From: Lysobacteraceae bacterium PS02340
Lineage (GTDB): Bacteria; Pseudomonadota; Gammaproteobacteria; Xanthomonadales; Xanthomonadaceae
NCBI GenBank assembly: GCA_029959605.1
Contig: JASCOC010000004.1
Coordinates: forward strand, 62,001-126,000
Direction of reading: 5' to 3'
DNA: 64,000 nucleotides
The translations under genes were made by a program, and so were the position numbers. Positions within the stretch are counted from its first letter, which is position 1; every line of letters begins with the position of its first letter. Below, piece after piece: positions 1 to 64,000 of this stretch. Under the pieces are notes generated by a model that did no database searches, was not told the DNA's origin, and was given only the letters and a program-made list of their open reading frames with translations.

Positions 1-509
1 ACAGTTTCCTGACCCTGCGCGGCCTGCGCACGCTGGATGCGCGCCTGCGCGTGCACCAGGAGAACACCGCCGGCGTGGTCGCACTGCTCGACGCGCATCC
101 GGCGGTCGCGCGCGTCCACTATCCGGGCCTGGTCGACCATCCGGGTCATGCCATCGCCGCGCGTCAGCAGTCGGGCTTCGGCGCGATGCTGTCCTTCGAG
201 CTCGCCGGTGCGCCCGGTGTGGCGCAGGAAGACGTGGTGCGCGCGTTCGTCGCCGGTCTCCAGCAATTCACCCTGGCCGAATCGCTGGGCGGCGTGGAAA
301 GCCTGATCGCGCATCCGGCAACGATGACGCATGCGGCGATGACGCCGGCGGCGCGCGCCGCGGCCGGCATCTCCGACGGCCTGCTGCGCCTGTCCGTCGG
401 CATCGAGGCGCTTGACGATCTGCTGATCGACATCGAGGCCGGCCTGGCCCGCGCCGCGAGCGTGCTGGATGCGGCCACCCGCCCGTCCCGCGCAGGCGTC
501 GAAGCATGA
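1..509 (+). CDS. metB: Cys/Met-metabolism PLP-dependent enzyme, C-terminal part (O-succinylhomoserine lyase / cystathionine gamma-synthase type), truncated by window edge
   Basis: The frame is open from base 3, so the gene begins outside the window and only about 168 C-terminal residues are visible. They match the end of fold-type I PLP enzymes that join homoserine esters to sulfur donors: segments HYPGL, FGAMLSFEL, SLGGVESLIAHPATMTH and GLLRLSVGIE are typical. The PLP-binding lysine lies upstream and cannot be checked. The TGA stop (507-509) overlaps the ATG of the homoserine dehydrogenase gene as ATGA, so the two are coupled and probably form a methionine/threonine branch operon. MetZ (sulfhydrylase) and MetB cannot be separated from this fragment. 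Confidence 0.88.
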   Translation, partial: SFLTLRGLRTLDARLRVHQENTAGVVALLDAHPAVARVHYPGLVDHPGHAIAARQQSGFGAMLSFELAGAPGVAQEDVVRAFVAGLQQFTLAESLGGVESLIAHPATMTHAAMTPAARAAAGISDGLLRLSVGIEALDDLLIDIEAGLARAASVLDAATRPSRAGVEA

Positions 510-1594
510 GCACCGTCGTGCAGTTGCGGCAGGGGCGTCGCGCGCAACCGCGGCCCGCGCGTCTGGCCTTGCTGGGTACCGGCACGGTCGGCTCGGCATT
601 CGTCGAACGCTATGCGCGACTCGCCGCGCAGGGCGTGGCGCTCCCGGACGTGGCGTGGCTGTGCAATTCGCGCACCCAGGTCGGCGGTGGCGACGATCTG
701 CATGCCGCGCTCGCGCAGGCCCGCGCCGCCGCGCGCCGCCGCGCCGGATTCCCGCCGTGGGCCGAAGGCGAAAGCCCGAAGCCGGGCGACATCATCGTCG
801 ACGCAACGGCCAGCGAAACCGTCGCCGACTGGCACCCCGAATGGTTGACCCGTGGCGTGCACGTGGTCACCGCGAACAAGCTCGGCACCGGCGGCGATCT
901 CGGCCGCGCATTGTCGATCGGCGATGCGCGCGCGATCGGCGGCCGCTATGGCGACAGTGCGACGGTCGGCGCCGGTCTGCCGCTGTTGCGCAGCCTGCGC
1001 GCGCTCATCGACGGCGGCGATCGCATCCACGCGATCGAAGGCGTGCTGTCGGGCTCGCTGGCCTGGCTGTTCTCGCACCACGACGGCCGCCGGCCGTTCT
1101 CGGCGCTGGTGCGCCAGGCGAGTGCGGCGGGTTATACCGAGCCGGATCCACGCGTCGATCTGTCCGGCGAGGACGTGCGCCGCAAGCTGCTGATCCTCGC
1201 GCGCGCCGCGGGCATCGGATTGCCCGCGCACGAAGTCGTCGTCGAATCGCTGGTGCCGGATGTGCTCGCACGCGCCGCGGATGCGGACGTCGATCAGGCA
1301 CTGGCCGCACTCGACGACACGCTCGAAGCGCGCCGCGCGGAGGCGGCTGCGAACGGCGAGCGCCTATGCTTCGTCGGCCGTTTCGACGCCGACGAAGCAC
1401 GCGTGGGTCTGCGCGCGTTGCCGGTCGGCCATCCGCTGTGCGCGGGCAATGGCACCGACAACCGGGTCGCGATCCACAGCGATCGCTACAGCACGCAGCC
1501 GCTGGTGATCCAGGGGCCGGGCGCGGGTGCGGAAGTCACCGCGGCGGCGTTGCTCGACGACGTGCTGGCCATCACCCACGCACAGGTGGTCTGA
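506..1594 (+). CDS. hom: homoserine dehydrogenase (monofunctional)
   Basis: A 362-residue protein that reduces aspartate semialdehyde to homoserine with NAD(P)H in the aspartate-family pathway. The N-terminal Rossmann loop GTGTVG is at residues 24-29. The family signature VTANKLG carries the conserved lysine, GVLSGSLAWLF matches the substrate-binding region, and EPDPRVDLSGEDVRRKLLI is the hallmark dimer/catalytic segment. There is no N-terminal aspartokinase and no evident C-terminal ACT domain, so it is the short monofunctional form. The start is fixed by the ATGA overlap with the upstream PLP-enzyme gene, which supports translational coupling and a shared role in making and using homoserine. 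Confidence 0.93.
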   Translation: MSTVVQLRQGRRAQPRPARLALLGTGTVGSAFVERYARLAAQGVALPDVAWLCNSRTQVGGGDDLHAALAQARAAARRRAGFPPWAEGESPKPGDIIVDATASETVADWHPEWLTRGVHVVTANKLGTGGDLGRALSIGDARAIGGRYGDSATVGAGLPLLRSLRALIDGGDRIHAIEGVLSGSLAWLFSHHDGRRPFSALVRQASAAGYTEPDPRVDLSGEDVRRKLLILARAAGIGLPAHEVVVESLVPDVLARAADADVDQALAALDDTLEARRAEAAANGERLCFVGRFDADEARVGLRALPVGHPLCAGNGTDNRVAIHSDRYSTQPLVIQGPGAGAEVTAAALLDDVLAITHAQVV

Positions 1595-1719
1595 AGGCGG
1601 CGCACGCGTCGGAAGTCCCTGACTGGGGCGAACCCTAGATCGGGTGCGCCCCGGTGTCGTGGGCGCTGTGGGCGCGCTGGAATGGCGGCATTCAGATTCC
1701 ATCCAGCCAGGGGCCCACC

Positions 1720-2475
1720 GTGACCGACAACCTCAGCATCTCCGTTTCGCTCAGCATCAGCGGCCAGCTGCCGGCCGTGCAGAGCGCCGCCAGCACGCAG
1801 CGCACCGCCGACGGGCGCGTGCAGTTCGAAAACGAGAACTACCGCATCACCGCCGGCGACAACGACGAAGTCATCGTCTTCAACAAGGGCACCGGCGAGA
1901 ACTACCGCATCTGGGGCGACCCGCACGTCGAGATCGACGGCAAGCACGCCTTCGATTTCTGGGGCCAGACCACGTTCCAGCTCGACGACGGCACCAAGGT
2001 CACGATCGAGACCACGCCGTGGGCGCAGGGCGGCGACGGCGCGACGGTCGCGTCCGTCGTGACGATCACCGACGGCGACTACGGCGTGCAGATCAGCGGC
2101 GTCGACAGCAACACCCACGGCGATCTGTCGTTCCAGGAATTCGCCGGCGGCGGCCGCGTGCTCGATGCCGCGGTGCGCGACGGCAATGTGCTGCTGGAGA
2201 ACGAGAACGGCAGCGGCTTCATCGCCGTCGACCGCAACGGCAACATCCAGAACGTCGACCAGGCCTTCATTCTGGCAACCGACGAACTGAAGAACGGCGG
2301 GCCCGATTTCCTCGCCCACTTCGCCGAAATCTTCTCGTTCTTCACCGGCTTGATGGCGATCAGCTTCAACGGCAGCCTCGCGCTCGGAAGCGACAACCCC
2401 CAACGCGATCCCGAACCGACCGCACAGCCGGCCGCGCCGTGGCAGTTCAGCCTGACGCTGTCGATCAGCGCCTGA
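1720..2475 (+). CDS. DUF1521 (metal-inducible autocleavage) domain protein
   Basis: A 251-residue protein from a GTG start preceded by AGGGG (1709-1713, 6-base spacing); an in-frame GTG at 1654 would add 22 unlikely residues. Residues about 35-155 match DUF1521, with YRITAGDNDEV, GTGENYRIW and AFDFWGQTTFQLDDGTKVTI. It contains GDPHVEIDG with the D67-P68 bond. In rhizobial NopE1 and a Vibrio homologue, a GD/PH site in this domain is cut autocatalytically when calcium is added. No signal peptide or membrane segment is seen. The ends echo each other: LSISVSLSIS near the N-terminus and FSLTLSIS at the C-terminus. It is a lone gene facing sdaA. The domain call is firm, the biological role unknown. 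Confidence 0.8.
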   Translation: MTDNLSISVSLSISGQLPAVQSAASTQRTADGRVQFENENYRITAGDNDEVIVFNKGTGENYRIWGDPHVEIDGKHAFDFWGQTTFQLDDGTKVTIETTPWAQGGDGATVASVVTITDGDYGVQISGVDSNTHGDLSFQEFAGGGRVLDAAVRDGNVLLENENGSGFIAVDRNGNIQNVDQAFILATDELKNGGPDFLAHFAEIFSFFTGLMAISFNGSLALGSDNPQRDPEPTAQPAAPWQFSLTLSISA

Positions 2476-2492
2476 GCCCACGCGTCGTCACG

Positions 2493-2526
2493 AACGGCGT
2501 GCCGCGGTTGCGGTGCGCCGTTTTCG
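2493..2526 (+). terminator. rho-independent terminator between convergent genes
   Basis: The arms AACGGCG (2493-2499) and CGCCGTT (2516-2522) pair, an inner CCGC/GCGG stem closes on a GGTT loop, and a run of T follows from 2521. It lies just past the DUF1521 gene stop and before the sdaA stop on the other strand. Confidence 0.65.
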
Positions 2527-2598
2527 TTGCAATCAATTGAAGTGCAGGCGTCGGATGCCGCGCGACGCCACCCGCGCCGCGCAACGCCTGCCGGTCCC

Positions 2599-3981
2599 TC
2601 AGCACTCGATGACGTTGACCGCCAGACCGCCGCGCGAGGTTTCCTTGTACTTGTCGCGCATGTCGCGGCCGGTGTCGCGCATCGTGCGGATCACTTTGTC
2701 GAGGCTGACCTTGTGCTTGCCGTCGCCGCGGAACGCCATGCGCGAGGCATTGATCGCCTTGACCGCGCCCATCGCGTTGCGCTCGATGCACGGGATCTGC
2801 ACCAGGCCGCCGATCGGATCGCAGGTCAGGCCGAGGTTGTGTTCCATGCCGATTTCGGCCGCATTCTCGATCTGGCTCGGTGTACCGCCGAGTGCGGCAG
2901 TCAGACCGGCAGCGGCCATCGAGCAGGCCACGCCCACTTCGCCCTGGCAGCCGACTTCTGCGCCGGAGATGCTGGCGTTTTCCTTGTAGAGGATGCCGAC
3001 TGCGGACGCGGTGAGCAGGAAATCGAAGATGCCCTGCTCGGTGGAATTCGGGCAGAAGCGGTCGTAGTAATGCAGCACCGAGGGCAGGATGCCGGCTGCG
3101 CCATTGGTCGGTGCGGTGACGACGCGGCCACCGGCCGCGTTTTCCTCGTTCACGGCGAGCGCGTAGAGGTTCACCCAGTCGAGCACGGTCAGCGGATCCC
3201 GCATGCCGGCTTCGGGCTTCGACGACAGCTCGGCATGCAGCGCCGGCGCGCGGCGGGTGACGTGCAGGCCGCCGGGCAGGGTGCCGGTCTGGCGGATGCC
3301 GCGCGCGACACAGGACTGCATCGCCGCCCACAGTTCGCGCAGGCCGTCGCGGATCTCGTCCTCGCTGCGCCAGACCTTCTCGTTCTCCAGCATCAGCTTC
3401 GCGATGCTCAGGCCATGCGTGTTCGCCTGCGCGATCAGTTCGTCGCCACTGGAGAACGGATAGGGCACGTCGGTGGTGTCGGCGACGATGCGGTCTTCGG
3501 CCGCTTCGTCCTCGTTGACCACGAAGCCGCCGCCGACCGAGTAGTAGTCGCGCGTCGCGATGACGGCGCCCTCTGCGTCGTAGGCGGTGAAGCGCATGCC
3601 GTTGGTGTGGAAGGGTAGCTTCTGGCGCTTGTTCATCACCAGATCGGACTTCTCGTCGAAGGCGATCTCGTGCGTGCCGCCGAGCCGGATGCGTTTGTCG
3701 CCGCGGATGCGGGTCAGCCCATCGGGAATGATGTCCGGATCGATCTGGTTCGGCATGTGGCCTTCGAGCCCCATCATCACGGCCTTGTCGGTGCCGTGGC
3801 CGCGACCGGTCAACGCCAGCGAACCGAACACCTCGGCACGGATGCGCGTCACGTCCTGCAGGCGACCGGGCACCTCCAGCCAACGGCGCACGAAACGCGC
3901 GCCCGCGCGCATCGGCCCGACGGTATGCGAGGAACTCGGCCCGATGCCGATCTTGTAGAGGTCGAACGTGCTGACTGCCAT
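2599..3981 (-). CDS. sdaA: L-serine ammonia-lyase, iron-sulfur type
   Basis: A 460-residue single-chain L-serine dehydratase that deaminates serine to pyruvate and ammonia using a [4Fe-4S] cluster. The N-terminal signature [18 protein letters not shown] is nearly invariant in the family. The C-terminal cluster cysteines fall in [16 protein letters not shown] and in [20 protein letters not shown]. Length matches the enterobacterial SdaA/SdaB form, with alpha and beta domains fused. It is monocistronic and converges with the DUF1521 gene. Its start is 49 bases from the divergent glutaredoxin-like gene, so both promoters must be compact. Confidence 0.97.
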
Positions 3982-4030
3982 GTGGCTATTCTACGGCCCG
4001 CGCCTGCATCCAGGCCTGCCGCAACGCGAC

Positions 4031-4267
4031 ATGACCGCTCCCACCCTGATCCTGTACCAGCGCGACGACTGCCACCTGTGCGATCTGGCGCTGGACGTGC
4101 TCGCCAACGCCGGCGTACCGGCGTTCGACAGCGTCTTCATCGACGACGATGCGGCACTCGAAGCCCGGTATGGCACGCGGGTTCCGGTGCTGCGCGACCC
4201 GCACGACGGTCGTGAGCTCGACTGGCCCTTCGATGCGGATGCGGCGCGGCGCTGGCTGCGCCGCTGA
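4031..4267 (+). CDS. glutaredoxin-like family protein (DUF836 type)
   Basis: A 78-residue thioredoxin-fold protein. The start is the ATG giving MTAPTLILYQRDDCHLCDLA; a longer reading from 3968 would run through the sdaA start and adds non-homologous sequence. The CHLC motif at the end of the first strand is the expected CxxC active site, followed by DVLANAGV, the cis-proline segment TRVPVL and a C-terminal DADAARRWL helix, as in the YruB/DUF836 glutaredoxin-like group. It is divergent from sdaA and converges with the YceI gene. The redox partner is not deducible. Confidence 0.82.
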   Translation: MTAPTLILYQRDDCHLCDLALDVLANAGVPAFDSVFIDDDAALEARYGTRVPVLRDPHDGRELDWPFDADAARRWLRR

Positions 4268-4281
4268 CCGCGCCGCGCCGG

Positions 4282-4839
4282 TTACTTCGCCGGCTGCAGA
4301 TAGACCCGCGTGCTGACCGCGATCTCGTTCGGGATCGTGCCGGTGTCCGCCCACTCGCCGCCGCCGACGCCGAAATCGAGACGGCGCACGGTCGCGCGGC
4401 CCGACAGCAGCGGTCGCGCGCCGTCCGTCCAGGTGAAGGTCAGGGTCACCGGCTTGCGCACACCGCGCAGCTCCAGCGTGCCGTCGGCCGCGTACTGGCC
4501 GTTGCCGAGATCGCGGAAGCCGGTCGCGGTGTAGGTCGCCTGGGCGAACTTCGTCGCGTCGAAGAACGCGTTGCCGCGCATCTCGGTGTCGTAGTCGGCG
4601 TTCTGCGTGGTCGCGGTGGCCACCGGAATGGTCACCGCGAGCTTGCCGGCCGCCAGGTTGGCCGGGTCGAAGCTGACCGTCGTGCGGAAGCCGGGGAAGG
4701 TGCCGGAGAACGTCTCGCCCTGGTACTTGCCGGCGAAGGCGAGCGAAGAGCCCGGCGCCTGCACGTAATCGGCGGCGAGGGCGGGCAGGGCGAGCGCGGC
4801 GGTCAGCGCGCCGAGGGCGAGGGAGCGGATCATGCGCAT
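4282..4839 (-). CDS. YceI family periplasmic lipid-binding protein (second copy)
   Basis: A 185-residue protein with a clear signal peptide (MRMIRSLALGALTAALALPALAA, cut near residue 23-25). The mature part shows the YceI lipocalin-like barrel, with SLAFAGKYQGETFSGTF, ATYTATGFRDLGNGQYAADG, TLELRGVRKPVTLTF and FGVGGGEWADTGTI. YceI proteins bind polyprenyl chains such as isoprenoid quinones. It starts 4 bases after the cytochrome b561 gene stop, the last of three co-transcribed genes. An alternative ATG two codons downstream is equally plausible. Confidence 0.92.
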   Translation of the reverse strand: MRMIRSLALGALTAALALPALAADYVQAPGSSLAFAGKYQGETFSGTFPGFRTTVSFDPANLAAGKLAVTIPVATATTQNADYDTEMRGNAFFDATKFAQATYTATGFRDLGNGQYAADGTLELRGVRKPVTLTFTWTDGARPLLSGRATVRRLDFGVGGGEWADTGTIPNEIAVSTRVYLQPAK

Positions 4840-4843
4840 GTCA

Positions 4844-5428
4844 TCAGTCCTGCAGGGGCGGAGTCGGAGTGCGGGCGCGCAGCCAGCCGCGCGGCAGCAT
4901 GCGCGCCAGCGTGTCGTCGCGCTGGAAGATGTGGTGGTACAGGGCAGCGGCCGCGTGCAACAAGGCCAGGCCGACCAGCGTCCAGAACAACAGTTCGTGC
5001 ACGTTGCCGGCGAGCTGGCGCAGGTCCGCGTCACGCGTCACCAGCGCGGGCAGATTGACCAGCTTGAACCACTGCAGCGGATAGCCGGCGGCGGAATTGA
5101 ACGTCCAGCCGCTGAGCGGAATCGCGAACAGCAGGCCGTAAAGCAGCCAGTGGGTGACCGAGGCGACCCGGTCCTGCCAGCGCGGCGTGCCGGGCACCGC
5201 GCGCGGTGCGCCGGCATACAGGCGCCACAGCAGCCGCAGGGTGGCCAGCGCGAGGATCGTCAGCCCCAGCGATTTGTGCAGCGCGTAGATCTCGATCTTG
5301 GTCGGGCTGTTGCGCATGTCGCCCATGACCAGGCCGAGGATGCCGGTCGTCAGGATCAGCGCCACGACCAGCCAGTGCAGCAGCTGGCTGACGCCGCCCC
5401 AGCGATCGGGTGGATTGCGCAGCGTCAC
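4844..5428 (-). CDS. cytochrome b561 family protein
   Basis: A 194-residue inner-membrane diheme cytochrome b561 (YodB/YceJ type). The start is GTG and overlaps the upstream YceI stop as GTGA. N-terminal YceJ-like features are RWGGVSQLLHWLVVALILTT with a heme-ligand histidine, then IYALHKSLGLTILAL, WLLYGLLFAIPLSGW and LLHAAAALYHHIF: four hydrophobic helices carrying histidine pairs. Such proteins oxidise quinol or superoxide and deliver electrons across the membrane. The setting between two YceI genes suggests handling of isoprenoid quinones or lipids at the periplasmic face. Confidence 0.92.
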   Translation of the reverse strand: MTLRNPPDRWGGVSQLLHWLVVALILTTGILGLVMGDMRNSPTKIEIYALHKSLGLTILALATLRLLWRLYAGAPRAVPGTPRWQDRVASVTHWLLYGLLFAIPLSGWTFNSAAGYPLQWFKLVNLPALVTRDADLRQLAGNVHELLFWTLVGLALLHAAAALYHHIFQRDDTLARMLPRGWLRARTPTPPLQD

Positions 5429-6132
5429 GGGGTCGGCTCCGTCGGCGGGGGTGCAGGTGCCTCTTCGACAGGCGCGTCGGCCGCCGGCACTTCGGCATCA
5501 GGCGCGTCGTCCGGGGCATCGGCATCGTCACCTGCGTCCGAACCGCCGCGGCTGCGCGAGGCTTCGACTTCCAGCCGCAATTCGACGGCGTCGCCGATCA
5601 CCGATTTCCACGCGTCGATGCCGAACTCGGCGCGGGACAGCGCGGCTGTCGCGGAAAAGCCGACGGTGCGACGGAACGGCGGCAGCGGATACCGCTTGAG
5701 CCCGTTGAGCACCACCTGCAACGCGACCTCGCGGGTCTCGCCGCGCAGGGTCAGGTCGCCGTGCACGATCGCGCGCTGCGCGTCGATGGGCTCGATCCGA
5801 GTGGAAACGAAGGTCGCGACCGGGTGACGTTCGCCGTCGAGCAGGTTGCGCGCGAGTGTCGCCTGGTTCCATTTCGCATCGCCCAGATCGACGCGCGCGA
5901 TCGGGATCGACACCGCCACGCGCGCGGTGCTCCAGTCGTCGGGATCGAACACGATCGTGCCGGTGCTGCCCGACACCGTCCCGATCGCCTTCGAAAACCC
6001 GGCATGGTCGATCGCGAACTGCACGCGGGTATGCACCGGATCCAGCGTGTACTGCGCCGGCGCGGCCCATGCGGGCGTGCTCATACCCAAGAGCAGGCAG
6101 GACGGCAGGAGGAACTGGCGCGGCAGTCGCAT
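5425..6132 (-). CDS. YceI family protein with acidic proline-rich tail (first copy)
   Basis: A 235-residue secreted protein. The chosen start, MRLPRQFLLPSCLLLGMSTP, gives a signal peptide ending near AWA; upstream sequence in frame is not protein-like. The YceI domain covers residues about 25-190: YTLDPVHTRVQFAIDHAGF, GTIVFDPDDW, HGDLTLRGETREVALQV, and RAEFGIDAWKSVIGDAVEL. The last ~40 residues are a low-complexity Asp/Ala/Pro/Glu tail absent from the second copy and probably disordered. First gene of the YceI-b561-YceI operon, divergent from the sensor kinase. Confidence 0.92.
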   Translation of the reverse strand: MRLPRQFLLPSCLLLGMSTPAWAAPAQYTLDPVHTRVQFAIDHAGFSKAIGTVSGSTGTIVFDPDDWSTARVAVSIPIARVDLGDAKWNQATLARNLLDGERHPVATFVSTRIEPIDAQRAIVHGDLTLRGETREVALQVVLNGLKRYPLPPFRRTVGFSATAALSRAEFGIDAWKSVIGDAVELRLEVEASRSRGGSDAGDDADAPDDAPDAEVPAADAPVEEAPAPPPTEPTP

Positions 6133-6281
6133 CGGAAGTCCGGAGGGTAGCGGGGCGGGCGGTCGTGCCGATTCTAGGCGCGGGCCGCCAGTGCAGCGCA
6201 ACTTGCGGTGGCAACGCAGCGTTGCGAGGATGCCCATCGGGACGCGCGTTCGACGCGCGGCAGTGCTGTACGGGGAGCGGG

Positions 6282-9200
6282 ATGCGTGTTGCAGGGATGA
6301 TGCTGGTGTGGCTGTGGTGCTGCCTGTCGGCCGGCGCCGCGTGGGCGCAGAACGGCCCGGTCACCGCCAGCATCCCGCAGCCGCGTCAGATCGGCGTGCT
6401 GGATGGGCTGCCGTCGAATCGTGTGAACGCCATCGCCGAAGACAGGCAGGGCTATCTGTGGATCGCCACGCGCGATGGTCTGGCGCGTTACGACGGCGTG
6501 GGCTTCCGGGTCTGGCGCGTCGAGGACGGCCTCGGCGACAACTACGTCTGGGCGGTGCACGTCGATGCGCAGGACCGCGTCTGGGTCGGCACGCGGCGGG
6601 GTGGCCTGTCGATGCTCGACGCGAAGCGCACCACGTTCACCCGTTACAACCACGACACCCACGCCGAGATCGGTGTCGACGACGTCTGGGCCGTGATGTC
6701 GACGCCGGATGGGGCGATCTGGTTCGGAACCGCCGAGTCGGGTCTCTACCGGCTCGCGCCCGATGGCGGACTTCAGCGATTCCGATCGGATCCTGACGAC
6801 CCGCGCAGCCTGCCGGCGGATGGCGTCAGCTACATCGTGCCTGCCGCCGAAGGCGCGCTGTGGATCGGCACGAAGAACGGTGCCGCGCGCTGGAACGGAC
6901 GCGATTTCGAACCTGTTCCGTCGCCTGCAGAGGCCAGCCGCATGGTCAATGGTCTGGTGATCGATACGGCTGGCGATCTGTGGATCGGTGCGCAGGGCGG
7001 TGGTGTCGTGCGGCGCGCGGACGGCCGGGTCGAAATGATGCCGGAGGTCGATCCGGTGATGCGTGCGCCCGTGCTGCACATGCTCGTCCAGGATCGCCAG
7101 GGCATGCGCTGGTTCGACACGCGCAGCGGCCTCGCGCGTGAGGTGGAGGGTCGGCTCGATGACGTGCCGCTCTACAGCTTCGCCAGTCGGGGACCCGTGC
7201 GACCGTCGTGGTCGTCGGGCTTCCAGGATCGCGAAGGGGGGCTCTGGTTCGCGAGTCTGGATGCGGGGCTTTGGTACCTCCCGGCGAACTGGCGCAATTT
7301 CACCGTGTTGCAGCGCCGCGTGCTGGACCCGACCACACCTGCGAATGCGTTCGTGCATGGGGTCGCACGGGCTGCCGACGGAGGCTTCTGGCTTGTCGGC
7401 AATGGTGGGGTTCTCGATCACCTGGATCCGGTCACGGGCGTCGTCGAACACCGCCTCTCCGAGGTGTGTGGGAGCGAGCCAAACCGCAGTGTCCACGAGA
7501 CCGATGCCGGTATCGTCTGGATCGGCTGCCTTCGGCAACTGGTGCGCTTCGATCCGGCGAGTGGCGATGTGCGGCGCTGGTACCAGGACGATGAGGACGC
7601 GCCGGCGCCGAGTGGTCAGCACACCGACAGCATCGTCGAACAGCGTGACGGCACGGTCTGGTTCGCCAGCGACCACGAGGTGCAGGCGCGCGCCCCGGAT
7701 GGACGTCTGATCGAATCGATCCGGGCAGGCGATGGCCATGGCATTCCGTCGCTGGCGCGGCCGATGACCATCGCGCAGGCGCCTGACGGCAGCGTCTGGC
7801 TCGCCACCACACGTGGCATCTATGCGTGGAAGACCGGCACCCGCACCTTCGAACCCGTGCCCGGCGCACCCCAGCGCACGATCAGTGCGATCACCCAGCA
7901 GGGAGCGGACACCGTCTGGCTGGCGGGGCCCGGGACACTGGAGGCCTACCATTGGAATGGCGCGCTGCTGACCCGGCAACTCGCCTTCGGTCGTGCGAAC
8001 GGACTGCCGCAGGTGATGCCTGGCGGTGTCGCCGTCGACGCCAGTGGGACGGTCTGGATCACCACCGTACGCGGACTGGTGCGTCTGGATCCAACGACAT
8101 CCCGCATCCGCGTCTACGGCGTGCACGACGGCTTGCCCAGCCAGGAATTCAGCGAACAGCACATCGGTGTGTCACGCGATGGCCACTTCGCGGTGGGAAC
8201 CGGCGAGGGCCTGTTGCTGTTTCATCCAGCCGACGTGCATCGACGCGACGAGACCCCGCCACTGGTGATCGAGTCGATCGATCTGCGCCGCGACGACGAT
8301 GAGCTCGAGCTTGCGCCCTCGGGCCCGATCGAGCTGCGTCACGGCGACCGGGATCTGCGCGTGGTCGCGCGCCTGCTGTCGTTCACGGATGCGCATGCCC
8401 ATCACTATCGATTCCGTCTGGACGGCTACGAGTCGGAATGGGTGGATGCGGACGTCACCGCGGAACGTGTGTTCCCGCGGCTCGAGCCCGGGCGGTACAC
8501 CCTGCACGTGGAAGCGCGGACGGAAGACGGCGAGTGGACCACACTGGCCCCGCTGACCATTCGCCAGGCGCCGCCGTGGTGGCGCACGATCTGGGCGCTG
8601 CTGGGATTGCTGCTGCTCGCAGGTGTCGTGCTGTGGTGGGGGGCCCGTGCCTACCGGACGCGCCTCAAGCGCCGCCATGCCTGGCAGCTCGCCGAGGACA
8701 AGCGCAGCCTCGCCGAGCAGGCCTCCCTCGCGAAGACGCGCTTTCTCGCCACGCTGGGCCACGAGGTCCGCACACCGATGACCGGTGTGCTGGGCATGAG
8801 CGAGCTGCTGCTCCACACCTCTCTCGATCCACGCCAACGCGGCTATGCCGAATCGATCCGCCGCGCGGGTGATCACCTGATGCGTCTGGTCAACGACGCA
8901 CTCGATCTCGCCCGCATCGAAGCCGGCAGGCTCGAGCTCGATCCCCAACCGTTCGAGGTCGCGCGGCTGGTGCAGGACGTCGTCGCGATGTGCGCGCCGA
9001 TCGCGCGACAGAAGTCGCTGGGCTTCGACGTGGTCATCGACCCGTCCGTGCCTGCGTGGGTGCTCGGCGATCCCGGGCGCGTGCGCCAGATCCTGCTCAA
9101 TCTGCTGGGCAACGCGGTCAAGTTCACCGAGACCGGCCGGGTCGGGCTGCATGTGGACGTCGATTCCGCCGGGGCGCTGTGTTTCGTCGTCACCGACACG

Positions 9201-9878
9201 GGGCCGGGCCTGAGCAACGAGCAGCGCGAGCGCCTGTTCCGACGGTTCGAACAGGCCGAAGGTGCGCGCACTGCATCGCGCTACGGCGGCAGCGGGCTCG
9301 GACTGGCCATCAGCCAGGAGCTGTCGGCGACGATGGGCGGGCACATCGAGGTCGAGAGCACGCCGGGGGAAGGCACCCGTTTCCGCGTGATCCTGCCGCT
9401 GCCGGTGGTGACCGATCCGCCGCATCCCCAGATCGAATCGGGCGTCGAACGCATCACTTCCGCGGTCGGTCTGGAAATCCTGCTGGTCGAGGACGACCAG
9501 ACCGTGTCCGAAGTGATCGCCGGACTGCTGCAGTCGCAGGGCCACGAGGTGGTGCACGTGATGCACGGCCTCGGCGCCCTGTCGGAGATCGCCACGCGCA
9601 GCTTCGATCTGGCGTTGCTCGATCTCGACCTGCCCGGCATCGACGGTCTGACCCTCGCCGGCATGATGCGCGCACACGGGTTCGTCCAGCCGATGATCGC
9701 GGTCACGGCGCGGGCCGATGCCGATGCGGAGGCCGCGGCGCATGTCGCCGGTTTCGACGGCTTCCTGCGCAAGCCGCTGACCGGCGAGATGCTGTCCGAC
9801 ACCCTGGCGTGGACCTGGCGCCCCACGCGCGACGACGACGAGCCCGATGCCGAACTCTCCGGCTACGACGCGCGCTGA
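6282..9878 (+). CDS. hybrid two-component sensor kinase with periplasmic beta-propeller (reg_prop, Y_Y_Y, HisKA, HATPase, REC)
   Basis: 1198 residues from an ATG preceded by GGGGAGCGG. A signal sequence (to about AWA-Q23) is followed by a ~630-residue periplasmic part made of repeated two-component-regulator propeller blades (GLPSNRVNAIAEDRQGYLWI, QDRVWVGTRRGGL, GAIWFGTAESGL). A Y_Y_Y domain (~656-760, FRLDGYESEWVDAD) and one membrane helix (~767-788) follow. The kinase has H-box HEVRTP (H827), N-box NLLGNAVKFTE and G-boxes DTGPGLS and GGSGLGLAIS. A C-terminal receiver carries phospho-acceptor D1114 in LLDLDLPGIDG and the switch segment FLRKPL. There is no DNA-binding domain, so output needs another protein. 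The ligand is unknown; related sensors often detect glycans. Confidence 0.95.
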   Translation: MRVAGMMLVWLWCCLSAGAAWAQNGPVTASIPQPRQIGVLDGLPSNRVNAIAEDRQGYLWIATRDGLARYDGVGFRVWRVEDGLGDNYVWAVHVDAQDRVWVGTRRGGLSMLDAKRTTFTRYNHDTHAEIGVDDVWAVMSTPDGAIWFGTAESGLYRLAPDGGLQRFRSDPDDPRSLPADGVSYIVPAAEGALWIGTKNGAARWNGRDFEPVPSPAEASRMVNGLVIDTAGDLWIGAQGGGVVRRADGRVEMMPEVDPVMRAPVLHMLVQDRQGMRWFDTRSGLAREVEGRLDDVPLYSFASRGPVRPSWSSGFQDREGGLWFASLDAGLWYLPANWRNFTVLQRRVLDPTTPANAFVHGVARAADGGFWLVGNGGVLDHLDPVTGVVEHRLSEVCGSEPNRSVHETDAGIVWIGCLRQLVRFDPASGDVRRWYQDDEDAPAPSGQHTDSIVEQRDGTVWFASDHEVQARAPDGRLIESIRAGDGHGIPSLARPMTIAQAPDGSVWLATTRGIYAWKTGTRTFEPVPGAPQRTISAITQQGADTVWLAGPGTLEAYHWNGALLTRQLAFGRANGLPQVMPGGVAVDASGTVWITTVRGLVRLDPTTSRIRVYGVHDGLPSQEFSEQHIGVSRDGHFAVGTGEGLLLFHPADVHRRDETPPLVIESIDLRRDDDELELAPSGPIELRHGDRDLRVVARLLSFTDAHAHHYRFRLDGYESEWVDADVTAERVFPRLEPGRYTLHVEARTEDGEWTTLAPLTIRQAPPWWRTIWALLGLLLLAGVVLWWGARAYRTRLKRRHAWQLAEDKRSLAEQASLAKTRFLATLGHEVRTPMTGVLGMSELLLHTSLDPRQRGYAESIRRAGDHLMRLVNDALDLARIEAGRLELDPQPFEVARLVQDVVAMCAPIARQKSLGFDVVIDPSVPAWVLGDPGRVRQILLNLLGNAVKFTETGRVGLHVDVDSAGALCFVVTDTGPGLSNEQRERLFRRFEQAEGARTASRYGGSGLGLAISQELSATMGGHIEVESTPGEGTRFRVILPLPVVTDPPHPQIESGVERITSAVGLEILLVEDDQTVSEVIAGLLQSQGHEVVHVMHGLGALSEIATRSFDLALLDLDLPGIDGLTLAGMMRAHGFVQPMIAVTARADADAEAAAHVAGFDGFLRKPLTGEMLSDTLAWTWRPTRDDDEPDAELSGYDAR

Positions 9879-9984
9879 TCCCCGCTGAACCGCAGCAGGA
9901 GACGCGCGCCGGCGTCTCATATCCCGCGACGGCGCGGCTGCAGGCTTGCCGCCTCGTGCACAAGCCGCTACCCAGACTGCGCCC

Positions 9985-10986
9985 ATGGCCGTCGCGTCCA
10001 ACGATCTGATCCAGCTGCGCCCCGAAGGGCTGTACTGCCCGGCAGGCGATTTCCACATCGACCCGTGGCGCCCGGTGCCGCGCGCGGTGATCACGCATGG
10101 GCACGGCGACCACGCCCGCACGGGCATGGGCGCGTATCACACGACCCGGATAGGGCTGCCGATTCTCGAATGGCGACTCGGCGAGCAGATATACGCGGCG
10201 CACGAATACGGCGCGCCGTTCCAGATGGGCCGTGCCACGGTGTCGTTGCATCCAGCCGGGCATGTGCTGGGCTCGGCGCAGGTGCGCGTCGAGGTCGACG
10301 GCGAAGTCTGGGTGGCCTCCGGCGACTACAAGCGCCAGCATGACCCGACCTGCGACCCGTTCGAGGTCGTGCGCTGCGACACCTTCATCACCGAGGCGAC
10401 GTTCGGTCTGCCGGTCTACCGCTGGCCGGACACGTCCGACGTCGCCCGCGAAATCGTCGCCTGGCGGATGCGCTGCGCCGAACGCGGTGAGGCGGCGATC
10501 CTCTACTGCTACGCGCTGGGCAAGGCCCAGCGCGTACTGGCCGAACTCGCGGTGCATACCGACGAACCTGTGCTGCTACATGGCGCTGTCGCGACCGGCG
10601 TCGAGGTGTACCGTCGCGCCGGCGTGTCGCTGATTGAAACCGTGCCGGTGGCAGACACCGACAAGGCTGCCGACTTCGCCGGCAAGCTCGTCCTTGCGCC
10701 GCCATCCGCTGCGGGCAGCTCCTGGATCCGCCGCTTCCGCCGCGCGCAGCAGGGCTTCGCCTCCGGCTGGATGCAGATCCGCGGCAACCGGCGCCGCCGC
10801 AACTACGACCGCGGCTTCGTGGTGTCCGATCACGCCGACTGGCCGGACCTGATGCGCACCGTGCGCGAGACCGGCGCCTCGCGTGTGATCGCCACCCACG
10901 GCAACACCGACGCGATCATCCGCGCGTTGCGCGAAGACGGCATCGCGGCCGAAGCGTTCCGGACCGATTTCGGAGGCGAGGAATGA
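9985..10986 (+). CDS. ligase-associated DNA damage response exonuclease (metallo-beta-lactamase / SNM1-like)
   Basis: A 333-residue protein of the beta-lactamase-fold nuclease group (PSO2/SNM1, CPSF-like). The metal motif HGHGDH is at residues 38-43 (THGHGDHARTG), with further conserved LHPAGHVLGSAQV, VASGDYKRQ, FITEATFGLP and the late SDHADW and THGNT. The ATG at 9985 gives the family N-terminus (DLIQLRPEGLYCPAGDFHIDP). It is the first gene of the conserved four-gene cassette exonuclease-ligase-helicase-PdeM and ends 40 bases before the ligase. Family role: processing of damaged or crosslinked DNA ends; the in vivo substrate is not known from sequence. Confidence 0.94.
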   Translation: MAVASNDLIQLRPEGLYCPAGDFHIDPWRPVPRAVITHGHGDHARTGMGAYHTTRIGLPILEWRLGEQIYAAHEYGAPFQMGRATVSLHPAGHVLGSAQVRVEVDGEVWVASGDYKRQHDPTCDPFEVVRCDTFITEATFGLPVYRWPDTSDVAREIVAWRMRCAERGEAAILYCYALGKAQRVLAELAVHTDEPVLLHGAVATGVEVYRRAGVSLIETVPVADTDKAADFAGKLVLAPPSAAGSSWIRRFRRAQQGFASGWMQIRGNRRRRNYDRGFVVSDHADWPDLMRTVRETGASRVIATHGNTDAIIRALREDGIAAEAFRTDFGGEE

Positions 10987-11026
10987 CAGCGCTTCGCAAA
11001 GCGTCCGCCGCGCCGGAGCGGCCGGC

Positions 11027-12733
11027 ATGAAGCGCTTCGCGCAGCTGTATCGCGAGCTCGACCAGAGCACCGCCACGCTCGACAAGCGCGCCGCGCTGAT
11101 CCGCTATTTCCGCGAGGCACCACCGCGAGATGCGGCATGGGCGCTGTATCTGCTGTCGGGCGGCAAGGTCGCCAGTGCGCGCAAGAAAATCGCCAATACG
11201 CGCGAATTGCGCGAGTGGATCGCGGTCGAGTCGGGCACGCCGGACTGGCTGGTCGACGACAGCTACGACCAGGTCGGCGATCTGGGCGAGACGCTGGCGC
11301 TGCTGCTGGGCGATCCGGCCGAAGCGTCGCCGGACGTCGCGCTTGCAGACTGGATCGAGACAAAGCTGCTGCCGGTCGCCAACAAGGACGTCGAGATCCG
11401 TCGCGCCGTCATCGTCGAGGCCTGGCGCACGCTGCGCTTCGACGAGCGCCTGCTGTTCAACAAACTGCTGACAGGCGCGCTGCGCGTCGGCGTGTCGCAG
11501 CGGCTGGTGCAGCAAGCGTTGGCCGAGCTGACCGGCATCGACATCGCACGCCTCGCGCAACGCATGCTCGGCAGCTGGGAACCGACACCGGAGTTCCTGC
11601 GCGATCTGCTTTCGCCTGAGGAACTGCCCGGCGATCGCCAGCAGCCGTATCCGTTCTTTCTCGCCTCGCCGCTGGAGTCGGCGCTGCGCGCGGAAGCAGG
11701 TCTGCCCGAAGCGGAGCCGGTCGAGGACGACGTGCCGACGGTCGCGCCGGACATCGTCGCGCTCGCCAACGATCCCGATGCGGTCGCGCGCGCGCTCGGG
11801 CCGATCGAGGACTGGCTGCTCGAATGGAAGTGGGACGGCATCCGGCTGCAGCTGCTGCGTCGCGATGGCGAGGTCGCGCTGTGGTCGCGCGGCGAGGAGC
11901 GTCTGGATGGGCGCTTCCCGGAAATCGAAGCGGCTGCGATGTCGCTGCCCGACGGCGTGGTGCTCGATGGCGAACTGCTGGCCTGGCGCGCGGTCGACGA
12001 TGCGCCGCTGCCGTTCACCGCCTTGCAGACGCGCATCCAGCGGCTCAAGCCCGGACCAAAGACGCTGGCCGACACGCCGGTGCGCCTGCAGGTCTACGAC
12101 CTGCTCGAACGCGACGGCGAGGACTGGCGCGCGCGGCCGCAGTTTGAGCGCCGCGCGGCACTGGAGACCCTGATCACCGCGCACGGCGATCCGCGCATCG
12201 TCGTGTCGCCCCGTGTCGACGTCGACGACTGGTCGTCGGCGGCCCAGCTGCGCGAGGAAGCACGCGATCGCGGCGTCGAAGGCCTGATGCTCAAGCGCGC
12301 GAGTGCGCCTTACCAGACCGGTCGGCGTCGCGGCGACTGGTGGAAGTGGAAGATCGATCCGCTGACCATCGATGCGGTGCTGCTCTACGCGCAGGCCGGG
12401 CACGGCCGTCGCAGCACGCTCTATACCGACTACACGTTCGGCCTGTGGGACGGCGACACGTTGGTGCCGGTGGCGAAGGCGTATTCCGGTCTCGACGACA
12501 GCGAGATCCTCGCGCTCGACAAGTGGATCCGCGCGCACACGCTGGAACGCTTCGGGCCGGTGCGCTCGGTACGCGCGCACCACGTGTTCGAACTCGGCTT
12601 CGAAGCGGTCAACGTGTCGAAGCGGCACAAGTCCGGCATCGCGGTGCGGTTCCCGCGCATCCTGCGCTGGCGCCACGACAAGCCGATGGCCGAGGCCGAC
12701 CGGCTGGACACCTTGAAGGCACTGGCGCGATGA
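11027..12733 (+). CDS. ATP-dependent DNA ligase (ligase-associated damage response type)
   Basis: A 568-residue ATP-dependent ligase, distinct from the essential NAD-dependent LigA. The N-terminal DNA-binding domain (~1-230) includes YFREAPPRDAAWALYLLSGG. Motif I EWKWDGIR carries the adenylated lysine K268, followed by LWSRGEERLDGRFPE (motif III), VLDGELLAW, EGLMLKRASAPYQTGRRRG (motif IV) and WWKWKIDPLTIDAVL (motif V). A C-terminal OB fold ends with VSKRHKSGIAVRFPRILRWR. In the P. putida-type cassette this ligase seals breaks generated or cleaned by its neighbours. It is separated from the helicase gene by a REP-like element. Confidence 0.95.
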   Translation: MKRFAQLYRELDQSTATLDKRAALIRYFREAPPRDAAWALYLLSGGKVASARKKIANTRELREWIAVESGTPDWLVDDSYDQVGDLGETLALLLGDPAEASPDVALADWIETKLLPVANKDVEIRRAVIVEAWRTLRFDERLLFNKLLTGALRVGVSQRLVQQALAELTGIDIARLAQRMLGSWEPTPEFLRDLLSPEELPGDRQQPYPFFLASPLESALRAEAGLPEAEPVEDDVPTVAPDIVALANDPDAVARALGPIEDWLLEWKWDGIRLQLLRRDGEVALWSRGEERLDGRFPEIEAAAMSLPDGVVLDGELLAWRAVDDAPLPFTALQTRIQRLKPGPKTLADTPVRLQVYDLLERDGEDWRARPQFERRAALETLITAHGDPRIVVSPRVDVDDWSSAAQLREEARDRGVEGLMLKRASAPYQTGRRRGDWWKWKIDPLTIDAVLLYAQAGHGRRSTLYTDYTFGLWDGDTLVPVAKAYSGLDDSEILALDKWIRAHTLERFGPVRSVRAHHVFELGFEAVNVSKRHKSGIAVRFPRILRWRHDKPMAEADRLDTLKALAR

Positions 12734-12742
12734 CGTGCGTGT

Positions 12743-12810
12743 GTGAGAGCGCGCTTGCGCGCGAAGAGGATGTATCGGGAGCGTTCCATCGCGCGCAAGC
12801 GTGCTCCCAC
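12743..12810. repeat. REP-like palindromic element (22-bp inverted arms)
   Basis: The left arm 12743-12764 and right arm 12789-12810 are complementary at 20 of 22 positions, separated by 24 bases. The right arm read on the minus strand begins GTGGGAGCACGCTTGCGCGC, the GTGGGAG...CTTGCGCGC style of REP sequences in pseudomonads and xanthomonads. It sits between the ligase stop and the helicase start inside an otherwise tightly spaced operon and can form a long hairpin in the mRNA. Confidence 0.75.
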
Positions 12811-12821
12811 GGGAACAGCCG

Positions 12822-15305
12822 GTGAAGCGTCTGCGCGGCCCCGACGCGCCGATGCGCGCATGGTTCGCAGCGCAGGGCTGGACTGCCGCGCCGTTCCAGC
12901 GCGAAGTCTGGAAGCGCTATCTCGCCGGCGAGTCCGGCCTGCTGCAGACACCAACCGGCAGCGGCAAGACGCTGGCCGCGATCGGCGGCCCGCTGCTCGA
13001 AGCAGTCGCGTCGGCGCCGCGTGCCGAAGCACCATCGAAACCACGCAAGCGACCTGTGACGCGTCCCCCCGGCAGCCTCAAGGTGCTGTGGATCACGCCG
13101 CTGCGTGCGCTCGCGGTCGACACCACGCGCGCACTGCGGGCGCCGATCGAAGCGCTCGGGCTGGACTGGGTGGTGGCGATGCGCACAGGGGACGCGAGCG
13201 CGCGCGACCGGCGTCTCGCGCGCAGCGGGCAGGCCGATGTGCTCGTCACCACGCCCGAGTCGCTGTCTTTGCTGCAGTCCTATGCCGACATGGCGCCGCA
13301 GTTGTCACAGCTGCAGTGCGTGGTCGTCGACGAGTGGCACGAACTGCTCGGCAACAAGCGCGGCGTGCTGCTGCAGCTGGCGCTCGCGCGCCTGCGTCGC
13401 CTGAATCCTGCGCTACGGTTCTGGGGTGTGTCGGCGACGCTCGGCAATCTAGATGAAGCGCGCGACGCACTGCTGCCGCATCTGCCGGAAGCGCCGCTGG
13501 TCGCCGGCGTCGCGCCCAAGCGCTTCACCCTCGACACCCTGTTGCCCGGCGAGGACGAACGGTTCCCGTGGGGCGGTCATCTCGGTCTGGCGCAGTTGCC
13601 GCGCGTGCTCGAACGGCTGATGGCCGAGCGCACCAGTCTGCTGTTCGCCAATACGCGATCGCAGGCCGAGTTGTGGCATCGCGCCTTGAATGCCGTGTGG
13701 CCGGAAGCGCCCGAGACGCTGGCGCTGCACCACGGCTCCCTCGACCCCAAGCTGCGTGCCGCCGCCGAAGAAGGCCTGCGCGACGGCAGCATCCGTTGCG
13801 TGGTCGCAACATCGAGTCTCGATCTGGGCGTTGATTTCCCTGCCGTCGACCAGGTACTGCAGATCGGCAGTCCGAAGGGCGTCTCGCGTCTGCTGCAGCG
13901 TGCCGGCCGGGCGCGGCATCGTCCGGGCGAAGCGGGGCACGTGATCTGCGTGCCGACGCACGCACTGGAACTCGTCGAATACGCCGCCGCGCGCGCCGCG
14001 GTCGCGGCCGGCACCATCGAATCGCGACCGCCGCCGGTGCTCAGCCTCGACGTGCTGGCCCAGCATTGCGTCACGCTGGCGCTCGGCGGCGGCTTCGAGG
14101 CCGACGCGTTGCTCGCGGAGGTGCGCGACACCCACGCCTTTCGCGCGCTCGACGACACCGCCTGGCGCGCGGTGCTCGACTTCATCGTGCAGGGCGGCAC
14201 CGCGCTCGCGCACTATCCGGAGTTCCGCCGCGTCGTGCGCGACGAGGCGGGCGTCTACCGCGTCGACGACCGGCGCATCGCACTGCGCCATCGGCTGTCG
14301 ATCGGCACGATCGCCAGCGATGGCTCAGTGCGGGTGAAGCTGATGCGTGGCGGCGGTCTGGGTTCTGTGGAGGAAAGTTTCATCGGCCGCCTGCGACCGC
14401 GCGACAGATTCCAGTTCGCCGGACGCACGCTCGAACTCGTGCGGCTGGAAGACATGACCGCCTACGTGCGCGTGGCGAAGTCCGGCAGCGGCACTGTGCC
14501 GAAATGGTCGGGCGGGCGCATGGCGCTGTCGGGCACGCTGGCGCACGAAGTCGAACGGCTGTTCGAAGCACCGCGCGACGTGCCCGAGTTGCGCGCGATC
14601 GGGCGCCTGCTCGATCTGCAGCAGCGCCTGTCGGCGTTGCCGGCGCCGGGCCGTCTGCTGGTGGAATGGATCCATGTGCGCGGCGGCCGGCATCTGTTCC
14701 TGTATCCCTTCGCCGGCCGTCAGGTCCACGAAGGGCTGGCCGCGCTGTGGTCGCTGCGCTGGGGGCGCCGGCATCCCAACAGCTTCACGTTCGCGGCCAA
14801 CGATTACGGACTGGTACTGTCGCCCGCGCAGGATGTCGAGCTCGACGCCGACGACATCGCTGCGTTGCTGACGCCCGAATCGCTGCTCGAGGATCTGCGC
14901 GAGAGCCTCAACCTTGCGGAACTCGCACGTCGCCAGTTCCGCGACATCGCCCGGGTCGCCGGCTTGCTGCCACCGTCGCTGCCGGGACGCGCGCCGCGCT
15001 CGATGCGCCAGCTGCAGGCGTCCAGTGGCCTGCTGTTCGACGTGCTGCGCCGGCATGATCCCGACCACATGCTGCTGGCGCTGGCCGAGCGCGAGGTCTT
15101 CGCCGCGCAGCTCGAAGTCGTGCGCCTTCGCGAAACGCTGGAAGACTGCAGTGGCCGCACGCTCGCGCTGCATGCGCTGAAGACGTTCACCCCGATGTCG
15201 TTCCCGTTGTGGGCCGAGTCGCTGCGTGGACAGCTCAGCACCGAGGACTGGCGCACGCGCGTGCAGCGCGCCGCGGCGCAGCTGGAGAAACGCAATCGTG
15301 GTTGA
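12822..15305 (+). CDS. ligase-associated DEXH-box helicase (Lhr-core-like)
   Basis: An 827-residue superfamily 2 helicase from GTG at 12822 (an in-frame GTG at 12801 lies inside the REP arm; ATG at 12852 is also possible). Motif I TPTGSGKT is at residues 43-50, motif Ia ITPLRALAVD, motif II DEWH at 170-173, motif III VSATLGN, motif V LDLGVDFPAVD and motif VI LLQRAGRARHRPG. The long C-terminal half has the winged-helix and Lhr-type extension seen in the ligase-associated family. Lhr-core enzymes translocate 3' to 5' on single strands and unwind RNA:DNA hybrids. Third gene of the repair cassette; its end overlaps the PdeM start by 8 bases. Confidence 0.94.
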   Translation: MKRLRGPDAPMRAWFAAQGWTAAPFQREVWKRYLAGESGLLQTPTGSGKTLAAIGGPLLEAVASAPRAEAPSKPRKRPVTRPPGSLKVLWITPLRALAVDTTRALRAPIEALGLDWVVAMRTGDASARDRRLARSGQADVLVTTPESLSLLQSYADMAPQLSQLQCVVVDEWHELLGNKRGVLLQLALARLRRLNPALRFWGVSATLGNLDEARDALLPHLPEAPLVAGVAPKRFTLDTLLPGEDERFPWGGHLGLAQLPRVLERLMAERTSLLFANTRSQAELWHRALNAVWPEAPETLALHHGSLDPKLRAAAEEGLRDGSIRCVVATSSLDLGVDFPAVDQVLQIGSPKGVSRLLQRAGRARHRPGEAGHVICVPTHALELVEYAAARAAVAAGTIESRPPPVLSLDVLAQHCVTLALGGGFEADALLAEVRDTHAFRALDDTAWRAVLDFIVQGGTALAHYPEFRRVVRDEAGVYRVDDRRIALRHRLSIGTIASDGSVRVKLMRGGGLGSVEESFIGRLRPRDRFQFAGRTLELVRLEDMTAYVRVAKSGSGTVPKWSGGRMALSGTLAHEVERLFEAPRDVPELRAIGRLLDLQQRLSALPAPGRLLVEWIHVRGGRHLFLYPFAGRQVHEGLAALWSLRWGRRHPNSFTFAANDYGLVLSPAQDVELDADDIAALLTPESLLEDLRESLNLAELARRQFRDIARVAGLLPPSLPGRAPRSMRQLQASSGLLFDVLRRHDPDHMLLALAEREVFAAQLEVVRLRETLEDCSGRTLALHALKTFTPMSFPLWAESLRGQLSTEDWRTRVQRAAAQLEKRNRG

Positions 15306-15972
15306 GACCGCGGTGCCCGGCAGTCTCGCCATCACGCTGGCCGGCGAATCGCTGGTGCTGCTGCCCGATCGCGCGCTGTGGTGGCCCAGGATGTCGCTGC
15401 TCGCGATCGCCGATCTGCATCTGGGCAAGGGTGACCATTTCCGCCGCGCGGGGATCGCCTTGCCGAAGGGCGGCACCGCGCACGATCTCGACCGGCTCGA
15501 CGCGTTGCTGGCGCAGACCCGGGTCACGCGTCTGCTGGTGCTGGGCGATCTGCTGCACGCGGCCGTCCACGATGCGCACTGGCGCGATGCGTGGATGCAC
15601 TGGCGCGCGGGCCGGCAGGCGCTGTCGGTGGAACTGGTCGGCGGCAACCACGATCGCGCGCTGACCGCGCGTCCAAGCGTCGCCGATACGCTCGGTATCC
15701 ACCTGCATGGACACACGCTGGCGTTCGCGCCGTTCCTGTTCGTCCACGATCCCGCGCATGGCGCGGACACCGCGGGCTACCGGCTCGGTGGCCATCTGCA
15801 TCCCGTCGTCCGGCTGCCGGGCGTGCCGCGCCTGCCGGCGTTCCTGTTCGGCGAATCCGCCGGCGTGCTGCCGGCCTTTACTTCCTTCGCCGGCGGCTGG
15901 CGCGTCGATCGCGAGCCCGGCACGCGCCTGTTCGCCTGCGCGCCGGGTGTGGTGGTCGACGTCTCGGGCTAG
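15298..15972 (+). CDS. pdeM: ligase-associated DNA damage response endonuclease PdeM (metallophosphoesterase)
   Basis: A 224-residue binuclear metallophosphoesterase. The GTG start at 15298 overlaps the helicase stop. All metal-binding motifs are present in order: DLH (39-41), GDLLH (83-87), GNHD (116-119), His150 in FVHDPAHG, and GHLH (165-168). The Pseudomonas putida relative is a manganese-dependent endonuclease that nicks single-stranded DNA. Position at the end of the exonuclease-ligase-helicase operon is diagnostic. The end-joining or crosslink-repair role is inferred from the gene set. Confidence 0.94.
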   Translation: MVETAVPGSLAITLAGESLVLLPDRALWWPRMSLLAIADLHLGKGDHFRRAGIALPKGGTAHDLDRLDALLAQTRVTRLLVLGDLLHAAVHDAHWRDAWMHWRAGRQALSVELVGGNHDRALTARPSVADTLGIHLHGHTLAFAPFLFVHDPAHGADTAGYRLGGHLHPVVRLPGVPRLPAFLFGESAGVLPAFTSFAGGWRVDREPGTRLFACAPGVVVDVSG

Positions 15973-16072
15973 CTGCGCGCGCTCGCACGCCGGTGCCCGG
16001 CAGATCCGGAGGCGACATGGACACCGCGCGCCCCGATCCAGTTAGCATCGCCACAGGACAGGGGAGGTCTGC

Positions 16073-17023
16073 ATGGCACCGGATCGGGCTCGGACGGGTT
16101 CACGTGTATTCGTATTGGCGTGTCTGGCGCTGCTGGCCACGGGCGCGCTTCCGGCGACCGTCATCGCGGCCGATGACGTCGCACCGACGCCGCTGCTCGG
16201 CGGTTATCTGCGCGAAACCCGCATCGTCTATCCGTTGACCGTGCAGGGCTGGCAGGCACAGGGTGAAAAGCGCTACGAGCAGCCCGAGCTCGGCGTGTCG
16301 GTGCGCTACGCGCAGGATGCGATGCCCGGCTGGATCGACGTGTTCTTCTATCCGGTCGGCGAGGCCGACGCTGCAGTGCTCGATACGCACATGCGGGGAT
16401 CCATCGCGGACATCGGCACGCTGGCCGGGCGGCAGGATGTCGTCGCGGTCCACTTCGATGCGATGCGTGCTCGTCGCGTCGCATTGCAGGGGGTCGAGTC
16501 CGAGAGCGCCGATGGCGAGGTCCGGACCGCGTCCGGCTGGATCGAGCGCGCATCGGGCCGCTACGACACCGCGATGACGATCGGACTGCGCCAGCTTCAC
16601 TTCATCAAGGGCCGGTACTCGCGCCCTGCGGATGCCGGTGGTGCTCCAGTCGGCGATCTGCTCGACGCGTTCGTGAGCGCACTGTTCGCGGACGTCGAGA
16701 TACAGAGCACGGGCGACTGCGCACGCGCGCTGCCGATCGACGTGATCGCAGCCGGACAGGCCCCGTCGGATGCTGCGGTCGACGGAGCCGATGACGATGC
16801 GCGCCGTGCGGTGCTCACGCCGGATGGCCGCGTCGTGGCGGCTGATGGCGATGCGCCCATGACGCAGGCGCTCGCCGAACTGGGCGCTGTGATGCGCCGG
16901 CAACAGTTCCCCGGCTGCGTCGGCGCAACACCCGTCGAACCGCACGTGCCCGAGGGCCATCGCGAAATCCGCATCGAGTATCGAGCGCCGTCGCCGTCGC
17001 GCGCGCTGGTGTCCATCGACTGA
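16073..17023 (+). CDS. exported protein of unknown function
   Basis: A 316-residue protein with a good ribosome site (GGGGAGG, 16060-16066) and a signal peptide (RVFVLACLALLATGALPATV, cleavage near residue 32). The mature part has two sections. The first (residues ~45-210) includes LGVSVRYAQDAMPGWIDVFFYPVG and a segment on ridding or modifying ARRVALQGVESES. The second (~225-316) has PIDVIAAG, VLTPDGRVVAADGDA and a CVG cysteine; three cysteines lie in or after the signal region. I do not recognise a family. It sits 98 bases upstream of the YqiJ/flotillin operon on the same strand, but a link is not shown. Confidence 0.75.
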   Translation: MAPDRARTGSRVFVLACLALLATGALPATVIAADDVAPTPLLGGYLRETRIVYPLTVQGWQAQGEKRYEQPELGVSVRYAQDAMPGWIDVFFYPVGEADAAVLDTHMRGSIADIGTLAGRQDVVAVHFDAMRARRVALQGVESESADGEVRTASGWIERASGRYDTAMTIGLRQLHFIKGRYSRPADAGGAPVGDLLDAFVSALFADVEIQSTGDCARALPIDVIAAGQAPSDAAVDGADDDARRAVLTPDGRVVAADGDAPMTQALAELGAVMRRQQFPGCVGATPVEPHVPEGHREIRIEYRAPSPSRALVSID

Positions 17024-17121
17024 ACCCGCGATGGCGCCGCGCCCTGCCGCGCTGGCATGATAGGACCGATGGATGGGGTGGGGCCGCGCACGCGGCCCGC
17101 AACAGGGAGCGGGAACCGGGG

Positions 17122-17748
17122 ATGGCGGAATTCGTGCATACGGCGCTGGGCTTTCCCACGCTGGTCTACAGCATCGTGCTGGCGTTCTGCACGATCTACT
17201 GGCTGCTCGCGGCCACCGGTCTCGTGGACCTCGATCTCGACGGTCTCGATGCCGTCGAACTCGGCGAAACCAACGGTCTGGCCGGCATGCTCGGGCGCTT
17301 CGGGCTGGACCGGCTGCCGTTGATGCTGGTCGTTACCCTCGTGGCCTTCTTCGCCTGGTTCCTGACCTATTTCGTGCATCTGTTCGTGCTCGGACAGTTC
17401 GCCGGCTGGCTGCGCTGGCTCGTCGGCAGTGGCGTCGCGCTGGTCGCGTTCGTCGCGTCTGTGTTCATCGCGTCGGCCGTTCTGCGCCCGGTGCGTCTAT
17501 GGCTGCTGGCAAGGCGCACGCCGGCGCAGCAGTCGCTGCTCGGACAGGTCGCGGTGGTACGCACGCCGCTGGTGTCCGAACACGTCGGCATGGCCGATGT
17601 CGACGATGGCGGTGCCGGCCTGATCCTGCAGGTGCGCGCCGATGCGGGCACCGATCTGCGCCGCGGCGACCGCGTGGTCCTGGTCGACTTCGACGCCGCC
17701 ACGCATGCCTGGCGCGTGCTACCCGAAACCCGGTACCGAACCCTTTGA
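17122..17748 (+). CDS. YqiJ-like inner membrane protein (NfeD/OB-fold family)
   Basis: A 208-residue membrane protein with three or so hydrophobic stretches (FPTLVYSIVLAFCTIYWLLA, LMLVVTLVAFFAWFLTYFV and VGSGVALVAFVASVFIASAV). They are followed by a C-terminal soluble domain beginning LLGQVAVVRTPLV and containing GADLRRGD-like turns (GTDLRRGDRVVLVDFD), the OB-like domain of NfeD and YqiJ proteins. E. coli yqiJ is adjacent to the flotillin yqiK, and here too the next gene, 43 bases on, is a flotillin. NfeD-type partners anchor or organise flotillin assemblies in the membrane. First gene of the proposed five-gene locus. Confidence 0.82.
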   Translation: MAEFVHTALGFPTLVYSIVLAFCTIYWLLAATGLVDLDLDGLDAVELGETNGLAGMLGRFGLDRLPLMLVVTLVAFFAWFLTYFVHLFVLGQFAGWLRWLVGSGVALVAFVASVFIASAVLRPVRLWLLARRTPAQQSLLGQVAVVRTPLVSEHVGMADVDDGGAGLILQVRADAGTDLRRGDRVVLVDFDAATHAWRVLPETRYRTL

Positions 17749-17791
17749 TCCCTCGGCCCGCGTCCGCGGGTCTCATGTGCAAGGAGCTGCA

Positions 17792-19795
17792 ATGAGCGTT
17801 GCCACGATCGCCCCTTTCCTGATCGGCCTGGGGGTGCTGCTGGTCGCCCTGCTGGGCATCGCGGGCCTGTTCAAGGCCTTCTACAAGAAGGTCGACCAGG
17901 GCACCGCGCTGATCGTCAACGACATGAGCGCGACGCCGAAGGTGCACTTCACCGGTGCGCTGATCATCCCGGTGCTCTACCGCGCCGAGCACATGAAGAT
18001 CAGCCTGATCACGCTGCAGATCGACCGCCGCGGCAAGGAAGGCCTGATCTGCCGTGACAACATGCGCGCCGACATCGCGGTCGCGTTCTACCTGCGCGTC
18101 AACGAGACCCAGGCCGACGTGCTGCGCGTGGCCAAGGCGCTCGGCGCCGACCGTGCGTCGGACAAGCACGCCGTCGACGAGCTGTTCAACGCCAAGTTCT
18201 CCGAGGCGTTGAAGACGGTCGGCAAGAAGTTCGACTTCACCGATCTGTTCGAGAAGCGCCAGGAATTCCGCGACGAGATCATCGCGGTGATCGGCAACGA
18301 CCTCAACGGCTATGTGCTGGAAGACGTCGCGATCGACTATCTCGAGCAGACGCCTAAGAACGTGCTCGATCCGCACAACATCCTCGACGCCGAAGGCATT
18401 CGCAAGATCACCGAGCTGACCGCGTCGCAGAACGTGGTCACCAACGAGCTCGAGCAGAACGAGCGCCTGGCGATCACCAAGAAGAACGTCGAGACCCGCG
18501 AAGCCACGCTCGCGCTCGAACGCCAGCAGGCCGAGGCCGAGGCGCGGCAGAAGCGTGAGATCGACACCATCCAGGCCCGCGAGACCGCCGAGACGCAGAA
18601 GGTACAGGAAGAACAGCGCCAGCTCTCGGAGAACGCGCGCATCGAGGCGCAGCAGTTGATCGACATCCGCGAGGAGAACCGCCTGCGCGAAGTCGAAGTC
18701 GCCACCCAGAACCGACAGCGTGCCGTCGCCATCGAGGCCGAGCGCGTGGAGCGCGCGCGCAAGCTCGAGCAGGTGACGACCGATCGCGAAGTGCAGCTGC
18801 AGGGCGTGGAGCGCGACAAGGTGGTCGAGCAGGGCCGCATGGACGTCGCCAATATCACCCGCGAGCGCATCTCGATCGACCGCACCGTCGCGGCCGAAGA
18901 AGAACGCATCAAGGAACTGCGCGAAGTCTCCGAGGCCGATCGCCTGAAGCAGGTCACCATCCTCGATGCCGAAGCCAAGGCGCAGGAATCGCTGGTGCGC
19001 CAGGTCAAGGAAGCCGAGGCCCGCGAGACCGCGGCGCGTCACCGCGCGGTCGAGATCACCACGCTGGCGCAGGCCGAGTTCGATGCGTCCGGCAAGCAGG
19101 CCGAGGCCAAGAAGTTGCTCGCCGAAGGCGTGCAGGCCGAGCGCGCCGCGCCCGGTCTGGCCGAAGCGCAGGTCAAGGAAGCGGGTGCGTCGGCGATCGA
19201 GAAGGTGGGCATCGCCGAGGCCCGCGTGGTCGATGCGATGGCCGATGCCAACCTCAAGCAGGGCGCCGCCGAAGCCAAGGTGCTGGCCGAGCAGCTGGCC
19301 GCACGCGCGCAGGGCGAGGAGCAGATGGGCCGCGCCAGGGCGACGGCGACCGAATCGCTGGGCCTGGCCGAGGCCAGCGTCATCGAGAAGAAGCTGTTCG
19401 CCGAGGCCGAAGGTCTGACCAAGAAGTTCGGTGCGATCGACGCGCTCAGCGACACCGCGCGTGGGCACGAGGAGTTCCGCATGACCCTCGACACCAGCCT
19501 CAAGCAGGCATTGGCGGCATTCGAGGCCGGCAAGGAAGTATCGAAGGAGAATGCCGAGGTCATCGCGACCGCGTTGCGCAATGCCGACATCGATCTGATC
19601 GGCGGCGACGGCGGCATGTTCGAGAACGTGGTCAAGGCCGTTTCGCTGGGGCGCTCCATCGAGGGCCTGACCGAGAAGAGCCCGATCCTGCAGGATCTGC
19701 TGCAGCGCTATCTGGGGGTGTCCAGTGGATCGCTGCCCGCTGCGCGCAGCGGCAGTGCACCGGCGGCTCGCGTCGTCGAGGGCGATCCCGCCTGA
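17792..19795 (+). CDS. yqiK: flotillin family protein (YqiK type)
   Basis: A 667-residue membrane scaffold protein. The start ATG at 17792 has AAGGAG at 17781-17786. A single N-terminal helix (APFLIGLGVLLVALLGIAGL) is followed by a SPFH/band-7 domain (~30-210: VDQGTALIVNDMSATPKVHF, DNMRADIAVAFYLRVNE, FDFTDLFEKRQEFRDEI). Residues ~220-560 are a very long Glu/Ala/Arg-rich coiled coil typical of flotillins, and the C-terminal ~80 residues are helical. Flotillins form oligomeric cages or lipid microdomains. YqiJ-YqiK pairing is conserved; the following ATPase and TelA genes extend it. Confidence 0.93.
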   Translation: MSVATIAPFLIGLGVLLVALLGIAGLFKAFYKKVDQGTALIVNDMSATPKVHFTGALIIPVLYRAEHMKISLITLQIDRRGKEGLICRDNMRADIAVAFYLRVNETQADVLRVAKALGADRASDKHAVDELFNAKFSEALKTVGKKFDFTDLFEKRQEFRDEIIAVIGNDLNGYVLEDVAIDYLEQTPKNVLDPHNILDAEGIRKITELTASQNVVTNELEQNERLAITKKNVETREATLALERQQAEAEARQKREIDTIQARETAETQKVQEEQRQLSENARIEAQQLIDIREENRLREVEVATQNRQRAVAIEAERVERARKLEQVTTDREVQLQGVERDKVVEQGRMDVANITRERISIDRTVAAEEERIKELREVSEADRLKQVTILDAEAKAQESLVRQVKEAEARETAARHRAVEITTLAQAEFDASGKQAEAKKLLAEGVQAERAAPGLAEAQVKEAGASAIEKVGIAEARVVDAMADANLKQGAAEAKVLAEQLAARAQGEEQMGRARATATESLGLAEASVIEKKLFAEAEGLTKKFGAIDALSDTARGHEEFRMTLDTSLKQALAAFEAGKEVSKENAEVIATALRNADIDLIGGDGGMFENVVKAVSLGRSIEGLTEKSPILQDLLQRYLGVSSGSLPAARSGSAPAARVVEGDPA

Positions 19796-19827
19796 ACCCG
19801 CACGCGGCCCAGGTCGCCATCTCGAAC

Positions 19828-19862
19828 GCTGGGCGCGCCTTGACGGCGCGCCCGCGCCAGCC
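19828..19862 (+). other. strong GC hairpin in the flotillin-ATPase intergenic gap
   Basis: GGGCGCGCC (19831-19839) pairs perfectly with GGCGCGCCC (19845-19853) around a TTGAC loop, with outer GCTG/CAGC extension. No T-run follows, so it is not a typical terminator. It could attenuate or stabilise mRNA between the two genes and set different expression levels. Confidence 0.5.
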
Positions 19863-19876
19863 CGGATCGTGAGCCG

Positions 19877-22800
19877 ATGACCGAACAGCCTCAGGACGCC
19901 GCGACGGCGTCGCCCGAAGACACTCATATCGATCAGGCCGTCGCCCGCGGCGGTGCCTACGAGGTGCTGCGCCGGCGCCTGGTGGAACAGGGCACGCGCC
20001 TGCGCACGCTCGCCGAATCGCTCAACACGCGCCGCCTCGCCGAGTTCGGCGACAGCCGCATGGAGGTGATCGGGCGTTTCCGCATCCGCACCGAGAACAA
20101 CTGCGTCGGTCGCGACATCGTGCAGATTCCCGGCGACCAGGTGCTGTTCGGTTACAACGTCTACATCGGGCTCAAGAGCAAGACCCGCATCGAGGACGTG
20201 TTCGGCCTCTATCGCCTGGTGGAGGCCGATGGCGGCTACGACGTGGTGCCGGTCGACCCTGCCGGCACGTTCCTGGCGCAGCCCGGTTTCGTCCACGATT
20301 TCACCGAGCTCTACGCCTACTACAAGCATGCACGGCTGCTGCAGCTCATCGTCCGCGAGGGCCGGCTGCTGGCCGCATTCCAGATCGGCGAGCGCAGCAC
20401 CGACGTGCGCGTGTTCCGCTGGTCGATCACGAACACCGGCGAACTGAGCTATCTCGATTCCCGCGGCGAACGCGACATCGCGCTGCCGCCGCCGTTCGAT
20501 TTCGAATGGACCCGCGCCACTCGCGAACTCGCGGTCGATGGCCGCCACCCGCATCTGAACATCCTCGACACGCTGTTCGTCGAGACCACGGGCGGCGATC
20601 TCACCGTCAAGGTGGAGAACAACACCGAAACCGGCGCCGGCATCTACAGCGAGCCGGTCGACGACCGCACCCAGTCGATCGACGATGCCACCTTCGATTT
20701 CGCCAGGGTCGGCACGCTGATCCTGCTGAAGGTGCTGCCCTACCGCGAGCAGCAGTGGCGCGGGCTGATCTACAACACCATCACCGGGAAGATCGTCCGC
20801 AACGACGCCATCGTGCAGGCCTGCGTCCAGCTGCCCGAAGACCACGGCATCATCTTTCCCGGCGGCTACTACCTGCAGAACGGCGACCATCGCGCCTTCG
20901 ACGCGCAGATGGACGGCATGCAGTTCAAGCGCGCGATCCGCTCGCCGAACGGCGAAGACGTGATGTACATCTTCTACGACCGCGCGGCGGGGCGGTCGGC
21001 GTTGTTCGTCTACAACACCATCCAGCGCGCGCTGCAGAACCCGGTGTTCGGGCATGGCTATGCGCTGCTGCACGACGGCCGCATGGTGCTGTTCCATGCC
21101 GAGGGCGATGCGCCGACGCGGGTGCACCCGATGCAGGTCTGGCAGACGCCGTTCACCAGCGACGAGTTCGCCGCGCACGTGCCGGTAGGCAACAGCTTCA
21201 TGGGCCGGATCGGCAATCCGGAGCTTGTGCGCGGCATTTCCAACCTGCTCGATCTCGCGCGCACCATCGACGGCCGCGACGTGTCCTTGCAGCGTTATCA
21301 GCTGCTGGTGCACGACACCCGCCGCATGTTCGACGCTCATCACTGGCTTGAAGATGCCGACAGCGAAGGCGCGGGCGCGTTGTTGCACGAGATCGCCGCG
21401 ACCGGCGAGTCGGTGCTCGACGAGTATGAAAAGGTCGAAGGCATCCGCCGCCAGTCCGATGCGGCGATGCGTGAGGCCGGGACTGCGCATCGCGCATTGC
21501 TGGGTCGTCTGCAGCCGGAGAGCTGGAACCGCATCGAAGAGTTCGTCGAGGCGCTGAACGAGATTTCGAAGCAGCGCGGTCATCTGCTGACGATCCGCGA
21601 GCTGCGTTACGTCGACACCGGCGCCATCGACGCGATGGGCGAAGCGCTGCAGGCCGCGCAGGACACGGTCGGCGCCGCGACCGGCACCTTCCTCGCCGGC
21701 GAACGTGCGCTGCAGCCGGTGTCCGAGCGCCTGCAGGTGCTCGACACCGAAGCACAAGCGGCGACCACCGCGAAGGCGCTCGCCGCCTCGATCGCCGAGA
21801 TGCAGGCACTGTCCGGCGATCTGGACATGCTGTCGGAGCTGATGGCAACGCTGAAGGTCGATGACGCGACCGAACGCACGCGCGTCGTCGATGCGATCTC
21901 CGGTCTGTACGCGCGGCTCAACCAGACCCGCACACGCGCCGACCAGCGTCGCCGCACGCTCGGCTCGGCCGAGGCCGTCGCGCAGTTCGGCGCGCAGTTC
22001 GCGCTGTTCGGCCAGGCGATCGCGGGCGCGCTGGCGCTGGCCACCGATCCCGAGCGCGCCGACGAGCAACTGTCGCGGCTGATGGTCCAGCTCGAGGAGC
22101 TGGAGAGCCAGTTCGGCGAGCACGAGCAGTTTCTCGGCGACATCCTCGCCAAGCGCGAGGAGCTGCTGGACACGTTCGAATCGCACAAGCAGTCGCTGCT
22201 CGATGCGCGCCAGCGCAAGGCGCAGGCGGTGTTCGATGCCGCCGCGCGCATCCTCGACGGCCTGCCGCGGCGCACCGAGCGTTTCGAGACCGCCGACGAA
22301 CTCAACGCCTTCTTCGCCGGCGATCCGCTGATCCTCAAACTGCGCGAGCTCGCCACGCGCCTGCGCGATTACCGCGACACGGTGAAGGCCGACGACGTCG
22401 AAGCGCGCCTGAAGGCCGTGCGCGACCAGTCGGTGCGCAGCCTGCGCGACCGCAGCGATCTGTTCGAGGGCGGCGGCCAGGTGATCCGTCTCGGCCCGCG
22501 GCATCGGTTCAGCGTGAACACGCAGCCGCTGGACCTGACGATCCTGCCGCGTGGCGATGGGCTGTCGATCCACCTGACCGGCACCGATTTCTACGCGCCG
22601 ATCGAGGATCCCGAACTCGAGACGCTGCGCGACTACTGGCAGGTGACGCTCGATTCCGAATCGCCGGACATCACCCGCGCCGAGTATCTCGCCGGTCTGG
22701 TCCTGCAGGCCGCGATCGAAGGTCGCGAAGGCCTCGATCTCGACCGGCTGCAGCGCGAACTGCCCGAGCCCGATGCGCTGGAGCGCAGCGTGCGCGCATT

Positions 22801-25210
22801 CGCTGCGCCGCGCTATCGCGAAGGCTATGAGAAGGGCATCCACGACCACGACGCCGCGCTGATCCTGCGCGCATTGCTGCCGCTGCATGCGCAGGCGGGC
22901 CCACTTGCGAAACCGCCGGCCGCGCGTGCGCTGGCGATGGCCTTCTGGGCCTTCGGGCGCGCCGGCACCGCCGCCGACCAGTGGCCCGAGCGCAGCGCCG
23001 GGGCGCGCGCGATCCGCCAACTGTTCGCGTCGGATGCCGGCGTCGATGCGCTGCGCGTCGAGATCGCCGACGCGCTGGCGGCCTTCATCGACGCAGCGGC
23101 ATTGCCGTTCGACGTCGCACTCGCGCCGGTCGCGGCCGATTATCTGTTCGAGGAACTCCGCGAGGGGCCGCCGACGTTCGGCATCAGCCATTACGCACGC
23201 GATCTGCGCGAGACGTTGCGCAAGGCGCTCGACAGCGCGGGTCTGACGGCAGATGTCGAGCGCGCGCTGTCAGATGCCGACACACCGCTGGCGCACCGCT
23301 GGTCGCTGGCTGCGCAGTGGCTGGGCGCGCTGGGCGCGAGCGAAACCCACGCGGCGCTCGCCGGTTACGTACCCGAGGCGATCGTGCTGCTGCTCGCCGC
23401 CGACACGCTGCCGCACGCGGTGCGCGAGGTCACGCTGATCACCGATGTCGACGGCCTGCTCGGCGAGCACCCGCGCGTGCACGCAGGCCGTCTGCGGCTG
23501 TCGCTCGACGGCTTCCTGCAGCGCTTCGACGCGCACCGCCTGCAGTTCGTGCCGGCCTTCCACCGCTACCAGAGCGTGCGCCAGCGCATCGCGGCGCGCG
23601 AGCGTGATGCCTTGCGCCTGTCGGAATTCAAGGCGCGACCGCTGACCTCGTTCGTGCGCAACAAGCTGATCAACGAGGTCTATCTGCCCTTGATCGGCGA
23701 CAACCTCGCCAAGCAGATGGGCACGGTCGGCGAACACAAGCGCAGCGACCTGATGGGCCTGCTGATGCTGATTTCGCCGCCCGGCTACGGCAAGACGACG
23801 CTGATGGAATACGTCGCCAGCCGGCTGGGCCTGGTCTTCATGAAGATCAACGGCCCGGCGCTGGGACACGAGGTGCGCTCGATCGATCCGGCGCAGGCGC
23901 CCGACGCGACCTCGCGCCAGGAACTGGAGAAGCTCAACCTCGCGCTGGAGATGGGCAGCAACACGATGCTGTATGTCGACGACATCCAGCACACGCATCC
24001 CGAGTTTCTGCAGAAGTTCATCTCGCTGTGCGACGGCACGCGCCGCATCGAAGGCGTGTGGAAAGGCCGCACCAAAACCTATGACATGCGCGGCAAGAAG
24101 TTCTGCGTGGTCATGGCCGGCAACCCGTATACCGAGTCCGGCGAGGTGTTCAAGATTCCGGACATGCTGGCCAACCGCGCCGACATCTACAACCTCGGCG
24201 ACGTGCTCGGTGGAATGGAGGACGCCTTCAAGCTCAGCTACATCGAGAACAGCCTGACCTCCAATCCGGTGCTCGCACCGCTGGCGACGCGCGACATGGC
24301 GGACCTCTATCTGCTGGCCGAGCGCGCCGCCGGCAAGGACGTTTCGACCAACGACCTGTCGCACGCCTACAGCGGCGCCGAGGTCAACGAACTCACCGCG
24401 ACGCTGCAGCGGCTGCTGCAGGTCAGCGAGATCGTCTATCGCGTCAACCAGCAGTACATCGCCAGCGCCGCGCAGGCCGACCGCTACCGCACCGAGCCGG
24501 CGTTCCGGCTGCAGGGCAGCTACCGCAACATGAACAAGCTGGCCGAGAAAATCTCGCCGGTGATGAATGCCGCCGAGCTCGAACAGCTGCTGGACGACCA
24601 CTACATGGGCGAGTCGCAGCTGCTGACCACCGGCGCCGAGGAAAACCTGCTCAAGCTCGCCGAGTTGCGCGGCAAGCTCGACGAGACCGCCTCTGCCCGC
24701 TGGGCCCAGATCAAGCGCGACTTCATGCGCGACAAGGCGATGGGCGGTGACGACGCCGACACCGGCGCGCGCGTCGTCGCGCAGCTGGCCGATATTGCCG
24801 CGGGCCTGCAGTCGATGGGTCAGGGCAGCGAGGCGCCAGTCGCACCTGCGCCGTGGGACCAGTTGCTGGCCGCGCTGCACGGGCTGCGCGCGCCGGCGGC
24901 ACCGACGCCTGTCGAGCCGGCGCCAGTGGTCGGGCCAGACGACACGGCACGGGCCGTTGCAGGCGGACTTCAAACGGCGCTGCGTGAAACGGCAGGTCCG
25001 CTGCTCGCGCAGCTCGGCCAGTCGGTCGCCGGACAGGCCGCACTCAATGCTGCGCTTGCGGAACTGGCGCAGTGGCTGCGTACACGCGGCACGACGCTCG
25101 ACAGCAGCACGCCCGCGCGCCGCCGCGAGCGCACCCCGGCCGAGCGGCGTCTCGATGCCGCGCTCGATCGCCTCGGCGCGGCCGAATCCGACCCGGACGC
25201 GCAGGCCTGA
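19877..25210 (+). CDS. giant AAA ATPase, 'DNA repair ATPase' family (DUF3686-like N-terminus)
   Basis: A 1777-residue cytosolic protein. Residues ~60-470 form a beta-rich region with repeating strands (GRFRIRTENNCVGRDIVQIP, LLQLIVREGRLLAAFQIG) resembling the DUF3686 domain of the so-called DNA repair ATPases. Residues ~480-900 are helical and coiled-coil-like (ERALQPVSERLQVLDTEAQA). The AAA core has Walker A PPGYGKTT (K1306) and Walker B MLYVDD (D1368/D1369), with sensor-like VVMAGNPYTESGE downstream. The C-terminal ~150 residues are Ala/Pro-rich. It contacts the next gene by TGATG overlap. The repair name is historical; a remodelling role with the flotillin and TelA proteins is inferred. Confidence 0.88.
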   Translation: MTEQPQDAATASPEDTHIDQAVARGGAYEVLRRRLVEQGTRLRTLAESLNTRRLAEFGDSRMEVIGRFRIRTENNCVGRDIVQIPGDQVLFGYNVYIGLKSKTRIEDVFGLYRLVEADGGYDVVPVDPAGTFLAQPGFVHDFTELYAYYKHARLLQLIVREGRLLAAFQIGERSTDVRVFRWSITNTGELSYLDSRGERDIALPPPFDFEWTRATRELAVDGRHPHLNILDTLFVETTGGDLTVKVENNTETGAGIYSEPVDDRTQSIDDATFDFARVGTLILLKVLPYREQQWRGLIYNTITGKIVRNDAIVQACVQLPEDHGIIFPGGYYLQNGDHRAFDAQMDGMQFKRAIRSPNGEDVMYIFYDRAAGRSALFVYNTIQRALQNPVFGHGYALLHDGRMVLFHAEGDAPTRVHPMQVWQTPFTSDEFAAHVPVGNSFMGRIGNPELVRGISNLLDLARTIDGRDVSLQRYQLLVHDTRRMFDAHHWLEDADSEGAGALLHEIAATGESVLDEYEKVEGIRRQSDAAMREAGTAHRALLGRLQPESWNRIEEFVEALNEISKQRGHLLTIRELRYVDTGAIDAMGEALQAAQDTVGAATGTFLAGERALQPVSERLQVLDTEAQAATTAKALAASIAEMQALSGDLDMLSELMATLKVDDATERTRVVDAISGLYARLNQTRTRADQRRRTLGSAEAVAQFGAQFALFGQAIAGALALATDPERADEQLSRLMVQLEELESQFGEHEQFLGDILAKREELLDTFESHKQSLLDARQRKAQAVFDAAARILDGLPRRTERFETADELNAFFAGDPLILKLRELATRLRDYRDTVKADDVEARLKAVRDQSVRSLRDRSDLFEGGGQVIRLGPRHRFSVNTQPLDLTILPRGDGLSIHLTGTDFYAPIEDPELETLRDYWQVTLDSESPDITRAEYLAGLVLQAAIEGREGLDLDRLQRELPEPDALERSVRAFAAPRYREGYEKGIHDHDAALILRALLPLHAQAGPLAKPPAARALAMAFWAFGRAGTAADQWPERSAGARAIRQLFASDAGVDALRVEIADALAAFIDAAALPFDVALAPVAADYLFEELREGPPTFGISHYARDLRETLRKALDSAGLTADVERALSDADTPLAHRWSLAAQWLGALGASETHAALAGYVPEAIVLLLAADTLPHAVREVTLITDVDGLLGEHPRVHAGRLRLSLDGFLQRFDAHRLQFVPAFHRYQSVRQRIAARERDALRLSEFKARPLTSFVRNKLINEVYLPLIGDNLAKQMGTVGEHKRSDLMGLLMLISPPGYGKTTLMEYVASRLGLVFMKINGPALGHEVRSIDPAQAPDATSRQELEKLNLALEMGSNTMLYVDDIQHTHPEFLQKFISLCDGTRRIEGVWKGRTKTYDMRGKKFCVVMAGNPYTESGEVFKIPDMLANRADIYNLGDVLGGMEDAFKLSYIENSLTSNPVLAPLATRDMADLYLLAERAAGKDVSTNDLSHAYSGAEVNELTATLQRLLQVSEIVYRVNQQYIASAAQADRYRTEPAFRLQGSYRNMNKLAEKISPVMNAAELEQLLDDHYMGESQLLTTGAEENLLKLAELRGKLDETASARWAQIKRDFMRDKAMGGDDADTGARVVAQLADIAAGLQSMGQGSEAPVAPAPWDQLLAALHGLRAPAAPTPVEPAPVVGPDDTARAVAGGLQTALRETAGPLLAQLGQSVAGQAALNAALAELAQWLRTRGTTLDSSTPARRRERTPAERRLDAALDRLGAAESDPDAQA

Positions 25211-25953
25211 TGTCGACCGGTGACGATATCGACGCAGTGCCCGTCGATGCGGTCGGCATCTCGGCCTACGGCGATGCAGTCATCGCCGAGCTGGCCGCCA
25301 TCGATGTCGCGGACACGCTCGATGCCGCGCCGGCGGCCGCGCTGGTTGCGCGTCTGCGTGACCTGCACATCGCGATGCGCGCCGCGCTTCCATCGCGTGG
25401 CCGGCCGCGTGCCGGTCTGTTCGCGCGCCTGACCGGTCGTGACATCATCGACCAGCACGAAGCGGAAGCGCTCGGCGCACGCATGGGCGTGCTGCTGATC
25501 GACGCCGACCGCGCCGCCGCAGCTCTGCGTGCCGATATCGCTGCGCATCGCGCGCGTCTGGCGGCATCGGCACCTGCACTCGACCGGCTGGACCGGGCCG
25601 CGGCTGCAGTGCGCGCCGGCAGTGCGGAAGACGAGGTCCATCAGGATCTGCGGCTGCGCCGCGCGCAGCACCTCGACACCGTGCGCGCGACGCATGCGCT
25701 GTCGGCGCGACAGCTGCAGCTGATCGCCGAGCAGCACGAGGCCGTGCTCGCGCACTACCGCAACGTCCGCGATGTGCTGCTGCCGTTGTGGCGGCAGCGC
25801 GCGGTCGGCGAACGCGCTGTCCAAGGCGCCGCGCAGGCCGTGACTGCGGCCGACATCGAAGCCGATGTCGCCCATGCACTTGATGCCATGACCGCTACAC
25901 TCGCCCGACGCGCGCCCGATCGCGCCGACAGGTCCAAGGAGACCGACGCATGA
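25210..25953 (+). CDS. small helical protein with a TelA-like segment
   Basis: A 247-residue, Ala/Arg-rich, predicted all-helical protein with no signal peptide or membrane helix. The ATG overlaps the ATPase stop by one base, and the stop overlaps the telA start (ATGA). Residues ~170-200 (LIAEQHEAVLAHYRNVRDV then LLPLWRQRA, W194) align by eye with TelA residues ~233-263 (FNTVRNITIPSWKRQF, W258). A short GLFARLTGRDII also parallels the N-terminal part of TelA-associated proteins. I infer a diverged or shortened TelA paralogue acting as an adaptor. No named family recognised. Confidence 0.75.
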   Translation: MSTGDDIDAVPVDAVGISAYGDAVIAELAAIDVADTLDAAPAAALVARLRDLHIAMRAALPSRGRPRAGLFARLTGRDIIDQHEAEALGARMGVLLIDADRAAAALRADIAAHRARLAASAPALDRLDRAAAAVRAGSAEDEVHQDLRLRRAQHLDTVRATHALSARQLQLIAEQHEAVLAHYRNVRDVLLPLWRQRAVGERAVQGAAQAVTAADIEADVAHALDAMTATLARRAPDRADRSKETDA

Positions 25954-27095
25954 CCCAGGACACCGCCTATCCCACGCACGTGCCGTCGACGACGCCGGTG
26001 ACCGACGATGCCGCGTTGCAGTCGCTGGGCCTGGTGCCCGCCGACCGCGCCGACATCGAGGTCGTCGGCCGCAGCCTCGCGGATATCACGCCCGGCAATC
26101 TGCACGTGTTCGGTCGCGACGCGGCGAGCAAGACCGCGGCGTTCTCCAGCCAGCTGCTCGACCAGGTGCGCAACAGCGATCTCGACGCGACCGGCGACAA
26201 GCTCGGCGAAGTCGTGCGGATCGCGCGCGCGCTCGATCTCGGCAGCTTCGCCGGCCGGTCCAAGGTGCCGGTGCTCGGGCGCCTGATCGACAGGATGCGT
26301 TCCGGCCGCGACGAGCTGGTGCAGAAGTTCAGCAACACCAACCAGCAGATCGAGCGGCTGATGGGCGATGTCGGCCGCCAGCAGGATTTGCTGACGCGCC
26401 GCATCACCGACTTCGACCGCATGCACGACGTCGTGCTCGACGAACGCCGCGCGCTGGGCGTGCACGTGATCGCGGGCCGCGAGCGGCTGGCGAGCCTGGC
26501 CGCAGAACAGGCGACGCTGGCCGGTGCGGAAGATCCGCAGTCGCGCACGCGCCGCGCCGAGATCGAGAATGCGGTCCGCTTGCTCGACAAGCGCGTCGGC
26601 GATCTGCTGGTGATGCAGCACGCGGCCGACCAGTCGCTGCCGATGATCCGCCTGATCCAGGCCAATGCGATCCAGCTGGTGGAGAAGTTCAACACCGTCC
26701 GCAACATCACGATTCCGTCGTGGAAGCGCCAGTTCGCCATCCAGCTGTCGCTGGGTGAGCAGAAGAACGCGGTGGAACTGTCGAACGCGATCGACGACGC
26801 CACCAACGAACTGATGCGCAGCAATGCCGACCTGCTGCGTCAGACCTCGGTCGAGACGGCGAAGGCCAACCAGCGCGCCGTCATCGACATCGGCACGCTG
26901 CGCCATGTGCACGAGCAGCTGATCCAGACGGTCGAGGAAGTCCGCAGCATCCATCGCGACGGCATGCAGCAGCGCCGCGAAGCAGAAGGCGAACTCGCGC
27001 GTTTGCGCGACGACGTGCAGAAGCGGTTGGCGGCGCCGACGGAAGGGTCTGACGCAAAGCACGCACAGGTGATTCAGTCCGCTCGCGGAACTTGA
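25950..27095 (+). CDS. telA: TelA / toxic anion resistance family protein
   Basis: A 381-residue soluble helical protein of the TelA (KlaA) family, named from plasmid tellurite-resistance loci but of unresolved chemistry. Family landmarks are the GLVPADRADIEVVGRSLADI N-terminus, VPVLGRLIDRMRSGRDELVQ, LVEKFNTVRNITIPSWKRQF (W258) and SNAIDDATNELMRSNADLLR. It overlaps the upstream gene by 4 bases, so ATPase, small protein and TelA are translationally coupled. No TerC/TerD/TerZ genes lie nearby, which argues against a classic tellurite operon and for a stress or membrane-integrity role with the flotillin. Confidence 0.9.
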   Translation: MTQDTAYPTHVPSTTPVTDDAALQSLGLVPADRADIEVVGRSLADITPGNLHVFGRDAASKTAAFSSQLLDQVRNSDLDATGDKLGEVVRIARALDLGSFAGRSKVPVLGRLIDRMRSGRDELVQKFSNTNQQIERLMGDVGRQQDLLTRRITDFDRMHDVVLDERRALGVHVIAGRERLASLAAEQATLAGAEDPQSRTRRAEIENAVRLLDKRVGDLLVMQHAADQSLPMIRLIQANAIQLVEKFNTVRNITIPSWKRQFAIQLSLGEQKNAVELSNAIDDATNELMRSNADLLRQTSVETAKANQRAVIDIGTLRHVHEQLIQTVEEVRSIHRDGMQQRREAEGELARLRDDVQKRLAAPTEGSDAKHAQVIQSARGT

Positions 27096-27217
27096 GCACC
27101 TCTCCCTTCGGGAGAGGTCGACGCGCACAGCGCGTCGGGTGAGGGCAGGGCGGCGCGCAGCCATCAAAAGCGCCCGCATCCGCCCTCCGGGCACCTTCCC
27201 CCGGAGGGGGAAGGAAA
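27095..27217. repeat. dispersed intergenic repeat A, copy 1 (two hairpins; probable bidirectional terminator)
   Basis: Lies between convergent telA and hemE. It has a left hairpin CCTCTCCC/GGGAGAGG (27099-27117) and a right hairpin CCTTCCCCC/GGGGGAAGG (27194-27214), flanking TCGACGCGCACAGCGCGTCG and a variable centre. The reverse complement matches copy 2 at 40640-40780 in both outer blocks (GGTGCCCGGAGGGCGGATG and CCCTCACCCGACGCG) but not in the middle. Confidence 0.8.
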
Positions 27218-27238
27218 CACACGTCGCACTCGCAGGAA

Positions 27239-28312
27239 TCAGCGCGCGCTGTACGCGTGTACCTCGTCGACCAGAACCCCGACGTGATCGGGGTTCATGT
27301 CCGGCGACATGCCGTGGCCGAGGTTGAAGACGTGGCCGTCGCGCGAGCCGCCATTGCCGTGTGCGTAGCTGTCGAGGGCGTGGCGAACCTGGGCGCGGAT
27401 CGCATCCGGGGCGCCGTACAGCGTGGTGGGATCGAGGTTTCCCTGCAGGGCGACGCGGCCTTCCGTGCGACGCGCGGCGTCGCCCAGTTCGATCAGCCAG
27501 TCGACGCCGACGCCTTCGGCGCCGGAGCGCGAGAGCTCGTCGAGATACGCGGCATTGCCCTTGCCGAACAGGATCAGCGGCGTGCGCCCGGCGCCGTCGC
27601 CACGCTGCAGTTCCTGCGCGATGCGGGTCAGGTACGGCAATGAGAACTCGCGGTACATCGCCGGCGACAGCACGCCGCCCCAGGTGTCGAACACCTGCAG
27701 CGCCTGCGCACCGGCCGCGCGCTGCGCGGCGAGATACGCGATCACCGCATCGGTGTTGACCGACAGCAATGCGTGCAGCGCCTTCGGATCATTGAGCGCC
27801 ATCGCCTTGATGCGGGCGAAATCCTTGCTGCCGCCGCCTTCGACCATGTAGCAGGCGAGCGTCCACGGGCTGCCGGAGAAGCCGATCAGCGGCACGCGGC
27901 CGTCGAGCTCGCGGCGGATCGTGCGCACCGCGTCCATCACATAACGCAGGTCCGTTTCCATGTCCGGCACGCCGAGCTTCGCGATGCTGGCCGCGTCACG
28001 CACCGGGTGGCGGAACTTCGGGCCTTCGCCTTCGACGAAATACAGGTCCAGACCCATCGCATCGGGAATGGTCAGGATGTCGGAGAACAGGATCGCCGCG
28101 TCGAGATCGAAGCGCGCCAGCGGCTGCAGCGTGACTTCGCAGGCGAAGTCGGGATTCTTCGCCATCGCCAGGAAGCTGCCGGCGGCCTTGCGCGATGCGC
28201 GGTACTCGGGCAGGTAACGGCCGGCCTGGCGCATCAGCCAGACGGGCGTGCGGTCGACGGGTTCGCGGCGAAGCGCGCGGAGGAAACGGTCGTTCTTCAG
28301 GACGGCGGACAT
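27239..28312 (-). CDS. hemE: uroporphyrinogen decarboxylase
   Basis: A 357-residue cytosolic enzyme converting uroporphyrinogen III to coproporphyrinogen III in heme synthesis. The N-terminal signature [19 protein letters not shown] contains the catalytic arginine region; [17 protein letters not shown] carries the conserved aspartate. [28 protein letters not shown] and [10 protein letters not shown] are all family hallmarks, and the length is standard. A WGR-domain gene lies just upstream on the same strand, 39 bases away. HemE converges with telA across repeat A. Confidence 0.98.
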
Positions 28313-28351
28313 CGGGACTGGAATTTCCTGGTGGAGGCGGTGGTTGCGCGG

Positions 28352-28606
28352 TCAGGCCGGCGCGTCGCTGCCGCGGGCGAACATCAACTGGAAGCCGCGT
28401 TTGAGCTGCGCATCGCGCGCGGCTTCGAGCGCCTTGATCGCGCTGGGCTGGTCGAGGAACTGGTCGCGCCGCAAGGTGCTGCGGCCGCCGACCTGGCCGG
28501 TTTCGCGCAACAGCACCCAGCCGCCCAGCAGATCGGGCTGCAGGGTCAGCTGCACGAATCGCGGGGATTCGTGGCCGTCGGGGTGCTGCTGCAGGAACAG
28601 GCGCAT
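28352..28606 (-). CDS. WGR domain protein, stand-alone
   Basis: An 84-residue protein consisting almost wholly of one WGR domain. It has PRFVQLTLQPDLLGGWVLLR followed by ETGQVGGRSTLRRDQFLDQ and AIKALEAARDAQLKRGFQL, where GGW..RETG and GG correspond to the W-G-R core in a variant form. WGR domains bind nucleic acid ends or ADP-ribose-linked proteins in PARPs and in bacterial YehF/MolR-type proteins; stand-alone copies have no assigned function. It sits between aroB and hemE on the same strand, 26 bases after the aroB stop. Confidence 0.82.
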   Translation of the reverse strand: MRLFLQQHPDGHESPRFVQLTLQPDLLGGWVLLRETGQVGGRSTLRRDQFLDQPSAIKALEAARDAQLKRGFQLMFARGSDAPA

Positions 28607-28632
28607 GACGCCGATTGTACGGCGTGCCGTGT

Positions 28633-29727
28633 TCAGGCCTCTTGCAGGACCGATAGAACGGACGATTCCGGCACGTCGCTCAGTACTTCCGCGCGCCCGG
28701 CGCCGCGCCAGACGATGAAGCGCAGGCCGCCGGCGACCGCCTTCTTGTCCAGGCGCATGTGTGCGAGCAGGCGCTCGGGGTCGAGGCCGGCCGGCACGTC
28801 GACCGGCAACTGCAGACGCACCAGCAGATCGCGCAGGCGCTGCGTGTCCGCTGCCGGCGCCAGACCCAGCGCTTCCGACAAGCGCGCTGCGAGCACCATG
28901 CCGACCGCGACCGCCTCGCCGTGGTTGAGGCCGCCATAGCCCTGCTCGGTCTCGATCGAGTGACCGAAGGTGTGGCCGAGATTGAGCAGGGCGCGTTCGC
29001 CATGTTCGAACGGGTCGCGCGCGACAATCGCCGCCTTGTGCGCGCAGCTGCGTGCGATGGCTTCGGCCAGCGCAGCGTCGTCCATCGCCAGCAGCGCGTT
29101 GGCATGGTCGTCGAGCCAGTCGAGGAAGTCCGCATCGCCCAGCGCGCCGTACTTCACCACTTCGGCCAGGCCGGCGCGCAGTTCACGGGGCGGTAATGTG
29201 CGCAGCGCGGCGGTATCGGCAATCACCGCGCGCGGCGGGTGGAAGGCGCCGACGAGGTTCTTGCCCTGCGGCAGGTCAACCGCGGTCTTCCCGCCGACCG
29301 ACGAGTCCACCATCGCCAGCAGCGTGGTCGGCAGTTGCACGCAGTCGATGCCGCGCATCCAGCAGGCCGCGGCGAAGCCGGCGAGATCGCCGATCACGCC
29401 GCCGCCGAGTGCGAACAGCGTGGCGTCGCGGCGCATACGGGCATCGGCGAGCGCAGTCGTGACCTCGGCGAAATGCGCAAGCGTCTTCGCGGCCTCGCCT
29501 GGCGGCAGCACGTGCCGGTGGATCCGCAGGTCCGGGCGCGCGCCCTGCAGTGCGGCAGTGACGCGATCGACATACAGCGGCGCGACGTGCGCGTCGCTGA
29601 CCAGCATCGCATCGCGTCCGCGCACGCTGCGCGCCAGCAGCGCACCGTCGTCGAGGAGGCCGGGGCCGATGTGGATGGTGTAAGGCGTATCGCCGGCGAC
29701 GGCGACCTCTCGGGCACTGGTGGTCAT
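28633..29727 (-). CDS. aroB: 3-dehydroquinate synthase
   Basis: A 364-residue NAD- and zinc-dependent enzyme that cyclises DAHP to 3-dehydroquinate in the shikimate pathway. The ATG at 29727 ([20 protein letters not shown]) gives the usual length; longer in-frame sequence upstream is antiparallel noise within aroK. Signatures are [50 protein letters not shown], and the metal ligands in [13 protein letters not shown] and [12 protein letters not shown]. aroK lies 52 bases upstream, the usual aroKB pairing. Confidence 0.97.
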
Positions 29728-29779
29728 GCGATCCGGATACAGGTGGGGGATGTGGCCGGCGCGACGTTTGTGGCGCGGC

Positions 29780-30373
29780 TCATGAGGCGTGGGTCGACGC
29801 CACGTCGGCGGCGGCGTCGGAAATGACTGTTTCGACGCTGCCTGCGGGCGGATGCCAGTGCGCCTCGACCAGATGGCCGAGCTGGGCGGCGGCCTCGTTG
29901 CAGGCATGCGGCCCGGTGTCGAAACGCAGATGTGCAGCGTCGGCGTACAGCGGCGCGCGTTCGATGGCGAGATGCTGCAGCACTTCGGTGCGGTCGTCGC
30001 CCGCGAGCAGTGGTCGCGTGCGGTCGCGCGCCAGCCGTGCGAGCTGGGCGTCGACGTCGGCATGCATGTGCACGACGAACCCGCGCGACCGCAGCAGGGC
30101 GCGGTTGGCGGGATTGAGCACCGCGCCGCCACCGGTGGCGATCACCTGGCCGCTGCCGGCGAGGATATCCACCAGGGTCGCCCGCTCGCGCGCGCGGAAG
30201 CCGGCTTCGCCTTCGCACTCGAAGATCGTCGCGATCCGCGCACCGGTACGAACCTCGATCTCGTGGTCGACGTCGACGAAGACCACGCCGAACCGCGCCG
30301 CGAGGCGACGGCCGATCGAGGACTTGCCGGCGCCCATCGGACCGACGAGCACGAGGTTGGGGGCGGTGTGCAT
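29780..30373 (-). CDS. aroK: shikimate kinase
   Basis: A 197-residue P-loop kinase that phosphorylates shikimate at O3. Walker [13 protein letters not shown] is at residues ~11-22; [12 protein letters not shown] has the shikimate-binding aspartate, [10 protein letters not shown] the adjacent arginine, and [10 protein letters not shown] the conserved GGG loop. The C-terminal ~25 residues ([18 protein letters not shown]) extend slightly beyond the E. coli protein. It begins just downstream (in its own direction) of a 736-base intergenic region rich in repeats, which must hold its promoter. Confidence 0.96.
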
Positions 30374-30500
30374 GGCTGCATGCTAGCAGCGGGGGCGGGA
30401 GGCGCCGAACGTTGCAGGCGCAAGTTTTGGCGCGCAGTTCCCGATTCGCGCGGCTCTGCGTTTGGCTTCTGTGGCTCAGACGTCATCTGGCAGGTCGTAG

Positions 30501-30731
30501 ACCCGAAGGGCGGCGGGCATGGATGCCCGCCGTTTTTCGACCGAAGCAGGATGCCGAGTCGAAAAATCCCGGGACAAATGACACGCCGGATTTGTTTCGT
30601 CGGGGCTGACCCTGCTCTTTGGTTCCGTTTCTTTGACTCGCATCTTCAATGATCGCCCCTTCGGGGCCGGCTTCGCCGTTCGCACTGCGTGCGTGGGGCC
30701 AGCAAAAGAAATGAACCGCCTCGCCGCAAGG
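30501..30731 (+). repeat. dispersed intergenic repeat B, copy 1
   Basis: Marked by CGGCGGGCAT-GG-ATGCCCGCCG (30511-30532, a perfect palindrome), then GCAGGATGCCGAGTCG, CTTTGGTTCCGTTTCTTT and CAAAAGAAATGAAC. These blocks occur in the same order in copy 2 on the other strand. Copy 1 carries about 65 extra bases between the last two blocks. Confidence 0.8.
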
Positions 30732-30809
30732 TGGATGGAGGCGTTTGATTTTTGGGTTTTATGCTCTACGCAAACACGCAGGCGTAGATCAACCGCTTTC
30801 GTCCGCTGA

Positions 30810-30979
30810 CGCGGCCGAGTTCATTTCTTTTGGTGGACGCCAAAAGAAACGGAACCAAAGAAAAACGTCTCCCCGACACGTCCACAGCCCACGGCGTGGC
30901 GTACGCCGGAATTTTCCGACTCGGCATCCTGCCTCGGTCGGAAAACGCCGCCCATCCATGGGCGGCGCCCTCCGGGTTA
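30810..30979 (-). repeat. dispersed intergenic repeat B, copy 2 (inverted)
   Basis: Read on the minus strand it has the same block order as copy 1: a 10-bp-arm palindrome at 30946-30967, then GCAGGATGCCGAGTCGG, CTTTGGTTCCGTTTCTTTT and CCAAAAGAAATGAAC. The palindrome's base sequence differs from copy 1, but pairing is kept. The two copies face each other and could pair into a large stem. Confidence 0.8.
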
Positions 30980-31109
30980 GGGCGTGCACGTTTGCGTTTC
31001 GATTTAGCAACGGCAACGGCCAACACAACGGCAACGGCCTCAGCAGCCGTAGGTCAAATCCACCGAAGCGGAGATTGTGTCCGCGGCGGAGCGCGAGCCA
31101 GCCGCAGGC

Positions 31110-31919
31110 TCACCCCGCCAGAACAATTCCCCGCTCGGCATCGAGCGTCACCACCACATCCGCCAGACCCGGCAACGTCCGCAACGCTTGCCGGCTCACC
31201 CGCTCGTAGTGCTGTACGAACCGGGCGACGCCGGCCGCGTCCATGCCACCACGCCCCGGCTCGGCCGCCTGCAGCGCCTGTTCCTGCTGGAGGCGCCAGT
31301 CGAAAACGACCTCGAAGCCGGGCGGTTGCAGGAACAGCAGGCGATCGAGGCCGGCCCACAGTGCGGGGTAGTCGCGGGCGAGGGCGGTGTTGCACCAGCG
31401 GCGCCAGGTGCCGGTGGGGTCTTCGTCGCGTTCCAGGGTGTTGACCGGCTCGACGAGCGCGCTCGCGGGTTCGGCCGGCGTGCCGACGCACCAGCCTTCG
31501 AACAGCAGCAGGTCGAGGCCCTGCACCATCGGCCAGCCTGCTTCCGGCAGGCGCCGGTCGCCGAGCTTGTCGAAGCGCGGCAGGCGGGTCGGGGTGCCGG
31601 CGCGCACGGCGTCGAATGCGGCGAGGCCCAGTGCGACTTCGTGGGTGCCGGGCGGGCCGCGGGTCGCGAGCAGCGGATGCACCTCGCGGGCGAGCGCCTG
31701 GCGGGCGTCGCGATCCAGATACAGATCGTCGAGCGAGAGCACGGCAGCGCGCAGCCCACGTGCTTCGGCGGCGCGGACGACCTGGGCGGCAAGGGTGGAT
31801 TTGCCGGTGCCCTGCAGACCACTGATGCCCAGCACGCGCGGCGCGCCGCCGGCCCGCAGGCCGGTGAGCAGGGAGTCGACGAGGGTGTCGGGCCAAGGCG
31901 AGGAGGGCGTGGCGTGCAT
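31110..31919 (-). CDS. D-glycerate 3-kinase-like P-loop kinase
   Basis: A 269-residue protein of the plant-type glycerate kinase / yeast Tda10 group. Walker A GLQGTGKST is at residues ~34-42. SLDDLYLDRDARQALA then EVHPLLATRGPPGTHEV is the characteristic substrate segment, FDKLGDRRLPEAGWP and LLLFEGWCVG follow, and WRLQQEQAL lies near the end. Family members phosphorylate D-glycerate at O3; the bacterial substrate is not certain. It is a single gene, divergent from pdxH with 76 bases between starts. Confidence 0.85.
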   Translation of the reverse strand: MHATPSSPWPDTLVDSLLTGLRAGGAPRVLGISGLQGTGKSTLAAQVVRAAEARGLRAAVLSLDDLYLDRDARQALAREVHPLLATRGPPGTHEVALGLAAFDAVRAGTPTRLPRFDKLGDRRLPEAGWPMVQGLDLLLFEGWCVGTPAEPASALVEPVNTLERDEDPTGTWRRWCNTALARDYPALWAGLDRLLFLQPPGFEVVFDWRLQQEQALQAAEPGRGGMDAAGVARFVQHYERVSRQALRTLPGLADVVVTLDAERGIVLAG

Positions 31920-31995
31920 CGGGGCACGATAGCGCGGCCTGCGCGTGCTGCGCCGCGGTTCGACATCGCAGTGCTCGAGCGGCGATCATCGAGGC

Positions 31996-32604
31996 ATGAG
32001 CACTGCCACCACGACCCTGCTGTCCGAAGCCCTCGACACCTTCGCCACTTTGTTCGACGAGGCGCAGGCCGCAGGCGAACCCGATCGCACCGCGATGACC
32101 GTCGCCACTGCCGCGCTCGATGGTCGCCCGTCGGCGCGCACCGTGCTGCTCAAGGCCTGGGACGAGCGCGGTTTCGTGTTCTACACGCATCTCGACGGCC
32201 GCAAGGGCCGCGAGCTGCAGGAAAACCCGCATGCGGCGCTGCTGTTCCACTGGCCGCGCGTGCGCAAGGGGGTGCAGGTGCGGATCGAAGGGCCTGTGGT
32301 GATCGTCGCCGACGACGAGGCCGATGCGTATTTCGCCTCGCGCCCGCGCGGCAGCCAGCTGGGCGCGTGGGCGTCGAAGCAGTCCGAGGTGCTCGATACG
32401 CGCGAGACCTTCGAGCAACGCCTGGCCGATCTCGAACGCGAGTTCGAAGGCCGCGACGTGCCGCGTCCGCAGCGCTGGTCGGGCCTGCGCGTGCGCCCGG
32501 ATCGCGTCGAGTTCTGGTACGGCGCCGAGTACCGACTGCACGAGCGCTGGCTCTACGAGTGCGACTGCGCCGGCGATTGCCGCAAGCGGATGCTGTATCC
32601 GTGA
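31996..32604 (+). CDS. pdxH: pyridoxamine/pyridoxine 5'-phosphate oxidase
   Basis: A 202-residue FMN enzyme making pyridoxal 5'-phosphate, the cofactor needed by several enzymes here (the MetB-type enzyme, YggS). FMN- and substrate-binding motifs are [62 protein letters not shown] and the C-terminal [18 protein letters not shown]. The ATG at 31996 gives a standard N-terminus; GAGGC upstream is a weak ribosome site. Divergent from the glycerate-kinase-like gene. Confidence 0.97.
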
Positions 32605-32617
32605 GATCGAGCGCCCG

Positions 32618-33007
32618 ATGAAATCCGTGGTCGCCGCCGTGTCGCCCGAGGCCTACGTCGCTGCGCTCGACGGCTGGAGACGGACGCAGGTCGAGACGCT
32701 GCGCGACGCGGTGCGCGCTGCCGGGCCGTTGGAAGAACGCATCAAATGGGGGCATCCGGTCTATCTGCACGGCGGTCCCGTGCTGCTGATCCGGGCAGAG
32801 GAGGCGCGTGTGCTGTTCGGCTTCTGGCGGGGCGCACGGCTGCGCGAGATCGAGCCACGGCTCAAGCGCGGCGGCAAGTACGAGATGGCGACCCTCACGC
32901 TCGTCGAGGGTGACGCGCTCGACGCGGCCGTCGCGACGCGGCTGGCCGCGGAGGCCATCGCGCTCAATGCGCGCCTGGGCGATCCGACCGCGCTGCCGGG
33001 ACGCTGA
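32618..33007 (+). CDS. DUF1801 family protein (YdhG-like)
   Basis: A 129-residue small protein of the YdhG/DUF1801 fold. The identifying parts are TLRDAVRAAGPLEERIKWGHPVYLHGG (read in two halves), LFGFWRGARLREIEP and KRGGKYEMATLTL. The family is widespread and structurally related to frataxin-like or PKHD-type small folds, but has no agreed function. It starts 13 bases after pdxH and 4 bases before the BtuF-like gene, so the three are probably co-transcribed. Confidence 0.85.
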   Translation: MKSVVAAVSPEAYVAALDGWRRTQVETLRDAVRAAGPLEERIKWGHPVYLHGGPVLLIRAEEARVLFGFWRGARLREIEPRLKRGGKYEMATLTLVEGDALDAAVATRLAAEAIALNARLGDPTALPGR

Positions 33008-33011
33008 GCCG

Positions 33012-33809
33012 ATGTCCGGGCCGCGCCGCATCGTCTGCCTGACCGAGGAGCCGACCGAAGTCCTGTACGCGCTCGGCGAGCAGGACCGCATCGTCGGCAT
33101 CAGCGGTTTCACCGTGCGGCCGCCGCAGGCGCGCAAGGAGAAGCCCAAGGTCAGTGCGTTCACCAGCGCGAAGATCGACGAGATCCTCAAGCTCGAGCCG
33201 GATTTCGTCGTCGGTTTTTCCGACATCCAGGCCGATATCGCCGCCGAACTGGTGCGCCGCGGGGTCGAGGTGTGGATCAGCAATCACCGCAGCGTCGACG
33301 GCATCGTCGATTACGTGCGCCGCCTGGGCGCACTGGTCGGCTGCGCAGCGCGTGCCGATGCGTATGCGGACGGGCTGCGCCGCGGACTGGACGCGATCGA
33401 GGCGGACAGCGCGCGTCTGCCACTCCGCCCGCGCGTCTATTTCGAGGAGTGGGACGAGCCGATCATCACCGGCATCCGCTGGGTCGCCGAACTGGTGCGC
33501 ATCGCCGGCGGCAACGACGTGTTCCCGGAACTGTCGATCGAGCCGCTGGCGAAGGCGCGCATTCTCGCCAACGGTGATCCGGTGATCGAGCGCGCGCCGG
33601 ACATCATTCTCGGGTCGTGGTGCGGCAAGAAATTCCGCCCCGAGCGCGTCGCCGCGCGGCCGGGCTGGGATGCGATCCCGGCGGTCCGCGATGGCGAACT
33701 GCACGAGATCAAATCGCCGCTGATCCTGCAGCCAGGTCCCGCGGCACTGACCGATGGCGTGACTGCGATCGCGCGGATCGTGCAGGTTTGGGCGCACGCG
33801 CGGCGCTGA
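33012..33809 (+). CDS. BtuF-like helical-backbone metal/cobalamin-binding protein without signal peptide
   Basis: A 265-residue protein of the periplasmic-binding fold that carries B12 or iron chelates: RRIVCLTEEPTEVLYALGEQ, VGISGFTVRPP, KIDEILKLEPDFVVGFSDIQ, VYFEEWDEPIITGIRWVAEL and GGNDVFPELS. It starts directly with the domain (MSGPRRIVCL), with no signal peptide or lipobox, and no permease or ATPase gene is nearby. A start further upstream would overlap the DUF1801 gene and gives no leader. It may be a cytosolic cobamide or corrinoid-binding protein. Confidence 0.85.
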   Translation: MSGPRRIVCLTEEPTEVLYALGEQDRIVGISGFTVRPPQARKEKPKVSAFTSAKIDEILKLEPDFVVGFSDIQADIAAELVRRGVEVWISNHRSVDGIVDYVRRLGALVGCAARADAYADGLRRGLDAIEADSARLPLRPRVYFEEWDEPIITGIRWVAELVRIAGGNDVFPELSIEPLAKARILANGDPVIERAPDIILGSWCGKKFRPERVAARPGWDAIPAVRDGELHEIKSPLILQPGPAALTDGVTAIARIVQVWAHARR

Positions 33810-33909
33810 GCGCGGCCGGGTTCCCGGAACGGTGGGTTGCACCATCGTCGCCCCGCGCACCGGGCGACGCGCCTAGCATGGCGCCTCCCCACACCGCAGG
33901 TGCAGTCCC

Positions 33910-34527
33910 ATGCAGCGCATCGCCCTTCTCGGCATCACCGGACGCGCGGGCTCGCGTATCGCCAGCGAACTGCTGGCGCGCGGCCATCGCGTCACCGGCA
34001 TCGCCCGCAACACCTCCGACACCCAGGCCCAGGCCGGCCTGACCCTGCAATCGGCCGACGCTTCGCGCGCCGATGCCATCGCGCCGCTGCTGCAGGGCCA
34101 CGACGTGGTGGTCAGCGCGACGCGCTTCGATGGCGGCCCGACCGCCGACGTGCTGCTCGATGCCGTGCGCGAGGCCGGCGTGCGTCGCCTGCTCGTCGTC
34201 GGTGGCGCCGGCAGTCTGGAAGTCGCGCCGGGCGTGGCCCTGATCGACACGCCGGAATTCCCGGAGATCTACAAGGCCGAAGCCGGCGCGGGCCGCAGCT
34301 TCCTCGACACGCTGCGCGGCGCCGACGACGTCGACTGGACCTTCGTCTCGCCCGGCGCGGTGTTCGAACCCGGCACGCGCACCGGCGCATTCCGCACCGG
34401 CGGCGATGCCCTGCTGGTCGATGCGGACGGCAACAGCGCGGTCTCGATGGAGGACTATGCGATCGCGTTCGCCGACGAGATCGAACATCCCGCCCACGTG
34501 CGCGAGCGTTTCAGCGTGGCGTACTGA
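33910..34527 (+). CDS. NAD(P)-binding oxidoreductase (NmrA / YwnB-like, short SDR)
   Basis: A 205-residue atypical SDR. The N-terminal Rossmann loop is GITGRAGSRIASELLARGH, followed by VTGIARNTSD, DVVVSATRFDGG, LLVVGGAGSLEVAPGVALID and DWTFVSPGAVFEPG, as in flavin-reductase-like YwnB/YhfK proteins. No catalytic YxxxK is evident, so it may bind NADPH as a sensor or reductase. The stop overlaps the following SMR gene start (TGATG), tying it to the transporter pair. Confidence 0.85.
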   Translation: MQRIALLGITGRAGSRIASELLARGHRVTGIARNTSDTQAQAGLTLQSADASRADAIAPLLQGHDVVVSATRFDGGPTADVLLDAVREAGVRRLLVVGGAGSLEVAPGVALIDTPEFPEIYKAEAGAGRSFLDTLRGADDVDWTFVSPGAVFEPGTRTGAFRTGGDALLVDADGNSAVSMEDYAIAFADEIEHPAHVRERFSVAY

Positions 34528-34895
34528 TGGCGACGGCGGGACGCGGGACCGGCCGCTACTGGGCGCTGGTGTTCGCCGGCGGTCTGATCGAGACGGTCTG
34601 GGTGGTCGGGCTCAAGGCCGCGACCACGCCGCTGGGCTGGGCGCTGACGATCGGCGCGATCGCGGTGAACTTCGCGTTGCTGATGCGCGCGATCCGCTTC
34701 CTGCCCGTTGGCTCGGTCTACGCCGTGTTCTGCGGCCTCGGCGCAGCGGCGTCGGTCATCGCCGAGACCGTGTGGTTCGGCGAGCCGGTGCAGCCGGCGA
34801 AGATCGCGTTGATCGCCCTGCTGATCGTCGGTGTGGCCGGCCTGAAGCTGGTGACGCCGCTGGCGCCTGCGCCCGACGTGGAGAAAGCGCCGTGA
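34527..34895 (+). CDS. small multidrug resistance (SMR) family transporter subunit A
   Basis: A 122-residue protein with four membrane helices. The conserved glutamate of the SMR proton/substrate site is in ALVFAGGLIETVWVVGLKA; later landmarks are FLPVGSVYAVFCGLGAAASV and ETVWFGEPVQPAKIALIALL. It overlaps the NAD(P)-binding gene upstream and the second SMR gene downstream (GTGA). Two adjacent unequal SMR genes usually encode an obligate heterodimer of the YkkCD/EbrAB kind, exporting guanidinium or small cations. Confidence 0.9.
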   Translation: MATAGRGTGRYWALVFAGGLIETVWVVGLKAATTPLGWALTIGAIAVNFALLMRAIRFLPVGSVYAVFCGLGAAASVIAETVWFGEPVQPAKIALIALLIVGVAGLKLVTPLAPAPDVEKAP

Positions 34896-35212
34896 CCGGC
34901 TGGCTGTTCGTGTTCGCGGCGGGCCTGGCGGAAGTGGCCGGCGTGGTCGCGATGAACGCGATCAAGCAGCGGCCGAGTGCACTGGCCTATGCACGACTGG
35001 TGCTGTGTTTCGGCGTGAGCTTCGGCCTGCTGTCGCTGGGCCTCAAGAGCGGCATGTCGATCGCGATCGCGTACGCGGTCTGGGTCGGCATCGGCACGGT
35101 GGGCGCGGTGGTCGTCGGCATCCTCCGCTACGGCGAATCGGCGCGGCCGCTGCGGCTGTTCTTCGTCGCGCTGGTGCTGGCCGCGGTGGTCGGACTCAAG
35201 CTGATCGGCTGA
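34892..35212 (+). CDS. small multidrug resistance (SMR) family transporter subunit B
   Basis: A 106-residue partner with a GTG start overlapping subunit A's stop by 4 bases. Four helices; the key glutamate is in FVFAAGLAEVAGVVAMNAI, and AIAYAVWVGIGTVGAVVVGI and YGESARPLRLFFVALVLAAV match the SMR consensus (AYAxWxGxG). Paired-SMR logic predicts opposite topology to subunit A. I see no guanidine riboswitch upstream of the operon, so the substrate is left open. Confidence 0.9.
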   Translation: MTGWLFVFAAGLAEVAGVVAMNAIKQRPSALAYARLVLCFGVSFGLLSLGLKSGMSIAIAYAVWVGIGTVGAVVVGILRYGESARPLRLFFVALVLAAVVGLKLIG

Positions 35213-35236
35213 AGTGGCCCGGCCGAGCGCGCAGCG

Positions 35237-35710
35237 TCAGCGCGGGATGTCGCGGTTGAAGCGCAGCGTCGCGCGCGCGCCGTCCTCGGCGGTGATCTGC
35301 AGATCGAGACGCAAGGTGTCCGGGCCGCTGACACGCGCGACCGCGACGTGCTCGACCCGGCCATCGAGATCCACGGCATCGAATCCCAGCGTCTGACGCA
35401 CCCCGCGCAGATCGCGCGCATCTCCAGTGATCTGCACCGGCACCGATACGTTGCCGCGCTGCACGCTGACCATTACCAGGGCCCGGTCGCGCGCCGGTTC
35501 GATCGCGTAGCGCCGCGCGACCGCAGCGCCCATGTGCGCGGCCGGCACCACGCTGGCCATCACTTCGGCATCGCCGAGCATCGTCTGCGCGGGCATCGCC
35601 GCGTTCTGCGCGCCGACCTGTGCGTACGCTGGGTCCGACGGCGCCTGCCCGCACGCGGTCGCCAGCAGCGCAAGCCCGGCGAGGCACAGCGCGCGTGCGA
35701 TGTCAGTCAT
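35237..35710 (-). CDS. DUF4426 lipoprotein
   Basis: A 157-residue protein with an N-terminal lipoprotein signal (ALCLAGLALLATACG, lipobox ATAC). The mature part resembles DUF4426: LGDAEVMASVVPA, RYAIEPARDRALVMVSVQRG, VPVQITGDARDLRGVRQTL, and LQITAEDGARATLRFNRDIP. The start overlaps the proC stop by 8 bases, as DUF4426 genes often follow proC or yggS-proC-yggT in gammaproteobacteria. Probably periplasmic, function unknown. Confidence 0.85.
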   Translation of the reverse strand: MTDIARALCLAGLALLATACGQAPSDPAYAQVGAQNAAMPAQTMLGDAEVMASVVPAAHMGAAVARRYAIEPARDRALVMVSVQRGNVSVPVQITGDARDLRGVRQTLGFDAVDLDGRVEHVAVARVSGPDTLRLDLQITAEDGARATLRFNRDIPR

Positions 35711-36542
35711 TGGCGGCCGACAGTTCGCCGCCGCGACGTGCGGCGTTGGCAATCGCCTCGGCCACCAGCGTGCGCAGACCGCCGGCTTCGAAGGTCTCGA
35801 TCGCCGCCTGGGTGGTGCCGCCGGGCGAGGTGACGCGACGCCGCAGTTCCGCCGGCGCCTCGTCGGACTCGACCAGCATCCGCGCCGCGCCCAGCACGGT
35901 CTGCAGCACGAGCGTGCGTGCGTCGCCTGCCGGCAGGCCCTGCGCGATCGCGGCTTCTTCCATCGCCTCGGCGAGCAGGAAGATGTAGGCCGGGCCGCTG
36001 CCCGACACGGCAGTGACCGCATCCATGCGCGCTTCGTCATCGATCCACACGGTCTCGCCGGCGCTTTCCAGCAGCGCCTGTGCGCGGGCGCGGCCGGCGT
36101 CGTCGACACGCGCGTTCGCGTACAGGCCGGTCACGCCGGCACCGAGCAGGGCAGGGGTGTTGGGCATCGTGCGCACCACGGGCACATCGCCGCCGAGCCA
36201 GCGGTCGAGCTGGGTCGCGGTGATGCCAGCCGCGATCGACAGCACCAGCGGCCGGGTGGCCTGTGCCACGTCGGCCAGCGATTCGCATACCCCGCGCAGC
36301 ACCTGCGGCTTGGTCGCCAGCACCCAGGTCGCAGCGCCGTCGACGGCGTCCGCTGCGTTTTCGAATGTGCGCACACCGAAGTCGCGGGCCAGCGCATCGC
36401 GGCTGTCGGCGTTGGGATCGACGACGCGGACCGATGCGGCATCGCCGCCACGTGCGACCAGGCCGCCGATCAGGCTGCGCGCCATGTTGCCGCCGCCGAT
36501 GAAGACGATGGGCGCGGCGGGGGTGTCGTGGATATCGGTCAT
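35703..36542 (-). CDS. proC: pyrroline-5-carboxylate reductase
   Basis: A 279-residue enzyme making proline from P5C with NAD(P)H. Features are the Rossmann start IVFIGGGNMARSLIGGLVAR, VLATKPQVLRGVCESLAD, VRTMPNTPALLGAGVTGLYA and the C-terminal AVSGSGPAYIFLLAEAMEEA with GGTTQAAIETFEAGG, all hallmark P5CR motifs. The start ATG at 36542 gives a short N-terminal tail before the nucleotide fold. Paired with YggS upstream (57 bases) and the DUF4426 lipoprotein downstream. Confidence 0.97.
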   Translation of the reverse strand: MTDIHDTPAAPIVFIGGGNMARSLIGGLVARGGDAASVRVVDPNADSRDALARDFGVRTFENAADAVDGAATWVLATKPQVLRGVCESLADVAQATRPLVLSIAAGITATQLDRWLGGDVPVVRTMPNTPALLGAGVTGLYANARVDDAGRARAQALLESAGETVWIDDEARMDAVTAVSGSGPAYIFLLAEAMEEAAIAQGLPAGDARTLVLQTVLGAARMLVESDEAPAELRRRVTSPGGTTQAAIETFEAGGLRTLVAEAIANAARRGGELSAAND

Positions 36543-36598
36543 GGCGGCTTCGCTGTCGGGAACGCGTCGATGGTAGCCGACCGCCCGCGCGGCGCCGG

Positions 36599-37291
36599 TC
36601 AGAACGCCGGGCGTGCGCCGAACAGCGCCGAGCCGACGCGCACCATGGTCGCGCCCTCGGCGATCGCCAGTTCCAGGTCGTCGCTCATGCCCATCGACAG
36701 CGTGTCGATCGCCGGGTCCTGCCCGGCCACGGTGTCGAACAGCCGGCGCATGCGCGCGAAGGCATCGCGGCGGCGTTCGGGTTCGGCATGCGGGGCAGGA
36801 ATCGCCATCAGTCCGCGCAGGCGCAACGACGGCGCCGCGCGGATCGCCGCGACCAGTGCCGGCACTTCCGACGGCACGCAGCCGTGCTTGCTCGACTCGT
36901 CGTCGATGTTGACCTGCACCAGCACGTTCAGCGCGCCGCGCGCGGCCGGGCGGTGCGCGGCCAGCGCGTCGACCAGCTTCGTCCGGTCGACGGTCTGCAC
37001 CCAGTCGAACAGCTCGGCCGCCTGCTTCGCCTTGTTTGACTGGAGGTGGCCGATCAGATGCCATTCGAGGCCCAGCCCGGCCAGCGCGCCGATCTTGTCC
37101 GCGGCCTCCTGCACGTAGTTCTCGCCGAACGCGCGCTGGCCCGCGGCGGCGAGCGCGGCGATGGCGTCGGCGGGGTGGCGTTTGCCGACCGCCAGCAGAC
37201 GTGGCGGCGCTGGCCGCGCGGCGGCGGTGGCCGCGTTCGTCAGACGCGACATCACGGCGTCGAGCGCGGCGCGGGCGGGGAGCGAAGTCAC
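36599..37291 (-). CDS. yggS: YggS family PLP-homeostasis protein (PLPBP)
   Basis: A 230-residue PLP-binding protein without known catalysis, controlling vitamin B6 and amino acid pools. GTG at 37291 gives the usual length. PLP lysine is in RLLAVGKRHPADAI; further signatures are FGENYVQEAADKI, EWHLIGHLQSNKAKQA, VDRTKLVDAL, VNIDDESSKHG and the C-terminal LSMGMSDDLELAIAEGATMV with RVGSALFGAR. It stands divergent from pilT, the conserved yggS-pilT arrangement, and is followed by proC. Confidence 0.95.
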   Translation of the reverse strand: MTSLPARAALDAVMSRLTNAATAAARPAPPRLLAVGKRHPADAIAALAAAGQRAFGENYVQEAADKIGALAGLGLEWHLIGHLQSNKAKQAAELFDWVQTVDRTKLVDALAAHRPAARGALNVLVQVNIDDESSKHGCVPSEVPALVAAIRAAPSLRLRGLMAIPAPHAEPERRRDAFARMRRLFDTVAGQDPAIDTLSMGMSDDLELAIAEGATMVRVGSALFGARPAF

Positions 37292-37327
37292 GGGGAATCG
37301 GGCGTCCGGGCAGGTGTGAACGGGCTG

Positions 37328-37356
37328 GTTTTGTGCAGGGTTTACAGGTCTATACT
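37328..37356 (+). promoter_or_regulatory. candidate pilT promoter
   Basis: TATACT at 37351-37356 is a close -10 match. A T-rich block TTTTGT (37329-37334) lies about 16 bases before it as a weak -35. It sits in the yggS-pilT divergent gap, about 75 bases before the pilT start. Inferred from sequence only. Confidence 0.4.
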
Positions 37357-37432
37357 GCCGCCGGGGACAGGGAGGCGCCAGCCGGGAAGGCTCGCTGCGC
37401 GCCCTGTGCGGATCATCATCAAGGGGTGTTGC

Positions 37433-38470
37433 ATGGATATCGCCGAACTGTTGGCGTTCTCGGTCAAGAACAAGGCGTCGGACCTGCATCTGTCCGCGGG
37501 ACTGCCGCCGATGATCCGCGTCGACGGCGACGTGCGCCGCATCAACATCCCCGCGCTCGAGCACAAGCAGGTGCACGCGCTGATCTACGACATCATGTCG
37601 GACAAGCAGCGTCGCGACTTCGAAGAGTTCCTCGAGGTCGACTTCTCGTTCGAGATTCCGGGCCTGGCCCGCTTCCGCGTCAACGCGTTCAACCAGAACC
37701 GCGGCGCCGGTGCGGTGTTCCGGACGATTCCGTCGGAAGTGCTGACCCTCGAAGACCTGAACTGTCCGCCGATCTTCCGCCAGCTGATCGACCAGCCGCA
37801 GGGTCTGATCCTGGTGACCGGCCCGACCGGCTCGGGCAAGTCGACCACGCTCGCGGCGATGATCGACCACATCAACAAGAACGAATACGCGCACATCCTC
37901 TCGGTCGAGGATCCGATCGAGTTCGTGCACACCTCGCAGAAGTGCCTGATCAACCAGCGCGAAGTGCACCGCGACACGCACGGCTTCAACGAAGCGCTGC
38001 GCTCGGCGTTGCGCGAGGACCCCGACTACATCCTGGTCGGCGAGTTGCGAGATCTGGAAACCATCCGCCTGGCGCTGACCGCCGCGGAAACCGGCCATCT
38101 GGTGTTCGGCACGCTGCACACCTCCAGCGCGGCCAAGACCATCGACCGCATCATCGACGTGTTCCCCTCGGGCGAGAAGCCGATGGTGCGCTCGATGCTG
38201 TCTGAAAGCTTGCGCGCGGTGATCTCGCAGTCGCTGCTGAAGAAGGTCGGCGGGGGCCGGACCGCGGCCTGGGAAATCATGGTCGGCATGCCGGCGATCC
38301 GGAACCTGATCCGCGAAGACAAGGTCGCGCAGATGTACTCGGCCATCCAGACCGGCCAGCAGTACGGCATGCAGACCCTCGACCAGCACCTGCAGGATCT
38401 GGTCAAGCGCGGCCTGATCACGCGCCCGGCCGCGAAGGAATACGCCAAGGACAAGCGTCTGTTCGAGTGA
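37433..38470 (+). CDS. pilT: type IV pilus retraction ATPase PilT
   Basis: A 345-residue hexameric ATPase that powers pilus retraction and twitching. N-terminal KNKASDLHLSAGLPPMIRVD is the PilT signature; Walker A GPTGSGKST has K136, the Asp box is [10 protein letters not shown], Walker B ILVGELRDLETI and the His box GHLVFGTLHT. The C-terminal AIRNLIREDK matches PilT rather than PilB. Start ATG at 37433 follows AAGGGG (37421-37426). Followed by pilU; no pilus assembly genes lie in this window. Confidence 0.98.
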   Translation: MDIAELLAFSVKNKASDLHLSAGLPPMIRVDGDVRRINIPALEHKQVHALIYDIMSDKQRRDFEEFLEVDFSFEIPGLARFRVNAFNQNRGAGAVFRTIPSEVLTLEDLNCPPIFRQLIDQPQGLILVTGPTGSGKSTTLAAMIDHINKNEYAHILSVEDPIEFVHTSQKCLINQREVHRDTHGFNEALRSALREDPDYILVGELRDLETIRLALTAAETGHLVFGTLHTSSAAKTIDRIIDVFPSGEKPMVRSMLSESLRAVISQSLLKKVGGGRTAAWEIMVGMPAIRNLIREDKVAQMYSAIQTGQQYGMQTLDQHLQDLVKRGLITRPAAKEYAKDKRLFE

Positions 38471-38560
38471 GGCGTGAGTCGTGAGGAGGTAGGACGTCAG
38501 TCGTCGCCTCCGGCACTCCCCGCGCCGCCCTGACGTTTCACGCCTTACGCCTCACGTCTT
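38469..38560. repeat. heptad-repeat inverted spacer between pilT and pilU
   Basis: The right arm is four consecutive 7-mers of form ACGYYTY: ACGTTTC, ACGCCTT, ACGCCTC, ACGTCTT (38533-38560). The left arm, on the other strand, has a similar run (GAGGCGT, GAGTCGT, then GAGGAGGT and AGGACGT, 38469-38497) and begins at the pilT stop. The arms share CTGACGT and can form an imperfect stem. Confidence 0.7.
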
Positions 38561-38573
38561 ACGGAGTTTCGAC

Positions 38574-39704
38574 ATGAGCAGCATCGACTTCACCTCGTTC
38601 CTCAAGCTGATGGCCCATCAGAAGGCCTCGGATCTGTTCATCACCGCCGGCATGCCGCCGTCGATCAAGGTGCACGGCAAGATCTCGCCGATCACCCAGA
38701 ACCCGCTGACGCCGCAGCAGGCGCGCGATCTGGTGCTCAACGTGATGACCCCGCCGCAGCGCGAGGAATTCGAGAAGACCCACGAGTGCAACTTCGCGAT
38801 CGGCGTCTCCGGCGTCGGCCGCTTCCGCATCTCGTGCTTCTACCAGCGCAACCAGGTCGGCATGGTGCTGCGTCGCATCGAGACGCACATCCCGAGCGTC
38901 GAAGAACTCAACCTGCCGCCGATCATCAAGACGCTGGCGATGACCAAGCGCGGCATTGTGATCTTCGTCGGCGCGACCGGTACCGGCAAGTCGACGTCGC
39001 TCGCGGCGATGATCGGCTACCGCAACCAGAACTCGACCGGCCACATCATCACGATCGAGGACCCGATCGAGTTCGTGCACAAGCACGCCGGCTGCATCAT
39101 CACCCAGCGCGAAGTCGGCATCGACACCGACAGCTGGGACGCGGCGCTGAAGAACACGCTGCGCCAGGCGCCGGACGTGATCATGATCGGCGAGGTGCGC
39201 ACGCGCGAAGGCATGGACCATGCGATCGCCTTCGCCGAAACCGGCCATCTGGTGCTGTGCACGCTGCACGCGAACAACGCCAACCAGGCGATGGACCGCA
39301 TCATCAACTTCTTCCCCGAAGACCGTCGCAACCAGCTGCTGATGGACCTGTCGCTGAACCTCAAGGGCGTGGTCGCGCAGCAGCTGATCCCGACGCCGGA
39401 CGGCAAGGGCCGGCGCGTCGCGATGGAGATCATGCTCGGCACGCCGCTGGTGCAGGACTACATCCGCGAAGGCGAGATCCACAAGCTCAAGGAAGTCATG
39501 AAGGAGTCGACCAACCTGGGCATGAAGACCTTCGACCAGGCGCTGTTCGAGCTCTACCAGGCCGGCGAGATTTCCTACGAGGACGCGCTGCGTTACGCCG
39601 ACTCCGCGAACGAGGTGCGTCTGCGCATCAAGCTCGCCCAGGGCGGCGACGCACGCACGCTGTCGCAGGGTCTCGACGGCGTCGAGGTGGCCGAGGTCCG
39701 CTGA
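38574..39704 (+). CDS. pilU: type IV pilus retraction accessory ATPase PilU
   Basis: A 376-residue PilT paralogue needed with PilT for forceful retraction. It has [20 protein letters not shown] near the start, Walker [10 protein letters not shown] with K139, [14 protein letters not shown], Walker [17 protein letters not shown] and [11 protein letters not shown]. The longer C-terminal tail ([16 protein letters not shown]) distinguishes it from PilT. GGAG at 38563-38566 precedes the start. A terminator follows at 39735. Confidence 0.97.
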
Positions 39705-39734
39705 CCGTCCGCCTCCATCGCGGACGCTCGACAG

Positions 39735-39768
39735 ACGCCCCGCATCCGCGGGGCGTTCTGCTTTTTTA
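39735..39768 (+). terminator. rho-independent terminator after pilU
   Basis: The 8-bp stem ACGCCCCG (39735-39742) / CGGGGCGT (39749-39756) closes on a CATCCG loop and is followed by TTCTGC and six T (39762-39767). It ends the pilTU transcript before sodA. Confidence 0.85.
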
Positions 39769-39894
39769 TGGGCGCCCGCAACGCAGTGTTGCCACAGACC
39801 GTCACGTCGCAGCGGTATCGTGACGCCGCCTTGTCGCCAACTTGACCCCGTCCGGGGGACAATGCGGCGCATTCATTCACGAAGGAGATCGCTG

Positions 39895-40521
39895 ATGGCC
39901 TACACCCTCCCCGAGCTGGGTTACGCGTACGACGCGCTCGAGCCGCACATCGATGCCAAGACGATGGAAATCCATCACACCAAGCATCACCAGACCTACA
40001 TCAACAACGCCAACGCCGCGCTGGAAGGCACGCAGTGGGCGGACACGTCTGCCGAAGACCTGATCGCCGATCTCGACGCGCTGCCGGAAGACAAGCGCGG
40101 CCCGCTGCGCAACAACGCCGGTGGCCACGCCAACCATTCGCTGTTCTGGACGGTGATGTCGCCCAAGGGCGGCGGCAATCCGGTCGGCGACGTCGCCAAG
40201 CACATCGACAGCGACCTCGGCGGCTTCGACGCCTTCAAGGAAGCCTTCACCAAGGCTGCGCTGACGCGCTTCGGTAGCGGCTGGGCCTGGCTGTCGGTCG
40301 ACAAGTCCGGCGTGCTGAAGGTCGAAAGCAGCGCCAACCAGGACAACCCCCTGATGAAGGGCATCGGTTCGGGCAACACACCGATCCTCGGCCTCGATGT
40401 CTGGGAGCACGCGTACTACCTGAACTACCAGAACCGTCGCCCCGACTACATCGCCGCGTTCTACAACGTCGTCGACTGGAACGAAGTCGAGCGTCGTTAC
40501 CAGGAAGCGATCAAGGGCTGA
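39895..40521 (+). CDS. sodA: superoxide dismutase, Mn type
   Basis: A 208-residue Fe/Mn-family SOD converting superoxide to peroxide and oxygen. Metal ligands lie in [25 protein letters not shown] and [11 protein letters not shown]. The GGHANHS context and [11 protein letters not shown] are Mn-type features rather than Fe-type; xanthomonads sometimes label it sodB or sodM. GAAGGAGA lies at 39881-39888 before the ATG. No leader peptide, so cytosolic. Monocistronic between the pilTU terminator and repeat A copy 2. Confidence 0.95.
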
Positions 40522-40840
40522 GTTCCGCGCTTTGATGCAGTCCCGTTCCGGCCGCGCAAGCGGCCGGAATGCTGTGGAGTATTCGTTGCGGGCTATTTCT
40601 TCGCCCGTGGGCGTGATCGCAAGACGCTCGCCAGGATCAGTTTCCTTCCCCCTCTGGGGGAAGGTGCCCGGAGGGCGGATGAGGGCGCTCTCGGGCACTT
40701 ATCTGTGGACCCGAACCCTCACCCGACGCGGTGTGCGCGTCGACCCGGGATCAGGTCCGGGGTAGGCTCTCTCCCGATGGGCTCGGTCTCACTGCCCGCC
40801 AGCTGACACGAACGGCATCAGTCGCAAACGCGAGAGGGCG
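40522..40840. other. 319-base intergenic region between convergent sodA and tag
   Basis: It holds the sodA trailer, a CCGGCCGC-GCAAGC-GGCCGG-type hairpin (GGCCGCGCAAGCGGCC near 40550-40566) and repeat A copy 2. No frame shows codon bias or a recognisable protein. Confidence 0.65.
40640..40780. repeat. dispersed intergenic repeat A, copy 2
   Basis: Hairpin CCTTCCCCC/GGGGGAAGG (40644-40664), then GTGCCCGGAGGGCGGATG, a variable centre, then CCCTCACCCGACGCG and GTGTGCGCGTCGACC. The order matches copy 1 (27095-27217) read on its minus strand. Like copy 1 it lies between convergent genes. Confidence 0.8.
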
Positions 40841-41380
40841 CTATCCGCGCTTCGCCTTCGCGATCTCCCGCATCACCGGACAGTCGGGTCGATGCGCGCC
40901 CGGCAGATAGCCCAGACTCATCAGGAATTCGCCGGTGATCTCGCCGCCGGTGAAGCGGAACGTCTTCTTGAACAGCTTGACCCACGAGGCCTTGTCGCGC
41001 GGCGCGCCGTCTTCGGTCGCATGCGCGTCCAGCCAGTCGACGAAACCGCCGTGGCTGTCGCGCAGGCCCTGGATCACCTGCGCGTTGTGGATCGCGGCGT
41101 CGACCTTGAGCCGGTTGCGGATGATCGAGGCGTCGCCGAGCAGGCGCGCGCGATCGGCTTCGCCATAGGCGGCCACCTTGTCGACGTCGAAACCGTCGTA
41201 GGCCGCGCGGAATCCATCGCGCTTGCGCAGGATGGTTTCCCAGCTCAGGCCGGCCTGGTTGATCTCCAGCAGCAGGCGCTCGAACAGCACCGCTTCTTCG
41301 CGCTGCGGAAAGCCGTACTCGGTGTCGTGGTAGGGGCCGTGGACCGGATGGCCCGGGGCGATGTCGCAATAGCCGCTCAT
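40841..41380 (-). CDS. tag: DNA-3-methyladenine glycosylase I
   Basis: A 179-residue base-excision enzyme removing 3-methyladenine. The start MSGYCDIAPGHPVHGPYHD is chosen because C5 and H18 are zinc ligands near the N-terminus; the remaining ligands are in HRPDCPVM near the end. Also present are LLLEINQAGLSWETILRKR and NRLKVDAAIHNAQVIQ, the family DNA-binding and base-recognition segments. An in-frame ATG 12 codons upstream adds an unusual leader. Monocistronic, converging with sodA. Confidence 0.95.
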   Translation of the reverse strand: MSGYCDIAPGHPVHGPYHDTEYGFPQREEAVLFERLLLEINQAGLSWETILRKRDGFRAAYDGFDVDKVAAYGEADRARLLGDASIIRNRLKVDAAIHNAQVIQGLRDSHGGFVDWLDAHATEDGAPRDKASWVKLFKKTFRFTGGEITGEFLMSLGYLPGAHRPDCPVMREIAKAKRG

Positions 41381-41488
41381 CCACGCAGCATAGGGCGCGC
41401 GGGCGGGGCCCGCCATCCGGTGCGACCCCGGTTGCGGCTTTCACGTCACGCACGTCACCATGCGCCGTCGCCCTTGCCGGATCCGTCG

Positions 41489-41944
41489 ATGGAAATCGCC
41501 CACCGCCGCGTTGCCACCGTGCACTTCACCCTGTCCGACGACAGCGGCCAGCGCATCACCAGCACCCGCGGCCACGATCCGCTGGTCTACATGCACGGCA
41601 ACGGCTCGATCATCGCCGGGCTGGAAGAGGCGCTCGAAGGCCGAAAGGCCGGCGAGACGTTCACGGTCGACATCCCGCCCGAGCGCGGATTCGGTCCGCG
41701 CCACGACAGCCTTGTGCAGACCCTGCCGCGCACGATGTTCAACGGCAGCACCACACCCGCGGTCGGCGAGAAGCTGCGCGCGCAGACCGAGAAGGGGCCC
41801 TTGGACGTCATCGTGACCGCGCTGGACGACAGCCAGATCACCGTCGACGGCAACAACCCGCTGGCCGGGCGCCTGCTGCGCGCGGACGTGGAGGTGGTCG
41901 GGGTACGGGTGGCCACGCCCGACGAGCTCCAGTTCGGCCTCTGA
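41489..41944 (+). CDS. FKBP-type peptidyl-prolyl isomerase (SlyD-like)
   Basis: A 151-residue protein with the SlyD-type arrangement of an FKBP half, an inserted flap domain and the FKBP end: VHFTLSDDSGQRI, DPLVYMHGNGSIIAGLEEAL, GETFTVDIPPERGFGPRHDS, and VDGNNPLAGRLLRADVEVVG. It lacks SlyD's histidine-rich metal tail, so it is closer to FkpB/SlpA-length forms. Predicted cytosolic folding helper with prolyl isomerase activity. It stands alone between tag (divergent) and yqgE. Confidence 0.92.
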   Translation: MEIAHRRVATVHFTLSDDSGQRITSTRGHDPLVYMHGNGSIIAGLEEALEGRKAGETFTVDIPPERGFGPRHDSLVQTLPRTMFNGSTTPAVGEKLRAQTEKGPLDVIVTALDDSQITVDGNNPLAGRLLRADVEVVGVRVATPDELQFGL

Positions 41945-42038
41945 ACCACGGCGGCGGGGGCGGCGACAGCCGTTCCGCCGTTCAGTCCCGGTGGGGGCAT
42001 GCGAAGGCGCCTGGCCGGTTCGCCGACAACCGGTTGGC

Positions 42039-42044
42039 TAGAAT
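42039..42044 (+). promoter_or_regulatory. candidate -10 box directly upstream of yqgE
   Basis: TAGAAT, in the context TTGGCTAGAATGCGC, ends 6 bases before the ATG at 42051. Transcription would begin at or near the start codon, giving a leaderless mRNA. No Shine-Dalgarno sequence is seen before this ATG, which fits. Confidence 0.4.
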
Positions 42045-42050
42045 GCGCGC

Positions 42051-42605
42051 ATGTCGTTCTTCGCCAACCAGATGCTGGTCGCGCTGCCCGCGCTCCGGGA
42101 TCCCAATTTCGCACGGACCGTCGCGCTGATCTGCCAGCACGACGCGGACGGTGCGATGGGTGTGGTCATCAACCGGCCCTCCGAATACACCTTCGGCGAT
42201 CTGCTCGACCAGATGAACATTCTGCTGCGCGACGAGCGCCTGCGGGATCATCGCGTGCTGGCGGGTGGCCCGGTGCATCCCGAGCGAGGCTTCGTGCTGC
42301 ATGACGGCGAGGGCGGTTGGGATTCGAGCCTGGCGATCAGCGAGGGCCTGCACGTGACCACGTCCCGCGACGTGCTCGAAGCGATGGCGGCCGGCGACGG
42401 TCCGGAGCACGCGACCGTCGCGCTCGGCTGCGCCGGCTGGGGCAAGGGCCAACTGGAGCGCGAACTCACCCAGCACAGCTGGCTGACCGTGCCGTCTGAT
42501 GCGCAGCTGATCTTCGAGACGCCGCTCGATGCGCGCTGGCAGGCGGCCGCGGGACGCATCGGCGTCGACATGATGCACATCGCCAGCCACAGCGGCCGCG
42601 CATGA
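42051..42605 (+). CDS. yqgE: YqgE/AlgH family protein
   Basis: A 184-residue member of the UPF0301 (YqgE/AlgH) family: [55 protein letters not shown] and [15 protein letters not shown]. The molecular role is unresolved; AlgH affects alginate in Pseudomonas. It overlaps ruvX by 4 bases (ATGA), and with pyrB forms the conserved yqgE-ruvX-pyrB cluster. Confidence 0.95.
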
Positions 42606-43072
42606 GCGACACACCTGCGCCGGCAATCCGCCGCGACGGCACGGTGCTCGGCTTCGACGTCGGCTCGCGCCGCATCGGTGTGGCCGTCGGCAGTGCGTTC
42701 GGCCACGGCGCGCGCGCGCTGGCGGTGATCGACGTGCATGGCGACCAGATCGACTGGCAGGGCGTCGATCGCCTGCAGAAGGAATGGCGGCCCGACGGCA
42801 TGATCGTCGGCGATCCGATGACGCTCGAAGGCGGTGACCAGCCGGCCCGCGCACGTGCCCACGCGTTCGCGCGCGAGCTGGTCGCACGCTACCGGTTGCC
42901 CGTGGTGCTGGTGGACGAACGCGCCAGCTCGATCGAGGCCGCGCAGCGCTTCGCGATCGATCGCGCCGAAGGCCGCCGCAAGCGTCGCGATGCCGCTGCG
43001 CTGGACGCCGTGGCGGCCGCGGTGATCGTCGAACGCTGGCTGGCGTCGCCGGATGACGGCGTGCCGGTCTGA
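42602..43072 (+). CDS. ruvX: Holliday junction resolvase-like RuvX (YqgF)
   Basis: A 156-residue RNase-H-fold nuclease implicated in 16S rRNA 5'-end maturation and anti-termination. Catalytic acidic residues lie in [25 protein letters not shown] and [35 protein letters not shown] is the C-terminal signature, with D of DAVAA. It overlaps yqgE and is 116 bases upstream of pyrB. Confidence 0.95.
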
Positions 43073-43188
43073 GGCATCGCACTGTGGTGCGCTGACCCGC
43101 ACCATCTGTACTTGAGGCATGACGCGGCACTCGCCGCATGCGCGTCGCTGCGGGACAATGTCGCTCCCGACGCCGCACGTGCCCCGCG

Positions 43189-44133
43189 ATGACTTCTGCT
43201 CCCGATGCCCAGATCGATGCGACCGGCCGCCTGCGCCATCTGCTGACACTCGAGGGCCTGCCGCGTGCGACGCTCGAAGCATTGCTCGACCGTGCGCAGG
43301 CGATGGCCGACGCCGGCGAAGTCAATGCACGCCTGGCCGGCATCGCGGTCTGCACGCTGTTCTTCGAACCCTCGACGCGTACGCGGCTGAGCTTCCAGCG
43401 CGCCAGCCAGCGCCTCGGCGCCAATGTGCTCGGCTTCGATGCCTCGACGTCGTCGACGACCAAGGGCGAGACCGCACTCGACACCTTCCGCAACATCGAG
43501 GCGATGGGTGTGCGCGGTTTCGTCGTGCGGCATTCCGACGATGGCGCGGTCGCCGCGCTCGCATCCGCCGCCGCGCCGGACACCGCGCTCATCAATGCCG
43601 GCGATGGCCGCAGCGCGCATCCCACCCAGGGCCTGCTCGACATGCTGACCCTGCGCCAGGCCAAGGGCAACGATTTTTCGGGCCTGAAGGTCGTCATCGT
43701 CGGTGACGTGCGGCATTCGCGCGTCGCGCGCAGCGATCTGCATGCGCTGCGTACGCTCGGCGCGGGCGAGATCCGCGTGTGCGGACCGGCCTCGCTGCTG
43801 CCCGATGCCGCGCTGCTGTCCGGCTGCACGGTCTCGCATGATCTCGACGCCGCGCTCGAAGGCGTCGACGCGGTGATGATGCTGCGGCTGCAGCGCGAGC
43901 GCATGGCCGAGGGACTGGTCGATTCGCTCGAGGACTACCACCGCGATTACGGTCTCGACGCGCGTCGCCTGCGCCGCGCCGCGGGTGACGCTGTGGTGCT
44001 GCATCCCGGGCCGATGAATCGGGGCGTCGAGATCGACGACGACGTCGCCGACGGCCCGCAGTCGCTGATCCTGCGCCAGGTCGCCAACGGCGTCGCCGCG
44101 CGCATGGCGGTGCTAGAGACGCTGCTCGGCTGA
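43189..44133 (+). CDS. pyrB: aspartate carbamoyltransferase catalytic chain
   Basis: A 314-residue transcarbamoylase committing carbamoyl phosphate and aspartate to pyrimidines. The carbamoyl-phosphate motif is FFEPSTRTRLSFQRASQRLG; next are TKGETALDTFRNIEAMG, NAGDGRSAHPTQGLLDMLTL and HPGPMNRGVEIDDDVADGP. It is the class with neither fused pyrI nor an adjacent pyrR or dihydroorotase gene, unlike pseudomonads. The ATG at 43189 gives a normal N-terminus. A 25-base gap separates it from nothing but the permease leader region. Confidence 0.96.
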   Translation: MTSAPDAQIDATGRLRHLLTLEGLPRATLEALLDRAQAMADAGEVNARLAGIAVCTLFFEPSTRTRLSFQRASQRLGANVLGFDASTSSTTKGETALDTFRNIEAMGVRGFVVRHSDDGAVAALASAAAPDTALINAGDGRSAHPTQGLLDMLTLRQAKGNDFSGLKVVIVGDVRHSRVARSDLHALRTLGAGEIRVCGPASLLPDAALLSGCTVSHDLDAALEGVDAVMMLRLQRERMAEGLVDSLEDYHRDYGLDARRLRRAAGDAVVLHPGPMNRGVEIDDDVADGPQSLILRQVANGVAARMAVLETLLG

Positions 44134-44190
44134 GGGCCGGGCCGGCGCGAATCCGGTATGGTGCGGCGTCCCCAAGCCGCGCCCCACACG

Positions 44191-45585
44191 ATGTCCTCGA
44201 ACGATCCGCACGCTTCCCTGCCGGCACAGGCCGCCGCCGCGCCCGCGCATGCGCTGACGCCGCGCCAGCTGGTGATGATGGGGCTGGGCAGCGCGATCGG
44301 CGCCGGCCTGTTCCTCGGCTCCGGCGTCGGCATCCAGACCGCCGGTCCCGCGGTGCTGGTGTCGTATCTGATCGCCGGCGCACTGGTGATCGTGGTGATG
44401 CACGCGCTCGGCGAGATGGCCGCAGCCAAGCCGGCCAGCGGTGCGTTTTCGGTCTACGCGGCCGATGCGATGGGGCCGGTGGCCGGTGCGACCGTCGGCT
44501 GGCTGTGGTGGCTGCAGGTGGTGATCGTGATCGCGGCAGAAGCGGTCGGCGCGGCGGGCTTGCTCGCGTCGATCTGGCCGTCGCTGTCGGTGCCCGGTCT
44601 CGCGGTGTGTTTCATGGTGGTGTTCACCGCGATCAATCTGCTGGGCGTGCGCAACTTCGGCGAGTTCGAATTCTGGTTCGCGATCCTCAAGGTCATCGCG
44701 ATCCTCGCCTTCATCGCGATCGGCATCGCCCTGATCGCCGGCTGGTTGCCGGCGGTGGCATCTCCGGGCCTGTCGAATCTGCTGGGCCCCGATGGCTTCG
44801 CGCCGCGCGGCTGGGCTGGCATCGGCGCAGCATTGCTGGTCGTGGTGTTCGCCTTTGGCGGCACCGAGATCGTCGCGATCGCGGCGGCGGAAACCAACGA
44901 TCCGGCGAAGAGCCTCGCGCGTGCGATCCGTACCGTCGCATGGCGGATTCTCGTGTTCTATCTCGGCTCGATCGCAGTGATCGTCGCCGTGGTGCCGTGG
45001 GACAGCCCGGCGCTGTCGTCGCCGTTCGCGGCCGTGCTGCAGGTCGCGCGCATTCCGGGCGCGGCAACCGCGATCACCCTTGTTGCGGTGATCGCGCTGC
45101 TCTCGGCGCTCAACGCCAATCTCTATGGCGCCTCGCGGATGATCTGGTCGCTGGGTCGTCGCGGCGATGCGCCGGCGGTGCTCGGTCGCAGCGACCGTCG
45201 CAACGTGCCGATCGCCGCCGTCGTCGCCAGCGTGACCTTCGGGTTCGCCGCCGCCGCGCTGGAACTCGCATTCCCGCAGCGGGTACTGCCGGTGCTGCTC
45301 AATATCGTCGGCGCGACCTGCCTGCTGGTGTGGACGCTGGCGCTGGTCTCGCAGTACATCTTGCGTCGCCGCGCCGATCGCGCGAATGCACCGCTGCCGT
45401 TCCGCATGCGCGCATTCCCGGTGCCCACGCTCGCCGCGCTGTCGGTGCTCGCGGTGATCTTCGCGATGCTGATCGCCTCGCCGGACACACGCGCGCAGTT
45501 CCTGTCGATGGCCGTGCTCACGCTGGCCATCGCCGGCTTCAACGCGCTGGCGCAACGTCTACGGCGGACACCGTCGGCAGGCTGA
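44191..45585 (+). CDS. APC-family amino acid permease
   Basis: A 464-residue, 12-helix proton-coupled transporter of the amino acid-polyamine-organocation superfamily. Helix 1 has GLGSAIGAGLFLGSGVGIQT, the unwound substrate site shared with GabP, ProY and AnsP; GAFSVYAADAMGPVAG, FAFGGTEIVAIAAAETNDP and SALNANLYGASRMIWSLGRR are family features. The ATG at 44191 is preferred over GTG at 44158. Likely substrates are neutral amino acids such as proline or GABA, but sequence does not decide. Confidence 0.9.
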   Translation: MSSNDPHASLPAQAAAAPAHALTPRQLVMMGLGSAIGAGLFLGSGVGIQTAGPAVLVSYLIAGALVIVVMHALGEMAAAKPASGAFSVYAADAMGPVAGATVGWLWWLQVVIVIAAEAVGAAGLLASIWPSLSVPGLAVCFMVVFTAINLLGVRNFGEFEFWFAILKVIAILAFIAIGIALIAGWLPAVASPGLSNLLGPDGFAPRGWAGIGAALLVVVFAFGGTEIVAIAAAETNDPAKSLARAIRTVAWRILVFYLGSIAVIVAVVPWDSPALSSPFAAVLQVARIPGAATAITLVAVIALLSALNANLYGASRMIWSLGRRGDAPAVLGRSDRRNVPIAAVVASVTFGFAAAALELAFPQRVLPVLLNIVGATCLLVWTLALVSQYILRRRADRANAPLPFRMRAFPVPTLAALSVLAVIFAMLIASPDTRAQFLSMAVLTLAIAGFNALAQRLRRTPSAG

Positions 45586-45622
45586 CACGCGAAACCCGGT
45601 CGAGGTCGACCGCGCCTGCGTG

Positions 45623-46453
45623 TCAGCGCTTCTGCGCGAACAGCCACGGCCATAGCGCCTCGGTGCGGTAGGCCGCATCCCAGCTGTTGTGATTGGCGTC
45701 GGGAAACTCGGTGTAGCGCACGTCGGCGCCGACATCGCGCAGCGCGACGTGCATGCGCCGCGACTGTTCCGGCAGCACCACGTCGTCGAGTGCGCCGTGG
45801 AAGATCCAGACCGGAATATCGCGCAGGCGACGCGCGGCCTCGGCGAACGGATCGCCGGCCGCGCGCGTGGATTCGACGAACAGATCCTCGAGATCGGGCC
45901 GCGAGCCGGGCGGGGTGATGCCGCCGCAGACCGGCACCAGCGCAGCGAAGCGTGTCGGCTCGCGCAGTGCCAGCGACCAGGTGCCATAGCCGCCGCGCGA
46001 CATGCCGGTCAGCGAGGTGCGGCTGCGGTCGCCGTCGAATTCGGCGGTCGCTGCATCGAGCGTCGCCAGCGCCATCGTGGCGGTGTCACCTTCCCAGGAT
46101 TCGCCTTCGGGTGATTGCGGGAACACCACCAGCGCCGGGAAATCCGCCGCGTGCGCGCGCACGTAAGGCCCGAGTCCGGCGTGGATCTGCTTTTCGCCGT
46201 CATCGCCGCGCTCGCCCGAGCCGTGGAGGAACTGCACCACCGGCAGCGGACGCGGCAGCTGCGCCGACGGCACGAAGACTTGGTAGGCGTAGCGGCGGCC
46301 GTTCGAGGTGAGCTCGCGGCGCACGAAGCGGCCCGGCGCCGGGCCAGACGCAGGCAGTGCGCTCACGCAGCCCGACAGCACGGCGGCACCGCCGGCGAGG
46401 GCGAGGCCGCGCAGCAGGCGGCGGCGTGCGCTGGAATGGGAGATGTTGGACAT
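45623..46453 (-). CDS. alpha/beta-hydrolase esterase, Tat-type lipoprotein
   Basis: A 276-residue exported hydrolase. N-terminal SSARRRLLRGLALAGGAAVL has an RR pair and is followed by lipobox LSGC (C29), suggesting a Tat-dependent lipoprotein. The catalytic triad is visible: serine in GMSRGGYG, aspartate in FHGALDDVV, histidine in PDANHNSWDAAY; the oxyanion segment is FLHGSGERG. It resembles the phospholipase/carboxylesterase and prolyl-peptidase-like LpqC group that act on short esters. Natural substrate unknown. Confidence 0.88.
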   Translation of the reverse strand: MSNISHSSARRRLLRGLALAGGAAVLSGCVSALPASGPAPGRFVRRELTSNGRRYAYQVFVPSAQLPRPLPVVQFLHGSGERGDDGEKQIHAGLGPYVRAHAADFPALVVFPQSPEGESWEGDTATMALATLDAATAEFDGDRSRTSLTGMSRGGYGTWSLALREPTRFAALVPVCGGITPPGSRPDLEDLFVESTRAAGDPFAEAARRLRDIPVWIFHGALDDVVLPEQSRRMHVALRDVGADVRYTEFPDANHNSWDAAYRTEALWPWLFAQKR

Positions 46454-46472
46454 GCGATCACTCCGGAATGGA

Positions 46473-47114
46473 TCAGGCGAAGGTCCACAGACCCAGCGCC
46501 AGCAGGTGCAGGACGACCATCGCGACGAACACCTGACGGTAGGCTGGTTTGGCGCGTTTGTGACGCAGCAGCTGCTGCGCGAACCCTGCGGCGGGCCAGC
46601 CGCCGAGCAGTTCGAGCAGATGCAGATGCGCCTCGGGCGTGCGCCAGCGTCCGTGGCGCGCCGCGTGCTTGTCGAGCGCGTAGGCGGCTGCGGTCAGCAC
46701 ATTGAGACCAGCCAGCGCGGCGAGTGCAAGGTGCGGCAGGCGTCCGGACACGACCCCGTATCCGAGCAACGCACACCAGGCGGCGATCGCGATCAGCAAT
46801 CCGCGCATGCCGCCCGCCGGTGCGGACGATGCACGCGCATCGCGGGGCTTCGACGTGGCGCGTGCCGTGCGCGGCGATTGCGCGGTGCCGACTGCGGCGA
46901 CGTGGACCGCGCGCCAGCGTCCGTCGGCCTGTCGCTCTGGCGTGTAGCGCACACGTGCGCCGACATCGGGACGTGCCCCACTGCGATCGAAATCGCGAAC
47001 GTGGAAGAACAGACGATCCGGTCCATCGGCAGCGGCGTCTTCGGGCGTGATGAAACCGAAGCCGCGGGCGTCGTCCCAGCGTTCGATCCGACCGAATCCG
47101 GCACCTGCGCGCAT
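46473..47114 (-). CDS. cold-shock-domain / DUF1294 membrane fusion protein
   Basis: A 213-residue two-part protein. Residues ~1-75 form a cold-shock OB domain (GFGRIERWDDARGFGFI, RLFFHVRDF, VGARVRYTPERQADGRW) with RNP-like aromatic strands. After a charged linker, residues ~105-213 are DUF1294: four helices with LNVLTAAAYALDKHAARHGR, HLLELLGGWPAAGFAQQLLR and KRAKPAYRQVF. The fusion is recurrent in proteobacteria; how nucleic-acid binding relates to the membrane part is unknown. The ATG at 47114 lies 10 bases after mgtE. Confidence 0.9.
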   Translation of the reverse strand: MRAGAGFGRIERWDDARGFGFITPEDAAADGPDRLFFHVRDFDRSGARPDVGARVRYTPERQADGRWRAVHVAAVGTAQSPRTARATSKPRDARASSAPAGGMRGLLIAIAAWCALLGYGVVSGRLPHLALAALAGLNVLTAAAYALDKHAARHGRWRTPEAHLHLLELLGGWPAAGFAQQLLRHKRAKPAYRQVFVAMVVLHLLALGLWTFA

Positions 47115-47124
47115 GGTCGTGGCC

Positions 47125-48486
47125 TCAGCGCAGCATGATCGCGGTGGCAAGGCCAAGGAAGCTGAAGAAGCCGACGATGTCGGTCACCGCGGTCACGACC
47201 ACGGTGCCGGCGACGGCGGGATCGACACCCATGCGCTTGAGCAGCAGCGGCAGCAGGGTGCCGGCCAGCGCGGCCGAGCAGAAGTTGATCACCAGCGCGG
47301 CGAAGATCACCAGCGACAGCACCCAGTCGTGGAACCAGACCAGCGCCACGAGGCCGACCAGACTGCCGATCAGCAGGCCGTTGATCAGCGCGACGCGCAA
47401 TTCCTTCCACAGCAGGATGCGCGCATTGCTCGCGCCCACCTGGCCCAGCGCGATGCCGCGCACCATCAGCGTGAGTACCTGCACCGCGGCATTACCGCCG
47501 ATGCCGGCGACGATCGGCATCAGCACTGCGAGCGCGACGATCTGCTCGATGGTCGCCTCGAAGCGGCCGATCACGAACGCCGCGAGGAACGCGGTGCACA
47601 GGTTGATGCCCAGCCACACGACGCGACCGCGTACCGCTCGCCTGATCGGCGAGAACAGATCCTCGTCCTCGTCGAGACCAGCGGCGGACAGCGCCTGGTG
47701 CTCGGCCTGCTCGCGGATGATGTCGATCACGTCATCGACCGTGATGCGGCCGAGCAGGATATTGCCGTCGTCGACGACCGGCGCCGAGACCCAGTCGTTG
47801 TCGGAGAACTGGCGCGCGACCTGTTCGGCGGATTCGGCGACGTGGATCGAATCGAGCTCGTCGTCGATCAGCTTGTTGATCGGCGTGCCCGGCTCGCGCG
47901 TCACCAGATCCTGCAGCGCGACCCAGCCGGCCAGCTGATGGCGGCGATTGACGACGTACAGGTGATCGGTGTGTTCGGGCAATTCGCCGCGCAGGCGCAG
48001 GAACCGCAGCACCACGTCGACGGTGGTATCGGCGCGCACCGTCACCACGTCGGGATTCATCAGGCGGCCGGCGGTGTCTTCGGGATACGAGAGCACCTGC
48101 TCCAGACGCTCGCGGTTCTCGCGGTCCATCGCCCGCAGCACTTCGTCGATCACCGCGTCGGGCAGATCCTCGACGAGGTCCGCCAGATCGTCGATGTCGA
48201 GATCCTCGACCGCGGCGACCAGCTCGTCGGCATCCATGTCCGCGATCAGGCTTTCGCGCACCTCGTCGCCGACGTGGACCAGCACTTCGCCGTCGTCTTC
48301 GGGATCGACCAGCCCCCACACGACCATGCGCTTGTCGTGCGGCAGCGATTCGAGGAGGTTGCCGATCTCGGCCGGCGCCAGCGTATTGACCAGCCGGCGC
48401 ACCGGTCCGAGTCGACCGCTGTCGAGTGCATCGGACAACAGACGCAGCTGGCGCGCGGTCTTGTCGGGGCGGACGGCTTCGGCCAT
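47125..48486 (-). CDS. mgtE: magnesium transporter MgtE
   Basis: A 453-residue MgtE-type Mg2+ channel. An N-terminal acidic superhelical domain (NTLAPAEIGNLLESLPHDKR) is followed by two CBS domains (~140-270: GRLMNPDVVTVRADTTVDVV, GRITVDDVIDIIREQAEHQA) that sense Mg2+. Five membrane helices follow, with pore residues in PIVAGIGGNAAVQVLTLMVR and AVTDIVGFFSFLGLATAIML. It is last in the PTS/rpoN block, 198 bases after ptsI. Mg2+-responsive gating by the acidic domain is known for the family. Confidence 0.96.
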   Translation of the reverse strand: MAEAVRPDKTARQLRLLSDALDSGRLGPVRRLVNTLAPAEIGNLLESLPHDKRMVVWGLVDPEDDGEVLVHVGDEVRESLIADMDADELVAAVEDLDIDDLADLVEDLPDAVIDEVLRAMDRENRERLEQVLSYPEDTAGRLMNPDVVTVRADTTVDVVLRFLRLRGELPEHTDHLYVVNRRHQLAGWVALQDLVTREPGTPINKLIDDELDSIHVAESAEQVARQFSDNDWVSAPVVDDGNILLGRITVDDVIDIIREQAEHQALSAAGLDEDEDLFSPIRRAVRGRVVWLGINLCTAFLAAFVIGRFEATIEQIVALAVLMPIVAGIGGNAAVQVLTLMVRGIALGQVGASNARILLWKELRVALINGLLIGSLVGLVALVWFHDWVLSLVIFAALVINFCSAALAGTLLPLLLKRMGVDPAVAGTVVVTAVTDIVGFFSFLGLATAIMLR

Positions 48487-48684
48487 GGATAGCTCCGTTG
48501 CGCGTCGCGACAGTCTCGGCGCGACAGGGGTCAGATGTGCATCCCGCCATTATCCGGGATAGCGCACGTCTTACGCCATCGTCCGTGCGTCGAAGAGCAG
48601 GTGGGCTTCATGCGGCCGGGGTCTGCGACGGACGCGCGTACCGGTGAAACAGCGGCTGCAGCCGTCTGCGGCGGGTGCGCGGAC

Positions 48685-50418
48685 TCAGTCCGCGGCGTGC
48701 ACCGGCTGCACCGCATCGAGCCAGCGCTCGATGCCGGCGCGGTCGCGGGCGCGCAGCAGCGCAGGGGCACGGGCACGCAAATGGCCGAGGTCGAGGGCGC
48801 GGATCGCGCGGCGGACTTCGAGCAGCGGCGAGGGATGCAGGCTCAGTTCTTCGATACCGAGCGCGAGCAGCAGCGGGGTGAAGCGGGCATCGCCGGCGAT
48901 CTCGCCGCAGATGGACGCCGGCATCCCGCGTGCACGCGCGACACGCACGACGCTGTGCACGAGTCGCAGCACGGCCGGGTGCAGCGGCGAATACAGATCG
49001 CCGAGCGCGTCATTGTTGCGATCGGCCGCGAGCAGGTACTGGACGAGATCATTGGTGCCGATGGAAATGAAATCGAGATCGCGGGCGAAGGTCGGCAACG
49101 CGATCGCCGCTGACGGCACTTCGATCATCGCGCCGAGCGCGATCTGCGCGGCGGTCTCCTGACCTTCGCGCGCGAGATCCTTCAGCACGCGCGTGAGCAG
49201 CTGCCGTACTGCGATCACTTCCTCGCGGCCGCTGACCATCGGCACCAGGATGCGCACCGGCCCGTAGCCGGAGGCACGCGCGATTGCACGCAGCTGGGTT
49301 TCCAGCAGGCCGGTGCGCGCCATCGACAGCCGCACGCCGCGCAGACCGAGCGCGGGGTTGGGTTCGTTGCGCAGTGCGAGGCCGCTGTTGTCGGCTTTGT
49401 CGGCGCCGATGTCGAGCGTGCGGATCGTGACCGTGCGACCGGTCATGCCGAGCACCAGGTCCCGATAGGCGCGGAATTGCGCGTCCTCGTCCGGCACCTC
49501 GCGGCCCTGCAGGAACAGGAATTCGGTGCGGTACAGGCCGATGCCGGCCGCGCCCAGCGCATGCGCCTCGGCGACGTCCTCGCGTGATTCGGCGTTCGCG
49601 TACAGCCGGATGTCGACGCCGTCGAGCGTCTTGCTGGGCTCGCGGCGCAGGCGGCGCAGTTGCTTGCGCTCGCGCTTCTCCTCGCGCAAGCGTGCGCGGT
49701 AGACACGCAGATCGCTCGGGCCAGGCTCGATGACGATCTCGCCGGTGCTGCCGTCTATGACCAGCACGTCACCGTCGTTGATCGCACCCAATGCCTGCGG
49801 CGCGTTGACGATCAGCGGCAGATGCAGGCTGCGGGCGAGGATCGCGGTGTGCGACAGCATGCTGCCGCCCGAGGTCACGATGCCGAGCACGCCCTGTGAA
49901 TGCAGGCGGCCGATCTCCGACGGCGCGATCGCATCGGTGACCAGGATTTCGCCGGCGACGCCCTGCAGTTCCGCCTCGTGGTCGTGCAACGCCGCGTGCA
50001 CGCGACCGATGACGTGGTCGATGTCCTCGATGCGGCTGCGGAAATAGGCGTCGTCCATGCCCTCAAACACGGCGGCCAGCCGATCGCGTTGCAAGCGCAG
50101 CGCGTAGTCGGCGCCGTACAGGCCCGAGCGCACGAGTTCGTCAAGGCCGTGCAGCAGTTCCGGATCTTCGAGCAGCAGGGTGTGCAGGTCGAGGAATTCA
50201 CCGACCTCGTGCGCCAGCGCGCCGTGCAACTGGTCGCGCATCGCGCGGATCTCGCCGCGCACCTGTTCGATGGCGGCATGCAGCCGCGCCAGTTCCGCTT
50301 CGGCCTCGGCAGGCGCGACGCGCGCCTCGGCGACTTCCAGTGCATGCGGTTCGCGCACGCGTGCGCGACCGAGCGCGCTGCCGCGGGAGGCACCCTGTCC
50401 GTGGAGCCCCTGCCGCAT
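48685..50418 (-). CDS. ptsI: phosphoenolpyruvate-protein phosphotransferase (PTS enzyme I)
   Basis: A 577-residue EI that takes phosphate from PEP and passes it to HPr. The phospho-histidine is H190 in GGSMLSHTAILARSLHLP; also visible are GIGLYRTEFLF, PLVxS-like VPMVSGREEV, IGTNDLVQYLLAADRNND and the C-terminal PASICGEIAGD. There is no N-terminal GAF domain, so it is not PtsP. The start overlaps the HPr gene stop (TGATG). With HPr, EIIA-Man and EIIA-Ntr but no EIIB/C nearby, it likely feeds regulatory rather than sugar transport phosphorylation. Confidence 0.97.
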   Translation of the reverse strand: MRQGLHGQGASRGSALGRARVREPHALEVAEARVAPAEAEAELARLHAAIEQVRGEIRAMRDQLHGALAHEVGEFLDLHTLLLEDPELLHGLDELVRSGLYGADYALRLQRDRLAAVFEGMDDAYFRSRIEDIDHVIGRVHAALHDHEAELQGVAGEILVTDAIAPSEIGRLHSQGVLGIVTSGGSMLSHTAILARSLHLPLIVNAPQALGAINDGDVLVIDGSTGEIVIEPGPSDLRVYRARLREEKRERKQLRRLRREPSKTLDGVDIRLYANAESREDVAEAHALGAAGIGLYRTEFLFLQGREVPDEDAQFRAYRDLVLGMTGRTVTIRTLDIGADKADNSGLALRNEPNPALGLRGVRLSMARTGLLETQLRAIARASGYGPVRILVPMVSGREEVIAVRQLLTRVLKDLAREGQETAAQIALGAMIEVPSAAIALPTFARDLDFISIGTNDLVQYLLAADRNNDALGDLYSPLHPAVLRLVHSVVRVARARGMPASICGEIAGDARFTPLLLALGIEELSLHPSPLLEVRRAIRALDLGHLRARAPALLRARDRAGIERWLDAVQPVHAAD

Positions 50419-50687
50419 CAGCCCTCCTCGTCGAACCTGCGCTCGAACAACGCGGCAGCAGCCTCCATCGCGGCGGCTTCGTCCTCGCCATCGAGTCGCA
50501 GTACGACCTGGGTGCCGTGCCCGGCGGCCAGCAGCATCACGCCCATGATGCTCTTGGCGTTGACCTCGCGGCCCTTGGCGACGAGCGTGGCGTTGCAGCG
50601 GAAGCCCGACAGCACCTGCACCAGCTTGGCGGTCGCACGGGCGTGCAGGCCGAGCTTGTTGGCGACGAGCAGTTCGCGTTCGATCAT
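50418..50687 (-). CDS. ptsH: phosphocarrier protein HPr
   Basis: An 89-residue HPr. H15 in NKLGLHARATAKLVQ is the EI target; S46 in NAKSIMGVMLLAA is the HprK target, so both phosphorylation sites are intact. The upstream start is 51 bases from the EIIA-Man stop. In Xanthomonas-type clusters HPr-Ser phosphorylation links to HprK and controls virulence or metabolism; here hprK is four genes upstream. Confidence 0.97.
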   Translation of the reverse strand: MIERELLVANKLGLHARATAKLVQVLSGFRCNATLVAKGREVNAKSIMGVMLLAAGHGTQVVLRLDGEDEAAAMEAAAALFERRFDEEG

Positions 50688-50738
50688 CGGGAAGCAGTCC
50701 TGGTACAGCGCGGGAGAAAGAGGGTGGAGCGGTGCGAC

Positions 50739-51131
50739 TCAGGCATCGTCGAGCAGGACACCGTTGCGGGCACCTGCGGCCGCGGTGGCCGGCAGATCGT
50801 CGAGCGCCTGCTCAGGATAGTTCATGACCCTGAGCAGCATCGGCAGGCTCAGCCCCGACACACGTCTGGCCGGCGTGCCCAGGCGCGCGAGTTGCGTGGC
50901 GACGTTGCTCGGACTGGCGCCGTAGAGATCGGTCAGGATCAGCACGCCGTCGCCCTCGTCGACACGCCGCATCGCCGCGCTCGCGCGGGGCAGCGCGACA
51001 TCGGGATCCTCGTCGAACGGCATCTCGAACACGTCCGTCTTCAACGGAAGCTGCTGCATCAGACGGGTCGCCACCGCGAGCATCGCGGAACCGATCCCCT
51101 CGTGGGTCATTAGAAGTACGCCGACGGCCAT
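50739..51131 (-). CDS. PTS EIIA component, mannose type
   Basis: A 130-residue EIIA-Man fold protein with phospho-acceptor H10 in VLLMTHEGIGSAML. Additional family segments are VALPRASAAMRRVDEGDGVL then LTDLYGASPSNVATQLAR and RVSGLSLPMLLRVM. It is 51 bases upstream of ptsH and 92 bases after rapZ, and no matching EIIB-Man or permease is present, so it is a stand-alone regulatory EIIA. Confidence 0.93.
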   Translation of the reverse strand: MAVGVLLMTHEGIGSAMLAVATRLMQQLPLKTDVFEMPFDEDPDVALPRASAAMRRVDEGDGVLILTDLYGASPSNVATQLARLGTPARRVSGLSLPMLLRVMNYPEQALDDLPATAAAGARNGVLLDDA

Positions 51132-51222
51132 CCGTGGACGTTAGCAGAGCAGGGGGATCGCCCGGAAGCGTCGTGCGCGCGACGCTGCATCCGCGCGCGT
51201 CGATGCTGCGTTGCCGCAGGCG

Positions 51223-52098
51223 TCAGTCGAGTTCGCGATGGTAGGTCGCGACATCGCGCCAGCCCTGCTCGCGCGCGTGCCGCGCCAGGGTTTCGGCCAG
51301 ATACACCGAGCGATGGCGACCGCCGCTGCAGCCGAAGGCGACCGTCACGTAGCTGCGCGTGTCGCTGCGCAGCCGCGGCAGCCAGTTGCCCAGGAACTGC
51401 GAGACCTGGGCGATGAATTCGCCCACGTCCTCCTGGCCTTCGAACCAGGTGCGCACGTCGGCATCGCGACCCGACAGCGGGCGCAGCCGCGGATCCCAGT
51501 GCGGGTTCGGCAACGCGCGTGCGTCGAACACGAAGTCCGCATCGGCCGGCACGCCGCGCCGGTAGGCGAAGGACTCGAACAGCAGTGAGACCGACTGGTC
51601 CTGGGCGAGATCGAGTTCGGTGACGATGCGCCGGCGCAGCTGGTGGACGTTGAGGTCGCTGGTGTCGATGACCGTGTCGGCGAGACTGCGCAGCGGACGC
51701 AGCAGATTGCGTTCGAGCGCGATCGCATCGGCCAGCGACAGGCCGACCCGGCTCAGCGGATGGCGTCGGCGGGTGTCGGCAAAGCGACGCAGCAGCACTT
51801 CGTTGCCGGTCTCGAAGAACACCAGTCGAGGGTCGAGACCGAGCGCGCCGACATCCGACAGCCAGCCCGGCACCTTCGACAGATCGGTGTGGCGGTTGCG
51901 CACGTCGATGCCGACAGCAAGCCGCCGCGGCGGCTCATCGGCGCGGGTGAGGTTGGCGACGAAGTCGGCGAGCATGCCCGCGGGCAGGTTGTCGACGCAG
52001 TAGAAATCCAGATCCTCGAACGTGCGCAGCGCGACCGACTTGCCGCTGCCCGACAGGCCGCTGACGACGTAGAACAGCGGCGGCGTCGTATCGCTCAC
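51223..52098 (-). CDS. rapZ: RNase adapter protein RapZ
   Basis: A 291-residue P-loop protein (YvcJ/RapZ family) that senses glucosamine-6-phosphate and guides GlmZ decay in enterobacteria. Walker A GLSGSGKS is at residues 14-21; [36 protein letters not shown] and the C-terminal [19 protein letters not shown] are signatures. GTG start overlaps the hprK stop as GTGA. Here it sits beside hprK rather than npr, so its RNA target may differ. Confidence 0.96.
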
Positions 52099-53054
52099 GG
52101 CGCACCCCGCTCGAGGAATTGCGAATGCCGGGCGAGGAACGCCGCAGCCGGGTCGAGACCCTTGGTGCGCAGGATGTGGATGCGCGTCGCGGCCTCGGCG
52201 AGCACCGCGAGGTTGCGACCGGGCATGACCGGCAGGGTGATCAGCGGCACGTCGAGATCGAGCACGCGACGCATGCCCAGATCACCGGTCAGACGCACCA
52301 TGCCATCGCCGTCGCCGGCCATCGTGTCGGCATTGGGCCGGCTGAGATGGATGATCAGGCGCAGGTATTTGTTCCGCTTCACGGCGGTGTCGCCGAACAT
52401 CTCGCGGATGTTGAGCACGCCCAGGCCGCGCAGCTCCAGCAGGTCCTGCAGCAGTTCGGGGCAGGTGCCGTCGAGCACATCGGGCGCGATCTGGGTGAAC
52501 TCGGGCGCGTCGTCAGCGACCAGACGGTGGCCGCGGGTGATCAGTTCCAGCGCCAGCTCGCTCTTTCCCGAACCCGACTCGCCGGTGATCAGTACACCGA
52601 TCGAATACACCTCCATGAAGACACCATGCAGGGTGATCCGCGGCGCCAGCTGACGCGCGAGGTGGTACTGCAGCAGGTTCAGCAGTTCATGACCGCGGTT
52701 GGGCGAGGTCCACAGCGGCGTCTGCGATTCTTCGGCTGCTTCGCGCAGGTCTTCGGGGCAGGGCTGGTCCTTGCTGATGACCAGCGCGAGCGGCCGGTAC
52801 TGGATCACGCGTTCGATGGTTTCCCAGCGCAGCCGCGAATCCAGCCCATCGAGCCAGGACAGTTCCTCGGTCCCGAGGATCTGCACCTTGTTGGGATAGA
52901 TGATGTTGAGATAGCCGGCGAGCGAAGGCCGGCGCGCGACGGTTTCGATCGACTCGAGCACCTTGCGGCCGCCGTGCTGGCCGGCGAGCCAGCGCAGGCC
53001 CAGACGCTCGTGCAACTGCGCGAACAGCTCTTGCGCCTGGATACTCGCGTTCAC
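52095..53054 (-). CDS. hprK: HPr kinase/phosphorylase
   Basis: A 319-residue bifunctional enzyme adding or removing phosphate at Ser46 of HPr. The N-terminal domain has [20 protein letters not shown]; the P-loop GESGSGKS is at residues 158-165; the HprK signature [20 protein letters not shown] follows. GTG at 53054 overlaps the ptsN stop by 4 bases, and rapZ overlaps the hprK end, so ptsN-hprK-rapZ are coupled. HprK is absent from enteric bacteria but usual in xanthomonads and beta-proteobacteria. Confidence 0.96.
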
Positions 53055-53524
53055 GCGCGGACCGTGTCGGCGAGCGGGGCGGCGTCGAGCAGCAGACTGC
53101 GCAATCGGGCGAGATCGGGCGCGGTGCGCAGATCGTCGCGGAAGTCGGCGTTGGAGAAATATTCGACCAGTCCCGACAGCGTCTGCAGATGCTGTTCGAC
53201 CTGGTGATCGGGCACGCACATCGCGAACACCAGATCCACCGGCTGGCCGTCGGTGGCGTTGAAATCGATCGGATGCGAAAGCCGCAGAAACGCGGCGCGC
53301 GGTTCGCGGAATGCGGTGCTGCGTGCGTGCGGAATCGCAACGCCGCGACCGATGCCGGTGCTGCCCAGTTGCTCGCGCTCACGCAGTGCGTGGCCGAGCA
53401 ACGGGGTCAGCGTCGGGGAATTGCCGGCGAGCAACCGCGCGGCGGAGTCCAGTACGACATCGCGGGAACCGGGTGCGACCAGCATCACGATGCGGTCGGC
53501 CGAGAGCAGATCGGAGAAGGACAT
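53051..53524 (-). CDS. ptsN: PTS IIA-like nitrogen regulatory protein PtsN (EIIA-Ntr)
   Basis: A 157-residue EIIA of the fructose/mannitol fold with active H66 in [13 protein letters not shown]. Other landmarks are [48 protein letters not shown] and [20 protein letters not shown]. In enterics PtsN controls K+ uptake and the envelope stress response. Gene order rpoN-hpf-ptsN is conserved; hprK follows with a 4-base overlap. Confidence 0.96.
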
Positions 53525-53563
53525 GCCGCGCGTGGCCCGGAGGCAATTCGTGGGAGCAGCAGC

Positions 53564-53890
53564 CTAGCCGAAAGTGCCGTCGCGTGCAGGGCTCTCGCCG
53601 CGGTGATGGTCGACGACCTTCTTGCGATGCTTGACCAGCAGGCGGTCGACCTTGTCGGTCAGCTGATCGATAGCGGCGTACATGTCGGCCGCACTCGCAT
53701 CGGCGTGGAACGTCTTGCCGGCGATGATGGCGGTGGCCTCGGCCTTGTGAAGCAGCTTTTCGACACTGAGCTGGACACGCACGTGCAGTGGCTGATCAAA
53801 GTGCTTGGCGAGCTTCTGGAACTTGGTGTCCACGTGCTCTCGCAGGGCGGGCGTCACCTCGAGCTGGTGGCCATGGGTCTCGACATGCAT
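53564..53890 (-). CDS. hpf: ribosome hibernation promoting factor (short HPF)
   Basis: A 108-residue HPF/YfiA-type protein that dimerises ribosomes in stationary phase. The ATG at 53890 has a perfect AAGGAGG (53897-53903) 6 bases before it, better than the TTG two codons upstream. HGHQLEVTPALREHVDTKFQ, HVRVQLSVEKLLHKAEATAI and HADASAADMYAAIDQLTDKV are typical; there is no long C-terminal dimerisation domain. It lies 135 bases downstream of rpoN. Confidence 0.95.
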   Translation of the reverse strand: MHVETHGHQLEVTPALREHVDTKFQKLAKHFDQPLHVRVQLSVEKLLHKAEATAIIAGKTFHADASAADMYAAIDQLTDKVDRLLVKHRKKVVDHHRGESPARDGTFG

Positions 53891-54025
53891 CAGCAACCTC
53901 CTTCAACGGTTCGGGAAGGACCCGTCCGCGATCGACGCGAACGATCGGGTCCAGAGTAGCGCGGCGGAGGCCCGGTGCAAGCGCCGTGCGTCACGTCTCT
54001 GGGACCAACTTAGGGAACCGGAAGT

Positions 54026-55486
54026 TCAGGCGATGCGAACGCGCTCGTGCGACGAGACGATGTGCAGCGCTTCGCGGTATTTGGCCACCGTGCGGCGCGC
54101 GACCGGCACGCCGGCGGCCTTGAGCAGATCGGCCAGCCGCGCATCCGACAGCGGCTTGCGCGGGTTCTCGGCCTCGATGAGGCTGCGGATCATCTGCTGG
54201 ATCGCGGTGCTCGATGCCTCGCCGCCGCCTTCGGTGCCGACGCCGGAATCGAAGAAGTCCTTCAGCGACAGCGTGCCGCGCGGCGTGTGCACCCACTTGC
54301 GGGCGACCGCGCGCGACACTGTGGATTCATGCATGCCGATTTCCTCGGCGACTTCGCGCAGTGTCAACGGACGCAATGCGCGCTTGCCGAATTCGAGGAA
54401 ACCCGACTGCTGGCGCACCAGGCAGCGTACGACCTTGAGCAGCGTTTCGCCACGCGCCTCGATGTTCTTCAGCAGCCAGCGCGCTTCCTGCAGGCGTCCC
54501 TTGAGATAACCGGCATCGCTGGCGCCTGCGTGCTGGATCATCTGCTCGTAGCCGCGATGGATGGTCACGCGCGGGAAATGCGAGCCGGCCAGCGTGACTT
54601 TCCAGACGCCGTTCTGACGCGCGATCACGCAGTCGGGCGTCACGTAGTTGTCGTGCGGCACATTGCCGATCTGCGCGCCGGGACGCGGATCGAGACTGCG
54701 CAGCAGTTGCAACGCGGTCGCGGCTTCCTCTGGCGGACAGCCCAGCGCATCCGCGAGCCCCGGCGCGCCGAGTTTCGGCAGACGTTCGATGTGATCGCGT
54801 GCGGCCAACAGCGCCACCGCGCGGCCGGGCGTGTCGACGTGCAGCGGTTCGAGTTGCAGGCGCAGGCATTCGCCGAGATCGCGCGCGCCCACTCCGACCG
54901 GGTCGAAGCGCTGCACACGGCACAGCACTGCAGCGACTTCGCCTGCGCTGGCGCGCGTTTCCGGCAGCAGCGTCGCGACGATGTCGTCCAGCGATTCGCG
55001 CAGATAGCCGTCGTCGTCGATCGCATCGATCAGCGCGACGCCGATGTTGCGATCGCGCGCTGACATGGTGCTCAGGTGCAGCTGCCAGGACAGATGGTCC
55101 TGCAGGCTTTCCGACTGGATCATGCGGTCGGCGGCATCACCGTCGCCGTCGTTGTCGCCATGGCCCTGACCACCGCCGCTGCCGCGCTCGTTCCAGCCGT
55201 CGTCGCCATCCCATGCAGCGGCAGGCTCGGCATCGACGTCGCGGCCGGTGTCGTCGTGGTCCTGGCGGCGGGTGTCGTCCTGGTCCTGCGCATTGCCGCG
55301 TTCGGACAGCGGCTGCGCGGAGATCGACTCGGGTTCTTCCCAGTCGAGCAGCGGATTGCTCTCGACCGCGGTGGTGATCTCGGTTTCGAGTTCCACCGTC
55401 GACAACTGGAGCAGATGCAACGCCTGACGCAATTGCGGCGTCAGAACGAGATGTTGCCCCAGCGATGTCTGCAGACGTGGCTTCAT
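54026..55486 (-). CDS. rpoN: RNA polymerase sigma-54 factor
   Basis: A 486-residue sigma factor for -24/-12 promoters. Region I is QHLVLTPQLRQALHLLQLS; an acidic, Asp/Gly-rich region II (~60-110) follows. The core-binding and helix-turn-helix parts include EIGMHESTVSRAVARKWVHT, and the C-terminal RpoN box is VARRTVAKYRE. Length is standard. It lies 36 bases after lptB in the lpt-rpoN-hpf-ptsN order seen in many proteobacteria. Confidence 0.97.
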   Translation of the reverse strand: MKPRLQTSLGQHLVLTPQLRQALHLLQLSTVELETEITTAVESNPLLDWEEPESISAQPLSERGNAQDQDDTRRQDHDDTGRDVDAEPAAAWDGDDGWNERGSGGGQGHGDNDGDGDAADRMIQSESLQDHLSWQLHLSTMSARDRNIGVALIDAIDDDGYLRESLDDIVATLLPETRASAGEVAAVLCRVQRFDPVGVGARDLGECLRLQLEPLHVDTPGRAVALLAARDHIERLPKLGAPGLADALGCPPEEAATALQLLRSLDPRPGAQIGNVPHDNYVTPDCVIARQNGVWKVTLAGSHFPRVTIHRGYEQMIQHAGASDAGYLKGRLQEARWLLKNIEARGETLLKVVRCLVRQQSGFLEFGKRALRPLTLREVAEEIGMHESTVSRAVARKWVHTPRGTLSLKDFFDSGVGTEGGGEASSTAIQQMIRSLIEAENPRKPLSDARLADLLKAAGVPVARRTVAKYREALHIVSSHERVRIA

Positions 55487-55522
55487 CGACTCCGGAACTC
55501 CCTGACCGGATGCGTGCGCCGA

Positions 55523-56242
55523 CTACAGACGGAAGGATTCCCCCAGGTAGACACGACGCACGTCGGGATTGGCCAGCAGTGCTTCCGGAGCCCCCTGCGC
55601 GAGCACGCCGCCGTCACTGAGGATATACGCCCGGTCACAGATCCCCAAGGTCTCGCGGACGTTGTGGTCGGTGATCAGTACGCCGATCCCGCGTTCCTTG
55701 AGATGGGTGACGATCCGCTGGATCTCGCCGACCGAGATCGGGTCGACGCCGGCGAAGGGTTCGTCGAGCAGCATCATGCGCGGATTCGCGGCCAGTGCGC
55801 GGGCGATCTCGACCCGGCGTCGCTCGCCGCCCGAAAGACTGGCACCGGCCTGGTCGGCGACGTGGGTGATCTGCAGCTCGTCCATCAGGTCGGCCAGCGT
55901 CTTCTGACGGCCGGCCTTGTCGAGATCCTCGCGCAGCTCCAGCACCAGCATGATGTTGTCGGCAACGCTGAGCTTGCGGAACACCGACGGTTCCTGCGGC
56001 AGGTAGCCGACGCCGCGCTTGGCGCGGGTGTACATCGGCTCGGCGGTGATGTCGTGGCCATCGAGCACGATCCGGCCGGCATCGGCCGGCACCAGGCCGA
56101 CGATCATGTAGAAGCAGGTCGTCTTGCCGGCGCCGTTGGGGCCGAGCAGGCCGACGACTTCGCCCGATTCGAGCGTCAGCCCGAATTCCTTGACGACCTC
56201 GCGCTGCTTGTAGCTTTTGCGCAGACCTTCGGCGACGAGCAT
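55523..56242 (-). CDS. lptB: LPS export ABC transporter ATPase LptB
   Basis: A 239-residue ABC ATPase driving LPS extraction by LptFG. Walker [29 protein letters not shown] (Q-loop), signature [19 protein letters not shown], Walker [13 protein letters not shown] and switch histidine in TDHNVRETL are all present. The start overlaps the lptA stop by one base. Co-transcribed with lptC and lptA. Confidence 0.97.
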
Positions 56243-56781
56243 CAGCGGCCGCCCTGCGCTGCGGGCGCCGGCTGCGCTGGCGTCTGGTTGCGTGGCTGGA
56301 ACTGCATGCGCACGCGGCCCTGGCCTTCGCCGCCGCCCTGCACCCGGCCGGTCGACATGTTGTAGACGATGCGCTGGCCTTCGATCTTGCCCTGGCCCGG
56401 CTGGTTGACGACGGCATTGCCGGTCAGCACGACGGTGTCGCTCGTCATGTTGTAGTCGGCCTGGGCGGCGGTCGCGTCGACCCAGCCACCGTCGTCCATC
56501 TGCTGCTTCATCTTCACCGGGCCGCCATTGAGGATCACGCGCTGGAATTCGCCGCTGCTGCGGCGCAGGTCGGCGCGCGTGGCCTGGATCTCGAGCGTGC
56601 CCTGGGTGATCGTCACGCCGCTGGTGAGCAGGCATGGCAGCCGTTCGTCACTGACCGAGCAGTCACTTCCACCCGCGTCGACGTCGAGCGGCTGGTTGCG
56701 GTCGGACGACTTCGCAGCCGCGCCCATCGGCACGGCCAGCGCGGCGACCAGAAACAGACTAGCGGCGGGAATTCGGTTCAT
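56242..56781 (-). CDS. lptA: LPS transport periplasmic protein LptA
   Basis: A 179-residue exported OstA/LptA-family protein. The signal peptide is [20 protein letters not shown] with cleavage near AAA-K. A beta-jellyroll follows: [57 protein letters not shown] and [17 protein letters not shown]. It bridges the periplasm for LPS. It overlaps lptC by 23 bases and lptB by 1 base, and ends in a Pro/Ala/Gln-rich tail. Confidence 0.94.
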
Positions 56782-57325
56782 TGCGGAATTTCACCTTGGA
56801 AAGAAGCTCGATCCGTCCCGAATCGAGGTCGGCACGCATGCCGGTGCCCTGCATTGTAGAACCGGGCTGTTCGACATCGACCAGCGCGTCGGACGTGGCC
56901 TGGTTGCGTTGCGGAAAGACGTTCATGGCCTCGGTGCGCATGCGGGTCGGACGCGGACTGCCTTCGGGGCTGTCGGCGATGACCTCGCCGCGCAAGCGGA
57001 CTTCCTGGTTGTCCTCGGACACCCAGCCGGTCTTGGAGCGAATTTCCCAGCGACCGTCGCCTTCCTTTTCCGGGATATGGAACAGCGGGGTCACGAGTTC
57101 GAGCGTGCGCGCGCCAGGGGTCTGCTGCAGCTGCGGGGCCTGCAGCGAGAACGCTTCGCGGCCCTCGTTGTCGAGCGCGACAATGTCGAAGTCGCGCAGC
57201 AGGTAATCGGTGCGACCGTCGGCCGGATCTTCCGAGACGATCGTGTCCTTCTGCCGCCAGGCCGACCAGCCGGAGATCAGCGCGCCGAGCAGCAGCACGA
57301 CGGTCAGGGTCAGGCGCCAGTTCAC
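56759..57325 (-). CDS. lptC: LPS export protein LptC
   Basis: A 188-residue bitopic protein. The GTG start at 57325 overlaps the kdsC stop (GTGA) and puts WRLTLTVVLLLGALISGWSA as a single N-terminal membrane helix. The jellyroll part includes DYLLRDFDIVALDNEGREAF, LVTPLFHIPEKEGDGRWEIR and NQEVRLRGEVIADSPEG. LptC connects LptBFG to LptA. Ends inside the lptA start. Confidence 0.94.
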   Translation of the reverse strand: MNWRLTLTVVLLLGALISGWSAWRQKDTIVSEDPADGRTDYLLRDFDIVALDNEGREAFSLQAPQLQQTPGARTLELVTPLFHIPEKEGDGRWEIRSKTGWVSEDNQEVRLRGEVIADSPEGSPRPTRMRTEAMNVFPQRNQATSDALVDVEQPGSTMQGTGMRADLDSGRIELLSKVKFRNEPNSRR

Positions 57326-57900
57326 GAGATCCGCCCATCGGCGTGGATGCCGGCCAGACGACCCTGCGCGTGCAGGATCAGATCGCACAGCTCACGTCCG
57401 GCGCCGCGTCCACCGTTGGCGCGGGTGCGCCAGTGCGCGCTGTCGCCGGCGCAGGCATGCGCGTCTGCGGGCGACACGGCAAAACCGACGGCGCGCATCA
57501 CCCCGACATCGGCCAGGTCATCGCCCATGAACGCGACTTCCTCCAGCGTGACGCCGAGCGAAGCGCACAGCGATTCGACGCGCTCGCGCTTGTCGGCGAC
57601 ATGGACATGCGCCTCCACGCCGAGATCCGCCGCGCGGCGCTCGACGATGCCGCCCTTGCGCGCGGTCACCAGCGCCACCGCGATGCCGACCTTGCGCAGC
57701 AGCACCAGGCCCTGACCGTCGTGGACATGGAAGGTCTTGATCTCGCGACCATCGCTGTCGAAGCCCAGGCTGCCGTCGGTCAGCGTGCCGTCGACGTCGA
57801 AGCACGCCAGGCGCACGCGGGCAGCGCGGGCGAGGATCGCATCGGAGACATCGGCAAAGGGGGCAGGGGCGTCAGGCATGGTTTCGAAAGTATCGGGCAT
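57322..57900 (-). CDS. kdsC: 3-deoxy-D-manno-octulosonate 8-phosphate phosphatase
   Basis: A 192-residue HAD-family enzyme releasing Kdo from Kdo-8-phosphate. HAD motif I is CFDVDGTLTDG; GREIKTFHVHDGQGLVLL, VALVTARKGGIVERR (motif II/III region) and FMGDDLADVGVMRAVGFAVS follow. It ends as the lptC start begins (4-base overlap) and starts 19 bases after kdsD, so Kdo synthesis is directly coupled to LPS transport. Confidence 0.96.
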   Translation of the reverse strand: MPDTFETMPDAPAPFADVSDAILARAARVRLACFDVDGTLTDGSLGFDSDGREIKTFHVHDGQGLVLLRKVGIAVALVTARKGGIVERRAADLGVEAHVHVADKRERVESLCASLGVTLEEVAFMGDDLADVGVMRAVGFAVSPADAHACAGDSAHWRTRANGGRGAGRELCDLILHAQGRLAGIHADGRIS

Positions 57901-57919
57901 TGAATGAATGGGCGCCGGC

Positions 57920-58930
57920 TCAGACCACGCGGGCGCGCAGCAGGTCCTGGATGTTCAGCGCCCCGACTACCCGGCGATCGCCGTCGATGACCGGCAGCAT
58001 GGTGATCTTGCGGGTTTCCATCAGGCGCGCCGCCTCGACCGCGAGGGCATCGGCGGCGATCGCGATCGGGTCGCGGGTCATCACGTCGGCAATGCGGGCA
58101 TCGCGGACGTCGATGGCGGGGTCAGTCAGCGTGCGGCGCAGGTCGCCGTCGGTGTAGAGGCCGATCAGGCGCTGGGCCTCGTCGACGACCACGGTCATGC
58201 CCAGTCGCTTGCGGCTCATCTCCAGCAGCGCGTCGGCCAGCGAGGCGTCGGCAGACACGGTCGGGATCTCGCCACCGGCATGCATGACGTCGCGGATGTG
58301 CAGCAGCAGGCGGCGACCGAGTGCGCCGGCGGGGTGCGAACGGGCGAAATCGTCGGCGGTGAAACCGCGCGCTTCCAGCAGCGCGACGGCCAGGGCATCG
58401 CCCATCGCCAGAGACGCCGTCGTGCTCGCGGTCGGTGCCAATGCCAGCGGACAGGCTTCGGCCGGCACGCTGATGTCGAGGTGGATGTCGGCGGCCATGG
58501 CCATTGTCGACGTGGCGCGTCCAGTCACCGCGATCAGCGCATTGCCCTGGCGCTTGAGCACCGGCAGCAGCATCAGGATCTCGTCGGACTCGCCCGAATA
58601 AGACAGCGCCAGCACCACGTCGGCGTCGGTGATCATGCCCAGATCGCCGTGGCCGGCCTCCCCCGGGTGCACGTAGAAAGCCGGAGTGCCGGTCGACGCA
58701 AAGGTTGCGGCGATCTTGCGGGCGACATGACCGGACTTGCCCATGCCCATGCAAACCACGCGGCCGCGGCATTCGAGGATGCGCGCGCAGGCGGCGGAGA
58801 ATTCGCCGTCCAGCCGCGCGGCCACCGCTTGCAGACCTTCGACCTCGACCGCAAAGACACGTCGTCCGCTGGCCGCGAAATCGGACCCGGCAGCGGCAAC
58901 TTCACGGGGGTGGTCGACCATATCCGGCAC
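57920..58930 (-). CDS. kdsD: arabinose-5-phosphate isomerase KdsD (SIS plus CBS)
   Basis: A 336-residue enzyme converting ribulose-5-phosphate to arabinose-5-phosphate for Kdo. The SIS domain (~40-180) has VCMGMGKSGHVARKIAATFA, FYVHPGEAGHGDLGMITDAD and LSYSGESDEI; two CBS domains (~200-335) follow with DVMHAGGEIPTVSADASLAD and LIGLYTDGDLRRTL. The start may be GTG at 58930 or ATG at 58921. First gene of the long block, divergent from ibaG. Confidence 0.95.
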   Translation of the reverse strand: MPDMVDHPREVAAAGSDFAASGRRVFAVEVEGLQAVAARLDGEFSAACARILECRGRVVCMGMGKSGHVARKIAATFASTGTPAFYVHPGEAGHGDLGMITDADVVLALSYSGESDEILMLLPVLKRQGNALIAVTGRATSTMAMAADIHLDISVPAEACPLALAPTASTTASLAMGDALAVALLEARGFTADDFARSHPAGALGRRLLLHIRDVMHAGGEIPTVSADASLADALLEMSRKRLGMTVVVDEAQRLIGLYTDGDLRRTLTDPAIDVRDARIADVMTRDPIAIAADALAVEAARLMETRKITMLPVIDGDRRVVGALNIQDLLRARVV

Positions 58931-58958
58931 AGGGCTTTTCCGTTAGGCTAAGCCGTTC

Positions 58959-58964
58959 ATTTTA
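58959..58964 (-). promoter_or_regulatory. candidate -10 box for the kdsD operon
   Basis: Read on the minus strand the sequence TAAAAT lies about 29 bases before the kdsD GTG start, in the only AT-rich part of the kdsD-ibaG divergent gap. No convincing -35 is seen. Low confidence. Confidence 0.3.
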
Positions 58965-59011
58965 TGCGCTTTCCGGCGTGAATGCCCCGCGACAGGCGGC
59001 GTCGGCGATGA

Positions 59012-60595
<1,584 letters not shown>

Positions 60596-60598
60596 GTC

Positions 60599-60895
60599 AT
60601 GGCGTTCAAGGGCCGGTTGTCGAACCGCCGCATCGCGCTGTTCGCGACGATCGCGGTGGTGCTGCTCGCGCTGGGCTGGATGCGCTACACCAATGCCGCG
60701 GCGCTCAGCGGCATGCCGTTCAAGGAAATGGACTGGAACGAGGACGGCGAGCTGACCCGCGGCGAAGTGCTGCAGGGATTTTTCACCGTCACCGCGGTGC
60801 GCACGCAGGAAGGCAACCGCAGCTGTGTCGACTACCGCCGGCGTGGCTCGGCCGAACCGATCCGGGTGGAATGCAGAACCGAAACCGCGCCCTGA
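60599..60895 (+). CDS. small membrane-anchored EF-hand protein
   Basis: A 98-residue protein with an N-terminal membrane helix (RIALFATIAVVLLALGWM) and one EF-hand loop: D-W-N-E-D-G-E-L-T-R-G-E (about residues 44-55), with Asp/Asn/Asp at positions 1, 3, 5 and Glu at 12 as needed to bind calcium. A cysteine-containing tail (RSCVDYRR, RVECRTET) follows. Starts 3 bases after murA, likely co-transcribed; ends at a strong terminator. Function unknown. Confidence 0.8.
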   Translation: MAFKGRLSNRRIALFATIAVVLLALGWMRYTNAAALSGMPFKEMDWNEDGELTRGEVLQGFFTVTAVRTQEGNRSCVDYRRRGSAEPIRVECRTETAP

Positions 60896-60914
60896 CGCGC
60901 GGTCGCCGGAACCC

Positions 60915-60945
60915 ACAAAAAAGGCCCTGCAATGCGGGGCCTTTT
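60915..60945. terminator. bidirectional rho-independent terminator
   Basis: AAGGCCC (60921-60927) pairs with GGGCCTT (60937-60943), with an inner GC/GC pair and AAT loop. An A-run lies on the left (60917-60922) and TTTT on the right, so it can stop both the murA operon and the convergent DUF3108 operon. Confidence 0.88.
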
Positions 60946-60964
60946 GCTTGATGCGATGCGCGGA

Positions 60965-61681
60965 TCAGTTGACCGACTGCAGACGCATGTCGATGTGGTC
61001 CTTGCCGTCGCGACGCTGCAGCAGACGCGCCGGCACCGGCATGTCGTCGACGATCCACGCGATGATCTCGCGGCGACCATCGGTGCGCACGACCTTGGTG
61101 GCTTCCATCGAGCGACCGCCGACCGTCACCTGCTCTGTGCCCTGGCGTTCGAACAGCTGACGCTTGGCGCGGCCGTCTTCGACCAGGCGGTAGCGCAGCG
61201 GCGACTTGCCGGCCTGCACGTCACGCACCAGCACGAGGTTCATCAGCATGCCGTCGAGATCGCCGGCCTGCAGCTTCACCGGTCCGCTCTGGCCGTCGCG
61301 CACGTCGCCGGCGAAACGGGCTTCGCCCGCGTTCCAGTCGTAGGTGGTGTTGAGTTCGCGGTTCTTCATCAGCATCGCCGCGAGGCCGGATTCGCCGCGC
61401 TGCGAGTCGCTGCTCGACACCGGACGCCACTGCTCGCCGTTCGCTTCGAAGGTCGTCGTCTGTTCCAGACGCGCGCCAGCGCCCGCGACCTGCAGGCCGT
61501 ACTTCCAGCGATTGCCGCCTTCCTGCGCGAGATTCATGTTCGCCTGCGCGCGCATGCCCATGTAGTTGGCCTGGTAGGTCGCGGTGAACGGCTCGATCGC
61601 CATCGCGGGCAGCGCAGCGAAGGCCAGCAGCGCAGCGCCGGTGGCGGTCAGCAATCGGGTCATGGGGGCTCGTGTCTTCAT
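60965..61681 (-). CDS. DUF3108 family exported protein (second tandem copy)
   Basis: A 238-residue protein. The ATG at 61681 is backed by AAGGAG at 61689-61694; an internal ATG six codons on (MTRLLTATGAALLAFAALPA) also starts the signal peptide, which ends near AMA. The domain has FTATYQANYMGMRAQANMNL, WKYGLQVAGAGARLEQTTTF, NTTYDWNAGEARFAGDVRDG and IIAWIVDDMPVPARLLQRRD. DUF3108 proteins are periplasmic beta-rich proteins of unknown role. Overlaps the first copy by 4 bases. Confidence 0.9.
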   Translation of the reverse strand: MKTRAPMTRLLTATGAALLAFAALPAMAIEPFTATYQANYMGMRAQANMNLAQEGGNRWKYGLQVAGAGARLEQTTTFEANGEQWRPVSSSDSQRGESGLAAMLMKNRELNTTYDWNAGEARFAGDVRDGQSGPVKLQAGDLDGMLMNLVLVRDVQAGKSPLRYRLVEDGRAKRQLFERQGTEQVTVGGRSMEATKVVRTDGRREIIAWIVDDMPVPARLLQRRDGKDHIDMRLQSVN

Positions 61682-62403
61682 TGTGGTGCTCCTTGGTATT
61701 CGACCAGGCGCAGGTCCACCGCGTCCTCGCCATCTTCGCGTTGCAGGATCCGGACCGGCGTCGGTACGCCGTCCGCGACCCAGATGATCATCTCGTCGTT
61801 GCCGCCGTTGGTTCGTGAAACGCGCAACGCCGAATAACTGATGTCGCCGACCTGCACGAGCTCCGGCTCGGCGGCCGCCTGGTAGGCGTACTGGCGCACG
61901 CGGCCGCCGTCGACGAAGCGGTACTGCAGTGTCGCGTTCGGCGCGGCATCGCGCATCACTGCCAGATTGATCAGCAGCGCGCTCATGTCGCCGGGTTGCA
62001 GCGGTACCGGATCGCGGCGACGCTTGCTCAGATCGCCGGTCCAGCGTGCGACATTGTTGGCCCAGTCGTAGACGCCCTCGACCTTGCGGTTGAAGAACAC
62101 CGCAGCCTTGCGCGTCGTGCTCTGGCGCAGCGGGCGGTAGACGGTGCCGACCACGTCGAACAGCGTGTCCTGTTCCAGATTCAGACCGAGGATGCCGGCG
62201 AAACCGCGGTTTCCCCGGATGCCAAGATCCACCTGCCACTGTGCGCCCCGGGGTTGCAGGCGCATTGTCGCCGTGCCGGCCTGCTTGCCCTGGTACCAGG
62301 CGTCGTAGGTCGCGACGAACGGCTCCAGCCCGGCACCGCGCGCGGCCGTGGGCCACGCGACGATCAGCAGGGCGGTCGCGAACAGGGAGAGGAGGGCGCG
62401 CAT
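61678..62403 (-). CDS. DUF3108 family exported protein (first tandem copy)
   Basis: A 241-residue protein with a signal peptide (MRALLSLFATALLIVAWPTA). Same architecture as the second copy: EPFVATYDAWYQGKQAGTAT, WQVDLGIRGNRGFAGILGLN, GVYDWANNVARWTGDLSKRR and MIIWVADGVPTPVRILQRED. The two copies are clearly homologous but diverged, an old tandem duplication. Starts 10 bases after purN and ends in ATGA overlap with the second copy. Confidence 0.9.
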   Translation of the reverse strand: MRALLSLFATALLIVAWPTAARGAGLEPFVATYDAWYQGKQAGTATMRLQPRGAQWQVDLGIRGNRGFAGILGLNLEQDTLFDVVGTVYRPLRQSTTRKAAVFFNRKVEGVYDWANNVARWTGDLSKRRRDPVPLQPGDMSALLINLAVMRDAAPNATLQYRFVDGGRVRQYAYQAAAEPELVQVGDISYSALRVSRTNGGNDEMIIWVADGVPTPVRILQREDGEDAVDLRLVEYQGAPQ

Positions 62404-62413
62404 AGGACGGGCA

Positions 62414-63070
62414 TCATGCGAAGCAATCAGTGGCTGCCAGCTGAAGCGGCGCGGCGGCGCGTTGGCCGTCGACATGAACGCCGTCTTCATGCAGCCGCAC
62501 GCGACCGGCGGCGATCCAGTGCAATGTCTCCAGCAGCAGCGGATGTTCCCGGCCCAGCACGCGCGCCGACAGCGTCTCGGTATCGTCGCCGGGCAGCACC
62601 GGCACCCGCGCCTGCGCGATGACCGGGCCACCGTCGAGCTCGGCGGTCACGTAATGCACGCTGGCGCCGTGTTCCGGCACGCCCGCATCGAGCGCGCGCT
62701 GGTGCGTGTGCAGGCCCTTGAAGTCGGGCAGCAGCGAAGGATGGATGTTGATCATCCTGCCGGCGCGCGCAGTCATCACCTCGGCGCCGATCAGACGCAT
62801 ATAACCGGCGCAGACGATCAGGTCGGGCCCCGCGGCATCGAGGGCGCCGAACAGCGCGGCGTCGTGCGCGGCGCGGTCGGCGAAATCGCGCGGTCGGATC
62901 GCATGCGCCTGCAGGCCGGCGTCGCGGGCGCGCACCAGCGCCTGTGCGTCCTTGCGGTCGGACCAGGCGCCGATGACTTCGGCGTCCAGCGTGCCGGCCG
63001 CGATCGCATCGAGGATCGCCTGCAGATTGGTGCCGCGACCCGAGGCCAGCACCGCCAGTCGCAGCGTCAT
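62414..63070 (-). CDS. purN: phosphoribosylglycinamide formyltransferase (GART)
   Basis: A 218-residue enzyme adding formyl from 10-formyl-THF to GAR, third step of purine synthesis. LAVLASGRGTNLQAILDAI binds phosphate; the catalytic Asn/His/Asp are in GRMINIHPSLLPDFKGLHTH and TAELDGGPVIAQARVPVLPG. Its start overlaps the small membrane protein's stop (ATGA), and purM lies upstream of that, the usual purMN pair with one gene inserted. Confidence 0.97.
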   Translation of the reverse strand: MTLRLAVLASGRGTNLQAILDAIAAGTLDAEVIGAWSDRKDAQALVRARDAGLQAHAIRPRDFADRAAHDAALFGALDAAGPDLIVCAGYMRLIGAEVMTARAGRMINIHPSLLPDFKGLHTHQRALDAGVPEHGASVHYVTAELDGGPVIAQARVPVLPGDDTETLSARVLGREHPLLLETLHWIAAGRVRLHEDGVHVDGQRAAAPLQLAATDCFA

Positions 63071-63447
63071 CGGCGTGCACCTGCGATGTCGAACAGGGCG
63101 CGCGTGTCGGGGCGCTGCAGGAGCACCAGCGTCGCGATGCCCAGCGCGGTGCCGAGCGGCACATGCAGGCAGATCAACGCGGCGACGGTCGTGCACAGAC
63201 CGGGGCGCGTGTGCCGCAGCAGATGCAGGGCGGACCAGATGCACAGCACGCCGCCGATCAGCGAGCCGATGGTCAGCACCCCGAAGACCGCGATCGTCGC
63301 CTTGCCGACGGGATCGGTAAAGCCTTCGGCGGCTTCCTGGGTGAAACCGAACACCAGAATGATGCCGAAGACCACGGCGCCGGCGAGCGAGAGCCCGCCG
63401 AGGATGTGATGCAGCACGCCGAGCGTGCGCAGCTGGCTGGACGCCAT
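63067..63447 (-). CDS. small membrane protein between purM and purN
   Basis: A 126-residue protein with three to four hydrophobic helices (VLHHILGGLSLAGAVVFGII, ATIAVFGVLTIGSLIGGVLC, ALICLHVPLGTALGIATLVL). Starts MASSQLRTLGVLHHILGGL. The HLLRHTRPG and LLQRPDTRALF segments resemble the small DUF4870- or DUF4126-like membrane families only loosely. Overlaps purN by 4 bases. Role unknown; position suggests co-expression with purine genes. Confidence 0.8.
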   Translation of the reverse strand: MASSQLRTLGVLHHILGGLSLAGAVVFGIILVFGFTQEAAEGFTDPVGKATIAVFGVLTIGSLIGGVLCIWSALHLLRHTRPGLCTTVAALICLHVPLGTALGIATLVLLQRPDTRALFDIAGARR

Positions 63448-63541
63448 GGCAGGCGACACCGCCACGCGCAACGCCGGCGATGCGGTCGCCGGCGGCGCGT
63501 ACGGAGACGCGGGTTCGGATCCGGCCGACACGGCGCCGGAA

Positions 63542-64000
63542 TCAGCCGATGCGGACGCGATCGCCGTCGCCGGCTTCGACCACTTCGCCGATCGTCCAGT
63601 GGGCGAGATCCAGGCCGTCGAGCGCAGTGCCGAACGCGGCCACGCTGTCGGCCGGCACCACCAGCACGAAGCCGATGCCGCAGTTGAACGTGCGCCACAT
63701 CTCGTGATCTGCGACGGCGCCTTCCCGCTGCAGCCACTCGAACACCGGCGGCTGCGGCCACGACGTCGCATCGATCGTCAGGCCGAGGCCGTCGGGAATC
63801 ACGCGGATGATGTTCTCGGTCAGGCCGCCACCGGTGACGTGGGCCATCGCGTGCAACTGCGGGCCCAGGTCGCCGCGCAGCAGTTCCAGCACCGGCTTCA
63901 CGTACAGCGTGGTCGGCGCCATCAGCGCGTCGACCAGATTCACGCCGCCAACTTCGACGTCGGTCGGGCGGCCGGCGCGTTCGAAGATGCGGCGGATCAG
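63542..64000 (-). CDS. purM: phosphoribosylformylglycinamidine cyclo-ligase, C-terminal part (truncated by window edge)
   Basis: The frame is open to base 64000 without a start, so only ~152 C-terminal residues are seen. PurM landmarks: LMAPTTLYVKPVLELL, AHVTGGGLTENIIRVIP, WRTFNCGIGFVLVV and HWTIGEVVEAG. The enzyme forms AIR from FGAM with ATP. Upstream residues (LIRRIFERAGRPTDVEVGG) continue the frame. The adenylation loop lies outside the window. Confidence 0.96.
   Translation of the reverse strand: MIRRIFERAGRPTDVEVGGVNLVDALMAPTTLYVKPVLELLRGDLGPQLHAMAHVTGGGLTENIIRVIPDGLGLTIDATSWPQPPVFEWLQREGAVADHEMWRTFNCGIGFVLVVPADSVAAFGTALDGLDLAHWTIGEVVEAGDGDRVRIG

What the first reader, a model, noticed from the sequence alone, without database searches (positions are those of the whole stretch)
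1720..2475. Lone DUF1521 protein with an intact candidate GD/PH self-cleavage site
The protein carries GDPHVEIDG with the D67-P68 bond in a DUF1521 domain. In characterised members (rhizobial NopE1, a Vibrio homologue) calcium or other metals trigger cutting at GD/PH. Here it stands alone, lacks a signal peptide and type III context, and has matching LSIS-type ends (LSISVSLSIS and FSLTLSIS), which could be secretion or assembly tags.
Basis: partly seen in the sequence, partly recalled or inferred. Interest (0 to 1): 0.72.

Follow-up and report, generated by a model that had tools for sequence, protein, structure and literature searches.

The report
Self-cutting candidate type III secretion protein
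A bacterium close to Luteimonas carries a protein that probably cuts itself in two when it meets calcium after leaving the cell through a molecular syringe, and its cutting domain looks like a stripped-down relative of the self-cutting domains of animal mucus proteins.

Summary
Window 1720-2475 (+) encodes a 251-aa DUF1521 protein (E 4e-32) with GDPH at residues 66-69 inside the domain; the gene is under purifying selection in a Luteimonas-like genome.

Two parts of the reading change. (1) The gene stands alone locally but has type III context. The genome carries a non-flagellar type III secretion system (contigs C36, C26). A conserved box starting 97 bp before the gene recurs in the T3SS regions of four Luteimonas genomes. 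Of 48 DUF1521-carrying genomes tested, 47 have a T3SS-type SctV by score or alignment pattern. I read it as an orphan T3SS substrate. (2) The domain, called disordered and EF-hand-like in print, is predicted mainly beta. Its best-ranked solved matches are von Willebrand type D (VWD) domains of mucins, VWF and RGMB, with GDPH on the motif that self-cuts in FCGBP. Profile comparison agrees (95%), and in the larger alignment not by the motif alone. Structural Z-scores are moderate (4.1-5.8), so common ancestry is likely, not proven.

Cleavage and secretion were not tested. The LSIS ends are predicted disordered; the N-terminal one is a plausible secretion signal, the C-terminal one unexplained. 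No paper found in the open library joins DUF1521 with VWD.

The parts
1720..2475 (+). DUF1521 (MIIA-type) protein, 251 aa, GTG start, no cysteine
   Evidence: purifying selection
1623..1658 (+). conserved quasi-palindromic upstream box CTGGGGCGAACCCTAGATCGGGTGCGCCCCGGTGTC, shared with T3SS regions
   Evidence: aligned in 10 Luteimonas; recurs in T3SS regions of four genomes
1677..1702 (+). second conserved non-coding stretch between box and start codon, role unknown
1720..1776 (+). N-terminal tail, residues 1-19, with LSISVSLSIS; residues 1-14 predicted disordered; candidate T3SS secretion signal (inference)
   Evidence: pLDDT under 50 for 1-14; pattern kept in close relatives
1780..2289 (+). 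predicted folded domain, residues 21-190, mainly beta, VWD-like by comparison
   Evidence: second member
1915..1926 (+). GDPH, residues 66-69; predicted scissile bond D67-P68; lies between two predicted strands (61-65 and 69-72)
2446..2469 (+). C-terminal FSLTLSIS, residues 243-250, in a low-confidence tail

Best explanation
The gene encodes an orphan substrate of the genome's own type III secretion system that self-cleaves. Inside the bacterium the domain stays unfolded for lack of calcium (inferred from the Vibrio relative) and is exported by its N-terminal signal (inferred). Outside, calcium folds it into a VWD-like domain that holds G66-D67-P68-H69 in a turn between two strands. There the D67 side chain attacks its own backbone carbonyl, helped by H69 (inferred from FCGBP), and the D67-P68 bond breaks. 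This separates the 67-residue N-terminal piece, with the export signal, from a 184-residue C-terminal piece. Shown here: intact motif, domain membership, predicted fold, T3SS in the genome, shared upstream box. Inferred: secretion, calcium trigger, cleavage, regulation through the box, and the role of the released piece.
For: DUF1521 E 4.3e-32. D116A in the GDPH of the Vibrio MIIA domain blocks cleavage; Ca2+ and Mn2+ but not Mg2+ give folding and activity (PMC6506597, passages, Introduction). T3SS in own genome: SctV 723.7 bits over the cut-off 692.25; on the same contig SctT, SctR and SctQ over their cut-offs, SctD and SctJ a little under; on C26 an SctN-type ATPase (FliI/YscN family over the cut-off, SctN model 592 against 604.75) and an SctL-like protein under its cut-off. 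Of 48 carrier genomes (48 of the 80 loci given), 20 are over the SctV cut-off, 27 have a split-alignment hit, 1 is ambiguous. Six of the 27 split hits were fetched and all six lie among further T3SS-like genes. T3SS-like genes lie within the held flank (up to 8 kb) of DUF1521 in 34 of 80 loci (BLAST, flagellar paralogues not excluded one by one). A matrix built from ten DUF1521 upstream boxes scores 18.4 (own), 31.9, 28.3 and 23.2 in four T3SS regions, against a best of 8.6 in ten Markov sequences of 96 kb. VWD-like: the first 8 rows from 979 chains for one model and the first 21 rows from 986 chains for a second member are VWD proteins; profile comparison 95.4% with controls. FCGBP D4080A/N and H4082N block cleavage (PMC10880436).
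Against: No cleavage, secretion or expression data exist here for this protein. The gene is about 1.1-1.2 Mb from SctV in two single-contig relatives. T3SS and DUF1521 within Luteimonas are not significantly linked (9 of 9 against 20 of 28, p 0.08). Structural Z values (4.1-5.8) are below 8; Foldseek alone gives no match with E at or below 0.001. Pfam VWD does not match the protein. The place of FCGBP Q4094, which matters partly for cleavage there, is mostly W, Y or K here. Motif masking leaves little in the smaller alignment (4-6%). The short palindrome at up to one mismatch is not enriched genome-wide over its reversed control (37 against 43), and the divergent G013 has only weak boxes (11.9 and 11.4).
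Confidence: 0.66

Rival explanations
1. DUF1521 is unrelated to VWD. A short GDPH turn with a following aromatic hairpin arose twice, and the modest structural matches are a common beta arrangement.
For: Z under 8. Best Foldseek E is 0.014 and 0.072, to other folds; VWD chains appear in the second list only from E 0.26 and not in the first 50 of the first list. The smaller alignment loses the signal when the motif is masked (A5: 4-5.6%). No cysteines in the window protein. The first four rows align in another strand register.
Against: VWD proteins fill the top ranks for two different members, RGMB included for the second. With the motif masked, A3 still aligns in the same register (37-40%, P about 3e-4), while 30 column shuffles reach 0.6% at most and 30 shuffles keeping the motif reach 77.2% against 95.4%. 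FCGBP, a many-VWD protein, is the only molecule above noise for the family profile among PDB sequences.
Confidence: 0.25
2. The protein is not a type III substrate in this organism. It is a domesticated or relic copy acting in the cytosol or exported otherwise, and the shared box reflects another regulator.
For: Not linked to T3SS genes in Luteimonas; fixed place between a homoserine-dehydrogenase-like gene and a serine deaminase gene (named from its sequence, recalled) in 10 of 14 loci tested.
Against: Box shared with T3SS regions; SctV over the cut-off in all 9 Luteimonas carriers and T3SS-type SctV in probably 47 of 48 carriers tested; no sign of relaxed selection among close relatives.
Confidence: 0.25
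3. The LSIS-type ends are assembly tags: alternating strands that pair into a sheet or fibre and hold the two cleavage products together.
For: Alternating pattern at both ends in close Luteimonas relatives; a box-preceded small protein of the T3SS region ends in FNFNFNIGGK.
Against: Both ends have pLDDT under 50; as I read the ends printed, the pattern is not kept in most relatives outside Luteimonas.
Confidence: 0.12
4. The motif is intact but silent; the domain is now a calcium-binding or scaffold domain only.
For: Three Sphingomonas relatives lack GDPH, so the family keeps the domain without it.
Against: GDPH and most residues around it are invariant in the 9 Luteimonas copies.
Confidence: 0.15

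Closest known systems
NopE1/NopE2 of Bradyrhizobium (DUF1521, T3SS-secreted, calcium-dependent autocleavage)
   Same: DUF1521 family; 31% identity over 96% of the protein to Bradyrhizobium plasmid copies annotated DUF1521 (NopE1 itself not compared); GDPHV site; T3SS in the genome
   Different: One domain, short N-terminal tail, extra C-terminal tail of about 60 residues; gene far from the T3SS cluster
MIIA domain of VIC_001052, Vibrio coralliilyticus
   Same: GDPH site; D needed for cleavage there (PMC6506597)
   Different: VIC_001052 lies in its T3SS gene cluster and is described as disordered without calcium, with EF-hand-like loops; here a mainly beta domain is predicted
VWD domains with GDPH autocleavage (FCGBP, MUC2 D4, RGMB)
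   Same: GDPH in a turn between two strands; profile match over 52 columns; top-ranked structural matches
   Different: Bacterial, no cysteine here, no companion VWF-type domains seen, extra strands before the motif, below Pfam VWD detection
ITIH heavy chains (GDPH in a VWD-like domain, as noted in PMC10880436)
   Same: Another GDPH-bearing domain outside the annotated VWD family
   Different: Animal secreted proteins; not compared here

Membership tests
DUF1521 (PF07481) | score over the curated cut-off | tested here: met
   111.9 against 23.6 bits
DUF1521 / MIIA | intact GDPH site in the domain | tested here: met
   residues 66-69
DUF1521 / MIIA | metal-triggered cleavage at D-P | not testable with these tools
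   needs purified protein
MIIA-type type III substrate | T3SS in the genome | tested here: met
MIIA-type type III substrate | gene within the T3SS cluster | tested here: not met
   no T3SS gene found in nine 20-kb Luteimonas loci, own included; over 1 Mb apart in two single-contig genomes
MIIA-type type III substrate | shared upstream element with T3SS genes | tested here: met
   function of the element untested
MIIA-type type III substrate | exported by the T3SS | not testable with these tools
   needs a secretion assay
VWD (PF00094) | Pfam VWD match | tested here: not met
   no VWD row at E up to 10
VWD (PF00094) | VWD fold | tested here: inconclusive
   top-ranked but Z 4.1-5.8
VWD (PF00094) | GDxH-type motif at the start of the domain, between two strands | tested here: met
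   register arithmetic
VWD (PF00094) | conserved disulfide cysteines | tested here: not met
   no Cys in the window protein; none in 45 of 70 aligned rows

The most novel reading that the evidence does not exclude
DUF1521/MIIA and the animal VWD domain are one homologous autoproteolytic domain. A cysteine-poor, calcium-folded bacterial form travels through type III secretion systems, and an extracellular disulfide-stabilised form builds mucins, VWF and RGM signalling proteins. Both branches contain cutting members and members that keep the domain without GDPH.
Probability: 0.55. Interest if true: 0.82.

Novelty: new variant of a known kind. Interest (0 to 1): 0.64.

Why it matters
The MIIA paper calls the structure of this cutting domain unexplored and its mechanism unknown (PMC6506597), and the mechanism of GDPH cleavage in VWD domains is still discussed as open (PMC10880436). 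If DUF1521 is a VWD-like domain, a small cysteine-free protein, probably switchable with calcium, becomes a model in which uncut and cut states can be compared, a pair of structures that PMC10880436 says is missing. The upstream box also gives a way to look for T3SS substrates far from the secretion cluster in Luteimonas.

Tried and rejected
EF-hand reading: Pfam EF-hand models match at most 6 of 70 members, best E 0.019 (25 of 56 families shown), and not the window protein, so EF-hand is not supported here.

Pepsin: one-sequence phmmer against the PDB ranked a pepsin first (E 0.0028) and FCGBP third (E 0.076). The family profile does not find pepsin, so it was set aside as chance, as were the photosynthetic reaction centre matches to the tail.

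Phage origin: no match in phages and none in viral contigs. A VWD scan of viral contigs confirmed none.

VWD in Pseudomonadota: PF00094 in 0 of 299 genomes, but it also rang in no control genome, so this says little. A VWD search in another phylum was not done.

T3SS association by counting hrcV hits in a Sphingomonas genus: at least three hits in 13 of 14 carriers and 16 of 137 non-carriers (p 4e-10). Split alignments count as two hits and the place list was cut off, so this is a crude proxy. Limnobacter (G740) has a 684-bit hit beside only SctR- and SctS-like genes and may be flagellar.

Box: three other exact matches of the short palindrome in the own genome (C5, C13, C33) lie in 3-kb stretches where I recognised no T3SS gene by eye. 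The own SctV contig C36 holds no box.

Literature: in the open library. No paper there holds NopE1 together with von Willebrand. Two key NopE1 papers are not held, so a remark in them cannot be excluded.

Full report
What is there. Window 1720-2475 (+) encodes 251 aa from a GTG start. The start is backed by relatives that begin at the aligned codon. DUF1521 matches residues 39-184 at E 4.3e-32. GDPH is residues 66-69. The protein has no cysteine. The gene lies between a homoserine-dehydrogenase-like gene and a gene I name serine deaminase from its sequence (recalled). That setting is kept in 8 of nine 20-kb Luteimonas loci (own included) and in L022 and L026, 10 of the 14 loci tested. Its nearest named relative is Luteimonas sp. 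9C at 96%. dN/dS with six close relatives is 0.10-0.23, and 0.70 with the divergent L009.

How common. DUF1521 is found in 9 of 61 genomes searched as own and relatives, all 9 in the own genus (9 of 37 there, own genome included), and in 1 of 369 genomes drawn from the class, that one being the own genome. A scan of genome contigs found 163 relatives and kept 80, among them Luteimonas, Sphingomonas, Sphingobium, Thiodiazotropha, Methylobacterium, Bradyrhizobium and Sulfidibacter. Plasmid copies are in Bradyrhizobium (11 of 12 records) and Bosea (1 of 12), the Bosea one beside T3SS genes. None was found in phages or viral contigs.

Type III context. The own genome has SctV over the curated cut-off on contig C36. 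On that contig SctT, SctR and SctQ are over their cut-offs, SctD and SctJ a little under, and there is a FixJ/FixL-like two-component pair. C26 has an SctN-type ATPase and an SctL-like protein, both under the cut-offs of the T3SS-specific models. All 9 Luteimonas carriers have SctV over the cut-off, as do 20 of 28 non-carriers (p 0.08). Of 48 carrier genomes (48 of the 80 loci were given), 20 are over the cut-off. Another 27 have an SctV hit split at about profile positions 390-480, and one (Limnobacter) is ambiguous. Six of the 27 were fetched and all six hits sit among further T3SS-like genes. By BLAST, T3SS-like genes lie within the held flank (up to 8 kb) of DUF1521 in 34 of 80 loci, in none of the 10 Luteimonas loci among those 80, and in none of nine 20-kb Luteimonas loci, in part the same genomes; flagellar paralogues were not excluded one by one. 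In two single-contig Luteimonas genomes the gene is about 1.1-1.2 Mb from SctV.

Shared box. Ten Luteimonas upstream regions share a block whose window copy is at 1623-1658. A matrix from those ten was run over T3SS regions, which were not used to build it. It scored 31.9 in G008, 28.3 in G011, 23.2 in G035 and 18.4 in the own genome (C26 4352). Ten Markov sequences of 96 kb reached 8.6 at most. In nine 20-kb Luteimonas loci and the window, the best place away from the box was 9.8, and the box's own opposite strand reached 12.9. In the own genome and G008 the box stands before small glycine-rich genes that look orthologous (the G008 gene read by eye). Against: the divergent G013 scores only 11.9 in its T3SS region and 11.4 upstream of its DUF1521 gene. 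The short palindrome is not enriched genome-wide at up to one mismatch (37 against 43 for the reversed control), and C36 has none. So the link rests on the long form of the box.

Fold. AlphaFold2 on the window protein with 69 other rows gives a confident, mainly beta domain (residues 21-190, blocks of pLDDT 84-97) and disordered ends. A second model, of a Methylobacterium member with 41 other rows, gives pLDDT 90 and pTM 0.84. Foldseek gives no match with E at or below 0.001 for either. In the VIA second look, the first 8 rows from 979 chains are VWF or mucin entries, Z 5.7-4.8, with a centriole protein next at 4.6. For the second model the first 21 rows from 986 chains are VWF, mucin or RGMB entries, RGMB at 4.7 and 4.1, with the same centriole family next at 4.1. 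By the tool's own warning Z below 8 may be a common arrangement and rows within 1 are tied, so I call the fold test inconclusive by itself.

Register. In one search, MUC5AC rows pair model residue 60 with 901 or 58 with 899, and the MUC2 row pairs 57 with 855. In one search rows pair 59 with 899 (MUC5AC) and 58 with 855 (MUC2). One search places the first VWD residue of the FCGBP query, a cysteine, at chain position 876 of a MUC5AC construct titled residues 28-1483 and at 840 of a MUC2 construct titled 21-1397. The motif glycine four residues on is then 907 and 864. In these rows both models put their own GDPH glycine on exactly these numbers, if constructs have no N-terminal tag and the start of the alignment has no gap. 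Other rows, among them the first four, align in a different register.

Sequence. A profile of the family finds only FCGBP, a protein with many VWD domains, above noise in the PDB sequences: E 1.9e-8 and 0.0033 for two FCGBP chains, and 2.6e-10 and 0.0006 with the next row at 0.1. These E-values sum several domains; the best single stretch has E 3.6 and 1.7. Profile-profile comparison with seven FCGBP VWD fragments gives 95.4% over 52 columns for the larger alignment and 87.3% for the smaller, with GDPH on GDPH. Masking the motif lowers these to 37-40% and 4-6%, in the same register. Thirty full column shuffles reach 0.6% and thirty that keep the motif reach 77.2%. The FCGBP fragment used is Pfam VWD positions 1-68. 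The window protein itself has no Pfam VWD match.

Chemistry. In FCGBP, D4080A, D4080N and H4082N stop cleavage and Q4094 changes reduce it (PMC10880436); [quoted passage not shown] Of that paper I read the abstract and outline, the first part of Results, section 2.7 and the Discussion; the word bacteria does not occur in it. In the Vibrio MIIA domain D116A stops cleavage and Ca2+ or Mn2+ induce folding (PMC6506597, passages and Introduction); it treats the metal-free domain as disordered and models EF-hand-like loops. In Bradyrhizobium an uncleavable NopE1 does not raise nodulation as the wild type does (PMC8367979, passages). D and H are conserved here; the Q4094 place is not.

Non-cutting twins. 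Three Sphingomonas genomes carry a second DUF1521 ORF whose motif place reads WGAGNI, WGAAMI or WGDEAA. They score as family members, and one lies in a T3SS region. VWD proteins likewise contain members without GDPH (11 of 13 FCGBP VWD domains have it; abstract).

The ends. Residues 1-14 and 228-251 have pLDDT under 50. The N-terminal alternation is kept in close Luteimonas copies and blurred in L009. It is a plausible secretion signal, but no predictor was available. The C-terminal pattern is unexplained.

Verdict. An intact member of a known self-cutting family, probably an orphan type III substrate. The main new point is the likely kinship of that family with VWD domains, which the literature searches made here did not find stated.

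Noticed in passing
L170:7208-8557, L171:6129-7202, L172:886-2076: DUF1521 relatives in Sphingomonas genomes that keep the domain but lack GDPH; L172 lies in a T3SS region. Natural non-cutting twins.
   Followed up: partly
L147:4517-4744 and L148:15699-15923 (-): Small glycine-zipper-like protein of the Luteimonas T3SS region, preceded by the shared box and ending in FNFNFNIGGK or (read by eye) FNFNFGVGN; possibly a secreted or pore component.
   Followed up: partly
L123:3707-5803: FixJ/FixL-like two-component pair inside the own T3SS cluster; candidate regulator acting on the shared box.
   Followed up: no
L147:7853-9364 (-): Pro/Ala/Gln-rich ORF with hydrophobic stretches near its C-terminus and a short-form box near its start; unknown protein of the T3SS region.
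   Followed up: no
L147:6485-6500 and 6651-6995: One-mismatch copy of the short box before a 114-aa ORF with a very weak match to a T3SS needle family (E 0.025).
   Followed up: no
L152:1501-1516: Perfect CTAGGGN4CCCTAG palindrome before a small lipoprotein-like gene on contig C13; possible further member of the box's regulon.
   Followed up: no
L175:1037-2022 (-): Frame-broken DUF1521 copy in one Sphingomonas genome (G838), seen as two pieces.
   Followed up: no
C-termini in L033, L038, L049, L051, L053, L068-L071: DUF1521 proteins of Thiodiazotropha-like and other genomes end in short Trp patterns such as DWSWNK, NWNWDR or NWTLNR; function unknown.
   Followed up: no
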